NCBI GenBank assembly: GCA_028715905.1 | Contig: JAQUQV010000014.1 | Span: 1-45,690, forward strand | DNA length: 45,690 bases | Origin: Kiritimatiellia bacterium | Lineage (GTDB): Bacteria > Verrucomicrobiota > Kiritimatiellia > JAAZAB01 | Reading direction: 5' to 3' | Part shown: one piece after another, positions 1-45,690 of the stretch | Numbering within the stretch: the first letter of the stretch is position 1 | Layout of the letters: each line of letters opens with the position of its first letter | Program-made: the position numbers and the translations under genes | The notes under the pieces: model-generated | Seen by the model: the letters and a program-made list of their open reading frames with translations, nothing else | What the model was told of the DNA's origin: nothing | Database searches by the model: none

Positions 1-2
1 TG

Positions 3-89
3 ACCGCGCAGGTCAGCGCGGCCGTGGGGAAATACAAAGCGGAGGTTGAGGGCAAGAAATTCCCGGCAAAAAAGCATTGTTATGAATGA
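3..89 (+). CDS. panB: 3-methyl-2-oxobutanoate hydroxymethyltransferase (PanB), C-terminal end only
   Basis: An open frame enters from the left edge and stops at TGA 87-89, giving the last 28 residues of a protein ending KAEVEGKKFPAKKHCYE. This matches the usual PanB tail (acidic/basic helix, then FP..EH and a few residues). PanB makes ketopantoate from alpha-ketoisovalerate and 5,10-methylene-tetrahydrofolate, the first step towards pantothenate and CoA. The call is supported by panC lying one gene downstream on the same strand. The stop overlaps the likely ATG (82) of the next gene by 8 bases, which suggests translational coupling. The catalytic barrel is outside the window, so the family call rests on the tail and on context. 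Confidence 0.75.
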   Translation, partial: TAQVSAAVGKYKAEVEGKKFPAKKHCYE

Positions 90-1656
90 ATCAACCGGAT
101 TTTTCAATCATCCGCATGGTTCGCCGGCCGCAATTGTGGTCGCGGCAAGCAACTCCATGTGGAAAGACAAGGCCGATATTGTTTGCGCCGGCGTTGATGA
201 TCAGGAGCAAATCCAGGCGGCCATTGATGCGTTGCCACCCGGCGGCGGCAGAGTTGAACTGCTTGACGGCCGGTTCAATATATCCATGCCGATAAAGATC
301 GCAAAAAAATGCCGGCTGATTGGGCAAGGGGATCATTCCGTTTTGTTCCTGGCGCGCGCGCCGGTCAGCTTGTTATCATCCGGCGCCGGGAAGGGGCAGC
401 CGGTCCTTAATCTGGTTGACGCGGTCGGATTCAGGGCGCAGATGCAAATCACCATCGTGGGGCCGGAAAATCGCACTGCGATGAATATTCAATCCGTCGG
501 AGACAACAAGCTGGTGCTTGATGGCAATCTGCCGGTTGGGTATACCGCCCAAAGCCGGGCCAGGGTTTGGGCGACATTTCCACTCGTGAATATTTGCGGC
601 GCGGACGGCGTTGTGCTTCGGAATCTCGCGATTGACGGCAACCGCAAAGAACAGGTTGTTTTTGAATTTATCGGCGATAGTTACACGAAAGGAGGCACCG
701 GTTTCTACGAAGCATGCCATGCGATTCACGTCTGCGATGGCAGTAAAAACATTACGATAAAAAATTGCCGAATTTATAACACGCAGGCCGAAGGCATCCT
801 TGCGAATAACGCAGGGCCGAATTTGACCTTTGCCGGTAATCGGCTGGAAGATATTGGCGATAAGGGCATTTGCATCGTAAGGACGCCTGGCCCGGGTATT
901 ATCAGCGGAAATTATATCAGAGGAACGGGAAAGAGCGCCAACTTTGTCCCGCACACGCATATTTGGGGATGGGGTGATTGCGTCAATGTCCATCCTCCTT
1001 CAGGCGCGGGATGGGTGATAACAAACAATATTTTTCAGGAGGCGCTGCGAAGCGGGATTCGCGCGACAGGCTGCTCGCATTCAATCATATCAAATAATTT
1101 CGTGAGTGATTGCGGGGATTCCGGCATCATCGTCAATGCCCGTCACCAAAACACCATTGCCGGCAATTCCGTGTTTCGTAATGCCGACGGCATAACGATC
1201 GCGTTTGCTTCCCGGGTGAACTGTCAGAATGGCGGAACGATTGTAACGGGCAATATAATTGACCAGAACCGACGTAACGGCGTTATGTTTTGCGGCGCCC
1301 GGCACAGTCTTATTCAGGGGAATACCATCACGAATAACGGCAGACACGGCATTTTTATAACCAACCGCGCCTACGATATTTCCCAGGAACAGGAGCGGTG
1401 GCCGGAATACCCCGTGCGGGGCGGAGGGAATCCGGACCGGATCATCGTTTCCAGCAATATTGTCAGCGGGAATTCACAAGCTAAAGATAAATCCTACGAT
1501 AATATCCATGTTAATAGTTCAAGCAATATCCTTGTTGCCGGGAACATCTGCGACGGGGGCGAATCGGAGTGCAAACCGGGATGCGATTTGCGCGTTCTTG
1601 AAAATTGCCGAGAGGTCACAGTCAAGGACAACCGTACCGGAACAACCGGCGAATGA
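82..1656 (+). CDS. Right-handed parallel beta-helix repeat protein, no signal peptide
   Basis: A 524-residue protein. Residues about 30-75 (ADIVCAGVDDQEQIQAAIDA, then GGGRVELLDGRF) are the N-terminal cap typical of pectate-lyase-3-like and phage tailspike-like beta-helices. From about residue 180 to the end there are repeated N-rich turns (NITIKNCRIYN, LTFAGNRLEDIG, GIIVNARHQNTIAGN) of the PbH1 type. No signal peptide or membrane segment is visible, so the protein is either cytoplasmic or exported by a non-classical route. The ATG at 82 is chosen; a TTG at 46 would extend it by 12 residues inside panB. It sits between panB and panC, overlapping the former and 26 bases before the latter. Substrate is unknown; polysaccharide lyase, epimerase or structural roles are all possible. 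Confidence 0.8.
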   Translation: MNESTGFFNHPHGSPAAIVVAASNSMWKDKADIVCAGVDDQEQIQAAIDALPPGGGRVELLDGRFNISMPIKIAKKCRLIGQGDHSVLFLARAPVSLLSSGAGKGQPVLNLVDAVGFRAQMQITIVGPENRTAMNIQSVGDNKLVLDGNLPVGYTAQSRARVWATFPLVNICGADGVVLRNLAIDGNRKEQVVFEFIGDSYTKGGTGFYEACHAIHVCDGSKNITIKNCRIYNTQAEGILANNAGPNLTFAGNRLEDIGDKGICIVRTPGPGIISGNYIRGTGKSANFVPHTHIWGWGDCVNVHPPSGAGWVITNNIFQEALRSGIRATGCSHSIISNNFVSDCGDSGIIVNARHQNTIAGNSVFRNADGITIAFASRVNCQNGGTIVTGNIIDQNRRNGVMFCGARHSLIQGNTITNNGRHGIFITNRAYDISQEQERWPEYPVRGGGNPDRIIVSSNIVSGNSQAKDKSYDNIHVNSSSNILVAGNICDGGESECKPGCDLRVLENCREVTVKDNRTGTTGE

Positions 1657-1682
1657 GTCCCTGACAAGGCTTGTGGTTGTCC

Positions 1683-2558
1683 ATGCAAATAATCAATTCG
1701 CCTGAAATCATGCAAAAAACGGCGCTTGAATTGCGCAGCCAGGGACGCACTATCGGATTCGTGCCAACCATGGGTTTCCTTCATGCCGGCCACATTTCCC
1801 TCGTCAAAGAAGCGCGCCGGTCAGCGGATATTGTTGTCCTGAGCATCTTTGTTAATCCGCTCCAGTTCGGGCCGCGGGAGGATTTCAAGACGTATCCGCG
1901 CGATCTTGCGCGGGACGGCGAGTTATGCCGGCAAAACGGCGTGGATATCCTCTTTAACCCGTCAGCGGCGGATATGTATGCGCGTGACAATGCTGTTTTT
2001 ATGGATGAAAATGATTTATCAAAACAGCTTTGCGGCAAGTTTCGGGAAAATCATTTCCGCGGCGTCCTGACCGTGGTCGCCAAGCTCTTCAATATTGTTT
2101 TGCCGGACGCGGCGGTCTTCGGACAGAAGGACGCCCAGCAGGCCATGCTCATCCGGCGCATGATCCGTGATTTTAATTTTCCGGTTAAAATGGTCGTGGC
2201 CCCTATCGCGCGCGAAACGGACGGACTGGCGATGAGTTCGCGCAATGCTTGCCTCAGCCCGGAGGAAAGGCGCGCCGCGGTCTGTCTGAGCGCGGCGCTC
2301 AGACAAGCCCGCCGCCTTTATCGCGCGGGCGAACGCGATGTTTTGGTTCTCAAGGCGGCCATGTTTGATCTTGTCGCGCGGGGCAAGCCGGCCGCCATTG
2401 ATTATATTGAAATTGCGGGCGCGGTTGATCTCAAGCCATTGGATAAAATCGGCGATGAAAACGTTCTGATTGCGCTTGCGGTCCGCATTGGCAATGTCCG
2501 TTTGATTGACAATCTTCCGCTCCCCGACGACCGCTTGGGCAACTTGTCCGGTGCTTGA
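1683..2558 (+). CDS. panC: Pantothenate synthetase (pantoate--beta-alanine ligase)
   Basis: A 291-residue cytoplasmic enzyme that condenses pantoate with beta-alanine using ATP. FVPTMGFLHAGHISLV near residue 30 carries the HxGH nucleotide-binding signature of this adenylyl-transferring family. IFVNPLQFGPREDFKTYPR, VFGQKDAQQ and AMSSRNACLSPEER are the PanC KMSKS-side and dimer motifs. Length is normal for the family (about 280-290). ATG 1683 gives the standard PanC N-terminus; an in-frame codon at 1671 would add four residues. It is separated from panB by the beta-helix gene, whereas panB and panC are usually adjacent. It is probably co-transcribed with the genes on either side. Confidence 0.97.
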   Translation: MQIINSPEIMQKTALELRSQGRTIGFVPTMGFLHAGHISLVKEARRSADIVVLSIFVNPLQFGPREDFKTYPRDLARDGELCRQNGVDILFNPSAADMYARDNAVFMDENDLSKQLCGKFRENHFRGVLTVVAKLFNIVLPDAAVFGQKDAQQAMLIRRMIRDFNFPVKMVVAPIARETDGLAMSSRNACLSPEERRAAVCLSAALRQARRLYRAGERDVLVLKAAMFDLVARGKPAAIDYIEIAGAVDLKPLDKIGDENVLIALAVRIGNVRLIDNLPLPDDRLGNLSGA

Positions 2559-2632
2559 CAGGTATCGCCGATTGGCCATACATTGTAAATGCATATCGGA
2601 AAAACCTGATAAATTTAGTTGTAGAGGTAAAT

Positions 2633-3490
2633 ATGTTTGATGGTCATATCCATGTCAGACCCGGTCATGCCGGGCGTAAATCTTTAATCCGGAAAATGCG
2701 GCAGGCCGGCGTGGGTGGCGGCATTCTGCTGTCTCAGTCGCCGCATTGCGCCGCATCCGCGGGAACAATCAAAACCTGGCGGGAACGTCTGGATCATGTC
2801 CTGGAATGGTGTTGCCTTTCCCGTGAGTTTTATCCGTTTTTCTGGATAGACCCCCTGGAAAATGATGCTTTGCGTCAGGCGCAGGCGGCGGTGGAGCGGG
2901 GGATTAACGGGTTCAAGGTCATTTGCGATTATTTTGAGCCGGGCGACCGCCGGGCCATGAAAATCTTTCAGGCGATTGCCGAGACCAAGCGTCCGATCTT
3001 ATTTCATTCCGGAATTTTATGGGACGGCAAGCCCTCATCCGTTTACAACCGACCGGTGCTTTTTGAAGCGTTATTGCGGGTGCGGGGATTGAAATTCTCC
3101 CTGGCGCATATATCCTGGCCGTGGTGTGACGAGTTGCTGGCCGTGTATGGAAAATTTCTGGCGGCGTATACCAGCCGGCCGGAACTGGATGTTGAGCTTT
3201 TTATTGACGTAACGCCCGGCACGCCGGAAATCTACCGGCGCGAGGCGTTGTATAAATTGTTCAAGATCGGATACGATGTTGAAAACAACGTGATTTTTGG
3301 TTCGGACTGTTCGGCGAATGATTACAATTTTTCCTGGGTTAAAAAATGGGTTCAATATGACCGCCGAATCATGAGGTCGCTTGGCGTTTCGTCCCGGACT
3401 ATGGGGAAAGTATTCGGCGGCAACGCGCGGCGGTTCCTCGGTTTGACATCCGCAAGGGTCTTGAAAAAATCTTTGCGCGTTGCGGAATGA
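2633..3490 (+). CDS. Amidohydrolase-family TIM-barrel hydrolase
   Basis: A 285-residue protein starting MFDGHIHV, which gives the HxH metal-binding pair on the first barrel strand. Further markers are LFHSGILW with a histidine on strand 5-6, LAHISWPW, and FGSDCSAND near residue 225, where the aspartate matches the strand-8 ligand of amidohydrolases. The fold is that of the amidohydrolase-2 / TatD-like superfamily; the substrate cannot be read from sequence. ATG 2633 is preceded by GAGGTAA at a workable distance, and upstream in-frame codons lack both an SD and family sequence. It follows panC by 74 bases on the same strand and ends before a convergent terminator. A lactonase or decarboxylase role is also possible for this fold. 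Confidence 0.75.
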   Translation: MFDGHIHVRPGHAGRKSLIRKMRQAGVGGGILLSQSPHCAASAGTIKTWRERLDHVLEWCCLSREFYPFFWIDPLENDALRQAQAAVERGINGFKVICDYFEPGDRRAMKIFQAIAETKRPILFHSGILWDGKPSSVYNRPVLFEALLRVRGLKFSLAHISWPWCDELLAVYGKFLAAYTSRPELDVELFIDVTPGTPEIYRREALYKLFKIGYDVENNVIFGSDCSANDYNFSWVKKWVQYDRRIMRSLGVSSRTMGKVFGGNARRFLGLTSARVLKKSLRVAE

Positions 3491-3587
3491 TTCAATCCTG
3501 CTTCCAATTGCCGGTGCATGGCTTTGATAATTTTTTTTTCGCGCTGTTCCGCGCGATTATTGCCGGCATTTTTTTCCCACAGAAACA

Positions 3588-3624
3588 TTAAGGGCTGCCC
3601 GCCTTGCGGCGCGGCAGCCCTTAA
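3588..3624. terminator. Strong hairpin between convergent genes, probable bidirectional terminator
   Basis: A perfect 12-bp stem (TTAAGGGCTGCC, 3588-3599, with GGCAGCCCTTAA, 3613-3624) contains a further CGCC/GGCG pairing in the loop. It lies between the plus-strand amidohydrolase and the minus-strand solenoid gene. The T-runs on either side are weak, so efficiency is uncertain, but position and symmetry fit a shared terminator. Confidence 0.6.
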
Positions 3625-3658
3625 TAAATTACTCTCTCTTGTTAACGCTTCTTTTGCC

Positions 3659-4819
3659 TTACCAGTTGGCGTTGACGACAACCATGACCGGCAGCGAGTT
3701 CTGCGTGGCGATATTGATCACGCCGACCTGCAAGCCGTCCAATTCATCGCAATAGTTGATTGCGCCGAACTGGAATCCCTTGACCTTGCTGGCGACGTTG
3801 ATCGCCGACCACTGGGCGCCGTCCACTTCGCTGGCATAGTTAATGCCAAGCAGCGGGAGAACGCACTGGGCGCCTTTAACCGCGCCGCCGGCAATGTTGA
3901 TACCGGCCACAAGGGCCTGGGCGCCGTTGGCGTCGCCGTTGGCGAAGTTAACACCGGCTGCGGCAAACTGCGCGCCGCTGATGCTGTCGGCGGCGTTAAG
4001 CCCGGCCGCGACAACCTGCGCGTCAGACTTGTCGCCGGCCCAGTTGATGCCGGCCGCGCTGATCTGGACGCCGGAAGCGGACTCGCCGGCATAGTTAATG
4101 CCGAACGCGTTGATCTGGTTGTCAACCGATTCGCTGGCAAGGTTCACGCCGGCGGCCACAAGCTGGCCGGCGCTGACGGTGCCGAGGGAAAGGTTGATGC
4201 CGGCCGCGGAAAGCTGAACGTCGGCGTCACCGCCGGCATAGTTCAAACCGGCCGCGACTGCCTGCACACCGGCTTGCACTTCGGTGATCCAGTTGATGCC
4301 GGCCGCGGAAAGCTGATTGTCGCCATCGGCCCCGACATAGTTGATACCGAATATATTAACCTGGCCGCCGTCCATTTTATCCATGACGACGTTGACGCCC
4401 GCGGCGGTTTCCTGCCAGCCGGCGCTTGCGCCGCCGACATAGTTCACGCCGACGGGAGCCGCCTGATGGCCGCTGAATGCCTCGCCAATGCCGTTAATTA
4501 TACCCAGCTGGAATCCGCTGGCTTGGCCTTCAACTATATTTACGACGCCGATTTCGGCGCCGTTCAGGTTGCCGGTGGCATGGTTAATGATACCGATGTC
4601 CATGCCGGACACGTCCGTGTTCTGCCCGTAAATGAGATTGATCCGCAGGCCGTCAATGGCACGATCGGCATTCTGGATCTGAACGGGCGTAACCAGAGAG
4701 AGTTGGAAGTTACCAGCATCTGAAACAGGCTGCGCCGCCGGTGTGGCCGTCTGGGCTCCTGCGGTCAGGGCCAGAGACACCAGAACACATCCCGCCAAAT
4801 GCAAACGGCTTAACTTCAT
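3659..4819 (-). CDS. Secreted solenoid protein with AAGIN-type repeats (LA_2272-like surface repeat family)
   Basis: A 386-residue protein with a clear signal peptide (MKLSRLHLAGCVLVSLALTAGAQ). After about residue 40 it consists almost entirely of short units with a core A-A-G-(I/L/V)-N. In the middle the spacing between successive cores alternates 17, 16, 17, 16, 17, 16 residues, which suggests a regular beta-solenoid. The C-terminus (GLQVGVINIATQNSLPVMVV, then VNANW) resembles the ending of LA_2272-type surface repeat proteins known from Leptospira and others. An excellent SD (AGGAGGAT) precedes ATG 4819. It is probably exported and surface- or periplasm-located; molecular function is unknown. 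A long opposite-strand open frame here is a by-product of the repeat composition. Confidence 0.75.
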   Translation of the reverse strand: MKLSRLHLAGCVLVSLALTAGAQTATPAAQPVSDAGNFQLSLVTPVQIQNADRAIDGLRINLIYGQNTDVSGMDIGIINHATGNLNGAEIGVVNIVEGQASGFQLGIINGIGEAFSGHQAAPVGVNYVGGASAGWQETAAGVNVVMDKMDGGQVNIFGINYVGADGDNQLSAAGINWITEVQAGVQAVAAGLNYAGGDADVQLSAAGINLSLGTVSAGQLVAAGVNLASESVDNQINAFGINYAGESASGVQISAAGINWAGDKSDAQVVAAGLNAADSISGAQFAAAGVNFANGDANGAQALVAGINIAGGAVKGAQCVLPLLGINYASEVDGAQWSAINVASKVKGFQFGAINYCDELDGLQVGVINIATQNSLPVMVVVNANW

Positions 4820-4910
4820 GGTTTATCCTCCTTTTTTTTGTTTATCACGCGCGGGCGTGATTTGCTTTAGAGTCGCTTTTGGCGACCATCGTTTCCGTTG
4901 TTTTTGAAAT

Positions 4911-4938
4911 AACATACTACCTTACCGCTGAAATGCAA
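4911..4938 (-). promoter_or_regulatory. Candidate sigma70-type promoter for the solenoid gene
   Basis: On the minus strand TTGCAT (4938-4933) is followed after 16 bases by TATGTT (4916-4911), about 92 bases upstream of ATG 4819. The leader would contain a small GTCGCTTTTGGCGAC inverted repeat near 4873-4887 before the SD. Matches to consensus are moderate. Confidence 0.35.
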
Positions 4939-5005
4939 GAAAAAAAATATTTTTTTTTACCTCCTTTGTTTAATTAGTATACAACAGTTTTGCTAAGAAG
5001 TTTTT

Positions 5006-5028
5006 CGCCGGAGGCGGCGCCTCCGGCG
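5006..5028. repeat. GC-rich perfect hairpin
   Basis: CGCCGGAGGC (5006-5015) and GCCTCCGGCG (5019-5028) form a perfect 10-bp stem with a 3-base loop, preceded by TTTTT. There is no T-run after it on either strand, so it is not an obvious terminator. It could be a mobile short repeat or a regulatory hairpin upstream of the kinase gene. Confidence 0.55.
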
Positions 5029-5129
5029 GTCGCTTGCGGATAAACGGTAGCTTCTGCAGGCTGAAATGCAAGCTTTTTTTTTCTTTTTTTTGTCAGGGGG
5101 ATATTATACAATCAAAAAAAACAACAACC

Positions 5130-6671
5130 ATGCACAGCCTGAAAATTTTTATCGTTGAGGACGAGCGGATCGTGGCGTTGGACCTGCAGAACAGGCTGGC
5201 GCGCCTCGGCCATGAAATTATCGGCAATTTCGCCTCGGCGGGGGAAACATTAGAAAGGATGAAAACGCTCCGTCCGGACCTTGTGCTCACGGATATTAAG
5301 CTCGGCGCCGGCATGGACGGGATTGAGCTGGCCCGTGCTGTGCGTGAGCAATACGGCTTGCCGGTTGTTTTTGCGACCGCCTATTCGGACGATCAAACGC
5401 TGGCCCGCGTCAAAGCCAGCGGCGCCTGCGGTTTTATTACCAAGCCTTTTACGGATGCCGAGCTCCAGGCTACCATTGAGATCGGCGTTCATGAGCACGA
5501 CTTGGCGGCAAAGCTGGAGCAAAGCGAGCGGCAATACCGCCGTTTGTTTGACGATGCGCCCGTCGGTTACCACGAGATAGATCTCATGGGCAATCTGGTG
5601 CGGGTTAATCGGGCGGAACTGGAAATGCTTGGATATACCGCCGCCGAAATGATCGGGCGGCCGGTTTGGGAGTTTCTGCGCGAGAGCGGCCCGGCCCGCG
5701 AGATGATCGCCGGGAAACTAAGCAAGGGAAAAATAAATCCCCGCCCTTTTGAAACAAATTATCTGCGCCGCGACGGCGTTTCGCTTCCTGTCCTGGAGAA
5801 GGATTATTCCATCTGTTCGGGCAACGGAGAATTTCTCGGGATACTCAGCACTATTCAGGATCTATCGTTGTTAAAAGAGGAGCAGGCGAAACGGATGTCG
5901 CTTGAAGCAAGCCTGCGACGGGCCGAGAAACTGGAAAGCCTTGCCGCCATGGCCGGCGGTCTGGCGCATGAATTGAACAATCAGCTGATGGCCGTTCAGG
6001 GGAATGCGGCCCTGGCCCTGCTGAACCAGTCCCCCGATGCCGGAGAGGCGCGTGAATATCTCCAGAACGTTCTGACGGCGTGCCAGCGGTCAACAATGGT
6101 GCTGAAACAACTGCTGGTTTGCGCCGGCATGGATAAGGGTGAATTCAGTCCGGTTAATCTTTCGGAAATTGCCGTTGATACGGTTGCCTCCTTGAAAGAG
6201 CTTGCCGCCGGCAATGCGAAACTGCATTTACGCCTGGAAAAAAATCTGCCGCCGATCAACGGCAATGCCGCTCAGTTGAAACAGTTGTTCTCCATTCTGG
6301 TCGCCAACTCGCTGGATGCCGTCAGGGGGAAAGGCGGAGGAACGGGAGGGATTATTCAAATTGAAACGGGGATTGTCCGGCGGCATAAAAACGGGAGTAA
6401 CGGTGAAATCATTCTGCGCGCCGGCCCCTCTGCGCCCGGCCGGCGCTGTTATTTGAGCGTTACGGACAACGGACACGGCATGGACGCGGCCACCCGCTCA
6501 AAATTGTTTGATCCCTTTTTTAGCACCAAGGGGGTCGGCCGCGGACTAGGATTGTCAGCCGCGCTGGGCATAGTGAAAAACCATGCGGGCGACATCATGG
6601 TGAAAACCGCGTCGGACGGCGGGACAACGGTGCGGATTGTTCTGCCCTGCGTGAAGACCGGAAGGAAATAA
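5130..6671 (+). CDS. Receiver-PAS-histidine kinase hybrid
   Basis: A 513-residue soluble signalling protein. Residues 5-120 are a CheY-like receiver: acidic pocket E10/D11, phospho-acceptor D55 in LVLTDIKLG, T83 in FATAYSDD and K105 in TKPF. Residues about 132-248 are a PAS domain (RQYRRLFDDAPVGYHEID). A dimerisation/phosphoacceptor helix follows with H280 in GGLAHELNNQ. The ATPase domain has an N-box near N393 (NSLDAV), DNGHGMD near 446 and GRGLGL near 470. No transmembrane segment is present, so the input is cytoplasmic. With the receiver at the N-terminus it probably receives phosphate from, or is modulated by, another kinase. ATG 5130 starts exactly at the receiver but has no close SD. 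No output partner is encoded next to it. Confidence 0.93.
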   Translation: MHSLKIFIVEDERIVALDLQNRLARLGHEIIGNFASAGETLERMKTLRPDLVLTDIKLGAGMDGIELARAVREQYGLPVVFATAYSDDQTLARVKASGACGFITKPFTDAELQATIEIGVHEHDLAAKLEQSERQYRRLFDDAPVGYHEIDLMGNLVRVNRAELEMLGYTAAEMIGRPVWEFLRESGPAREMIAGKLSKGKINPRPFETNYLRRDGVSLPVLEKDYSICSGNGEFLGILSTIQDLSLLKEEQAKRMSLEASLRRAEKLESLAAMAGGLAHELNNQLMAVQGNAALALLNQSPDAGEAREYLQNVLTACQRSTMVLKQLLVCAGMDKGEFSPVNLSEIAVDTVASLKELAAGNAKLHLRLEKNLPPINGNAAQLKQLFSILVANSLDAVRGKGGGTGGIIQIETGIVRRHKNGSNGEIILRAGPSAPGRRCYLSVTDNGHGMDAATRSKLFDPFFSTKGVGRGLGLSAALGIVKNHAGDIMVKTASDGGTTVRIVLPCVKTGRK

Positions 6672-6678
6672 AAAAACA

Positions 6679-6707
6679 TTGTATTAAAATCTTTTATTGG
6701 TTATAAG
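6679..6707 (+). promoter_or_regulatory. Candidate promoter for the LysM lipoprotein gene, very short leader
   Basis: TTGTAT (6679-6684) and TATAAG (6702-6707) are separated by 17 bases. Transcription would begin about 8-10 bases before ATG 6723, and there is no SD in that space, so the mRNA would be nearly leaderless. Confidence 0.4.
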
Positions 6708-6722
6708 AAAGCGAGATTTGCC

Positions 6723-7511
6723 ATGAAAAACATGAATCCATTGCGGCTGACCGGCCGGGGCGCCGCTGTCCTGATTGCGGCGGTCTTTTTCGCGGCGGGT
6801 TGTTCCCGGCAGGTTGCGCGGCTTGATGAGCGCGATTTTCATGACCCGTTGCTCCGCAAGGCGCAGTCCCGCATCCGCCAGGGCGACAAGGATGGCGCCG
6901 TTGCGTCCCTGCACAAGGCGCTGGAAAGAAAACCGGAACTAGCGCAGGCCCATCTGGAACTGGCGTTGCTTTATGATGATTATAAAAAGGATTACGTCGG
7001 GGCAATTTATCACTACCAGCGCTATCTTGAGAGGCGTCCCGAAACCCAGAAGCGCCGGTTGATTGAGGATTTGATCCGCAAGGCGAAGATGTCCTTTGCC
7101 GCTTCGGTTTCGGACCAGTTTCCGGAAGCGGAGAAAAAACTGCTGGCTCTGGAGGAAGAAAATCGCCGCTTGAAAATCAGTTTGCGCGAGGTGCGGGAAA
7201 ATATGGCCAAGCTTCTCGCCGGCGGGGAAAAGCCGCCGGTTGCATCCGCGTCCCGTCCGCCTGTGAAAAATCAGCCGGGCGGGCAATTCCCGCCGTCCGC
7301 GGCGGATTCCACGGTGTATTATGTCCAGGAAGGGGACACGCTTTCTTTGATTGCCGCCAGATTTTACCGTAACCCGAGAAAATGGAATGTGATTTTTGAG
7401 GCCAACCGCGCGCAGTTGCCGACCCCCGAACGGCTGCGGAACGGACAGGCCCTGATCATCCCCGCCTTGGTTCCGCCGGCCGGGGGAAATCCAGCCGGGG
7501 CCGTTCCCTGA
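6723..7511 (+). CDS. Lipoprotein with TPR-like helices and a C-terminal LysM domain
   Basis: A 262-residue envelope protein. The signal peptide ends in VFFAAGC, with lipidated C27. Residues 35-115 are TPR-like (HDPLLRKAQSRIRQGDKDGA, then AHLELALLYDDY), 130-165 are predicted coiled coil (LLALEEENRRLKISLREVRE), 166-195 form a proline-rich linker, and 198-248 form a LysM domain (YYVQEGDTLSLIAARFY, ending LRNGQALIIP). LysM binds N-acetylglucosamine in peptidoglycan, so it probably tethers an outer- or inner-membrane lipoprotein to the wall. It starts a plus-strand run with two coiled-coil membrane proteins. No SD is visible before ATG 6723. Confidence 0.85.
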   Translation: MKNMNPLRLTGRGAAVLIAAVFFAAGCSRQVARLDERDFHDPLLRKAQSRIRQGDKDGAVASLHKALERKPELAQAHLELALLYDDYKKDYVGAIYHYQRYLERRPETQKRRLIEDLIRKAKMSFAASVSDQFPEAEKKLLALEEENRRLKISLREVRENMAKLLAGGEKPPVASASRPPVKNQPGGQFPPSAADSTVYYVQEGDTLSLIAARFYRNPRKWNVIFEANRAQLPTPERLRNGQALIIPALVPPAGGNPAGAVP

Positions 7512-7592
7512 CCGGACTGCGCCGGAGCGTTTCCCCCGGGCGGGGACGATGGAGCTGATTGTTTGTTAAGTAAAAAACACAGGAGACACAAA

Positions 7593-8324
7593 ATGGGAAA
7601 TACAGATTTCATTGACGACGATTTGATTCAACGCCGGGACCAGGTGAAGGAAGTGAAAATGGGGCCGGGACGCGACGTTCCGGCGGCGAGCGCAATCCCG
7701 AACACGGAAGCTGTGCCGGCTGAGGAATTGAATCTAACCCCCCTTGCGAAAAGAAAGGAAGAAATCAACAGCAAAATGGCGACCAAGCTGGACGAACTGG
7801 AGCGGCTGCGCGCCCGGCAGAACGCGCTGGAACAGGAAAAGACCGCCCTTGAACATCTCCGCAGCGGCCAGGAAAAATACGAGGCCGGCAAAAGAGAAAT
7901 GATTGATAACCTTGAAAAAAGCCTGGTCCTGATGGAACGCGAGGACGTTGTCCTGAACCAGCGCCTGGCGCTCTTGACCGATACGGCCGGCCATTTCAAG
8001 GAAATGCTCAAAGAACTGCGCGGTTTCAATGAGGAGCGGTGGCCGACCGACAGCGCGGGGTTAAGGGACGAATTAAACAGGACTCTGACTATTATTGACA
8101 ACGTCCGCAAGGAGTATAACCTGTCCTGCGCGCGGCTGGAAGCGGCCAAGGAAGCCGGAAATCAGGATGCGCTGTCCAGTCAGCTGCTTCTGGAAGAATC
8201 GCTTGCCGCCGCCAAGAGGCCGCGTAGTTTCGGCGACTGGTTCAAAGTCGGATTTGCGGTCAGCCTGCCGTTGATTATCATGCTGGCCGCGTTGATGGCG
8301 GTATTGTTAATGGAACGCATCTGA
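7593..8324 (+). CDS. Tail-anchored coiled-coil protein of unknown function
   Basis: A 243-residue protein not assigned to a named family. Residues about 45-210 are highly charged and heptad-like (KLDELERLRARQNALEQEKT), typical of a long coiled coil. The C-terminus has one hydrophobic helix (VGFAVSLPLIIMLAALMAVL) followed by MERI, so the protein is probably anchored in the inner membrane by its tail. ATG 7593 follows AGGAG with 7-base spacing; an earlier in-frame start at 7563 lacks this. The next gene encodes a second short protein of the same architecture, and the preceding one a LysM/TPR lipoprotein with a coiled coil, so the three may form an envelope assembly. That is inference. Confidence 0.75.
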   Translation: MGNTDFIDDDLIQRRDQVKEVKMGPGRDVPAASAIPNTEAVPAEELNLTPLAKRKEEINSKMATKLDELERLRARQNALEQEKTALEHLRSGQEKYEAGKREMIDNLEKSLVLMEREDVVLNQRLALLTDTAGHFKEMLKELRGFNEERWPTDSAGLRDELNRTLTIIDNVRKEYNLSCARLEAAKEAGNQDALSSQLLLEESLAAAKRPRSFGDWFKVGFAVSLPLIIMLAALMAVLLMERI

Positions 8325-8346
8325 GGCAATAGCCCAAACCCGGAAA

Positions 8347-8865
8347 ATGATTTTCAGCCGTAAAAAAACGTCGGCCGTTGACCGTCGCCTGGAAGAATTG
8401 CGGCGCGAAATGTCAAAAGTCGGCGCGGAAATCAAATCGCTGGCGCGCCATAAAAAACCGGCCGGCGCGTCCGGCGCGCCGCGTTCCGCCGGAATTCATT
8501 CGGCCGGGGCCGTTCCGCCGGCGTCCGGCGGCAATGAGGCGGCGTCCGTCTTGCCATTCCCGGAAGCCGGAAGGCGGCGGCCGGAACAGGACGGGGCAAT
8601 TCCCGGGGAACAGGAAAACGGGCCGTCCCGGCCGTTTTTTGCGCCGGATATCTCGGCGGCGAACGGCGGCGATCTGCCTCTCTTTGAAGACCGCAAATCC
8701 ATTTCGGGGACCGGCCGCGAAAAATTCGCGAATTATTTCATGGCCGGTCATTTTTCCAATCTGCGTCCGTTGCGCCAGGAAAAAAGGATTGTCAAAAACA
8801 AGGCCATTATCATGGTCATCCTGGTCGTGCTGGCGCTGGTCTGGCTTATCTTTTTCCTGCAATGA
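8347..8865 (+). CDS. Tail-anchored small protein, unknown function
   Basis: A 172-residue protein. Residues 10-35 are a charged amphipathic helix (RRLEELRREMSKVGAEIKSL), 38-110 a proline/alanine/glycine-rich linker, and the last 25 residues a single transmembrane helix (AIIMVILVVLALVWLIFFLQ) preceded by basic KNK. This layout matches the neighbouring 243-residue protein. The stop overlaps the ATG of the alcohol dehydrogenase gene by 4 bases (ATGA), suggesting translational coupling. No family recognised. Confidence 0.7.
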   Translation: MIFSRKKTSAVDRRLEELRREMSKVGAEIKSLARHKKPAGASGAPRSAGIHSAGAVPPASGGNEAASVLPFPEAGRRRPEQDGAIPGEQENGPSRPFFAPDISAANGGDLPLFEDRKSISGTGREKFANYFMAGHFSNLRPLRQEKRIVKNKAIIMVILVVLALVWLIFFLQ

Positions 8866-10046
8866 ATGCGGGAATTCAAAACGCAACCGAAAAACATCGC
8901 CGGATGCATGCCCTTGGGCCGGACTCGCCCATAATACCCGCCGCGGTTGTGTTTCCCGGTCATACAATCAGCGGCGCGGATGCCGCGCTCAAACTGATTG
9001 CGGAATGCGCCCGTTTTGGAAAACGAGGCGTGATCGTGCACGGCCGTTCCCTGGCGCAAAGCGGCAAATTGAAGAGCATTCTGGATAAGACTCCGGCCGG
9101 CCTCCAAATCGCCTGCCGCGGACACGGCGGCGGCGAGCCGACGCTTTCTCATTTGAAAGACGCCCTGGCGTTTACGAGGGAATGCCGCGCCGACTGGATA
9201 GCCGGCGTGGGCGGGGGCAGCGTGCTGGATTTGGCCAAGGCGTGCGCCGGCCTTTTTAAGGCCGGGAAGGAATTGGAGGCTTATCATGACGGCGCGCCGA
9301 TTGAGACGCCCGGCATCCCGTTTGCCGCCGTGCCGGCCACCGCCGGCACGGGTTCGGAAGCGACCATCAATTCCGTTCTGACGAACACGGAAAAGCGCCG
9401 GAAACAATCAATCAAAAACCCGCTCCTGATCGCCAGGCTCGTAATTCTTGATCACGTTTTGCTGGAATCTTGCCCGAAACAAACGATCGCTTATGCCGGC
9501 CTGGACGCTTTTACCCAGGCGATAGAAGCCTATACCAGCCGCATGGCCTGCTGGCTGAGCGACCAGCTCGGGCTGAAGGCGATCGGTCTTATTGCCGCCA
9601 ACCTTGAAAAAGTTTATCGCGGCGGAGGGCGCGCGGCCGGAAAGGGACTGCTCCTGGGCAGTTACCTGGCCGGTCTTTCCTTTTCCATGGCGCGTCTGGG
9701 CGTGGTGCACGGCCTGGCGCACCCGCTCGGGGTCCGGTATCATGCCCCGCATGGCTTGGTTTGCGGCGTCTGTCTGCCGCATGCCATTGAATTAAACCGG
9801 CCGGCAATGGGCGGGAAATATGAAGTCATGAGCCGGACAATCGGCGGCGATCTGCTTGTTTTTACGCGCCGCTTGCTGGAACGTTTTAAAATTGCCTCGC
9901 CGTTCAAGGGCAAGGAAATTATCGCGAAGGAAACGGTAATCCGCGAGACCCTGAAATCATGGTCGACCGCGGCCAATGCCAAGCCCGTGACCGCAACCGA
10001 CGTGGAATTTTTGCTGAAAAGACTGTTTGATAAGATATACGTTTGA
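8862..10046 (+). CDS. Iron-containing alcohol dehydrogenase family protein
   Basis: A 394-residue NAD(P)-dependent group III dehydrogenase. It shows the dinucleotide-binding signature GVGGGSVLDLAK (115-126) and the family signature VPATAGTGSEAT (157-168). Metal ligands expected from FucO are seen as D215 (GLDAFTQAIEAY), H287 (HGLAHPLG) and H297 (HAPHG), but the usual second ligand is Gln219 instead of His. The same DAxTQxIE variant occurs in other annotated members of the superfamily, so activity cannot be excluded. It overlaps the upstream gene by 4 bases. The last codons lie in a 16-bp tandem duplication. Substrate is unknown. Confidence 0.88.
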   Translation: MNAGIQNATEKHRRMHALGPDSPIIPAAVVFPGHTISGADAALKLIAECARFGKRGVIVHGRSLAQSGKLKSILDKTPAGLQIACRGHGGGEPTLSHLKDALAFTRECRADWIAGVGGGSVLDLAKACAGLFKAGKELEAYHDGAPIETPGIPFAAVPATAGTGSEATINSVLTNTEKRRKQSIKNPLLIARLVILDHVLLESCPKQTIAYAGLDAFTQAIEAYTSRMACWLSDQLGLKAIGLIAANLEKVYRGGGRAAGKGLLLGSYLAGLSFSMARLGVVHGLAHPLGVRYHAPHGLVCGVCLPHAIELNRPAMGGKYEVMSRTIGGDLLVFTRRLLERFKIASPFKGKEIIAKETVIRETLKSWSTAANAKPVTATDVEFLLKRLFDKIYV

Positions 10047-10056
10047 TAAGATATAC
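10025..10056 (+). repeat. 16-bp perfect tandem duplication at the end of the dehydrogenase gene
   Basis: GTTTGATAAGATATAC occurs at 10025-10040 and again at 10041-10056. The second copy supplies the stop codon (TGA 10044-10046), because 16 bases is not a multiple of three. Confidence 0.95.
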
Positions 10057-10071
10057 TGTTGAGGTAAAATT

Positions 10072-10812
10072 ATGAAGGTGATTTTTGTCGGCACGGCGCC
10101 CTGCACGCCGGATATCGGGAAAGAGGCCGCCTCTTTCATGATCAACAAGAATATCCTGGTGGACACCGGCTGGTGCAATGTGCTGAAGATGCGCGAATAT
10201 GGGCTGGATGCCGCCGATATTAAATATCTTGTCCTGACGCACCTGCACCAGGACCATTATCTGGGCCTGCCGCATTTGTTGTTTTATTTATGGAGCCGCA
10301 GATCCGCCGGCAAGGCCGTTTGTCCCCTGACGATTGTCGGTCCTTCCCGGAATGTGTGTGAAATTGTGGAGACAAGCAAAAAATTTCTTCAGTGGGAACG
10401 GTTTCCCGAGCTTGTGATAGATATTGATGTTGTCCCGATTGTTCCGGGGGAAACATACACGGGCGATGATTTTATTCTTGAAACGATTGCGGCCAAACAT
10501 GTTTCCGGCGGTAAAGTGGCCGCGGAAGCCTTGGCCGGCAAAATCACTTATCCGGCCGCGGGAAATACGATGGTCTTCAGCGGGGACACCTCGTTCCATC
10601 CGCCGCTGGCCGAATTTGCGCGGAAAACGCCCCTGCTCATTCATGACGCGGCTCACAGCGCTCCGGAGGAAGCCGCCCAAATAGCGAAAATGGCCGGGGC
10701 GGAGCGGTTGTATCTGATTCATGGCCAGCAGAAGGAGGAGATGCTGGATGATGTTCGGCGCATATTTCCGAAAACGTTTATCGCAAGGGAAGGGTTGGCG
10801 GTTGATTTTTAA
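10072..10812 (+). CDS. Metallo-beta-lactamase-fold hydrolase
   Basis: A 246-residue protein with the complete zinc signature HLHQDH (57-62) after LVLT. The N-terminal strand is MKVIFVGTAP; D31 sits in NILVDTGW, SGDTSF carries the later aspartate and LIHGQ the late histidine. The layout resembles RNase Z / lactonase-like family members, but without a tRNA-processing exosite, so the substrate is open. GAGGT (10061-10065) is a good SD for ATG 10072. It is followed one base after its stop by a second MBL-fold gene with a changed metal motif, which suggests a duplicated pair working together or on related substrates. Confidence 0.85.
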   Translation: MKVIFVGTAPCTPDIGKEAASFMINKNILVDTGWCNVLKMREYGLDAADIKYLVLTHLHQDHYLGLPHLLFYLWSRRSAGKAVCPLTIVGPSRNVCEIVETSKKFLQWERFPELVIDIDVVPIVPGETYTGDDFILETIAAKHVSGGKVAAEALAGKITYPAAGNTMVFSGDTSFHPPLAEFARKTPLLIHDAAHSAPEEAAQIAKMAGAERLYLIHGQQKEEMLDDVRRIFPKTFIAREGLAVDF

Positions 10813-10813
10813 T

Positions 10814-11596
10814 ATGAAGACAAAAATATATCTGATCGGAACGGCTTCCGGCATACCGACTTGGAACCGCTACACGGAGTCGGTCGCGCTTAAGATCGGC
10901 GACAATCTGTACCTTCTGGATGCCGGCGAACCGTGCAGCGCCTCCATGGTGCGGCTCGGGATAAATTACAACAGAATCAGGGCGGTCTTTATATCCCATA
11001 TGGATCCAGACCATTTTGCCGGACTTCCCATGCTCATCCAGACCATGGAGCTCTCGCAGAAAAGGAATGGATTGCCGCTGAAAATATTCCTTCCTCCCAA
11101 AGCCTGCCGGCCGGTGAAAGAATATTTGCGGATGATGTATCTTATGCCCGAGACCCTTTCGTTTAAACTGGAGTTTATACCGCTGAAAGAAGGAGAAATT
11201 TACAAAAACGCAAAAACATCTTTCTCCGTTCATCGCACCAATCACCTGAAACGTCGCTTCATATCAAGAAAAAATATGGCGCCGGTGCCGACCGATAGTT
11301 TTGCTTTTTCCGCGACCATGCCGGACAAAAGACGGTTGGTTTATACGGGGGATATTGCCGGGCCGCGCGATCTGGATGCCTTTATTGATAAGACAGATTT
11401 ATTGTTGGTTGAACTAGCCCACTTTAGACCGGAGGATCTCTTTGCCTGCTTGGCCGGCAAAAAAGTCGGCAAGATTGTCTGTCTCCATATTCATCCAGAC
11501 TGGAACGATCGCGAAAAGGAAATTCTGCGTCTCGGCCGGAAATATCTGAAAAAAAACGTCATTATCGGGACGGATGGGATGAAAATTGGGTTTTGA
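10814..11596 (+). CDS. Metallo-beta-lactamase-fold protein with altered metal motif
   Basis: A 260-residue paralogue-like partner of the preceding gene. The zinc loop reads SHMDPDHFAGLP: H62, D66 and H67 are kept but the second histidine of HxHxDH is Asp64. Other fold markers remain: YLLDAGEP near 33-40, YTGDIAGPRD near 176 and CLHIHPDW near 223. The aspartate may still bind metal, or the protein may have a different nuclearity. ATG 10814 begins one base after the upstream stop; longer in-frame starts would lie inside the upstream gene. It ends the plus-strand run, facing the minus-strand hypothetical gene across 150 bases. Confidence 0.8.
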   Translation: MKTKIYLIGTASGIPTWNRYTESVALKIGDNLYLLDAGEPCSASMVRLGINYNRIRAVFISHMDPDHFAGLPMLIQTMELSQKRNGLPLKIFLPPKACRPVKEYLRMMYLMPETLSFKLEFIPLKEGEIYKNAKTSFSVHRTNHLKRRFISRKNMAPVPTDSFAFSATMPDKRRLVYTGDIAGPRDLDAFIDKTDLLLVELAHFRPEDLFACLAGKKVGKIVCLHIHPDWNDREKEILRLGRKYLKKNVIIGTDGMKIGF

Positions 11597-11746
11597 TCAG
11601 AGAATGGGAATCTTGCCGCAAGGATGCGCAAAATTCACAAGATAGTCTTGCCGCCATACCATGGCGACTCCGGTTTCATTTCCCGTAGTCCTTCATAGAA
11701 TGAAAGCATCCTTTGCGCTCTGCTTGCGCTTTTTGCGGCTAAAAAT
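11597..11746. repeat. Convergent gap holding two GCGCAA-type iterative repeat pieces in opposite orientation
   Basis: One piece runs on the plus strand near 11611-11641 (CTTGCCGCAAGGATGCGCAA...). A second is inverted near 11705-11741; its complement begins AGCCGCAAAAAGCGCAAG. Both resemble the short iterative GCCGCAAAxAGCGCAAAG elements common between genes in some bacteria. No gene is seen here. Confidence 0.5.
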
Positions 11747-12217
11747 TTAAAATCCCCGGTTCTGGATCAAACGGGCGAGTTCCTGCTGGAAGGCCTGCAA
11801 ATCGTCCTGGCTTGGCCGGTAACCGGCATTCCCGGCTGACAGCGCCAGGCGTCCGAACTGGTCCAGGGACCAGGCGGCCGTTTCGCCGTCGCTGAAGGTT
11901 ACCTTTCCGCTGACGATCGCCCCGGCTTTTACGACGCGGTCAAGTTCCACGCTTACGCCGCCGGGCGCGGCCTTTTCTTCGGGGACTTCGTCTTCTGCGC
12001 CGGCGGAGGACGGTTTTGAGAGATCAATGTCCGCCGGCGCGGCCGGCGTTTTTTCCTTGATGTCCAGGTTCAGATCCAGGACGAGGAAACGGGTTTCCAT
12101 GAAAGTGACCGGGATTTTGAGCTCTTCCTTGATTTTTTTCTGGATTTCCGGGAGCGTTGCGCCCGCGGTTACCCATTGCCGCACCAGTTCTTTCTGTTCT
12201 TGATTCAATTGTGTCAT
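11747..12217 (-). CDS. Conserved-looking hypothetical protein
   Basis: A 156-residue soluble protein with no family assigned. Residues 1-50 form a helical segment resembling a small helix-turn-helix (LVRQWVTAGATLPEIQKKIK), 52-95 a Pro/Ala/Glu-rich linker, and 95-156 a compact domain (VELDRVVKAGAIVSGKVTFS, then WSLDQFGRLAL) ending in an amphipathic helix (LQAFQQELARLIQ). The two structured ends and even coding composition support a real gene. It lies 204 bases downstream of yraN on the same strand, at the end of the translation block. A DNA- or protein-binding role would be a guess. Confidence 0.7.
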   Translation of the reverse strand: MTQLNQEQKELVRQWVTAGATLPEIQKKIKEELKIPVTFMETRFLVLDLNLDIKEKTPAAPADIDLSKPSSAGAEDEVPEEKAAPGGVSVELDRVVKAGAIVSGKVTFSDGETAAWSLDQFGRLALSAGNAGYRPSQDDLQAFQQELARLIQNRGF

Positions 12218-12421
12218 GATTTCTGTCCGCCTGATAAAAAAATTCGGTTAAGGATTTGCCGGTTACAATGCCAGAAAGAATCAGTTTCGTCAAGCCCCGC
12301 GGCCTTGGGATATTTTCTTCTGAGGCCGTGGGCCCGTAGCGGGTTGATGAGAATAACTCCGGAAATTACCCGGCATGCCAGGGTCAAGACCGGGCCGCGG
12401 CGGGGTTTCCCGGGATCAATT

Positions 12422-12856
12422 TCAAGGCACGCGAAAATTTTTCGGCAGGGGGAAGGCGTTTTCAATATGGCGGACAACCGGCTGCCGGCCGTCCGGATGT
12501 CCGATAATTTCAACGACGTCAAAACGGAAACTGGCCGGCTGTTTTTTGAGTTTTTTAAGGTAGCGGACGGCCGCCCGGGACATGCGAAAGCGTTTTTGGC
12601 GGTCAACCGCCGCGAGCGGCCGGCCGAATTCCTCGTTAAGGCGGGTTTTGACCTCAATGAAAACAAGCATGTTGCCGGAACGCGCAATCAGGTCAATTTC
12701 GTCCCGCGGTCCCACGCGGGTCCGCCGGCCGAGAATTTTGTATCCTTTCGCTTGCAGGATGCTTTCCGCTTCGCGTTCGCCCCACAGCCCGCTGCGCTGG
12801 CGCGGCGTCATGCGCGCTCTGCGGCGGGTTACAAGGGATACAATGCGTTTCCACAT
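12422..12856 (-). CDS. YraN family (UPF0102) nuclease-like protein
   Basis: A 144-residue protein with the YraN pattern: GLWGEREAESIL (24-35), then RDEIDLIAR (51-59) and VFIEVKTR (65-72). The conserved E, D and ExK residues match the restriction-endonuclease-like fold of the family, whose biological role is not settled. It is encoded 25 bases after rnhB on the same strand, which is the standard neighbour order rplS-rnhB-yraN in many bacteria. Start at ATG 12856; the SD is weak. Confidence 0.9.
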   Translation of the reverse strand: MWKRIVSLVTRRRARMTPRQRSGLWGEREAESILQAKGYKILGRRTRVGPRDEIDLIARSGNMLVFIEVKTRLNEEFGRPLAAVDRQKRFRMSRAAVRYLKKLKKQPASFRFDVVEIIGHPDGRQPVVRHIENAFPLPKNFRVP

Positions 12857-12881
12857 GGGTTCTCAATCCGGCTTGTCCGGA

Positions 12882-13541
12882 TTAAAGTTCAGGGCAAAAA
12901 AGCTCTTTCCTGTTGCGCAGGTTTTCTATCTCGCGCACCGGCCGGAAGGAACGCCGGTGATGCTCGGTCGGGCCGTATTTCAATAATGCCTGGATGTGGG
13001 CGGGAGTGCCGTAACCTTTATGGCGGCCGAAGCCGTATTCCGGGCGCCAGCGGTCAAGCTCCAGCATCCATTGGTCGCGCACGACTTTGGCGATTACACT
13101 GGCCGCGGCAACGGAAAGGCTGCGCGCATCCCCCTTGATCACCGCCGTTGAAGGGCAGGGCAGGCCTGCGACCGGCCGGCCGTCAACAATGGCATGATCC
13201 GGCGGCGAACAGAGGCCGGACAGGGCGCGGCCCATGGTAACGTGCGTGGCGGAAAGGATGTTGATTTTATCAATCTCGGTTGCATTGCCGAAACCAATCC
13301 CGATTTCAACTTCCGGCGACTGGGTGAGCAGGGCAAAGAAATGGTTCCGCTGGTTTTCCGATAATTGCTTGGAGTCGGTGAGGCTTGCGAAGAGGTCTCC
13401 CCGTTTCTTTTCAATGTAATCGCGGGCGAACACAACCGCGGCGGCCACCACGGGGCCGGCCAGCGGGCCGCGGCCGACTTCGTCCACTCCGGCGATGCGC
13501 CGGCATCCCTTGGCCCAGAACTGATGTTCAAATTCCAGCAA
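12882..13541 (-). CDS. rnhB: Ribonuclease HII
   Basis: Removes RNA from RNA-DNA hybrids and misincorporated ribonucleotides. The DEDD-type active site is visible: IAGVDEVGRGPLAG (first D and E), HAIVDGRPV (third acid) and SVIAKVVRD (fourth). LTDSKQL, the family motif after the first strand, is also present. About 219 residues from TTG 13541, normal for the family. No ATG or GTG occurs at a sensible place. A strong SD (AAGGAGG, 13565-13559) lies 17 bases from TTG 13541 but exactly 8 bases from an in-frame ACG (13550-13548), so the true start is uncertain. The SD overlaps the end of rplS. Confidence 0.93.
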   Translation of the reverse strand: MLEFEHQFWAKGCRRIAGVDEVGRGPLAGPVVAAAVVFARDYIEKKRGDLFASLTDSKQLSENQRNHFFALLTQSPEVEIGIGFGNATEIDKINILSATHVTMGRALSGLCSPPDHAIVDGRPVAGLPCPSTAVIKGDARSLSVAAASVIAKVVRDQWMLELDRWRPEYGFGRHKGYGTPAHIQALLKYGPTEHHRRSFRPVREIENLRNRKELFCPEL

Positions 13542-13563
13542 GTCGGACGTAAACCCTGCCTCC

Positions 13564-13917
13564 TTAAGCTTCGGCGCTGGCCAAGCGGGCCTGTTTTCCG
13601 GTGCGTTTGCGGAGATAATAGAGCTTGGCCCGTCTGGCTTTGCCTGAAAACTCAACTTTAATGGCGGTGATGTTGGGGGAATGAAGCGGGAATATGCGTT
13701 CCACGTCCTCGCCAAAAGAAGTTTTCCGGACGGTAATGGTTGCGGTTGCGCCCGAGCCGTGCCGGGCGATGAGGATTCCGGAATAAGCCTGCACGCGTTC
13801 CTTGTCGCCCTCCTTGATTTTTACCGAGACCCGGATGGTGTCCCCGATCTGGAACGGCGGATGCTTGATCTTGGAGCGGTTTTCAGCGTCAATTTTAGCG
13901 GTGATATCAGAAGCCAT
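13564..13917 (-). CDS. rplS: 50S ribosomal protein L19
   Basis: A 117-residue large-subunit protein at the 30S-50S interface. [34 protein letters not shown] and [12 protein letters not shown] are the conserved L19 blocks, and the C-terminus is basic ([19 protein letters not shown]). Full length. The SD (GAGG) precedes ATG 13917. It follows trmD and precedes rnhB as in many bacteria. Confidence 0.98.
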
Positions 13918-13953
13918 GTTTTTCCTCTTTCCTCTGGTTGTTCAGCCGGCCAA

Positions 13954-14712
13954 TTAATCTACATTTTTTATGCGATCGGTCAAGCAGTTATTTTGTCCGG
14001 TTTCGCGGGCGGGGGGCGTTTTGACCGCGCCGCCTGCGGCCAGGTCGGGCCGCCGCGCGCGCGTCCTGGCCCGCGACTGTTCTTTTCGCCAGCGCTCTAT
14101 TTCCGCATGGTTGCCCGAGAGCAGGACCGGCGGCACTTTCATTCCGCGGAATACCTCCGGCCGCGTGTATTGCGGATGTTCCAATGCATACTCTCCGAAA
14201 GAATCCATGGCGGCCGATTCTTCCGCCCCGAGGACGTTCGGCAGGAGGCGCACGATGGCGTCAATCACGACCGCCGCCGCCAGCGCGCCGTTGGTCAGGA
14301 CGTAATCCCCGATTGAAATCTCGTCGGTAACGAGCGCCTGGCTGACGCGCTCGTCCACGCCCTCGTAATTGCCGCAGATAAAAATCAGATGGCCGGCGCC
14401 GCCCAGGGCGCGGGCTTCCGCCTGGTTGAAGACCCTTCCCTGGGGCGACATTAATATGACGCGCGCCTCCTGCGTTTTTATCGATTCCACCGCCTTGAAT
14501 ACCGGCTCGGGCTTGATGACCATTCCCGGACCGCCGCCGTAGGGGCGGTCGTCAACCGTCTGGTGCCGGTCGCCGGTGAAATCCCTCATGTTGATGATGT
14601 TGTAAATCACCGCCTGTTTTTCGGCGGCGCGTTTCAAAATGCTTTCGGCCAGAAATGCCGACAGGATTTTCGGAAAGATGGTGATAACATCAATTCTGAG
14701 CGGTGGCTGCAT
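13954..14712 (-). CDS. trmD: tRNA (guanine-N1)-methyltransferase
   Basis: A 252-residue SPOUT-class enzyme that methylates G37 of tRNAs to prevent frameshifting. The trefoil-knot S-adenosylmethionine site is seen as [25 protein letters not shown] and [31 protein letters not shown] is the conserved N-terminal loop. The usual SGGE of the third motif reads TNGA here, a mild variation. ATG 14712 gives the standard RIDVITIFP start. rimM, normally just upstream, is absent: only 76 bases separate trmD from khpA. Confidence 0.97.
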
Positions 14713-14788
14713 AACGGAACGCGGGGCACAAAAAGGCGCGCAACGCGCAAAGTTTTCCGCAACCCCTGGATTAATGGAACTTGGGATG

Positions 14789-15019
14789 TTATTCCACAAT
14801 TTCCAGCATGGATTTCTTTTTTTGCTTTGCCGCCAGCACGCCCAAAAGAGTCCGGATGGCGCCGATGGTTTTGCCGCTGCGGCCGATAATGCGCCCCATA
14901 TCTTCGCTGTTGCAGCGCACTTCAAAAACCACGGTCTGTTGTCCGAGGAACGCGGAGAGCGCCACTTCGTCCGGATAATCGGCCAGAGCCTTCAGGATAT
15001 TTTCAAGGAAGCTTTTCAT
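14789..15019 (-). CDS. khpA: KH-domain RNA-binding protein (KhpA)
   Basis: A 76-residue single KH domain with the GxxG loop in [19 protein letters not shown], preceded by a short helix and strand. KhpA-type proteins are general RNA chaperones encoded between rpsP and rimM/trmD. Its ATG (15019) overlaps the rpsP stop by 4 bases, so translation is coupled to S16 synthesis. Confidence 0.95.
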
Positions 15020-15372
15020 GGCTTATCCGCGGCGGCCGGGGCCGGGGAAGCCTCTTTTTGCGGTTCTTCCTTTTTCTCCGCTTTTTTGGCGGGACCCTTT
15101 TTTCTCGGTTTCTTGGCGGTGGAACAGGTCAGGCCGCGTCTGGCCTTGTTGACCAGAGTGCGGACAGTGGCTGAAAGCAAAGCCCCTTTGCCCAGCCAGA
15201 CGTCTATTTTCTCGAGCTTGAGCTGAAAATTGTTCGTTGATTTTTTCGGGTCATACCAGCCGAGCATTTCCAGGTATTTGCCGTCGCGGGGCGCGCGTTC
15301 GTCGGTGGCCACGATTCTGAAACAAGGATCGTTGTTTGCCCCGGTCCGGCGGCATCTGATAATAACTGCCAT
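15016..15372 (-). CDS. rpsP: 30S ribosomal protein S16
   Basis: A 118-residue small-subunit assembly protein. MAVIIRCRRTGANNDPCFRI is the conserved start, with EMLGWYDPKK and the C-terminal core after it. Residues about 90-118 are an extra lysine/alanine/proline tail. ATG 15372 is preceded by a good SD (GGGAGGAA) with 5-6 base spacing; upstream in-frame codons are not part of the family. Confidence 0.98.
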   Translation of the reverse strand: MAVIIRCRRTGANNDPCFRIVATDERAPRDGKYLEMLGWYDPKKSTNNFQLKLEKIDVWLGKGALLSATVRTLVNKARRGLTCSTAKKPRKKGPAKKAEKKEEPQKEASPAPAAADKP

Positions 15373-15435
15373 TGATTCCTCCCTTGTATTAAAGTTAGCT
15401 AGCTCCGGATTAATACACCATTTGCGGCCCGGCAT

Positions 15436-16335
15436 TCAAGCCTTTTTTTTCGTTGTTCGGCGGCGCGCGGCGTTTTGCGCCGGTTTTACCGCGGTTATCA
15501 GGCGGTCGTGTCCGGAACAATCGGGGCGCGCGGCGCTGCGGCTGAACCCGGATGCGGCCAGCAGTTGCCGGACTTGCGGCCATTGGTCAAAGCCGATTTC
15601 CATGAATAAAAAACCGCCGGGTTTCAATATCTCATAAGATTTTTTAACAAGCGGACGGATGACCCGCAGGCCGTCCGCTCCGCCGTCCAGCGCCGCGCGC
15701 GGCTCCCAGAGCCGGACATTTTTTTCCAGGTCATGAAAGTCGGCCGTGCGCACGTAGGGCGGGTTGGCTGCGACCGCATCCAGCCCCCGGGGCGCGCGCC
15801 AGCCGGCCAGATCGGCCGTAATGAATTTGATGGCATGCGCCACCCCGTGGCGCCGCGCGTTTTCTTCCGCCAGCGCGATGGCCCCGGCGGAAGAGTCAAG
15901 CGCGATGTATTTCCCGTTTTTCTTGCGCAATGCCAGAGTGATAATAATGCAGCCGTTGCCCGTGCCGATGTCAATGATGGCGGGCGCGTCCGCCTGCCAG
16001 AGCGGTTCAAAGCCGAGGATGCTTTCCACCAGCTCTTCCGTTTCCGGACGCGGGATCAGGGCGCGGCGGTCGCATTTCAAGACATGGCCCATGAAGTCTG
16101 TTTTGCCGAGGACATATTGAATCGGCTCATGTTTTTCCAGGCGGCGGATGCCTTGCTCAATTGCAACGGCCCGGGCGGAGGCCAATTTTTCATGCAAGCG
16201 CAGAGCCAGTTCAAGGCGCGGACAATTGAAGGCGTCCGCCGCCAGTATTTCCGCGGCAAGTTCCGGCCGGTCAACTCCGGCGGCCTGCAGACGGTTTTTG
16301 GATTCATTCAGGATTGCCAGCACTGTTGAGTTCAT
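15436..16335 (-). CDS. prmC: Release factor glutamine methyltransferase
   Basis: A 299-residue class I methyltransferase that methylates the GGQ glutamine of release factors. It has a helical N-terminal domain (to about residue 85), SAM-binding IIDIGTGNGCIIITLA, and the catalytic NPPYVRT motif with the family block LWEPRAALDGGADGL after it. It is encoded directly after prfA, the gene for its substrate, on the same strand. ATG 16335 is preferred; an upstream codon would add 11 non-family residues. A basic tail follows the core. Confidence 0.97.
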   Translation of the reverse strand: MNSTVLAILNESKNRLQAAGVDRPELAAEILAADAFNCPRLELALRLHEKLASARAVAIEQGIRRLEKHEPIQYVLGKTDFMGHVLKCDRRALIPRPETEELVESILGFEPLWQADAPAIIDIGTGNGCIIITLALRKKNGKYIALDSSAGAIALAEENARRHGVAHAIKFITADLAGWRAPRGLDAVAANPPYVRTADFHDLEKNVRLWEPRAALDGGADGLRVIRPLVKKSYEILKPGGFLFMEIGFDQWPQVRQLLAASGFSRSAARPDCSGHDRLITAVKPAQNAARRRTTKKKA

Positions 16336-16390
16336 TTTCAAAAATCGCCCGGCAGTGCCGGGCTGCATTTTCTCTTATGTTATGTTTTTT

Positions 16391-16420
16391 TGCAGGAGCG
16401 CCGCCCCGTTGGCGCAATGA
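16391..16420 (+). repeat. REP-like palindrome, copy A
   Basis: TGCAGGAGCGCC followed by an 8-base loop and GGCGC (stem GCGCC 16398-16402 with GGCGC 16411-16415). Copy B at 23511-23541 on the other strand matches at 21 of 25 aligned positions from TG to GGCGC. The form resembles the REP elements of Pseudomonas (TGTAGGAGC flank plus short GC stem). It lies between prfA and prmC. Confidence 0.6.
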
Positions 16421-16447
16421 TTTTTGAATACCAAAATTCAAAACAAT

Positions 16448-17563
16448 TCATGCTTCCAGTAATTTTTCCAACTGGATGTTTTGCGCGAATTTTTTCTGTT
16501 GATAATTTTCGTGGAGAGCCCGCAGGACCGGGGCAAGGCCGCCTTCAATTATTCCGGTTAAATTATAGATTGTCAGGTTGATGCGGTGGTCGGTCAGGCG
16601 GTTTTGCGGGAAATTATAGGTGCGGATGCGTTCACTGCGGTCGCCGCTGCCGATTTGCCGGCGGCGCGCATCGCTGGTTTCGGCCTCGCTGGCGCTTTTC
16701 CGGGCGGCCAGCAGATGCGAAAGGAGAACCCGCATGGCCTTGGCGCGGTTTTTATGCTGAGATCGTTCCTCCTGGCTGGCGACCACAATGCCGGTCGGCA
16801 GGTGGGTGAGGCGCACGGCGGAATCGGTTTTGTTGACGTGCTGTCCGCCGGCGCCGGAGGCGCGGTAGACGTCCACGCGTATATCTTCCGGATTTATTTC
16901 TATTGCGTCAAGTTCCTCCGCCTCCGGCAGGACGGCCACGGTGGCGGTGGAAGTGTGGATCCGGCCGTTGGCCTCGGTAAGGGGCACGCGCTGGACGCGG
17001 TGGGTGCCGCCTTCATACTGCAAACTGCGGAAAACGTTTTCGCCTTCAATGGAAAAAACCACTTCCTTGTAACCGCCCTTTTCGGAAAGGCTGGCGTTGA
17101 TGTATTCTGTTTTCCAGCCCTGCTGTTCCGCGTAACGGGCGTACATGCGGGTCAGGTCGCCGGCAAACAGGGCGGCCTCGTCGCCGCCGGTTCCGGCCCT
17201 GATTTCCATGATAATGCCGCGATTTTCGTCGGGGTCGGGGGGGTATAGCTCCATGAGCAGTTCCCGGCGCGCGGCTTCGGTTTCCTTTTCCAGCCGGCCC
17301 AGATCTTCCCGGGCCAGTTCTTTTATTTCAGCCTCGCTTTTTTCATCGGCAATCATGCGCCGGCATTCGCCGGCTTCCCTCTGCAGGCGCAGGAAAGCGG
17401 TTGATTTGTCCTGGATTTTATTCAGGCGCGCATGCGCGCGGACCAGTTCGCGGTATTTCAGGCGGTTGGCGGAGGCGGCGCTGTCGGCCAATTCCGTCTC
17501 GCGGAGGGCAATTTTTTCCCGGAGTGTTTTCAGGAATTCATCGTTGATCGCGCTTAAATCCAT
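16448..17563 (-). CDS. prfA: Peptide chain release factor 1
   Basis: A 371-residue factor that terminates translation at UAA and UAG. The catalytic GGQ is at 239-241 ([19 protein letters not shown]). The codon-recognition region reads [14 protein letters not shown]: the PxT motif characteristic of RF1 rather than RF2, with Leu at the middle position. Full length. A 7-bp hairpin (17571-17587) sits immediately upstream of ATG 17563, and there is no clear SD. It precedes prmC on the same strand. Confidence 0.97.
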
Positions 17564-17570
17564 GTTTCGT

Positions 17571-17587
17571 GTCGTCCTATGGACGAC
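17571..17587. promoter_or_regulatory. Small hairpin directly upstream of prfA
   Basis: GTCGTCC (17571-17577) and GGACGAC (17581-17587) form a 7-bp perfect stem with a 3-base loop, ending 8 bases before the prfA start codon, in the ribosome-binding region. It could modulate prfA translation. Confidence 0.4.
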
Positions 17588-17666
17588 AAGGCTGATGCAA
17601 TGTTAACCTGCATCCTCTGGGATGCTAATGAACCGGTAAATACAAAACAGGCCGGGTTGTGTCCGT

Positions 17667-17684
17667 CCGCGCCCTGCGGCGCGG
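17667..17684. repeat. GC hairpin between rpmE and prfA
   Basis: CCGCGCC (17667-17673) pairs with GGCGCGG (17678-17684) around a 4-base loop, 28 bases after the rpmE stop. No T-run follows on the minus strand, so an intrinsic terminator is doubtful; it may protect the rpmE message end. Confidence 0.4.
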
Positions 17685-17711
17685 GCGGCATATCCCCGGC
17701 CCCGGAAAAAA

Positions 17712-17912
17712 CTATTTTTTCCCGTAACGTTTGTTGAACTGCTCAACCCGTCCGGCGGCGTCCACGTATTTGGCTGTGCCGGTAAAAAACGGATGACAAG
17801 CCGAACAAGTGTTCACTTTTATATCCCTGGCGGTTGAGCGGGTGTGAATCACGTTGCCGCAGATGCAGGTGATCGTGGTTTCCTCATATTTTGGATGTAT
17901 TTTTTCTTTCAT
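17712..17912 (-). CDS. rpmE: 50S ribosomal protein L31, zinc-binding form
   Basis: A 66-residue protein starting [20 protein letters not shown]. The CxC and CSAC pairs give the four zinc-ligand cysteines of the C+ L31 form, and the CHPFFTG block is conserved. SD AGGAGA precedes ATG 17912. It is divergent from the oxidoreductase gene at 18038. Confidence 0.97.
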
Positions 17913-17998
17913 GCCCGGTTTCTCCTGTTTTCAAATGCGGCCAGCATAGCCGATTGCCGAAAAATGGCAAGTTATTTTTATGCGCCCCGAATATCCGC

Positions 17999-18030
17999 TT
18001 GACTTTTTTTTGTCTTTTATTAAATAGTAT
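17999..18030 (+). promoter_or_regulatory. Promoter-like sequence abutting the oxidoreductase start
   Basis: TTGACT (17999-18004) is followed by A/T-rich sequence with possible -10 boxes TAAATA (18021-18026, 16-base spacer) or TAGTAT (18025-18030). ATG lies at 18038, so the transcript would carry a leader of only a few bases and no SD. Confidence 0.4.
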
Positions 18031-18037
18031 CTCCACT

Positions 18038-19300
18038 ATGCAACCAGTTGATGTCTGTATTATCGGCGGCGGCATGATCACCCATGATCTGCTTTTGCCG
18101 TCTATTTATCACCTGCAGCGCTCAGGTGTTGTCGGTGAAATCAGCGTTTGCGCGCTCAATGCTCCGCCCCTGAAATTTTTAAGCGAATCGCCCGACTTGC
18201 GCGGGGCCTTCCCGGGGCAGACTTTCGCGGCCTATCCGGCGCTGGACGCAAATCCCAGTGAAAAATTTCCGGAGCTTTACAAGGAAGCGCTCGCGAAAAT
18301 GCCGGCGCGCCAGGCGGTGGTGGTGGCCATGCCGGATCAGCTCCATTACCCGGTGGTCATGGAAGCGTTGCGCCATAATCAGAATGTGCTTTGCGTCAAG
18401 CCCCTCGTGCTGAAGTATGAGCAGGCGGCGGAGATTGAAAAACTGGCGCTGGAAAAAGGACTCTTTGTCGGGGTTGAATATCATAAACGTTTTGACCGCC
18501 GTTCGCTGATCGCCCGGCGCCATTATGCCCTCGGGCATTTTGGCGCTTTCGCGATGGGCGAGGCCAAAATGATAGAACCCTACTTTTACCGCAGTTCAAA
18601 TTTCCAGAACTGGTTCACCTGCGACAAGACCGACCCCTTTGTCTACGTGGGCTGTCATTACGTTGACCTGGTTTATTTTATCACGGGTTTGAAGCCGGCG
18701 GAAGTGTCCGTGGCGGGCGTCAAGGGGAAATTCCCGAACGGCAACGAAGGATACCTCTGGGCCAACGGCCGCGTGCGTTTTGAAAACGGCGCCCTGCTTT
18801 CGGTTACGGATGGTCTCGGCTATCCCGATGAAGGCGCCGGCAGTAACGAGCAGTGCCTTGCCATGTTCTGCGAGGGCAACGGCAAAAGCGGCCTGATCGC
18901 GCACGACGATCAGTTCCGGGGCGTTATTCACAGTTACCTTGAAGGCATCGGCGTCGCCGGCTCGGTCTATAATTACATCAATCCCGATTTCTACCGGCTG
19001 GTTCCCTGGGAAGGCGCCGGCTTCAAGCCGGTCGGTTACGGTTTTGATTCGGTGGCCGCCATTATCAATACCATCGGCCGGATGGAAAACGAAGCCGCCG
19101 CTCTCAATGAAGCGCAGGCTTTGAACAGGCGCCGGGAATTTATCCGGGCCGTGGACCGCAAGGGTTTGATCGCCACGCCGGCCAACAGTTATATCAACGA
19201 ACTGGTGGTGGAAGCGGCGCGGCTTTCCATACTGAACGACGGCGAGCCCGCGCAGATCCATTACGGCGACCGGCCGCATGTGAAATTGCGCGGGAAATGA
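18038..19300 (+). CDS. Gfo/Idh/MocA family oxidoreductase
   Basis: A 420-residue NAD(P)-dependent sugar-type oxidoreductase. The N-terminal Rossmann motif is VDVCIIGGGMITHDLL, and VVVAMPDQLHYPVVMEAL is the second nucleotide block. The usual EKP motif reads VKP (LCVKPLVLKY), so the glutamate is missing. VEYHKRFD and VGCHYVDLVYF supply the catalytic-region histidines of the C-terminal domain. It is longer than a typical member (about 340-380). It starts a plus-strand run with a class III aminotransferase, which suggests a keto-amino sugar or amino-acid-like substrate; this is inference. Confidence 0.88.
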   Translation: MQPVDVCIIGGGMITHDLLLPSIYHLQRSGVVGEISVCALNAPPLKFLSESPDLRGAFPGQTFAAYPALDANPSEKFPELYKEALAKMPARQAVVVAMPDQLHYPVVMEALRHNQNVLCVKPLVLKYEQAAEIEKLALEKGLFVGVEYHKRFDRRSLIARRHYALGHFGAFAMGEAKMIEPYFYRSSNFQNWFTCDKTDPFVYVGCHYVDLVYFITGLKPAEVSVAGVKGKFPNGNEGYLWANGRVRFENGALLSVTDGLGYPDEGAGSNEQCLAMFCEGNGKSGLIAHDDQFRGVIHSYLEGIGVAGSVYNYINPDFYRLVPWEGAGFKPVGYGFDSVAAIINTIGRMENEAAALNEAQALNRRREFIRAVDRKGLIATPANSYINELVVEAARLSILNDGEPAQIHYGDRPHVKLRGK

Positions 19301-19306
19301 GAAAAA

Positions 19307-19372
19307 CCAGAAGTCAGTAGTCAGAATTCAGAATTATTATTCTGACTACTGGCTGCTGGATTCTGACTTCTA
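19307..19372. repeat. Iterative CAGTAGTCAGAAT-type repeat with nested hairpins
   Basis: A 13-bp stem (19315-19327 with 19339-19351) and an overlapping 9-bp pairing (AGAAGTCAG 19309-19317 with CTGACTTCT 19363-19371) form alternative structures. The sequence is built from repeated (A)GTCAG/TCAGAATT words, a class of short intergenic repeat. It sits between the oxidoreductase and aminotransferase genes. Confidence 0.75.
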
Positions 19373-19429
19373 ATGTTGAACGAAGTTTATCAAATACTGA
19401 ATGATTTATTATAAAGAGAGGAATTACTC

Positions 19430-20824
19430 ATGGCGAGTTACAGTCTGAAACCGGTAAAAGTTAAAAAAGTCAAAACAAAATACCGGACGATAAAAACCAG
19501 TCTGCCCGTTCCGCAGTCCCTGCCGGTTTTCCGCGCCCTGGAAAAATCCGAGCCGCGCTCCATGATGGGCCAGCCGCCGATTGTCTGGCACAAGGCCGAG
19601 GATTTTATCGTCAGCGACAAATGGGGCAACCGCTGGATTGACTGGTCTTCCGGTGTTTTAATCGCCAACGCCGGCCACAGCCGCCGCGAAATCCGCAAGG
19701 CGTTAAAGGATATTATTGACCGCGGCCTGCTGGCCTCTTACGTCTTTGTCCATGAACAGCGCGCGGTTCTGACAAAAATGCTGCAGGGTATTTCTCCCGA
19801 TCCGAAGCGGTACAGTGTTTTCCTTTTGAGCACCGGCGCCGAGGCCACCGAAAACTGCATCAAGCTTTCCAAAACTTATGCGTTGGAAAAATACGGTCCG
19901 CAGAAAAAATATTTTGTTACTTTCCAGAACGCGTTCCACGGCCGCACCATGGGCGCGCAGCTTGCCGGCGGCATGCCCCGGCTGAAAAAGTGGATGGGAA
20001 AGAGCGATGCTTCTTTCATCCAGGCGCCTTTTCCCGACGGTTACAAGAATGAAAATGTCTCTTTTGAACTCTTCCTGCAAACGATCAGAAAACACAACGT
20101 GGCGCCGGACAATATTGCGGGAGTCATGACCGAGACTTACCAGGGCATCGGCCCCGATTTTATGCCGGCGGCCTACGCCCAACAGCTTGAGAAATTCTGC
20201 CGCGCGCATGATATCGTCCTCTGTTTTGACGAGGTCCAGGCCGGCTTCGGACGGACCGGTAAAATGTTCGGGTTCCAGCATTACGGCGTAAAACCGGATT
20301 TGATTGCCTGCGGGAAGGGCATTTCTTCCTCCCTGCCGATTTCGGCGGTGATCGGCCGGAAGGATATCCAGGGGCTTTACGCGCCCGGCTCCATGACTTC
20401 CACCCATTCCGGCTCGCCCTTGCCGGTGGCGGCTGCGATCACCAACCTGAAACTTATTCAAAAAGAACGGCTGGTTGAGCGCGCCGCCAGAATGGGCGAT
20501 ATCCTTGTGCCGGAAATTCATCGCATCCGGCAAAAATATCCCGATGTGCTCGGCTGCGCGCAGGGCAAGGGGCTGGTGGCCGGCATCCAGGTGGTCAAAC
20601 CCGGCACAAAAACCCCTAATCCGGAACTGGCGTTGAAAATAAACGTGGCCTGTTTCCAGCGCGGCCTGCTCATGTTCGCGCCGGTGGGTGTCGCCGGCGA
20701 GTGCCTGAAAATTGCCCCGCCTTTGACTATTTCCGAGGATGCCCTGCGCGAATCAATCGCGGTTTTTGAAGAGGCCGTTGACTCTGTCCTTGTGAAAGCA
20801 AAACATAATCAAAGCCATCAATGA
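19430..20824 (+). CDS. Class III pyridoxal-phosphate aminotransferase
   Basis: A 464-residue enzyme of the 4-aminobutyrate/ornithine aminotransferase type. STGAEATENCIKL (134-146) binds the cofactor phosphate, FHGRT is at 169-173, CFDEVQAGFGRTG has the ring-contacting D267, and K296 in IACGKGIS forms the Schiff base. The first 45 residues include a lysine-rich extension (VKVKKVKTKYRTIK). SD AGAGGA precedes ATG 19430. It follows a Gfo/Idh oxidoreductase and its stop overlaps the next ATG by 4 bases. Amino donor and acceptor cannot be read from sequence. Confidence 0.92.
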   Translation: MASYSLKPVKVKKVKTKYRTIKTSLPVPQSLPVFRALEKSEPRSMMGQPPIVWHKAEDFIVSDKWGNRWIDWSSGVLIANAGHSRREIRKALKDIIDRGLLASYVFVHEQRAVLTKMLQGISPDPKRYSVFLLSTGAEATENCIKLSKTYALEKYGPQKKYFVTFQNAFHGRTMGAQLAGGMPRLKKWMGKSDASFIQAPFPDGYKNENVSFELFLQTIRKHNVAPDNIAGVMTETYQGIGPDFMPAAYAQQLEKFCRAHDIVLCFDEVQAGFGRTGKMFGFQHYGVKPDLIACGKGISSSLPISAVIGRKDIQGLYAPGSMTSTHSGSPLPVAAAITNLKLIQKERLVERAARMGDILVPEIHRIRQKYPDVLGCAQGKGLVAGIQVVKPGTKTPNPELALKINVACFQRGLLMFAPVGVAGECLKIAPPLTISEDALRESIAVFEEAVDSVLVKAKHNQSHQ

Positions 20825-21036
20825 AAAGGCAATTGATCAAGGAGAAAGTTGTCGGTCGCCGCCGGTTTCAATCGCAGGTGTCTCCCATTGAAAGTCATCG
20901 CCGCGCCATGGCGCTGCAAGTGCGCGTGGATCGTCTGAACCCATTCTGCAGGCCACGCGGATTCGTTTTCAAGGCAAAATCCTGGGCGGATTATGAGGCT
21001 TGGAAGAAAAAACAAACCAATCCCCGCTTATGGTAG
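20821..21036 (+). CDS. Small basic protein paired with a nucleotidyltransferase, possible antitoxin
   Basis: A 71-residue protein. The N-terminal half is basic (VVGRRRFQSQ), and the C-terminal half reads RLNPFCRPRGFVFKAKSWAD with an ending YEAWKKKQTNPRLW typical of short partners encoded before stand-alone nucleotidyltransferases. ATG overlaps the aminotransferase stop (ATGA) and its own stop overlaps the ATG (21030) of the nucleotidyltransferase by 7 bases. No named family is assigned; the role is inferred from this coupling. Confidence 0.6.
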   Translation: MKRQLIKEKVVGRRRFQSQVSPIESHRRAMALQVRVDRLNPFCRPRGFVFKAKSWADYEAWKKKQTNPRLW

Positions 21037-21536
21037 ATACCATGTCTTCTTCTTCCAGCGCAGTCAATCCGGATCCGTTAACGCGTGTCTGTTCCCTGCT
21101 CAATAAGCACGGCGTCAGATACATGGTCGTGGGCGGTCATGCCTGCATTTTGCACGGCCTGGTTCGGACGACCGAAGACATTGATATCCTTGTGGAAGAA
21201 TCCGAGGATAATTACCGCCGGATTATTACAGCCCTTTCCGAAATGGAAGACGGCGCCGCCCGGGAGCTGACCCCGCGGGATTTTCAGGACAACCTGGTCG
21301 TCAAGGTGGCGGATGAAGTGGAAGTGGATATCAGTCGCCGCGCCTGGAAAGTCGCCTATATAGATGCCAGGGATTCCGTTTGTTACGCAGAGATTGACGG
21401 TGTCCGAATTCCATATGCGGATTTAAAAACCCTGATTACCAGCAAAGAGACATATCGGGAACAGGATCGCGCCGACTTGCTGCGCCTTCGCGCGCTGGCC
21501 AGGATTGTTAAGCCCAGTCCGCAAAATAAGGAGTGA
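21030..21536 (+). CDS. Stand-alone nucleotidyltransferase-fold protein, possible toxin
   Basis: A 168-residue protein with the polymerase-beta-like signature: VVGGHACILHG gives the GG motif and TTEDIDILVEES the DxD pair; VEVDISRRAW gives the third acidic site. This matches small AbiEii/MNT-like nucleotidyltransferases, many of which belong to toxin-antitoxin or phage-defence modules that modify tRNA or a partner protein. It is translated in overlap with a small upstream gene. The exact start is uncertain (ATG 21030 or 21042). A housekeeping transferase role is possible. Confidence 0.75.
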   Translation: MVDTMSSSSSAVNPDPLTRVCSLLNKHGVRYMVVGGHACILHGLVRTTEDIDILVEESEDNYRRIITALSEMEDGAARELTPRDFQDNLVVKVADEVEVDISRRAWKVAYIDARDSVCYAEIDGVRIPYADLKTLITSKETYREQDRADLLRLRALARIVKPSPQNKE

Positions 21537-21540
21537 TTTT

Positions 21541-22806
21541 ATGGATAAGGACAATGTGCGCCAGATTGTTTCTAAATTACTCGCAACGGATTCGCCGTCC
21601 GCCGTCCGCATCGTTGATATTCATACCCACCTCTTTGATCCGGCCATGGGTTCAATGCTGCTCTGGGGTATTGACGAGTTGTTAACTTACCATTACCTCG
21701 CGGCCGAGGTTTTCCGCGCCCGGCCCGACCTGCCTTATGCCATGTTCTGGAAATGGCCGAAACGGAAACAGGCGGATCTGGTCTGGAGTGAATTATTCGT
21801 GAAGCGCTCGCCCGTCTCCGAGGCCTGCCGCGGCGTGCTCACCGTTTTGCAGGCCCTCGGACTGGATGCCAATGTCAACCGGCTTGATAAAATCAGGAAA
21901 TATTTCGCCGCCCGGAATGTCCGCGATTATACTGCCCTGGTTTTCAAGCTTTCGGGCGTGTCAAAAGTTTATATGACCAATGATCCGTTGGATGCCGTGG
22001 AAAGAAAATGCTGGCAGAAGGGATTCCGGCGCGACCCCCGTTTCCTGGCGGCCTTGCGGCTGGACAGTTTCCTCATGAACTGGCCGTCCGGCGCCGCCGC
22101 CCTTAAGGAACTGGGGTACGACGTTGATTCTTCGCTGTCGGGCAGGACCTTGAGCGAGGTGCGCCGCTATTTGAACGATTGGATCCGCAAAATGCAGGCA
22201 AAATACATGGCCGTCAGCCTGCCGCCTTCATTCCGTTACCCGGCCGACGATTCGCCCCTTTCCGACCTGCTGGCCAAAGCGGTGATTCCGATGGCGCGCG
22301 AACATAATCTGCCGGTGGCCATGATGGTCGGCGTCAAAAAGCTCGTGAATCCCTCCCTCAGATTGGCCGGCGATTCGGTCGGCCGGGCCGATTTGAGCGC
22401 GGTGGAAAATCTGGCTTGTGAATTCGGCGATGTGAAATTCATGGTTACCGCGCTGGCGCGGGAAAATACGCACGAGCTGTGCGTGATCGCGCGCAAGTTC
22501 AGGAACGTGCTTCCGTTCGGATGCTGGTGGTTTTTGAATAATCCTGAACTGATCCGCGAGATGACCGCGATGCGCCTGGAACTCCTGGGGCTTTCCTTTA
22601 TCCCCCAGCATTCCGACGCCAGAATTCTTGACCAGCTCATCTATAAATGGGCGCATTCGCGCGCGCTGATCGGCGAAGTGTTAAGCCGGAAATATGAGGA
22701 CATGGTCAATGCCGGCCGGAGCGCGCGCGCCGGAGATATCAAACGCGACCTGGCGGTTCTGTTCGGGGATGCATTGCTGACGGGAAGCGGGAATAGTATA
22801 GCGTAG
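21541..22806 (+). CDS. Glucuronate isomerase (UxaC)-like amidohydrolase-superfamily protein
   Basis: A 421-residue protein. VDIHTHLFDPAMGSMLLWGI followed by DELLTYHYLAAE closely resembles the start of uronate isomerases, including the HxH metal pair. The FWKWPKRKQADLVWSELF block also matches. The C-terminal half is more divergent (WWFLNNPELIREMTAMRLEL). UxaC interconverts glucuronate or galacturonate with their keto forms; the actual substrate here is not certain. SD AAGGAG precedes ATG 21541. It follows the nucleotidyltransferase by 4 bases and ends the plus-strand run. Confidence 0.7.
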   Translation: MDKDNVRQIVSKLLATDSPSAVRIVDIHTHLFDPAMGSMLLWGIDELLTYHYLAAEVFRARPDLPYAMFWKWPKRKQADLVWSELFVKRSPVSEACRGVLTVLQALGLDANVNRLDKIRKYFAARNVRDYTALVFKLSGVSKVYMTNDPLDAVERKCWQKGFRRDPRFLAALRLDSFLMNWPSGAAALKELGYDVDSSLSGRTLSEVRRYLNDWIRKMQAKYMAVSLPPSFRYPADDSPLSDLLAKAVIPMAREHNLPVAMMVGVKKLVNPSLRLAGDSVGRADLSAVENLACEFGDVKFMVTALARENTHELCVIARKFRNVLPFGCWWFLNNPELIREMTAMRLELLGLSFIPQHSDARILDQLIYKWAHSRALIGEVLSRKYEDMVNAGRSARAGDIKRDLAVLFGDALLTGSGNSIA

Positions 22807-23116
22807 AGCGGATAGCGTATAGGAAAACTAAACGCTCTACGTTAACCGCTCCCCTCCAAAGCGGGCTCTGCCCGCAACCCAATGTTATTAATGCTTCCTT
22901 TCCCATGTGGTGCGAATTTGGTTAGAAAAAGGCGGCGGCGATTCCGGCTCATCTGGCCCGTTGCCGCCCTCGCGCATACACGAGTATAGCGCTTCGCGCG
23001 GCGCCGGTCCATCTGAACCGGACTGGCCTTTCTTTTTCGAATCCGGCTCCGCCGGAAGCCAAATTCGCCCTACGCTTGCATCGGGCTTCGCTCAAAGCTA
23101 CGCCCGAGTTCCCGTT
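22807..23116. other. 310-base gap of mixed short repeats
   Basis: No gene is supported here. From left to right it holds a 9-bp inverted repeat (CGTAGAGCG 22802-22810 with CGCTCTACG 22833-22841, built from AGCGTATAGCG words), a GCGGGC/GCCCGC hairpin (22861-22875), and a 157-base segment bounded by GCGAATTTGG (22912-22921) and its complement CCAAATTCGC (23059-23068). It leads into the winged-helix remnant. Confidence 0.6.
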
Positions 23117-23503
23117 AAAGACGTGCAACCCTTCCGCCAAATCCTTGATGCTCTCTCAAAACCACGCCTTCAAAACTCCCGCCGTATCCGCTCCCTGGAA
23201 ATAACCGGTAAAGACCGCGATTTCCTTCAGGCCTTGTCCGATCCGAAGTTTGCCGTCTCCGGCCTGACCAATAAAGACCTCCGGCAGACATTACGTCTCA
23301 CCGCTTGGGCCAAGGGCGGATCCGAAAAACAGCTTTCCGCCCGCATCAGCCGCCATCTGCGCCTCATGCGCGATCACGGCCTCATCCGCAAAATGTCCAA
23401 CCAGCGCCGTTATCTTCTCACTTCCTCAGGCCAAATATTAACCACCGCGCTCAATGCACTCCTGGCCGCATCCACACAACAGCTCGTCAATCTTGCCGCT
23501 TAA
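23117..23503 (+). pseudogene. C-terminal remnant of a winged-helix protein family
   Basis: The open frame continues upstream to 22907, but only the part from about 23117 looks like protein: LQALSDPKFAVSGLTNKDLR, then SARISRHLRLMRDHGLIRKM and RRYLLTSSGQILTTALNALL. This is the winged-helix C-terminus of long (about 450-500 residue) proteins of unknown function found in several PVC bacteria and others. The upstream part of the frame (proline/serine/glycine-rich) lies in repeat DNA and has no family-like sequence. The large N-terminal portion is missing, so it is probably a degraded copy. No start codon or SD is convincing. Confidence 0.55.
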
Positions 23504-23510
23504 GCGGGCA

Positions 23511-23541
23511 AGTTCGCGCCAGCGGTGTGGCGCTCCTACAA
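23511..23541 (-). repeat. REP-like palindrome, copy B
   Basis: On the minus strand TGTAGGAGCGCC is followed by an 8-base loop and GGCGCGAACT. It is the inverted counterpart of copy A (16391-16420). Two more hairpins follow (TCCGGC/GCCGGA 23565-23580; CTCTC/GAGAG near 23618-23636) in the convergent gap. Confidence 0.6.
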
Positions 23542-23654
23542 TCTTGATTTTCCTGAGAAATGTATCCGGCGTATGCCGGACGACGAGCCGATTTTTTCTG
23601 GATTTTTGCAACTGACTCTCACGAGATACGAGAGACGGTCCGGCAGGTGGAAAC

Positions 23655-25589
23655 TTACGTCGCAATTACCTCGTAAAGCCGCGGGCACATTCCGGAGCGC
23701 TCCAGCGCGCGGCGCATCATGCGCGCCGCCGGCGGGATATATTGCGCGAACCTGGCCGTCTCGCCGCGCGCCGCCAGCCTTCCGTAGGCGCCCAGCGCCT
23801 GGCAAAGCCGCTGCACGCTTCCCAGCCAGAAAATATCCGGCGAAATTTGCGCTTTTTTGTCCGCATGGCGGTTGTAAAAATCCAGCAGTGAAATCTGAAG
23901 AGAAACCGGCAGGTTGACGTAGGGGTCGCACAAGAGCGATGCCAGGTCATAGGCGGCCGGCCCGAAACGCATTCCCTGAAAGTCAATAAAATAGGGCCGG
24001 CGCCGGAAAAACAGGATATTACTTGATTGCAGGTCGCGGTGAATCAACACCCGCCGTTCGCGGTTGAGAATTTCGCCGACTGCCGTGAGCTCGTCCAGGA
24101 CAGTTTTGATCCCGGCCCGGCCGGGGCGAAGATAAGGCGCCAGGAAAAAGCGGACGAAGAAATCGCGCTCCCAGAGGTAAAGATCGGGGGAAAAAGGCGC
24201 CGTCATTTCCAGCCGTATCCGCCGCGCTTTTGCAGCGCCTTGTTCGTGCAGAACAAGGACCGCTTGCAGGACGCGCCGGTAATATCGCGCGAGCTGCTTT
24301 GGATGACAATCCGCCGCGATTTGCTGGAGCGATACGTCGCCGAGGTCCTGCATGAGCATGAATTGCCGCTCCGGAAAATCGGCGATTAACGCCGGCGTGT
24401 TCAGCCCCAGTTTTTTAAGGAAAACGGTTTGCCGGGCATAAAGGCAGTTTTCATGCCGTTCGCGGCTGTAGCGGACCATGATACAGCTTTTTTTGCCGGC
24501 CCCGCTTATCCGCGTGAAAGACCGCGCCGATCCGCGCGGCTCAAACGGCATGATAACGGTTCGGGATGGATCAAGTCCGAGGCGCGCCAGCGCCAGGTTT
24601 AACTGGATGTCCGGAGATTGCCCGCGCAACGGAGTTTTTGCGGCCAGGCGCGGAACGCGGGCGTTGACTGCGCATTCCGCGCCCACGACCGCGTCTTTAA
24701 CTATGGCTTTCGGGCCAACCACGGCCCGGGGCCAGATGACCGCGTTTTCAATCCGGGCGCCCGGCCGGATTTCCGCCGTTTTGTCAATTACGGCAAACCC
24801 CTTTATTAATATGCCTTTCTTTTGTAATGATGCCGCGGGTTGTGTCCGGCCGGGATTGAAAAGCGTCCGGCCCGGCAGTTTTTTACGATGGGCGGCGATG
24901 ATTTCGGCATGGGCCTGGAGATATGATTCGGGCGTGCCAAGGTCGGCCCAGTATGAGCCTGGCACGCATACGCCGCAGACATTTTTGCCGTCCCTGATGG
25001 CGTTCTGGTAGGCCTGGATGATGGAGCAAAATGATTCTCCGGGGAGATATTTGAGCAAAGCGGGAGAGATCAACTGCAGGCCGCAGAAGGTGTAAGTTCC
25101 CTCTGTGCCGGGACGGCTGGTCTGGAAATTAACGATATTACCGCGCCGGATTTCAACGGTCCGGGGGCCGCGTTCCCGCTCCACCCAGAGTGCGGCGATT
25201 GGATGGCGCCGCGCGAATTCGCGCAAAATACGGCGCGGTTCCAGGACCGCGGCGATATCGGCATTAACCATCCAGAACGGATCAGCGTCCAGGAACCATC
25301 CGGCGCGCCGCAATGCCCCGCCCGTCCCCAGAATTTCCGGCTCAAACGAAAGGGAAATCCGCATGCCGGCCGGCGATTCTTTTTTCAGATATGTACAAAG
25401 CGGAGTCGGATTGAAATGGAGATTCAAGAGAACCTCCTTTACGCCCCAGCCGGCCAGTATTTCCAGCAGGCGGCCGACGACCGGTTGCCCCCAGAGCGGC
25501 ATGAGCGGTTTGGGCGTATCCAGGCTCAAGGGGTGCATCCTCGTGCCAAGCCCGGCGGCCAGGATAATTGCCTTTCGCGGTTTTTGCAT
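23655..25589 (-). CDS. MurU-AmgK-like fusion: sugar-1-phosphate nucleotidyltransferase plus sugar kinase
   Basis: A 644-residue protein. Residues 5-235 are an NDP-sugar pyrophosphorylase domain (GLGTRMHPLSLDTPKPLMPL at 13-32, NADI at 109-112, WADLGTPESY). About 262-312 are left-handed beta-helix hexapeptides (IDKTAEIRPGARIENAV). About 330-644 are an aminoglycoside-phosphotransferase-fold kinase (LMQDLGDVS, catalytic LIHRDLQSSNILF 515-527, metal-binding FIDFQGMRFGPAAYDLASLL). In Pseudomonas, AmgK phosphorylates MurNAc at C1 and MurU makes UDP-MurNAc, bypassing de novo synthesis during wall recycling. Both activities are fused here in reverse order. Specificity for MurNAc is inferred from this pairing. 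Confidence 0.85.
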   Translation of the reverse strand: MQKPRKAIILAAGLGTRMHPLSLDTPKPLMPLWGQPVVGRLLEILAGWGVKEVLLNLHFNPTPLCTYLKKESPAGMRISLSFEPEILGTGGALRRAGWFLDADPFWMVNADIAAVLEPRRILREFARRHPIAALWVERERGPRTVEIRRGNIVNFQTSRPGTEGTYTFCGLQLISPALLKYLPGESFCSIIQAYQNAIRDGKNVCGVCVPGSYWADLGTPESYLQAHAEIIAAHRKKLPGRTLFNPGRTQPAASLQKKGILIKGFAVIDKTAEIRPGARIENAVIWPRAVVGPKAIVKDAVVGAECAVNARVPRLAAKTPLRGQSPDIQLNLALARLGLDPSRTVIMPFEPRGSARSFTRISGAGKKSCIMVRYSRERHENCLYARQTVFLKKLGLNTPALIADFPERQFMLMQDLGDVSLQQIAADCHPKQLARYYRRVLQAVLVLHEQGAAKARRIRLEMTAPFSPDLYLWERDFFVRFFLAPYLRPGRAGIKTVLDELTAVGEILNRERRVLIHRDLQSSNILFFRRRPYFIDFQGMRFGPAAYDLASLLCDPYVNLPVSLQISLLDFYNRHADKKAQISPDIFWLGSVQRLCQALGAYGRLAARGETARFAQYIPPAARMMRRALERSGMCPRLYEVIAT

Positions 25590-25671
25590 TTGCCGGGAGC
25601 ATACCGGATACAGGGCAACAGGGCAAAATGAAAAGCTGGCAATTAATGCCTCATTGTGGTAGCTTTTAAAT

Positions 25672-26358
25672 ATGTTGATCCTGGCCGTTGAACAATCAAC
25701 CGATGCCGGCAGTGTCGCCCTTCTGGACGGTGAAAAAATTCTCGGCGAACGCGCATGGGACGGTTTTGTCCTGCGCAGTTCCGGGCTTTTTACCGCGTTA
25801 AAAGATTTGCTGTTAGCGGTTTCCGCGGGTTTGACGGATGTTTCCCATTACGTCGTTGACGCGGGGCCGGGCGCTTACGGCGGCCTGCGCGTCTCTTTCG
25901 CGGCCGTGCGCGCCTTTGTTTTGCCGGCATCCCGGCCAATCTATGCCCTGACCAGCGCCGAGGCGCTCGCCTTTGAGACCATGGAGAGATTTTCGGTTGA
26001 GAAGGTTCAGGTGGTCGGCGATGCGCGCCGGCGGCAGTTATGGTCCGGCCTTTACGGGAAAAATGGAAATATTCCCCTGGCGCAGTCAAGTCTCCGGTTG
26101 ATTCCCGAAGATGAATTTCAGCCGGCCGCGGGGGCCATGCTGGTTAGCCCGGACTGGCATCGGCTTCAGGCCAGATTGAAATCAGCCGCGGCGGCCGGCG
26201 CGTTCGTGGTTGAGGAAACTCGCGTGCCGCATGCGGGTTTCCTTGGAAAACTTGCCTGGCGGAAAATGCAATCGGGTTTTCCGGGCGAATTATTGAAACC
26301 GGTCTATCTCCATGCGGCGGTGGAAAGCATGAAATGCGTCCCGGAAAACGCGAAGTAA
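25672..26358 (+). CDS. tsaB: tRNA threonylcarbamoyladenosine biosynthesis protein TsaB
   Basis: A 228-residue ASKHA-fold partner of TsaD in t6A37 synthesis. It starts MLILAVEQSTDAGSVALLDG; VVDAGPGAYGGLRVSFAAVRA is the family signature (GPGSxTGxR). The C-terminus has LLKPVYLHAA as in TsaB. Length is normal. It is divergent from the MurU-AmgK gene with an 82-base gap. No SD is evident before ATG 25672. Confidence 0.93.
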   Translation: MLILAVEQSTDAGSVALLDGEKILGERAWDGFVLRSSGLFTALKDLLLAVSAGLTDVSHYVVDAGPGAYGGLRVSFAAVRAFVLPASRPIYALTSAEALAFETMERFSVEKVQVVGDARRRQLWSGLYGKNGNIPLAQSSLRLIPEDEFQPAAGAMLVSPDWHRLQARLKSAAAAGAFVVEETRVPHAGFLGKLAWRKMQSGFPGELLKPVYLHAAVESMKCVPENAK

Positions 26359-26398
26359 AAAGCGCAATAAAACTTAAAATGATTATGGAATTATCAAT

Positions 26399-27469
26399 AT
26401 GATCACGATATTTGATCCCCTGAAAATTAAGAATATAACCCTGCCGAACCGGATCGTGCGCAGTGCCACCGGCGAGCGGATCGCGACGCGGGGCGAATTT
26501 TCCGGCGATTTGCTCGGTGAAAAATACGCGGCCCTGGCCAGGGGCGGGGCGGGGCTGATTATTTCCGGCCATGTGGCCGTGCATCCCTCCGGCAAAATTT
26601 ATGAGACCATGGCCTCCATTTATTCCGACGCGGATTTCCGGGCGTGGCGCCGGGCGATTGACATTACGCACGCGGCGGGCGGCATCCTCTTTCTCCAGCT
26701 TAATCACGGCGGCGGGCGCTGTTCAAAATATGCGGGCGGCGCAGCGGTCTGCGTTTCGCCCCTGGCGGATTTCCCGGGGGACCCCATGGAAGGGCGCGAA
26801 TTGACCGCTGAAAAAATCAGCGAATTAAGCGGGGCTTTTGCCGATGCGGCGCTTAAAGCGCGTGAGCTTGGAGCGGACGGCGTGCAGATTCACGCCGCCC
26901 ACGGTTATCTCGTCAGCCAGTTTCTTTCCCCCCTCACAAATCGCCGCAAAGATGAATGGGGGTCTTCCCTGGAAAATCGCGCCAGGTTTTTGCGGTCGGT
27001 AATTTGCGCGGCGCGCCGGGCGGTTGGAAAAGATTTTCCGGTGGGAGTCAAAATAGGCGCCTGCGACGATGACTCCGGCGGGCTGAAAATGGAGGAAACC
27101 CTGCAGGTTGCGAAATGGCTGGAGACGGAAGGCCTTGATTTTATTGAGATTTCCGGAGGGTTCCGAAAGGATATTGCCTTGCGCAAGGTGCGGCCGGGAG
27201 TAAATGAGGGCTATTACCTGCCTTTCACCGCCCGGTTCAAAAACGAATTGAGCATTCCGGTTTTTGCCGTGGGCGGTTTGCGCAGCGTCGTCAAGATGAA
27301 TGAAGCGCTTGCCTTGAAGCAATGCGACGCCATTGCGATGTCGCGTCCGCTGATCTGCCAGCCCGACTTGCCGTTGATTCTGCGCGCCGGCGGCGAAAGC
27401 GCCTGCCGCGGATGCAGCCTGTGTCTATTGAAACCCGACGGGCCGACCGTCTGCCACATGCGGTCCTGA
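26399..27469 (+). CDS. Old Yellow Enzyme-family NADH:flavin oxidoreductase with C-terminal cysteine cluster
   Basis: A 356-residue FMN-binding TIM barrel. FDPLKIKNITLPNRIVRSAT is the family N-terminus, QIHAAHGYLVSQFLSPLTNR has the substrate-binding H165/H168 pair, and VGGLRS plus AIAMSRPLI form the phosphate site. The last 20 residues carry CRGCSLC and a further C (four cysteines), like the start of the 4Fe-4S site of the longer FadH/2-enoate reductase enzymes, but the second half of those enzymes is absent. It is probably an ene-reductase that may bind a cluster. It follows tsaB on the same strand and converges with the CapD-like gene. Confidence 0.9.
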   Translation: MITIFDPLKIKNITLPNRIVRSATGERIATRGEFSGDLLGEKYAALARGGAGLIISGHVAVHPSGKIYETMASIYSDADFRAWRRAIDITHAAGGILFLQLNHGGGRCSKYAGGAAVCVSPLADFPGDPMEGRELTAEKISELSGAFADAALKARELGADGVQIHAAHGYLVSQFLSPLTNRRKDEWGSSLENRARFLRSVICAARRAVGKDFPVGVKIGACDDDSGGLKMEETLQVAKWLETEGLDFIEISGGFRKDIALRKVRPGVNEGYYLPFTARFKNELSIPVFAVGGLRSVVKMNEALALKQCDAIAMSRPLICQPDLPLILRAGGESACRGCSLCLLKPDGPTVCHMRS

Positions 27470-27528
27470 TTCCGGTCTGCGGTCTTTACGTTTCGGCGGC
27501 AAGCGTGTTTTATTGTCCGCCGGCGCGG

Positions 27529-29415
27529 TCAACCGGGAGTTTGCTGAATGGCATTGGCGTCTTCGGCGGGCGTGTAATTGGGGACGATTGTTTTCAGCAG
27601 TTTGCGGATGTCGTCCGTCCGGCCTTGCACCGCAGCCTGGAGGAGCTGGGCCACGAGTTCATCGGATTTTAAATTGGCGGGTGATGAGGGCGGATCGCCG
27701 CCGGCCACGAATATTTTCTCGTGGCGCGTGCGGCGGTAGTTTTCGCCGTCCCTGAAAAGCTCTTCAAACAGTTTCTCGCCCGGCCTGAGGCCGGTGAAAA
27801 CGATTTCAATATCCCTTCCGACCTGCTTGCCCGAAAGCTCAATCAGGTCCCGGGCCAGGTCAACGATTTTGATCGGCTGGCCCATGTCCAGCACGAACAC
27901 GCCGGTTTGGCATTCGGCCCCCGCGAGCGTGGCGGCCTGGAGCACCAGTTGAACCGCCTCGGGGATGGTCATGAAATAGCGCTTTACTTCGGGGTGCGTT
28001 ACGGTTACCGGGCCGCCGCGCGCGATTTGTTCGCGGAACATGGGCACAACGCTGCCGCGGCTGCCCAGAACATTTCCGAACCGCACGGCGACGTAGGGCC
28101 GGCCTGTTTTTTGCGCCACGCCCTGCACTATTTTTTCCGCCACCCGTTTTGTGGCCCCCATGATGTTGGTCGGGTTGACGGCCTTGTCGGATGAAATCAG
28201 GACAAAGCGCTCAACCGCAAACCGTTCCGCGAGTTGAAGCAGAGTCCGTGTGCCGCCCACGTTGTTGGTAACCGCGTCCGCGCTGTTGTCTTCCATCATC
28301 GGCACGTGTTTATGGGCGGCGGCGTGAAAGACCACCTGCGGCCTGCTCTGTTCAAAAACGGAAGTCAAGCGCGGCAAGTCGCGGATATCGGCCACCGCCG
28401 CTTTCAAAGAAAGTTTCGGCCAACGCCGGCGCAGTTCCTGCTCAATCAAAAAAACACTGTTTTCGCCGTGCCCCAGAAGGATAATGAGTCCGGGCGAACA
28501 CTGCGCAATCTGGCGGCAGAGCTCAGAGCCGATTGAGCCGCCGGCGCCGGTAACCAGCACGCGCTTGCCGGACAGCATTTTTTCAACTTCCGCGGCGTTA
28601 ATTTTGACCGGCTCGCGGCGGAGGAGGTCTTCAATGTCCAGGTTGCGCAGCTGCCCGACACTGAGCTGGCCGGAGAGAATCTCGTACATGCCCGGTATTG
28701 TCTGCGACGGCACGCCGGCGGTTTCGCAGAGCGTTTTGATTTCACGGATCACGCTGCCGGGGGCGGTGGGAATGGCGATGACCACCTCTTCAACTTTATA
28801 TTTTCTGACCAGGGAAGGAATATCCCGGCGGGTTCCCAGGACCGGAATGCCGTGAATGGATTTCTTTTGTTTAGCCGGGTCGTCATCCGCGAAACCGACC
28901 GGGTCAAAATTTATGTGCAGACTGGAGAGCATTTCGCGGGCGATCATGGAACCGGCGTCGCCGGCGCCCACGATCAGGACTGATTTGTTCGGCTGCAAGG
29001 GGGTTGCGCGCCGACGTTTATGAGCCGCAATCCGGACGCTGAAACGCGCGCCGCCGGCCGCCATCAGCGTCAGCAGTCCGTCAATAAACGGCACTGACCG
29101 CGGCAGGTTTCGTCCGGCGTCCAGGCCCGCTATCCCGGCGCCGAAAAACAGCCCGGCGACAATCACGGTCGCGGTTCCGACGGCGAGGATTATGCTGACC
29201 AGTTCATCCACGCTGGCATAACGCCAGTAGCGCCGGTAAAGGCCGAACATGCTGAAAACAGCCAGTTTGACTCCCAGCGCCAGGATCGTGAAATTGATCA
29301 GGGCCGGTTTATAGTGCGCAACCCATCCGGCGCTGTCCACGCGCATGGCCAGGGCGAGGGTGGGGATCATTGCCAGGAGCGCAATATCCAGCAAAAACAA
29401 GTACCGGTTTCGCAT
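27529..29415 (-). CDS. CapD/WbpM-like membrane UDP-sugar 4,6-dehydratase
   Basis: A 628-residue protein. The first about 120 residues contain four membrane helices (YLFLLDIALLAMIPTLALAM first). About 140-260 is a Rossmann-type domain (VLIVGAGDAGSMIAREML). About 290-560 is an extended SDR: VLVTGAGGSIGSELC, and SSDKAVNPTNIMGATKR with the Met-x-x-x-Lys form characteristic of this family instead of YxxxK. Such enzymes convert UDP-GlcNAc to the 4-keto-6-deoxy sugar for QuiNAc, FucNAc or bacillosamine. It is the last gene of the minus-strand envelope cluster and follows the 706-residue membrane gene by 15 bases. Confidence 0.93.
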   Translation of the reverse strand: MRNRYLFLLDIALLAMIPTLALAMRVDSAGWVAHYKPALINFTILALGVKLAVFSMFGLYRRYWRYASVDELVSIILAVGTATVIVAGLFFGAGIAGLDAGRNLPRSVPFIDGLLTLMAAGGARFSVRIAAHKRRRATPLQPNKSVLIVGAGDAGSMIAREMLSSLHINFDPVGFADDDPAKQKKSIHGIPVLGTRRDIPSLVRKYKVEEVVIAIPTAPGSVIREIKTLCETAGVPSQTIPGMYEILSGQLSVGQLRNLDIEDLLRREPVKINAAEVEKMLSGKRVLVTGAGGSIGSELCRQIAQCSPGLIILLGHGENSVFLIEQELRRRWPKLSLKAAVADIRDLPRLTSVFEQSRPQVVFHAAAHKHVPMMEDNSADAVTNNVGGTRTLLQLAERFAVERFVLISSDKAVNPTNIMGATKRVAEKIVQGVAQKTGRPYVAVRFGNVLGSRGSVVPMFREQIARGGPVTVTHPEVKRYFMTIPEAVQLVLQAATLAGAECQTGVFVLDMGQPIKIVDLARDLIELSGKQVGRDIEIVFTGLRPGEKLFEELFRDGENYRRTRHEKIFVAGGDPPSSPANLKSDELVAQLLQAAVQGRTDDIRKLLKTIVPNYTPAEDANAIQQTPG

Positions 29416-29430
29416 ACAAATTGAAAAATA

Positions 29431-31551
29431 TCACTGAACGGCGTAAACTGCAATCCGATTCCGGGACCATATTTTCCGGAACTTTTCCGGGTTGGCTTCC
29501 AGATAATTTTGCGTTTCCGCGGAATAACAGCGGCTCATTTTAACGGGAAAATCTTCGGGCCAATGCCGCGCGATCCGGCCGGTGGCGCTTAAGCCGCCCC
29601 AGCGGCGATTGATGACAATCAGCCCGCGGCCGCGGAGTTTTTCCCAGGTGTAAGGGCGCGGCTCTTCCGCCGCCGGTTTTGAGGAATGCAGCCATTCCAC
29701 GGGGCGGCAGGTGTTTTTCGGGGCGTAACACCACAGGAATCGGGCGGATATTTTATCCGTCAGGATCACCTTGTTTTCATATTCGGCCAATGCTCGCCCC
29801 AGGTCTTCCCATGCAAGGTAGTCGTTGTTAACGGGAATTTTCCGCAAGGTGTAGACTTTGCTGTAGGGCGCATAAACGCCGGCCGCGTTGACCGGGAAAA
29901 CCAGTCCGACCAATCCGGCAATAATCAGGATGCATCCCGCAAATTTAAGCCATGCCGTCCGCGGCGTTCCCCTGGCGTATTCCCGCGCCTTGCCCAGGAA
30001 ATAAACCAGGAAATAACCGCCGACAAACGGCAGGGGAATCAAGTAAATAAAACGATATAACGCCATCGCCTGTCTTATCCGCACTATCAGGTCAATCGTC
30101 AGGGGGTTGAAAATTGTCAACCATGGAACCACAATCATGCCCGCCAGGAGGTAGGGCAGTTTGACAAAGCGCCGGATCGCCAGAAAGAACAACAGGTACA
30201 CAAACAGCCCCCAGCATCCGATCACCTGGTAAAAAAGGAAGAGCTGGTACGCCGCCAGGCGCAGGTAGGGATTTTGCGGGGGACTGATCAGCGCGCTGCG
30301 GAAAATGAAGTTGACCGGCTCGGACGGAACATTGATATGCGGCAGAATCGTGCGGTCGGAGACCCAGGGGCCCGGGCGGCAATCCCGGATGACCGCAAAC
30401 CCGGCGAAAAAGACAATCAGGAGAACCGCGGCCATGATCGCGGTTTTCCATTCTCCGGTTGTCCAGCCGCGCGGGCGCGCAAGCGGGCCGCGGCAACCGC
30501 GGAAATTCACAGGTTTGTTCCGTAAACTGACCGCCGTTTTTGTCAGGCTAAGCGCCAGGGTCATGAAAAAGATGAACAATGCCTCCTGGGTGTGAACCGC
30601 ATTAGTAACGATCAATAAAACCGGCGCGATCCAGAGCGCGTGGCCGAAGCGCCCCTGGCGTTCGCCGCCGAACCAGTAATTTGATTTCAGCCAGGCCATG
30701 ATCGCCGCCATAGCCGCGAGGAAGAGGACGTAATTGAGAATGGTTGGGCCGAAGGTGTAATAACGGATATAGGCAAACACCGCATTGCCCGTTGTAACGG
30801 CGGCAAACAGCGAAGCCGCCGCGGCCATCATCATTTTTTTAAAAGAGGAAAGACGCAATCCGGCGAACAAATACAGGGCGAAATAATAAATTCCCAGCAG
30901 AAAGACGATCACATTCGCAAATGTCAGCGCCCGGAGCGAATCCATAATTGCCAGGCCGGAAACCAGGCAAAGCCAGGCATGCAGGAAATACCAATGCTGG
31001 CCCTGCACCAGGAAGACCGAGCTGAAAGACGGATTGCCGGAAAATGCGCCCTTGTCCACCACCATTAATTTCTGCGCTTGAAACCGTTCAATGTGCGTCA
31101 GGGCATCGGAAGGAATTTCAAGATAGACGCCGGCGTAAAGGAGATAACCGCAGATTATTCCGGCCAGCGCGAGGGGGATCGCGGCGCGTGAAAAGGCGCG
31201 CCGGCGCATAAAGCTTTTCCCGCCCGGTCCCCGGCCTCCGGTTCTTGCCCCGCTGCCGTTTCCCGCCGCCTGGGGCTTAACGGAACGATTTGAATTCAAT
31301 TTTACAATTGTCCTTGCCAGCGCCCCGGCCGCCAGAATCGCCCAGAGCGCGAAAAAACACCATTGCCAGCGGGCGATCGGCAGGGCGTAATATTTACAGG
31401 GGAGGAGCGTGAGCACGAGCAGGGAATAGGAAAGGGCAAACGAAAGCAGGAAGCGGAATTTCCTGATCCCCAGCATTACGGCGGTAAAAAATCCCGGCAG
31501 AAAAAACAAGGCAAGAAACAGTCCCAAATAGATGATAACGGAAGAAAACAT
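29431..31551 (-). CDS. Polytopic membrane protein, GT-C glycosyltransferase-like
   Basis: A 706-residue protein with at least 11-12 hydrophobic helices (SVIIYLGLFLALFFLPGFF at the N-terminus) and a soluble C-terminal domain from about residue 580. The first large loop contains YLEIPSDALTHIERFQ, placed where GT-C enzymes (GT39/GT83-like) carry their catalytic acidic residue. The C-terminal part (DYLAWEDLGRALAEYENKVI) is seen in other long membrane glycosyltransferases. In this cluster it may transfer a lipid-linked sugar in the periplasm; a polymerase role is an alternative. No SD is visible. Confidence 0.65.
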   Translation of the reverse strand: MFSSVIIYLGLFLALFFLPGFFTAVMLGIRKFRFLLSFALSYSLLVLTLLPCKYYALPIARWQWCFFALWAILAAGALARTIVKLNSNRSVKPQAAGNGSGARTGGRGPGGKSFMRRRAFSRAAIPLALAGIICGYLLYAGVYLEIPSDALTHIERFQAQKLMVVDKGAFSGNPSFSSVFLVQGQHWYFLHAWLCLVSGLAIMDSLRALTFANVIVFLLGIYYFALYLFAGLRLSSFKKMMMAAAASLFAAVTTGNAVFAYIRYYTFGPTILNYVLFLAAMAAIMAWLKSNYWFGGERQGRFGHALWIAPVLLIVTNAVHTQEALFIFFMTLALSLTKTAVSLRNKPVNFRGCRGPLARPRGWTTGEWKTAIMAAVLLIVFFAGFAVIRDCRPGPWVSDRTILPHINVPSEPVNFIFRSALISPPQNPYLRLAAYQLFLFYQVIGCWGLFVYLLFFLAIRRFVKLPYLLAGMIVVPWLTIFNPLTIDLIVRIRQAMALYRFIYLIPLPFVGGYFLVYFLGKAREYARGTPRTAWLKFAGCILIIAGLVGLVFPVNAAGVYAPYSKVYTLRKIPVNNDYLAWEDLGRALAEYENKVILTDKISARFLWCYAPKNTCRPVEWLHSSKPAAEEPRPYTWEKLRGRGLIVINRRWGGLSATGRIARHWPEDFPVKMSRCYSAETQNYLEANPEKFRKIWSRNRIAVYAVQ

Positions 31552-31570
31552 TTTTTATCTATTTTTTTCC

Positions 31571-31618
31571 ACCGCAGAAGCGCAGAGATCGCAGGGCTCA
31601 GTTTCCCGTCTCTGCGTT
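31571..31618. repeat. Iterative CGCAGAGA-type repeat, inverted pair
   Basis: CGCAGAGA (31581-31588) and TCTCTGCG (31609-31616) form an 8-bp inverted pair flanked by ACCGCAGAAG. It belongs to the common ACCGCAGAGxCGCAGAG class of intergenic repeats and lies between the YdcF-like and 706-residue genes. Confidence 0.55.
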
Positions 31619-31644
31619 TTCCAGCGCGGCGGCGGGGCAGTTCT

Positions 31645-32265
31645 TTAAAACGGCGCGATGCCGTACCTCCGCCAGTAAAGCGCGGTTTTAATTATCTCGT
31701 TGTTGACCGCCACCAACCCCTCGTCGTTCCGCCACCAGTTGTCCGGCGTGTACGGAAGGTTGGTGGAAGAGCTCACGTGCAGGACGATATTGGTGTCGGG
31801 CAGACAATGGCGGAGCGTGTTCATGGCGCGGCGGGCGTGATACCAGCTGGTTACGAGCAGTATGGATTTGACTCTTTTTTGTTTTGCCCTGGCCGCGATG
31901 GCCAGCGCGTCCTCGTAAGTGCTCGTGGAGTTCAGGAAAAATATTTTTTCGGAGGGCACGCCCCGGCGTTCGGCAAGGTACAAAATTATTTCCGGATCCA
32001 TGAGGTCGTTTTTTTGCTCCAACTTTCCTTTGCCGGTGTACCATAATTCCGGCGCCAGGCCGCGCTTGAACAATTCCAGTCCGTGGCATAAACGCTCCGG
32101 GCCGCCGCCGGCCAGGACGGCGATTGCTTCCGCGTTTTTGACATCAGGGGGCACCCAAAACCAGCGCCCGATGGCCGGCAGCCATGAGTTGGCGGAGCTG
32201 ATAACAAGCAGCGCCAGGACCAGGACGGCGTAAGTCACCGTGAAAAATGGTTTTTTTTCTCTCAT
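31645..32265 (-). CDS. YdcF family (DUF218) membrane-anchored protein
   Basis: A 206-residue protein with one N-terminal signal-anchor helix (VTYAVLVLALLVISSA) and a periplasmic DUF218 domain: AIAVLAGGGPERL, STSTYEDALAIA and LLVTSWYHARRAMNTL are the conserved blocks. DUF218/ElyC-type proteins are linked to envelope integrity and lipid-carrier homeostasis. Its place inside an O-antigen-like cluster fits. Start at ATG 32265 without SD. Confidence 0.88.
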   Translation of the reverse strand: MREKKPFFTVTYAVLVLALLVISSANSWLPAIGRWFWVPPDVKNAEAIAVLAGGGPERLCHGLELFKRGLAPELWYTGKGKLEQKNDLMDPEIILYLAERRGVPSEKIFFLNSTSTYEDALAIAARAKQKRVKSILLVTSWYHARRAMNTLRHCLPDTNIVLHVSSSTNLPYTPDNWWRNDEGLVAVNNEIIKTALYWRRYGIAPF

Positions 32266-32484
32266 TCAGATGATATTTTTTAAGCCGGATAGAGTCATTC
32301 GTAATGGGGAATTAATCGTACACCGTCATATTGCGGCAAAGGTGTCTGCGGCATACCATCAATAATGCCAGTATTGTATTGCAAAATAGCGTTGTCAACT
32401 TCATTTTGCAGGGAATATACTTGATACCTGAAACTATGAATTTTGCATCGCGAGCCGCAGAGCCTGTTGAGCAGTCCGCGGGCA

Positions 32485-33087
32485 TCATTTTTTATGCCAT
32501 TTGCAGAAGATAACATCATCCTCAAACAATTCCTGGGGGGCGATCGTGAAGTCGGGTTTTTTCAGCACGCCTTTGTCCCTGTATTCAGCCTGGGAATCCA
32601 AGGCATAGGCCGCCAACTCGCTGCAGATCCACTTGTCTTCTTCGTTCAGGAGGCGGCCGATGAATTTATGGGGTTTATCGCCGAAAACGGCCTTGGACCA
32701 TCGTCCGAGGAAACAGCCTTGCATGGCTTGTGCGGCAATCAGGAGCTTATCGTATTGGGCGCCCACCTGCCGCGCGGCCGCGCGCACGATCCGCCTTCCG
32801 ATTTTTTGCGTGTAGCGGCGCGGTTTTCGGAAAAAGATTTGCGTCGTGCGGCTGTTGAAATATTTTATTAAAGGTTGCTTTACTACCCCTTGCCCCATCT
32901 GGGCTTCAATGCAAATATTTTTCCCCGCCACGACCAGCACATGGGAAACTTTTATGTCGCTCATACGCGTCCAACGCGTGAAATATGCGATGCCGTGCGA
33001 CACAATGGATGAGTCGTCAAAAGTGAAGCCGATATAACCGATCTTATAGTTCACGCCGTATAATGGCGTCAGCGATTTAAGTTTCAT
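32485..33087 (-). CDS. Permuted papain-fold (YiiX/NlpC-P60-like) hydrolase
   Basis: A 200-residue protein without an evident signal peptide. GYIGFTFDDSS starts the domain, VSHVLVVAGKNICIEA carries H49 and E61, and DKWICSELAAYALD carries C155. Histidine before cysteine is the circularly permuted order of YiiX/YebB-type NlpC/P60 relatives, which cleave amide or thioester bonds in peptides or lipids. It lies between the GT4 and YdcF genes in the envelope cluster. A hairpin (33112-33130) precedes it. The 219 bases after its stop contain no convincing gene. Confidence 0.7.
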   Translation of the reverse strand: MKLKSLTPLYGVNYKIGYIGFTFDDSSIVSHGIAYFTRWTRMSDIKVSHVLVVAGKNICIEAQMGQGVVKQPLIKYFNSRTTQIFFRKPRRYTQKIGRRIVRAAARQVGAQYDKLLIAAQAMQGCFLGRWSKAVFGDKPHKFIGRLLNEEDKWICSELAAYALDSQAEYRDKGVLKKPDFTIAPQELFEDDVIFCKWHKK

Positions 33088-33111
33088 TTTTTTGCGCTGT
33101 TCCCGCTGGCG

Positions 33112-33130
33112 GGGGTTATGGGATAACCCC
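33112..33130. promoter_or_regulatory. Hairpin upstream of the papain-like gene
   Basis: GGGGTTAT (33112-33119) and ATAACCCC (33123-33130) form a perfect 8-bp stem with a GGG loop, 25 bases before ATG 33087 on the minus strand and just after the GT4 stop. There is no T-run, so it is more likely an mRNA stability or attenuation structure than a terminator. Confidence 0.45.
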
Positions 33131-33136
33131 GGGTGT

Positions 33137-34174
33137 TTATGTTTTCTCCCCCCGCCGCAGGCGGCGTTCCCGCCAGAATGTCAGGGCCGGCAATCCGCCC
33201 GCGCAAATTGCCGCCGCGGTTAAAGCCAAAACGAGGTTTTTTTCGGGGTGGGCAATGTAAGCCGCGCCCGATAACACGCCGGTTGCCGCCAAACCGGCAT
33301 ACAGAAGCGTTACCGCCTGGTGGGAAAGCCCCGTAATTACCAGGCGCTGGTAAAGATGGGAGCGGTGCGCGGCTAAAACATTTTCGCGGTTGATCAGGCG
33401 GCGTAAAAAAGTGAATGCCGCGTCAAATACAAACGGCCATACGAATAAAACGCCGATCAGCATGCAACGCGGGTCCTGTTGTCCGGCCATTAAGGGCAGC
33501 GCCGCGAAGGAAAAGCCCAGGAAGGCGCTCCCCACGTCGCCCATGAATATTTTAGCCGGAGGCCAGTTGTGCCCCAGAAAACCGAGATTGGATGCCGCCA
33601 GCAGCAGGCCGAACGCGCTTAAAAAGGGGTGGGGCAGCATTATTCCCGCGATTGTCCATCCCAATCCGGCCATAACCGCCTGAGAGCCGGCAATCCCGTC
33701 AATGCCGTCCATAAAGTTATAGGCGTTTGTCAACCCCACAATCCAAAGCAAGGTCAGCAACCAGCCCCATAAGCCCAGTTTGAAACATCCCAGGGCGGGC
33801 AAAATTGCCGTATCCCATACGCCGAAAGCAAAACATGCCAATATGGCGGCGGCCAGGTGAACGGCAAATCTGACAACAGTTGAAAGTGAACGCAGGTCGT
33901 CAAGCCAGCTGACCCCGGCAATCAGCAAAGCGCCAAGGGTGAATATCAGCCATTGTTGCGCGTTTATCCCGGCGGGCATAAAGGGCAAAACAAACCAACT
34001 GCCTCCCAGCGCCACGGCGACAACGGCGAGCCCTCCGCCGCGCGGGGTGGGGCGGGTGTGCGAACTGCGCGCGTTGGGAATGTCAAGCAGGCGCTGGCCG
34101 ATCCAGCGGCGCAGGCCGCCTGTAAGAAAATAAGCAAGCGCAAACGCGGAGAATGAAATGACAATATAAAGCAC
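33137..34174 (-). CDS. WecA/WbpL-like polyprenyl-phosphate sugar-1-phosphate transferase (GT4)
   Basis: A 345-residue membrane protein of the MraY/WecA superfamily with about 10-11 helices. D92/D93 in VSWLDDLRSL, NAYNFMDGIDGIAG (150-163) and FMGDVGSAFLGF are the magnesium and catalytic motifs; HRSHLYQRL is the basic loop that distinguishes WecA/WbpL types from MraY. It would start polysaccharide assembly on undecaprenyl phosphate. The start codon is GTG 34174, immediately after the stop of the upstream epimerase gene with no spacer, so translation is coupled. Confidence 0.93.
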   Translation of the reverse strand: MLYIVISFSAFALAYFLTGGLRRWIGQRLLDIPNARSSHTRPTPRGGGLAVVAVALGGSWFVLPFMPAGINAQQWLIFTLGALLIAGVSWLDDLRSLSTVVRFAVHLAAAILACFAFGVWDTAILPALGCFKLGLWGWLLTLLWIVGLTNAYNFMDGIDGIAGSQAVMAGLGWTIAGIMLPHPFLSAFGLLLAASNLGFLGHNWPPAKIFMGDVGSAFLGFSFAALPLMAGQQDPRCMLIGVLFVWPFVFDAAFTFLRRLINRENVLAAHRSHLYQRLVITGLSHQAVTLLYAGLAATGVLSGAAYIAHPEKNLVLALTAAAICAGGLPALTFWRERRLRRGEKT

Positions 34175-35167
34175 TTAAAAATCTTCCGTTGTTTTTATTT
34201 CGCGCATCGTTTCCTGCCAGCCCCTGATCAAATCATACTGCGGGGTAAATCCCAATTCCGTTTGAATTTTTTTTCCTTCAACCGCGATATCCTCGGTGTA
34301 TTTGTCAATGATCGCGCGGTTCAAAGGCGGCCGGCGGCCGAGCAAATTGAAAACATCTTCAAACAATCCGGCCGCGGCGCGGGCCGGGCCGGGCGGGATT
34401 GAAAATCGCGGGGGGCGGCGTCCCAGGGCGGCGCTGATTGCCGCAATGATTGCATGCATCTCATGAAATTTTCCATCGGTTACATTATAAATTCCGCCGG
34501 CCGCCGCCGGATGTTGAACCGCAAGGGCAACCGCCCGCGCCGCATCCCTGTCATAAACCAGCGTGCGCCGGTTCCCGCCGGCGCCGATTGGAATAAAACG
34601 GTTGCGGGCCAATGCCTTGACGAGCGTTTCGTAATTTCCCTTGATCCGCGCGCCGTAGATTGCGCCGAAACGCAGGATTGTTCCGATTGCCTTGCAATCC
34701 GCGCTTCGGGCGTTCAAGACGATTTTTTCGGCCGCCAGCTTGGTTTCGGCATAATAGGTTTCCGGACGGGTGGGGGAAGACTCGTTTAAAATCCGTCCGT
34801 TTGAAAAGCCATATACCGCGATTGTGCTGGCCAGCACAATTTTTTTTACGCCGGCCTTGGCCGCCGCTTCGGCAATCGCCGCCGTTCCGCCAACGTTGAC
34901 GCGTTCATATTTCGCGCGCAGTTCAGGCGGCGGGTCAACGATGTGCAGCAGCGCCGCCAGGTGCACAACCGCATCAATATCCCGCATGGCGGATTGCGCG
35001 GTTGCCGGGTCGGTTACATCGCCGGTCAGAAATTCCGTTTGCGCGGGGAATGCGCCGGGTTGCGGTTTGTCCAGCGCCAAGGCGCGGAGCGTATGGCCCG
35101 CATCGTGCAGCGCCTGCACGATAGACGGTCCAACCGCGCCGGTCGCTCCTGTAACGAGAATATTCAT
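34175..35167 (-). CDS. NAD-dependent epimerase/reductase (extended SDR), WbpV-like
   Basis: A 330-residue enzyme. MNILVTGATGAVGPSIVQAL is the nucleotide-binding start, VVHLAALLH the second motif, and YAETK (139-143) the catalytic Tyr-Lys pair with STIAVYG before it. In Pseudomonas, WbpV-type members reduce the 4-keto product of WbpM to give UDP-QuiNAc or UDP-FucNAc, and the adjacent WbpL transfers it. The same three functions occur here (dehydratase at 27529-29415), which supports but does not prove this role. Two bases separate it from the GT2 gene. Confidence 0.88.
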   Translation of the reverse strand: MNILVTGATGAVGPSIVQALHDAGHTLRALALDKPQPGAFPAQTEFLTGDVTDPATAQSAMRDIDAVVHLAALLHIVDPPPELRAKYERVNVGGTAAIAEAAAKAGVKKIVLASTIAVYGFSNGRILNESSPTRPETYYAETKLAAEKIVLNARSADCKAIGTILRFGAIYGARIKGNYETLVKALARNRFIPIGAGGNRRTLVYDRDAARAVALAVQHPAAAGGIYNVTDGKFHEMHAIIAAISAALGRRPPRFSIPPGPARAAAGLFEDVFNLLGRRPPLNRAIIDKYTEDIAVEGKKIQTELGFTPQYDLIRGWQETMREIKTTEDF

Positions 35168-35169
35168 TT

Positions 35170-35976
35170 TTATGGGTTAATGCCTTCTTTGCAATAAGCC
35201 GGAACATGCGGGCGTTTAAAATAATTCCAGTTCGGACTGGCGGAGATGGCCTGCGGTTTTGAATCGGCCGGCTGATGCCAGAGGTGTAACGCGCGCGCAT
35301 CCTGAACAACCGACAGGCCTTTTACGCCGGCCCGGTAGAGCCGCCGGGCAAAATCGTCATCCTCCAGCCCCCAGCCTGTGAAATTTTCGTCAAACCCGTT
35401 GACGCGTTCAACGTCCTTGCGGAAAAGTGAAAAATGGCACCCCAGGATTTTGGGTTTGTGCGGCGCGGATAATCCCAGCCGGCGCAGGAGTAGATTCCGC
35501 TGGAACCTGCGGTGGATTTTGGGCAGGCGGCTTTTATCGGCTTCGTCCCAGAGCGTTTCCAGCAGGCGCGCGCTTATGCTTCCGCGCAATGCAGATGCGG
35601 AGCTGTCTTTGTCCAGCAGGGCGCGGTTGCCGGCCAGGAAACGCCCGGCGCCGGCGCGCCGCAAATGTTTTTCCAGCGTTTCCGGGAGCAATAGGATATC
35701 GCAGTCAATAAAAACCAGGTATTCTCCCGTTGAGGCGCGGACGGCGTTGTTGCGCACGGCGGCCAGCCGGTAGCCTTTGTGTTCCTGGCGCACGTAACGG
35801 ACCGGAAAAGGGAGGCCGTCAAATGCGGCGCGCATTTTCCGGACGCATTTTTCGTCGGAGCCGTCATCGGAAACAATGGCTTCGTCCGGCATCCTGGGAC
35901 CCAGCGCCAGGGCGCGCAGGCAGGCGGCCAGCATGTCCGGCCTGTTATAAACGTTAATGAGCACGCTGGTTTTCAT
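35170..35976 (-). CDS. Family 2 glycosyltransferase
   Basis: A 268-residue soluble GT-A enzyme. SVLINVYNRPDMLAACL is the start, IVSDDGSD the first acidic site, and FIDCDILL the DxD-type motif. VNGFDENFTGWGLEDDDFAR is the C-terminal block of galactosyl/GalNAc transferase-like members, and ALHLWHQP closes the domain. It is probably a sugar transferase for LPS or capsule. ATG overlaps the lpxB stop by 4 bases. Confidence 0.93.
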   Translation of the reverse strand: MKTSVLINVYNRPDMLAACLRALALGPRMPDEAIVSDDGSDEKCVRKMRAAFDGLPFPVRYVRQEHKGYRLAAVRNNAVRASTGEYLVFIDCDILLLPETLEKHLRRAGAGRFLAGNRALLDKDSSASALRGSISARLLETLWDEADKSRLPKIHRRFQRNLLLRRLGLSAPHKPKILGCHFSLFRKDVERVNGFDENFTGWGLEDDDFARRLYRAGVKGLSVVQDARALHLWHQPADSKPQAISASPNWNYFKRPHVPAYCKEGINP

Positions 35977-37106
35977 GCCAGCTCTTCCAGTAAAATTTCC
36001 GCGGCGCGCTCTTCCGCGCCGGGTTTTCCGAGGATGGTCCGAACGCGGTCAAGTTCCCTGATCATTTCGTTCCGCGTTTTTCCGGGAACGACCAGCGGGG
36101 CCAGAGCCGCGGCCAGTTTTTCCGGAACGGCCTGGTTCTGGATCAGTTCCGGACAGATTTGCCGGCCGGCCACGATATTCACCATGCCCAGGAACGGCAC
36201 GCGGATCAGGAGCCGGCCGGCCAGATAGGTCGGCCATCGCACCCGGTAGACCACGACCATGGGGCAGCCCATGAGGGCCGTTTCAATCGTGGCGGTCCCG
36301 GAGGCCACCCAGGCGGCGTCGGCCTGTCTCAGAATTTGGCGGGTATTGTCCAGGATAATCGCGAAATTTCCGGCCGTTTTCAAGGGGGCCAGAGTTTCCT
36401 CAATCCATCCGGCCGCCGCGTGCGAAGCGGCCGCGATAATAAAACCGGCGTCCGGTTGTTTCTCTTTTAAAATAAGGGCCGCTTCGGCCATGGCCGGCAA
36501 AATCAGACCTATCTCCTGCTTGCGGCTGCCCGGCAGCAGGGCTATTTTAGGAGAACCGTTCCAGGGCAATGCAGCCGGCGGCTTGGAACGGGCGGTTTCC
36601 GCCGGCCCGGCCAGGGGATGGCCCACAAAGTCAACTTTCAATTTTGTGCCTTTGAAGATATCCGCTTCAAATGGGAATATGGAGATAAGCCGGTCAACGT
36701 TTTCAGACATACCGGCGATGCGGCCGCGGTTCCAGGCCCAGACCTGCGGGCAAATATAATAAACGACCCGGCGGCCGGCCTTATGAGCGGCGGCCGCAAA
36801 CGGCAGGTTAAAGCCGGGATAATCCACGAGCAGAACGGCGTCGGGGGCGCGTGCCCGGAGCAGGGCGGTCATCGCATTAAAAGTTTTCCTGAAAAAAAAA
36901 TATTTGCGCAAAACCTCGCTGAGGCCGAGCACGGCCATATCGCGCGTGTGGCGGCAGATTTCCATGCCGGCTTTGGCAAGCTCCTCCCCGCCGATCCCGA
37001 AAAAATCAACATGGCCGGCGCGCCGGCGCAAGGCGCGCACGAGCGCGGCGGCATGCATGTCGCCGGAGACTTCGCCGGCAATCACCATGACCGATTTGTT
37101 CTTCAT
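35973..37106 (-). CDS. lpxB: Lipid-A-disaccharide synthase
   Basis: A 377-residue inner-membrane-associated GT19 enzyme that joins UDP-diacylglucosamine and lipid X. VMVIAGEVSGDMHAAALV, DFFGIGGEELAKAGM, LLVDYPGFNLPFA and ICPQVWAWNRGRI are the conserved N-terminal blocks; IALLPGSRKQEI and the late GTATIE stretch complete the GT-B fold. Full length. It heads the minus-strand envelope cluster. lpxI lies separately at 43524-44396. Confidence 0.97.
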   Translation of the reverse strand: MKNKSVMVIAGEVSGDMHAAALVRALRRRAGHVDFFGIGGEELAKAGMEICRHTRDMAVLGLSEVLRKYFFFRKTFNAMTALLRARAPDAVLLVDYPGFNLPFAAAAHKAGRRVVYYICPQVWAWNRGRIAGMSENVDRLISIFPFEADIFKGTKLKVDFVGHPLAGPAETARSKPPAALPWNGSPKIALLPGSRKQEIGLILPAMAEAALILKEKQPDAGFIIAAASHAAAGWIEETLAPLKTAGNFAIILDNTRQILRQADAAWVASGTATIETALMGCPMVVVYRVRWPTYLAGRLLIRVPFLGMVNIVAGRQICPELIQNQAVPEKLAAALAPLVVPGKTRNEMIRELDRVRTILGKPGAEERAAEILLEELA

Positions 37107-37113
37107 TTATATT

Positions 37114-37377
37114 TCAGCGCTTGCCGTCTTTAGGGCCATATTGCGCTGTGGGCTCGGCCGCGTATCTCTGCGGGGAAGCCGATGTATCCGGATTTTGATC
37201 CTGCCAACGCAGCGGAAAAGTGATTTTTCCGCCGTTCGCCTCCAGTTGGTCCACGAAAGATTTAACCATAATGCGGATCAAGACGGACTTGGTCAGCCCC
37301 AATCGTTTCGCGGCGCGGTTCAGACGGCGGTTCAAATCGGTATCCAAGCGCACAGGCAGCGATGCTTCTTTTCTCAT
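37114..37377 (-). CDS. Ribbon-helix-helix DNA-binding protein
   Basis: An 87-residue protein. Residues 1-50 fit the RHH pattern: short strand EASLPVRLDTDL, then helices LNRRLNRAAKRLGLTKSVLI and MVKSFVDQLEANG. The tail is polar. SD AAGGAG precedes ATG 37377. Its predicted promoter (TTGTCA-16-TAATAT, 37476-37449, minus) is back-to-back with that of the divergent RHH gene at 37536. It is probably a transcriptional regulator, perhaps of the divergent unit. Confidence 0.75.
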   Translation of the reverse strand: MRKEASLPVRLDTDLNRRLNRAAKRLGLTKSVLIRIMVKSFVDQLEANGGKITFPLRWQDQNPDTSASPQRYAAEPTAQYGPKDGKR

Positions 37378-37448
37378 GGCGCTCCTTTGTCTTCCTGTTT
37401 TTATCGCTATGCGGAAAAAATAGCGGAAAAGCCGGGTTTAGAAAAGAA

Positions 37449-37505
37449 ATATTATGACGAAAAAATATATTGACAAGCCATATACAACGCTCTACATTGT
37501 AGAGC
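37449..37505. promoter_or_regulatory. Divergent overlapping promoters with palindromic operator
   Basis: Plus strand: TTGACA (37470-37475), 17 bases, TACATT (37493-37498). Minus strand: TTGTCA (37476-37471), 16 bases, TAATAT (37454-37449). The two -35 boxes overlap on the same bases. A perfect 7-bp inverted repeat GCTCTAC-ATT-GTAGAGC (37489-37505) covers the plus-strand -10 box, where a bound RHH protein would block transcription. Confidence 0.65.
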
Positions 37506-37535
37506 ATAAGGAAAAAGCATCAGAAATCCGTTTTG

Positions 37536-37742
37536 ATGCCCGGCGACCTGAAAGAGCGAGTGCAACGTCTGGCGCGTCTGAACAATATAACGTGTTGCGA
37601 ATTAGTTCGCTTGTCCATCAGCGTCAAACTTGCCGATTATGAGACCGGCCGTCAGCCGTTGAATGGCGTTGAAATGCGGGATTCTGTTTCCGCGCCGCCG
37701 CCGGCTAGTGTGGCGAATGACATGGAGGTCTGCCGGGAGTGA
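37536..37742 (+). CDS. Small ribbon-helix-helix-like protein
   Basis: A 68-residue protein. MPGDLKERVQRLARLNNITC followed by CELVRLSISVKLADYE fits the RHH/CopG two-helix pattern, lacking only a clear N-terminal strand. An earlier open frame ending in KASEIRF lies one base out of frame, so a frameshifted longer original is conceivable, but the promoter at 37470-37498 places the transcript start after that frame's ATG. The ATG has no SD. It is divergent from the other RHH gene. Confidence 0.5.
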   Translation: MPGDLKERVQRLARLNNITCCELVRLSISVKLADYETGRQPLNGVEMRDSVSAPPPASVANDMEVCRE

Positions 37743-37788
37743 GAAAACGCGCGCTTGGGACAGGCGCTCTTTTTGGTGCGCGGCGTTT

Positions 37789-37989
37789 ATGGAGAAAAAA
37801 ACAGGAAAATCTTTGCGCCCTCTGCTGCCCGTATGCGCCTACTGCCGGAAAACGCGCAATAGCAAAGGGGGCTGGGAGCAGGTTGAAATGTGCGTCATCA
37901 ATAATTCGCGCGCAGAACTTACGCATGGGATTTGCCCGGAATGCATGATAAAGATTAAAATGTATATCCGCGCCCTTGGTATTACCTGA
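37789..37989 (+). CDS. Stand-alone CxxC domain protein, otherwise found at sensor kinase C-termini
   Basis: A 66-residue protein. LLPVCAYCRKTRNSKGGWEQ, then VEMCVIN and LTHGICPECMIKIK, matches the short CxxC...HGICPxC module usually found fused to the C-terminus of PAS/GGDEF/kinase proteins. The four paired cysteines may bind zinc. Here it has no sensor attached: the frame upstream of ATG 37789 is not domain-like, and no SD is present. It is either a free-standing domain or the remnant of a larger gene. Its stop overlaps the left arm of a 21-bp hairpin. Confidence 0.55.
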   Translation: MEKKTGKSLRPLLPVCAYCRKTRNSKGGWEQVEMCVINNSRAELTHGICPECMIKIKMYIRALGIT

Positions 37990-38024
37990 ATATTGCACGA
38001 ATTTCGTGCAATATTCAGGTAATA
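37980..38024. terminator. 21-bp perfect inverted repeat, probable terminator
   Basis: Bases 37980-38000 are the exact reverse complement of 38004-38024 with a 3-base ATT loop; the centre reads GCACGAATTTCGTGC. TATTTTG follows on the plus strand. The stem includes the stop codon of the preceding small gene. It is unusually long and A/T-rich for an intrinsic terminator. Confidence 0.7.
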
Positions 38025-38110
38025 TTTTGTTCCGGGAAAAAAGCGGCGCCGGACAGGGAGCGACTATTCGGGCTTCGGCCGCTATGTATGAGTCCCATTA
38101 AACAGGGATA

Positions 38111-39193
38111 ATGAGTAACCGAATTTTATTCAGGCTCAAACCGGTGATATGTTTTCTGTCGCCGTGGTTAATAACCTGTGTTTCAAGCATGGCCGTTGAT
38201 CAGCGTCAAATTATTGCCGAAGGCGATGCGCAATGGCACGCCATCGCCGGTTCGGGCAGTCTGGCAATCAGCGTTTCGTATTCCGCAGACAGCGCGCTGG
38301 CCATAAATTGTCCGGTCGGCGTTTCAGCCAATGCTGATTTTTTCAATGATGGCGGCTTTTATATCCGGCATGACGTGCGCCGCACGATCTTCCGCTGTGA
38401 TTTTGACGGCGACGGGCGGACAGACGCCTGGACTTATGACGAAGAAAACGGGATATGGTATTTTATCCTCTCAACTTCTTCGGGAATGATTCAATCTGTA
38501 AATTTTGGCGGGCCGGGGGGGTTGGCCTGTCCCGAAGATTACGACGGCGACGGCAAAGCGGATCCGTGCATCTATTGGCAGGCGGATGGCTTGTGGCAAA
38601 TGGCATTGTCAGACAGCAGTTACGCATCCGCGATATACGTTGTGCCGCCGGAAGAATTGCCTGCGGCCGGCGATTATGACGGTGATGGATATGCCGATTT
38701 CGCCTTCTTTATGCCGGAAACACAACGCTGGACGGTGTTTCTTTCAAAGCAATTGTACGCCGTCGTTGTGTTTTTCTATGGCGAGGCCAATGCGATGCCG
38801 GCTGTTGCCGACTTTGACGGCGACGGTCTGACGGATCCTGCCGTTTATCAGGAAGAAACCGGACGCTGGATGGTAACGTTGTCTTCCGGTCAGTACAGAT
38901 CGGTTTCTTTTTCCCTAGGCGGCTGCGGTTATCTGCCGGTGCCGGCCGATTATGACGGCGATCTCATAGCTGATCCAATGGTCTACGAGCCGAGTGCCGG
39001 TTTCTGGAAAGGATTTCTTTCCGCTGAGGGGTATCAGGGCGTTGACGCCCATTTCGGCGGCGAAGGCGCAATGCCGTATAGAGGTGATTATGATAACGAC
39101 GGAATGTCGGATCTGGCCGTTTTAAGCCGGGACCAAACCGCATTATTTCTGTTCAAATCAACCGAAGGTTTTGCCGTTATTCCTCCCCGGTAA
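38111..39193 (+). CDS. Secreted protein of six 46-residue DxDxDG repeats (FG-GAP/VCBS-like)
   Basis: A 360-residue protein with an N-terminal signal peptide (ICFLSPWLITCVSSMA). Six calcium-site-like motifs, DFDGDGRTD, DYDGDGKAD, DYDGDGYAD, DFDGDGLTD, DYDGDLIAD and DYDNDGMSD, begin at residues 97, 143, 188, 234, 280 and 326. Each unit continues with a W...LS strand and ends in a GG/GxxPxxxDYDGD turn. Such repeats build beta-propeller domains that bind Ca2+ and often carbohydrate or protein ligands. The fifth motif lacks the second glycine. It is the first of four exported proteins in a row; the SD is weak (AGGGA). Confidence 0.8.
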   Translation: MSNRILFRLKPVICFLSPWLITCVSSMAVDQRQIIAEGDAQWHAIAGSGSLAISVSYSADSALAINCPVGVSANADFFNDGGFYIRHDVRRTIFRCDFDGDGRTDAWTYDEENGIWYFILSTSSGMIQSVNFGGPGGLACPEDYDGDGKADPCIYWQADGLWQMALSDSSYASAIYVVPPEELPAAGDYDGDGYADFAFFMPETQRWTVFLSKQLYAVVVFFYGEANAMPAVADFDGDGLTDPAVYQEETGRWMVTLSSGQYRSVSFSLGGCGYLPVPADYDGDLIADPMVYEPSAGFWKGFLSAEGYQGVDAHFGGEGAMPYRGDYDNDGMSDLAVLSRDQTALFLFKSTEGFAVIPPR

Positions 39194-39244
39194 CCCATGT
39201 TTTTTCTTTTGGCGTGACGCCCGTGTTTGTGCGTTATCAATCGC

Positions 39245-40519
39245 ATGAGAACATTGAACGGCAAATATATCATGCGGATATGTCTCCTTGTCTGGCTTTG
39301 GCCGTTGGCCTTTCTTCAGGCTGAACCGGCCGGCGTGATAAACTATCAGGGACGACTGCTGGATAAATACGGCCGGCGCGTAAATTCTCCGGTTGAAATC
39401 ATATTCCGCATATTTAACGGCGGGAAGGAACCGCTCTGGTCGGAAAAACACGATTCTATACCGGTCAAAGACGGATTGTATTCAACGACTCTCGGTTCGC
39501 AGACGCCGCTTCCTGCGTCAATATTTGAAGACGATGAATTATACTTTGAAATATGCATCAACGGAGAAACACTGTCTCCCCGCCAGCGCATTACCGCTTC
39601 CCCCTATGCGCTCACCGCGCGGACCGTCAGCGGTCCGGACCTGTATGTCGCGCCGAATGGGAGAGTGGGAATCGGTACGCAAACCCCCAGTGAAAAACTG
39701 GATGTTAAAGGCGCCATTCAGGTCGCAGGCTTCAAAATGCCGGCCGGCGCGGCCGCCGGTTATGTGCTGGTTTCCGATGCCGCCGGCGCCGGCCGTTGGC
39801 AGGCTGTTTTGCCCGGCGACGCCGGCATTACCAACTGGGCTAACGAAGTGTTTTCGCCGGCTACCAATGATCTCTGGGCCGCGGTCAACGCGCGCGTTGC
39901 GGCTTCCGCTTATAGCATTGCCACCGGAAATCTATGGACAGCCGTCGGCCGGCGCGTTTTCATCGCCGATTATTCTGCCGCGACCGGCGAAATCTGGAAT
40001 GCAATCAGTATGCGCCTGCCGGTAAGCGGCGGAGTAATGAGCGGGCCGTTGACCAATAACGCCGGTTTTTTCGGCGACGGCGCCGGTCTCACCAATATTC
40101 AGGTTGTCGTCACGGATACGGCGGCCGTTCATAAGGCCGGCGATTCAATGACCGGCCCGCTGATCGTGAGCAATAATCTGTCCGTATCCGGCCGCGTGAT
40201 CTGGGATCCGGGCAATCAGACCATATATGACAATAATACCACAATCCAGGTGGCGCGGGCGTTCACAAGAATCGGAACCGATGGAACGCTCCGGGACTTC
40301 GCCGGTTGTGCGCTGCAAATTGCTCCGGGCGCAGCCGGCCAGGCGCTTATTATCCAGGCCACCAACAGCTGTGTCAGGCTGAGCGACGGCAAGGGCCTCA
40401 AACTGGCCGAGGGCGTGAATTTTTATATGAGCACCAATGATCTTATTCAATTCATTTATGACGGGTCAAACTGGGTTGAAATCCGGCGGACGGACAATGA
40501 CGACCATTACCGCCCCTGA
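39245..40519 (+). CDS. Secreted tail-fibre/adhesin-like protein A
   Basis: A 424-residue exported protein. Signal helix MRICLLVWLWPLAFLQA; residues about 30-125 are a beta domain (INYQGRLLDKYGRRVNSPVE) that occurs at the start of many bacterial secreted proteins before fibre-like regions. GRVGIGTQTPSEKLDVKG and AGDSMTGPLIVSNNLSVSG are hallmarks of phage tail fibres and S74-type adhesins. The last about 95 residues (from NQTIYDNNTTIQVARAF to YDGSNWVEIRRTDN) are shared with the next gene. ATG 39245 is chosen; 39272 is possible, neither has an SD. It is probably displayed at the cell surface. Confidence 0.75.
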   Translation: MRTLNGKYIMRICLLVWLWPLAFLQAEPAGVINYQGRLLDKYGRRVNSPVEIIFRIFNGGKEPLWSEKHDSIPVKDGLYSTTLGSQTPLPASIFEDDELYFEICINGETLSPRQRITASPYALTARTVSGPDLYVAPNGRVGIGTQTPSEKLDVKGAIQVAGFKMPAGAAAGYVLVSDAAGAGRWQAVLPGDAGITNWANEVFSPATNDLWAAVNARVAASAYSIATGNLWTAVGRRVFIADYSAATGEIWNAISMRLPVSGGVMSGPLTNNAGFFGDGAGLTNIQVVVTDTAAVHKAGDSMTGPLIVSNNLSVSGRVIWDPGNQTIYDNNTTIQVARAFTRIGTDGTLRDFAGCALQIAPGAAGQALIIQATNSCVRLSDGKGLKLAEGVNFYMSTNDLIQFIYDGSNWVEIRRTDNDDHYRP

Positions 40520-40529
40520 ATAAAAACAA

Positions 40530-40560
40530 CAGACGCATTCAGTCTGATTTTTTGAATGCG
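40530..40560 (+). terminator. Weak terminator overlapping an alternative hairpin
   Basis: CAGAC (40530-40534) and GTCTG (40542-40546) form a 5-bp hairpin followed by ATTTTTT, 10 bases after the stop of protein A. CGCATTCA (40534-40541) can instead pair with TGAATGCG (40553-40560), which would disrupt the terminator. Confidence 0.4.
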
Positions 40561-40649
40561 AAAATAAGGAAAGGAGGGAAGACGGATACAAAAATGTTCG
40601 CAAGTCAACTGTAACAGTTAAACGAAACGGAAAAAGGAGTAAATAAGCA

Positions 40650-41561
40650 ATGAAGATGAGACAGATAACAATGAGAGCAATAATCGGTGCGGTCACCGCG
40701 CTTGCGGCGTTGTCGCCGGCCGTTGTGTCGGCTGTTGAGGACGGCCAGGGCACCAACGTGGTCAGAAGTTTACGTGCTACCGAAGCCATAGAGCTGGGTG
40801 GCGAAAGGATTGCGTCCTGGAATGAGATACCGGGCACAGACCTGACGGAACTGGAAAGCGCAACGAACGCGTTGAATGCGCGCGTTGGCAACCTGGAAAG
40901 TGCCACGAATGCGCTGAATGACGCCGTCAACGCGGAAACCACGGCGCGTGAAAACGCCGACGCCGCCCTGCAGGATAATATTAACGCCGAAACCCTGGCG
41001 CGCGAAAACGCGGATTCTGCATTGGAAAGTGCAACGAACGTGTTGAATACGCGCGTTGGCAATCTGGAAAGCGCCACGAATGCGCTGAATGACGCCGTCA
41101 ACGCGGAAACCACGGCGCGCGAAAACGCGGATATTGCCCTGCAGGATGCCACGAACTCGCTAAACGGCCGCGTCGGCAGCCTGGAAACGGCCACGAACGC
41201 GCTCGATTCGTCCGTCAACGCGTTGAATGCGCGCACGAATGACTGGAATATGGCCGTTTATACGCCCGGCTCGCAGCAGATTCCCGATAATAATACGACG
41301 GTGTCGGTTGCCCGGGCGGTCGCGAAGATCGGCAACGACGGCTCTCCGGTGTCGTTCTCGGATTGCGAGAAGTCAATCGCGGCGGGATCCATCGGTCAGT
41401 TCCTCACGGTCATCTGTACCAATGACGCTCCTATCAAGTTTAGCAACGGCAAGGGCGTGATACTTGCGGAAGGCGTGAGTTTTTCAATGAATTCCCATGA
41501 CGTCATTCAACTGGTTTATGACGGAGCAAATTGGGTGGAAGTGCATCGGACGGATAATTAA
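40650..41561 (+). CDS. Secreted trimeric-coiled-coil-like protein B
   Basis: A 303-residue exported protein. Signal peptide to about residue 28 (AALSPAVVSA). The N-terminal motif VEDGQGTN...RATEAIELGGERIASWNEI is shared with the gene at 41829. Residues about 65-205 are heptad-like ELESATNALNARVGNLESAT units with a 57-residue (171-base) duplication (40851 and 41022), typical of trimeric adhesin stalks. The C-terminal about 95 residues (QIPDNNTTVSVARAVAKIGN ... YDGANWVEVHRTDN) match protein A. Strong SD AAGGAG before ATG 40650. It is probably a surface stalk with a globular head. Confidence 0.78.
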   Translation: MKMRQITMRAIIGAVTALAALSPAVVSAVEDGQGTNVVRSLRATEAIELGGERIASWNEIPGTDLTELESATNALNARVGNLESATNALNDAVNAETTARENADAALQDNINAETLARENADSALESATNVLNTRVGNLESATNALNDAVNAETTARENADIALQDATNSLNGRVGSLETATNALDSSVNALNARTNDWNMAVYTPGSQQIPDNNTTVSVARAVAKIGNDGSPVSFSDCEKSIAAGSIGQFLTVICTNDAPIKFSNGKGVILAEGVSFSMNSHDVIQLVYDGANWVEVHRTDN

Positions 41562-41828
41562 AGCGTTCCGTTGCGGCGAGTGACAAATTTACGGAGAAGT
41601 TTGCCCGGGCGCTGGCCAGGGTTTGAAACCTTGCCGGCGGTCGGCCAACCGCTGGTTTGAGATGAGGGCCATGCCGCATCAGCGCCTTGGTGGCCGGAAA
41701 TTTGCCAGGAAAAGCATGCGGCAGGCAGATTGCCATCGGCATCGTGCGTAGCCTTGCGGGTGGCGGTTCGCTGTGGGGTCTTAATCCATGCCTTTCGTCC
41801 GGCGGCAGGCTCCTCAAGACGGTGATAT
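41562..41828. other. 267-base gap with no recognised gene
   Basis: Open frames on the minus strand run across it but show no family features and extend into the neighbouring genes, so they are not supported. No strong hairpin or promoter was recognised. It separates secreted proteins B and C. Confidence 0.5.
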
Positions 41829-42533
41829 ATGAATAAAAAAAGAGCCCTTGAAATATCGGCCATGGTCGCGCTTGGCATTCTGGCGCCGTCATTTACATTT
41901 GGCGTAGAAACCGGGACGAGCACTAACCAGGCCGCCAATTTTTACGCCACGAATTCCATGACTTTGCGGGGCACGACCATCACCGGATGGCGTGATTTGA
42001 CCAATGTTCTGGATTCTTTCTATGTCAGGGATGCTTCATTCTGGTCTCATTATCCGGCGGTCGGCAATGTTGACTTGGCGAACAGGGAATTGATCAATGT
42101 GTCGGCCTTGACGCTGGGCGGCCGGCGCAGAAGGGATTGGCCGGGACAAACCATAACCTTTCTGGCCCAGGGATCGGCTTTCCGTTGGAGGAACCAGCCG
42201 ACGGATATGACGGAATTCGCCGGATATACTATCCACAGAACGCAGGTTGATTTGTCGGATTATACCGAGGCCAGATTGACGGTTCTGGTTGCTACCGCCA
42301 ACACTACCCAGGGGGCCGGCATTCTTGTGCAATATTCCACGGACCAATCAGATTGGGATTATCTGGACGGTGATTCCGGTCCCGGCGTTTCCATTACCTC
42401 AACCGGATTAAAGGCAAGCAAATGGGTAAAGCTTACTCAAGGAGCACGGCAAGACGTGTGCATCCGCATTGTGGGAATTAAGGGTGGGGATCGCAGTCCC
42501 TCTTTCGGTCTTATTACTTTACAGTTAAAATAA
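41829..42533 (+). CDS. Secreted protein C with shared N-terminal motif
   Basis: A 234-residue exported protein. Signal peptide MNKKRALEISAMVALGILAP continuing SFTFG. The mature start VETGTSTN...YATNSMTLRGTTITGWRDL aligns residue for residue with the mature start of protein B. The C-terminal half (VDLSDYTEARLTVLVATANT, later SKWVKLTQGARQDVCIRIVG) looks like a beta-sandwich of carbohydrate-binding type. It is not assigned to a named family. It ends 16 bases from the convergent Gfo/Idh gene. Probably surface or extracellular. Confidence 0.72.
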   Translation: MNKKRALEISAMVALGILAPSFTFGVETGTSTNQAANFYATNSMTLRGTTITGWRDLTNVLDSFYVRDASFWSHYPAVGNVDLANRELINVSALTLGGRRRRDWPGQTITFLAQGSAFRWRNQPTDMTEFAGYTIHRTQVDLSDYTEARLTVLVATANTTQGAGILVQYSTDQSDWDYLDGDSGPGVSITSTGLKASKWVKLTQGARQDVCIRIVGIKGGDRSPSFGLITLQLK

Positions 42534-42549
42534 TGAGAAAACAAGGCGG

Positions 42550-43527
42550 TCAACCCTGTCCGCAGATGTGCCGGCGGATATCAACGGCCAGCTTCAGGGC
42601 CGCGGCCGCCCATTCGCCGCTTACCACGGGACTGCTGCGGGCCCGCACGCAATCAATGAACGAGGCCAGCTCCATGTCAAGGGTATTGCCCTTTTCTATG
42701 GGGACCCGTTCCTTTTCTATTCGGCCGGCCTGGCGCCGGTATATTTCGCCCGACTGGCGCTGGTAATCCAGCGAGATATAGGCGTCCTCCTGGAACACGC
42801 GGATTTTCCGCAGGCTTTCCGGGCTGATCCGGCTGGTGGTTACATTGGCGACGCAGCCGTTCTCAAAACTCAAACGCGCGTTGGCGATGTCCTCGCTCAG
42901 GCTCAAGACCGGAACGCCGACCGCGTGGATTTCCCTGACCGGCGCGCGGACGAGGTGCAGGATGATTTCAAGGTCGTGAATCATCAGGTCCAGGACCACG
43001 CTCACTTCCGTTCCGCGCGGCTTGCCGCCGAAAAGCGGCGGGGCGGGGTAGGGAGACAGGCGGTGAGCCTCAATGAATCTGGGCCGGGCGATTACCGATT
43101 CTAAAAATTTCATGACCGGGTTGAAGCGCTCCTGGTGTCCCACCTGTAAAATCAATTTCGTTTGCCGCGCCAGGGCCACCATCTCCTCCGCCTCGGCCGT
43201 GGTCACGGCAATCGGTTTTTCAACCAGCAGGTTGACCCCGCGCGCAAGCATCTGCATGGCAACTGCATGATGTTTATCGGCCGGCACGGCGATGCTGGCC
43301 GCCTCAACCCGCTCCGCCAGCTCGTTGAAGTCGTTGAAGGCGCGCGTGTTGTAGCGGGCGGCTATTTCCTGCGCGCGGCGCGCGTTGATATCATACACCC
43401 CGGCCAGTTCCGCGCCAGGCAGTTCTGAATAAACGCGGGCGTGCCATTGCCCCAGACTGCCAACCCCGACCACGCCGACCTTTACTTTTCTAATATCAGT
43501 ATTTAACGTATTTTTGGTTTCCGTCAC
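42550..43527 (-). CDS. Gfo/Idh/MocA oxidoreductase of the lipid A locus, possibly GnnA-like
   Basis: A 325-residue enzyme. KVGVVGVGSLGQWHARVYSE is the Rossmann motif and LLVEKPIAVT the conserved EKP; DLMIHDLEIILHLV carries the catalytic-region H-D pair. Its ATG overlaps the lpxI stop by 4 bases. Members encoded between lpxI/lpxA and lpxB in other Gram-negatives include GnnA, which oxidises UDP-GlcNAc at C3 before transamination to give amide-linked lipid A. No GnnB-type aminotransferase is adjacent, so the GnnA role is inference. Confidence 0.85.
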   Translation of the reverse strand: MTETKNTLNTDIRKVKVGVVGVGSLGQWHARVYSELPGAELAGVYDINARRAQEIAARYNTRAFNDFNELAERVEAASIAVPADKHHAVAMQMLARGVNLLVEKPIAVTTAEAEEMVALARQTKLILQVGHQERFNPVMKFLESVIARPRFIEAHRLSPYPAPPLFGGKPRGTEVSVVLDLMIHDLEIILHLVRAPVREIHAVGVPVLSLSEDIANARLSFENGCVANVTTSRISPESLRKIRVFQEDAYISLDYQRQSGEIYRRQAGRIEKERVPIEKGNTLDMELASFIDCVRARSSPVVSGEWAAAALKLAVDIRRHICGQG

Positions 43528-44396
43528 TTTGTGCCTTCTGCCTCTGTGCCTTTGTGCCTGCTATTTTCCGTATCCACCGCCACCAGCGCCAGTCCCATCC
43601 GATCGGCCTCCGCGATAATTTTATCCGGCTCAAGCATGATGGTCCGCCCGGCCTCAACGGCCAGGGCGGCGGCTTTTATCTTTTTCAGGATTTTCATGGT
43701 TTTGAGTCCGACCACCGGAATATCGTAACGCATGTCGTGGTCGTTTCTCGCCGTCTTAACCACCACCGCGCCCGTGCCGCCCAAATCTCCGGCGCGCAGA
43801 ATAGTCTGATCGGTTCCCTCAAACGCCTCTACCGCCAGAATGACGCCTTCCTTGACGACGACCGTCTGGCCGATTTCAAGGGCGCTGACGGCTTTCGCCG
43901 CGCGCATGCCGAGTTCAATGTCCTTTTGTTCGCGTTCGGTCGGCGGCCGGAGGCTGAGCTGGCCGGCCTTCGGCAATGAATTTTCCATGAACTGCCAGGC
44001 AGGGAGCAATTGCACGCCAATGGCGGAAAATTCCGCGCAGACCGCGCCGAAAATTGTCCGCGCGTTGCGCTGCCGCATCCCGGCCAGAAGCGCCAGCGCT
44101 TTGGCGTCCGGCCGCAGACGGAACAGGCTGAGCGGCGTGATTTGTCCGGCCATGACGGCATGTTTGACGCCGCTGGCCTTGACCGCTTCCAGGACGGCGC
44201 CTAACTGGCCGAATTTGAACCAGAGGGTTTCATCCGCGAGTTTTTCAATTGCCCGTTCGGTTTCGTTCTTGAAGGCCGCCGCGAATATTTTCCGCACGCC
44301 CTGCCGGCGGGCCGACTCCGCCAGCATCAGCGGATATGCGCCGCGCCCGGCGATAACGGCCAGCTCATCAGGAATATCAAGGAGATCAGCTTTCAT
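43524..44396 (-). CDS. lpxI: UDP-2,3-diacylglucosamine pyrophosphatase LpxI (DUF1009)
   Basis: A 290-residue enzyme that hydrolyses UDP-2,3-diacylglucosamine to lipid X, in place of LpxH. ELAVIAGRGAYPLMLAESAR is the LpxI N-domain start; HAVMAGQITPLSLF, DIELGMRAAKAVSALEIGQT, VVKEGVILAVEAFEGTDQTI and VVGLKTMKILKKIKAAALAV are its conserved blocks. The final 11 residues (RHKGTEAEGTK) are encoded by an iterative GGCACAAAGGCACAGAGGC-type repeat. ATG 44396 fits the family start. It is upstream of and coupled to the Gfo/Idh gene. Confidence 0.95.
   Translation of the reverse strand: MKADLLDIPDELAVIAGRGAYPLMLAESARRQGVRKIFAAAFKNETERAIEKLADETLWFKFGQLGAVLEAVKASGVKHAVMAGQITPLSLFRLRPDAKALALLAGMRQRNARTIFGAVCAEFSAIGVQLLPAWQFMENSLPKAGQLSLRPPTEREQKDIELGMRAAKAVSALEIGQTVVVKEGVILAVEAFEGTDQTILRAGDLGGTGAVVVKTARNDHDMRYDIPVVGLKTMKILKKIKAAALAVEAGRTIMLEPDKIIAEADRMGLALVAVDTENSRHKGTEAEGTK
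43527..43560 (-). repeat. Iterative GGCACAAAGG-type repeat inside the lpxI 3' end
   Basis: On the minus strand the DNA reads AGGCACAAAGGCACAGAGGC followed by AGAAGGCACAAAG, a class of low-complexity word repeat usually found between genes. Here it provides the last codons of lpxI. Confidence 0.75.
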
Positions 44397-44540
44397 TCGG
44401 ACGGGCCAGGGTCTGTTGGCGGAAGGACAATCTAAGCAATCGTGTACGCATGACCAGCAGAATAACGGTAAATATGCCAACTGTCTATGCATATTTGCCT
44501 GTTTTTTGCCCGGATGCCATTTCTTCGTCTCGTTAAATTA

Positions 44541-45356
44541 TCAACCTTCCTTTGTTTTTCGCCGGAACGCGGAAGGTGAAAGACCGACAACCCTGGTAAA
44601 AGCCCGGCTGAAACTGTATATGTCTTCGAATCCGCACGCGTCGGCAACTTTGCCAATGCTCAGGCCGGAATTCAGCAGAAGACGCGATGCTTCTTCCATG
44701 CGCATTTTTTCATGGAGCTTCATAATTCCGCATCCGAATCGCCTGTTGCAAATCCGTTGCGCTTTTGGCCGACTGCAATTAATCTGTTTGGCGGCATCCG
44801 TCACGTTTATGGAACGGCGGTTCCAAGTCTCGAGAATCCTGGCAAGACGCATGGCCTCCGGATCGCTTTTACTTTCAAGCTTTGATCCAATCAGGCCGAC
44901 CGTCCAGTCCATGAGCGTGTTCAGCATGCGCAATCTCGCCACGTTTCCCAGAATGACGGCATCTGCCTTCAGACTCTCCAGCCAAGACACGTGGAAACCC
45001 ATGGAGTGGATGGCCGGAACCGGAAAGGCCGTTCTCATTGCGTCCACCAAGCCCATCTTGTCGGGCTTGGTGGTGAAATTAAGGCCGAATTGCCGGTGTC
45101 CGGCGCTTGTTTTAAGCCTATGACTGCGGCCGGGCGGCAATATATGGACATAGCCGGGGGCAATCGCTTTCCATCCCTCGCCATAATCCACTTCCAGTCG
45201 CCCATCCAGCACTTGGATTGCTTGAAAATGGGGATGGCTGTGGAAATCATACTTTTGACCGGCCGCCCATACGATCAGATTGTAGTTGTTCCACGGCTTT
45301 ACGCCAATCATCCGGTGAGACGAATTGCCAAAACTTTGAGACGACCTGCTATTCAC
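44541..45356 (-). CDS. AraC family transcriptional regulator with cupin sensor domain
   Basis: A 271-residue regulator. Residues about 20-110 are a cupin-like sensor (FHSHPHFQAIQVLDGRLEVD, LPPGRSHRLK). About 165-268 are the double helix-turn-helix AraC domain: RSINVTDAAKQINCSRPKAQ and LSIGKVADACGFEDIYSFSR, ending FTRVVGLSPSAFRRK. It starts with GTG 45356; ATG 45308 is an alternative. Divergent from the secreted protein gene at 45473, which it may control. No SD is evident. Confidence 0.92.
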   Translation of the reverse strand: MNSRSSQSFGNSSHRMIGVKPWNNYNLIVWAAGQKYDFHSHPHFQAIQVLDGRLEVDYGEGWKAIAPGYVHILPPGRSHRLKTSAGHRQFGLNFTTKPDKMGLVDAMRTAFPVPAIHSMGFHVSWLESLKADAVILGNVARLRMLNTLMDWTVGLIGSKLESKSDPEAMRLARILETWNRRSINVTDAAKQINCSRPKAQRICNRRFGCGIMKLHEKMRMEEASRLLLNSGLSIGKVADACGFEDIYSFSRAFTRVVGLSPSAFRRKTKEG

Positions 45357-45406
45357 AATAAATGCATTTACGTGTATTTTGATTCTAAATCAAGAAAAAT
45401 CGGCGC

Positions 45407-45441
45407 GGTTCAAAAGTTCACGGTTCAGTGTTTACGGTTGG
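45407..45441. repeat. Iterative GGTTCA-type repeat in the araC-like gene's upstream region
   Basis: The words GGTTCA, GTTCACGGTTCA and TTTACGGTT recur in close order, like the known short repeats of AACCGTGAAC type. It lies in the 116-base divergent gap between the AraC-type regulator and the partial secreted gene. Confidence 0.5.
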
Positions 45442-45472
45442 CGAAAATAACAACAGGAGGAGGCGCACAACA

Positions 45473-45690
45473 ATGAAGATGAAGATAACAATGGTATACC
45501 TAATATCAGTTTTAATGTCGCTGAAGGGCGCTTGCAGTTTGGCGCAGGATGTTAAAACAAAACCGGATTCCATTGCTGTCCTAATTAGCCGAAAGCCAGT
45601 TGTATCTGAACATTCGCTGTTCACAAGTAATCCGGGCAAGGTAAATCTTGATCTCTGGGGGTGGGAGACTACCCCGTTCTACCAGCGTGT
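45473..45690 (+). CDS. Secreted protein, 5' part only (runs off the right edge)
   Basis: An open frame of 72 codons without stop to the end of the window. MKMKITMVYLISVLMSLKGA, then CSLAQD, is a signal peptide. The mature start continues DVKTKPDSIAVLISRKPVVS and later VNLDLWGWETTPFYQR. SD AGGAGG (45456-45463 region) sits at a good distance from ATG 45473. Divergence from an AraC/cupin regulator suggests a sugar- or polysaccharide-related exported protein, but no family can be named from this fragment. Confidence 0.75.
   Translation, partial: MKMKITMVYLISVLMSLKGACSLAQDVKTKPDSIAVLISRKPVVSEHSLFTSNPGKVNLDLWGWETTPFYQR

Follow-up and report, generated by a model that had tools for sequence, protein, structure and literature searches.

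Mosaic secreted proteins with phage-type tips form a conserved but rare gene row in Kiritimatiellae, close in kind to MAT fibers

The window analyzed here comprises an entire contig (45,690 bases) of a 2.67 Mb genome from the class Kiritimatiellae. It contains a row of genes for modular proteins that is real, conserved but rare, and close in kind to the mosaic adhesive trimer (MAT) fibers of Bdellovibrio bacteriovorus. On balance, we favor the view that the genes of this row specify a few exported surface fibers, probably trimeric, with phage-type tips. The four open reading frames of the row, all on the forward strand, lie where a preliminary description of this stretch had placed them: 38111–39193 (a repeat protein), 39245–40519 (protein A, with an alternative ATG possible at 39272), 40650–41561 (protein B) and 41829–42533 (protein C). 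A perfect 22-bp inverted repeat with a T-rich tail (37980–38024, forward strand), found in a consensus scan only, is terminator-like and may mark the upstream border of the row. Upstream, on the opposite strand, are lpxB and genes for a glycosyltransferase and an epimerase, together with polysaccharide genes, and the row is followed by genes for a Gfo/Idh/MocA oxidoreductase, lpxI and an AraC-type regulator. The polysaccharide cluster includes an ORF of 706 residues without a Pfam match (29431–31551, reverse strand), and a small ribbon-helix-helix (CopG-like) protein is encoded upstream of lpxB (37114–37377, reverse strand).

The first gene of the row (38111–39193) encodes a secreted protein with DxDGDG units spaced by 138, 135, 138 and 138 bp, that is, 46, 45, 46 and 46 residues; described earlier as a 46-residue DxDxDG repeat protein, it can now be assigned to the FG-GAP repeats (Pfam FG-GAP_3, E 1.9e-14). 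It is 35% identical (E 3e-50) to the syntenic protein of another genome in the same family (G006), and we regard it as a putative conserved secreted partner of the fibers.

Protein A is best read, from its sequence, as MAT-like. Members of the MAT superfamily combine a signal peptide, a beta-rich N-terminal domain, a beta-helix with capping-loop units and exchangeable C-terminal tips, including beta-sandwiches that are not of the S74 type (Caulton et al. 2024, PMC10769870). A resembles them by sequence, with a hydrophobic, signal-like N-terminus, a MAT_N-like domain, a beta-helix unit, a helical and tail-fiber-like stalk, and a tip. The MAT_N-like domain (39290–39511) scores 28.6 bits (E 1.1e-6) against the NCBI model Bdello_MAT_N (NF053851), far under the curated cut-off of 60, and the ortholog of A in G006 scores 26.2 bits. 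The beta-helix/capping-loop unit (GRVGIGTQTPSEKLDVKG..., 39623–39802) is recognizable by sequence: when the segment spanning approximately residues 128–186 was compared with all solved structures (phmmer, up to E 1), six matches were obtained, namely, five Bdellovibrio MATs (8OND, 8OML, 8OJN, 8OL4 and 8ON4) and MyRF, whose S74-type fiber is also cited in the MAT paper (PMC10769870). The match to 8OND (Bd2133) had an E-value of 1.1e-6 and those to the other four MAT chains E-values of 0.01–0.11. All the matched MAT crystal structures are trimeric, and, by analogy with MATs and tail fibers, the proteins described here may trimerize as well. Together with matches to viral fibers, these results bear out the tail-fiber-like segments previously noticed in A. 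The tip (40199–40498) is non-S74 and of the PF25692 (Phage_depo_C) type, scoring 27.2 bits (cut-off 25). The single-chain AlphaFold models of A and C were poor (mean pLDDT 51 and 45) and too weak for Foldseek to yield usable named folds; the top match of the A model, an Acinetobacter phage tailspike depolymerase (E 4e-5), is consistent with the above and was not relied on.

Protein B consists of a signal, a short anchor, a coiled-coil stalk and a tip. The stalk (40833–41249), which had been described as coiled-coil, contains a 171-bp internal repeat, shows helix periodicity (p ~0.01–0.03) and matches the coiled coils of phage tail fibers; matches of B to PADLOC models, SMC and Rad50 were rejected as coiled-coil noise. 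Its tip (41256–41558) is the C-terminal domain that B was said to have in common with A: the two are identical at 52 of 101 positions (E 4e-33), with DNA approximately 65% identical over the tip, and they are sisters in the tip tree (support 95/94). The B tip scores 20.1 bits against PF25692, under the cut-off when taken alone, and its assignment to this type follows from its 52% identity to A.

What B has in common with protein C is the mature N-terminus, here called the anchor, located at 40734–40829 in B (VEDGQGTNVVRSLRATEAIELGGERIASWNEI) and at 41904–41999 in C (VETGTSTNQAANFYATNSMTLRGTTITGWRDL). The N-termini of B and C are identical at 19 of 53 positions (E 2e-6), and the score of 55 attained by the 36 mature residues alone was reached by none of 20,000 shuffles. 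This confirms the N-terminal motif proposed for the two proteins, written here as V-E-x-G-x-x-T-N...L-x-G-x-x-I-x-x-W. In a six-frame translation of the window, no other place gave a comparable score, and A and C have no detectable common part. The L.G..I..W half is found at the end of a stalk repeat in other fibers too, which leaves V-E-x-G-x-x-T-N as the only anchor-specific half. All 11 anchor proteins have a hydrophobic N-terminus, with Ala, Gly or Ser immediately before the anchor, and a lipobox is absent from all eleven. In B and C, the anchor begins at the predicted mature N-terminus, preceded in C by TFG, a less typical cleavage site. Neither protein matches NF053851 (MAT_N). The literature searched yielded no description of this anchor and nothing relevant on fibers of Kiritimatiellota or Verrucomicrobia.

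Protein C carries, between a signal plus anchor and a tip unlike those of A and B, a single 39-residue stalk unit (WSHYPAVGNVDLANRELINVSALTLGGRRRRDWP, 42033–42149) with the consensus WSxYPAxxxVDxAxxxLxNVxxIxLGGxxRxxWP (E 6e-25, with the window unit itself included in the profile). The end of this unit resembles the L.G..I..W half of the anchor. It is approximately 50% identical to repeats in a fiber-like protein of another genome of the same family (G007); that protein, of 750 residues (L074, G007:C80), contains repeated units ending in LGGxxRxxWP, of which C has one. This unit, like the identification of the MATs as the closest known kind, is absent from the preliminary description. The tip of C (42147–42530) is weakly modelled as all-beta.

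The tips have clear relatives in phages. An ordinary search with C or its tip found no relative among the genomes of the class, phages or plasmids; a degenerate pattern recovered one, a protein of 401 residues encoded on a viral contig that also carries genes for portal, scaffold, head and tail proteins, and the last 129 residues of this protein are 54% identical to the C tip (E 9e-40). Viral contigs also encode tail-fiber-like proteins that end in domains of the A/B type (48%, 42% and 48% identity, with the copy from G025 as query). Relatives of the anchor were not found in viral contigs. One further viral-contig protein (L089 625–3309) has a signal-like N-terminus, a part resembling a right-handed beta-helix and an A/B-type tip, and looks intermediate between a phage fiber and a secreted protein.

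Exchange of tips can be seen directly by comparison with G006, which keeps the gene order FG-GAP, A, B. The A proteins are 42% identical over their full length (E 1e-102). The B orthologs are 39% identical over the anchor and stalk (E 1e-19) and have unrelated C-termini, that of G006 matching an annotated tail fiber of Flavobacterium phages (35.7%, E 5e-8). The syntenic B gene has the same anchor and stalk and another tip, in support of the interchangeable heads put forward on the window sequence alone. In a tree of 11 tips, those of A and B from the window are sisters (95/94), and the tip of A's ortholog is placed elsewhere, with weak support. On this evidence, the simplest reading would be either copying of a tip between A and B within the window lineage or replacement of the B tip in G006. 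Adjoining the B ortholog in G006 is a gene (L012 2918–8512) for a protein of 1,864 residues with Ala/Lys/Glu-rich coiled-coil repeats and DLSRRSALAK motifs, whose C-terminus may be an outer-membrane barrel; it is a candidate holder or exporter.

Across 288 genomes of the class, the tip profile matched seven and the mature-anchor profile six (E below 1e-7). The six genomes with an anchor (G000, G006, G025, G037, G175 and G186, from families f1, f17 and f45) all have the tip, and, in each, the two fall in one locus. A lack of such co-occurrence had been named beforehand as an observation that would refute the proposal, and the opposite was found; the hypergeometric probability of the overlap is 9e-12, without correction for kinship. 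The seventh tip match, which is weak, comes from G154, where terminase and portal genes adjoin it. The independent model PF25692 matches only the fiber loci within the six genomes, and no additional genome carrying the full anchor emerged from 388 genomes drawn across the phylum.

In f17 and f45, the row begins with a small tip protein that has another N-terminus. It is followed by a long fiber (approximately 1,050–1,270 residues) carrying both anchor and tip, by a short anchor protein whose C-terminal part is unrelated, and by a large FG-GAP protein (approximately 1,260 residues); the G025 copy is truncated by the contig end, and in G037 one additional ORF intervenes. The long stalk in G025 matches families of phage virion proteins (PHROG, best E 2e-64). 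C-like proteins of other families were rejected as relatives of C at the tip (hhalign probability 0.2%). In G175 and G186, two PseB/PseC-like genes (L051 8132–10353, L052 5874–8230), for a nucleotide-sugar dehydratase and an aminotransferase of surface sugar synthesis, lie directly upstream of the row. MAT_N-like domains occur in at least 19 of 97 genomes of the class, a lower bound from a census that missed A and its G006 ortholog, both of which other searches find; one protein of the class joins such a domain to a Peptidase_S74 chaperone, the architecture seen in Bdellovibrio.

Under the explanation that we favor, each fiber would be exported by a cleaved Sec signal and held at the cell by its base, the MAT_N-like domain in A and the short VExGxxTN segment in B and C. 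The stalk would be a beta-helix with helices in A, a coiled coil in B and one 39-residue unit in C, and the C-terminal tip, of the phage tail-fiber type, would bind a surface ligand, whether a glycan or another. Base and stalk would be retained through recombination while the tip is exchanged, so that one gene slot could change binding specificity. Such fibers, if displayed on the surface, may serve in attachment to other cells, particles or polysaccharides, and the surface-glycan genes neighboring the row in the window and in G175 and G186 fit attachment roles, without deciding among them.

These same neighbors can also be read in another way. The proteins could be secreted glycan-binding or matrix proteins that hold or help degrade polysaccharides rather than contact cells, with the tips serving as carbohydrate-binding modules and the FG-GAP protein providing a matrix or calcium-binding scaffold. 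Polysaccharide degradation is common among Kiritimatiellota, LPS and polysaccharide genes adjoin the row, the FG-GAP partner is present in both gene orders, and no lipobox would tether the proteins. However, the row encodes no catalytic domain, and the stalk-plus-tip architecture, along with its relatives, is that of receptor-binding fibers, so we consider this reading rather unlikely, if worth keeping in mind.

The viral relatives of tips and stalks, and the weak G154 match among terminase and portal genes, could instead suggest a prophage or tailocin remnant in which the fibers belong to a particle. This interpretation is already largely refuted and appears very improbable: A, B and C have signal-like N-termini, the neighbors examined are genes of lipid A, polysaccharides and metabolism with no virion genes among them, reading of the ORFs beside the six loci, a portion of which were also scanned, brought no capsid, portal or tail genes to notice, and the row is kept together with its FG-GAP partner. 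Least probable of all is that the exported tips, being of phage type, cover glycans on the cell's own surface and thereby keep phages from adsorbing, an idea prompted by the tail-fiber relatives of the tips and by the surface-glycan genes flanking the row in the window and in G175 and G186, but purely circumstantial; shielding needs no long stalks, and the rows of G025 and G037 showed no glycan genes of this kind next to them.

Returning to exported surface fibers, comparison with known systems brings out what is distinct in this row. A is far under the MAT_N cut-off and has 424 residues, compared with typically ~1,000 in MATs (626–843 in short ones); unlike MATs, B and C lack MAT_N and have a different, short anchor. 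The Kiritimatiellae genes form a row of approximately three with an FG-GAP partner, whereas Bdellovibrio has 21. Phage tail fibers and depolymerases with PF25692 are alike in the A/B tip and in coiled-coil and decoration-type stalk segments, but the proteins described here are apparently exported by signal peptides, are encoded in bacterial loci without virion genes and have no depolymerase domain. YadA-type trimeric autotransporter adhesins are likewise modular secreted fibers with coiled-coil stalks; they differ in their C-terminal YadA membrane anchor, a barrel for which Pfam gave no match to any of the three proteins, whereas here the C-terminus holds the tip and the N-terminus the presumed base. 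More tentatively, the VExGxxTN segment might be a new docking signal, with one cell-surface holder displaying any fiber that starts with it; if so, this would be a plug-in display system, in which phage-derived tips are swapped and binding is changed.

In Bdellovibrio, a predator, MATs are fibers for prey recognition (PMC10769870). Our findings suggest that the mosaic-fiber principle of this predator holds in Kiritimatiellae too, where the base is different, and exchange is directly visible here, in the same gene slot, with base and stalk kept and the tip replaced. Because the tips have clear viral relatives, their ligands can be tested in binding assays, and the short anchor provides a defined handle for finding how such fibers are held on the cell.
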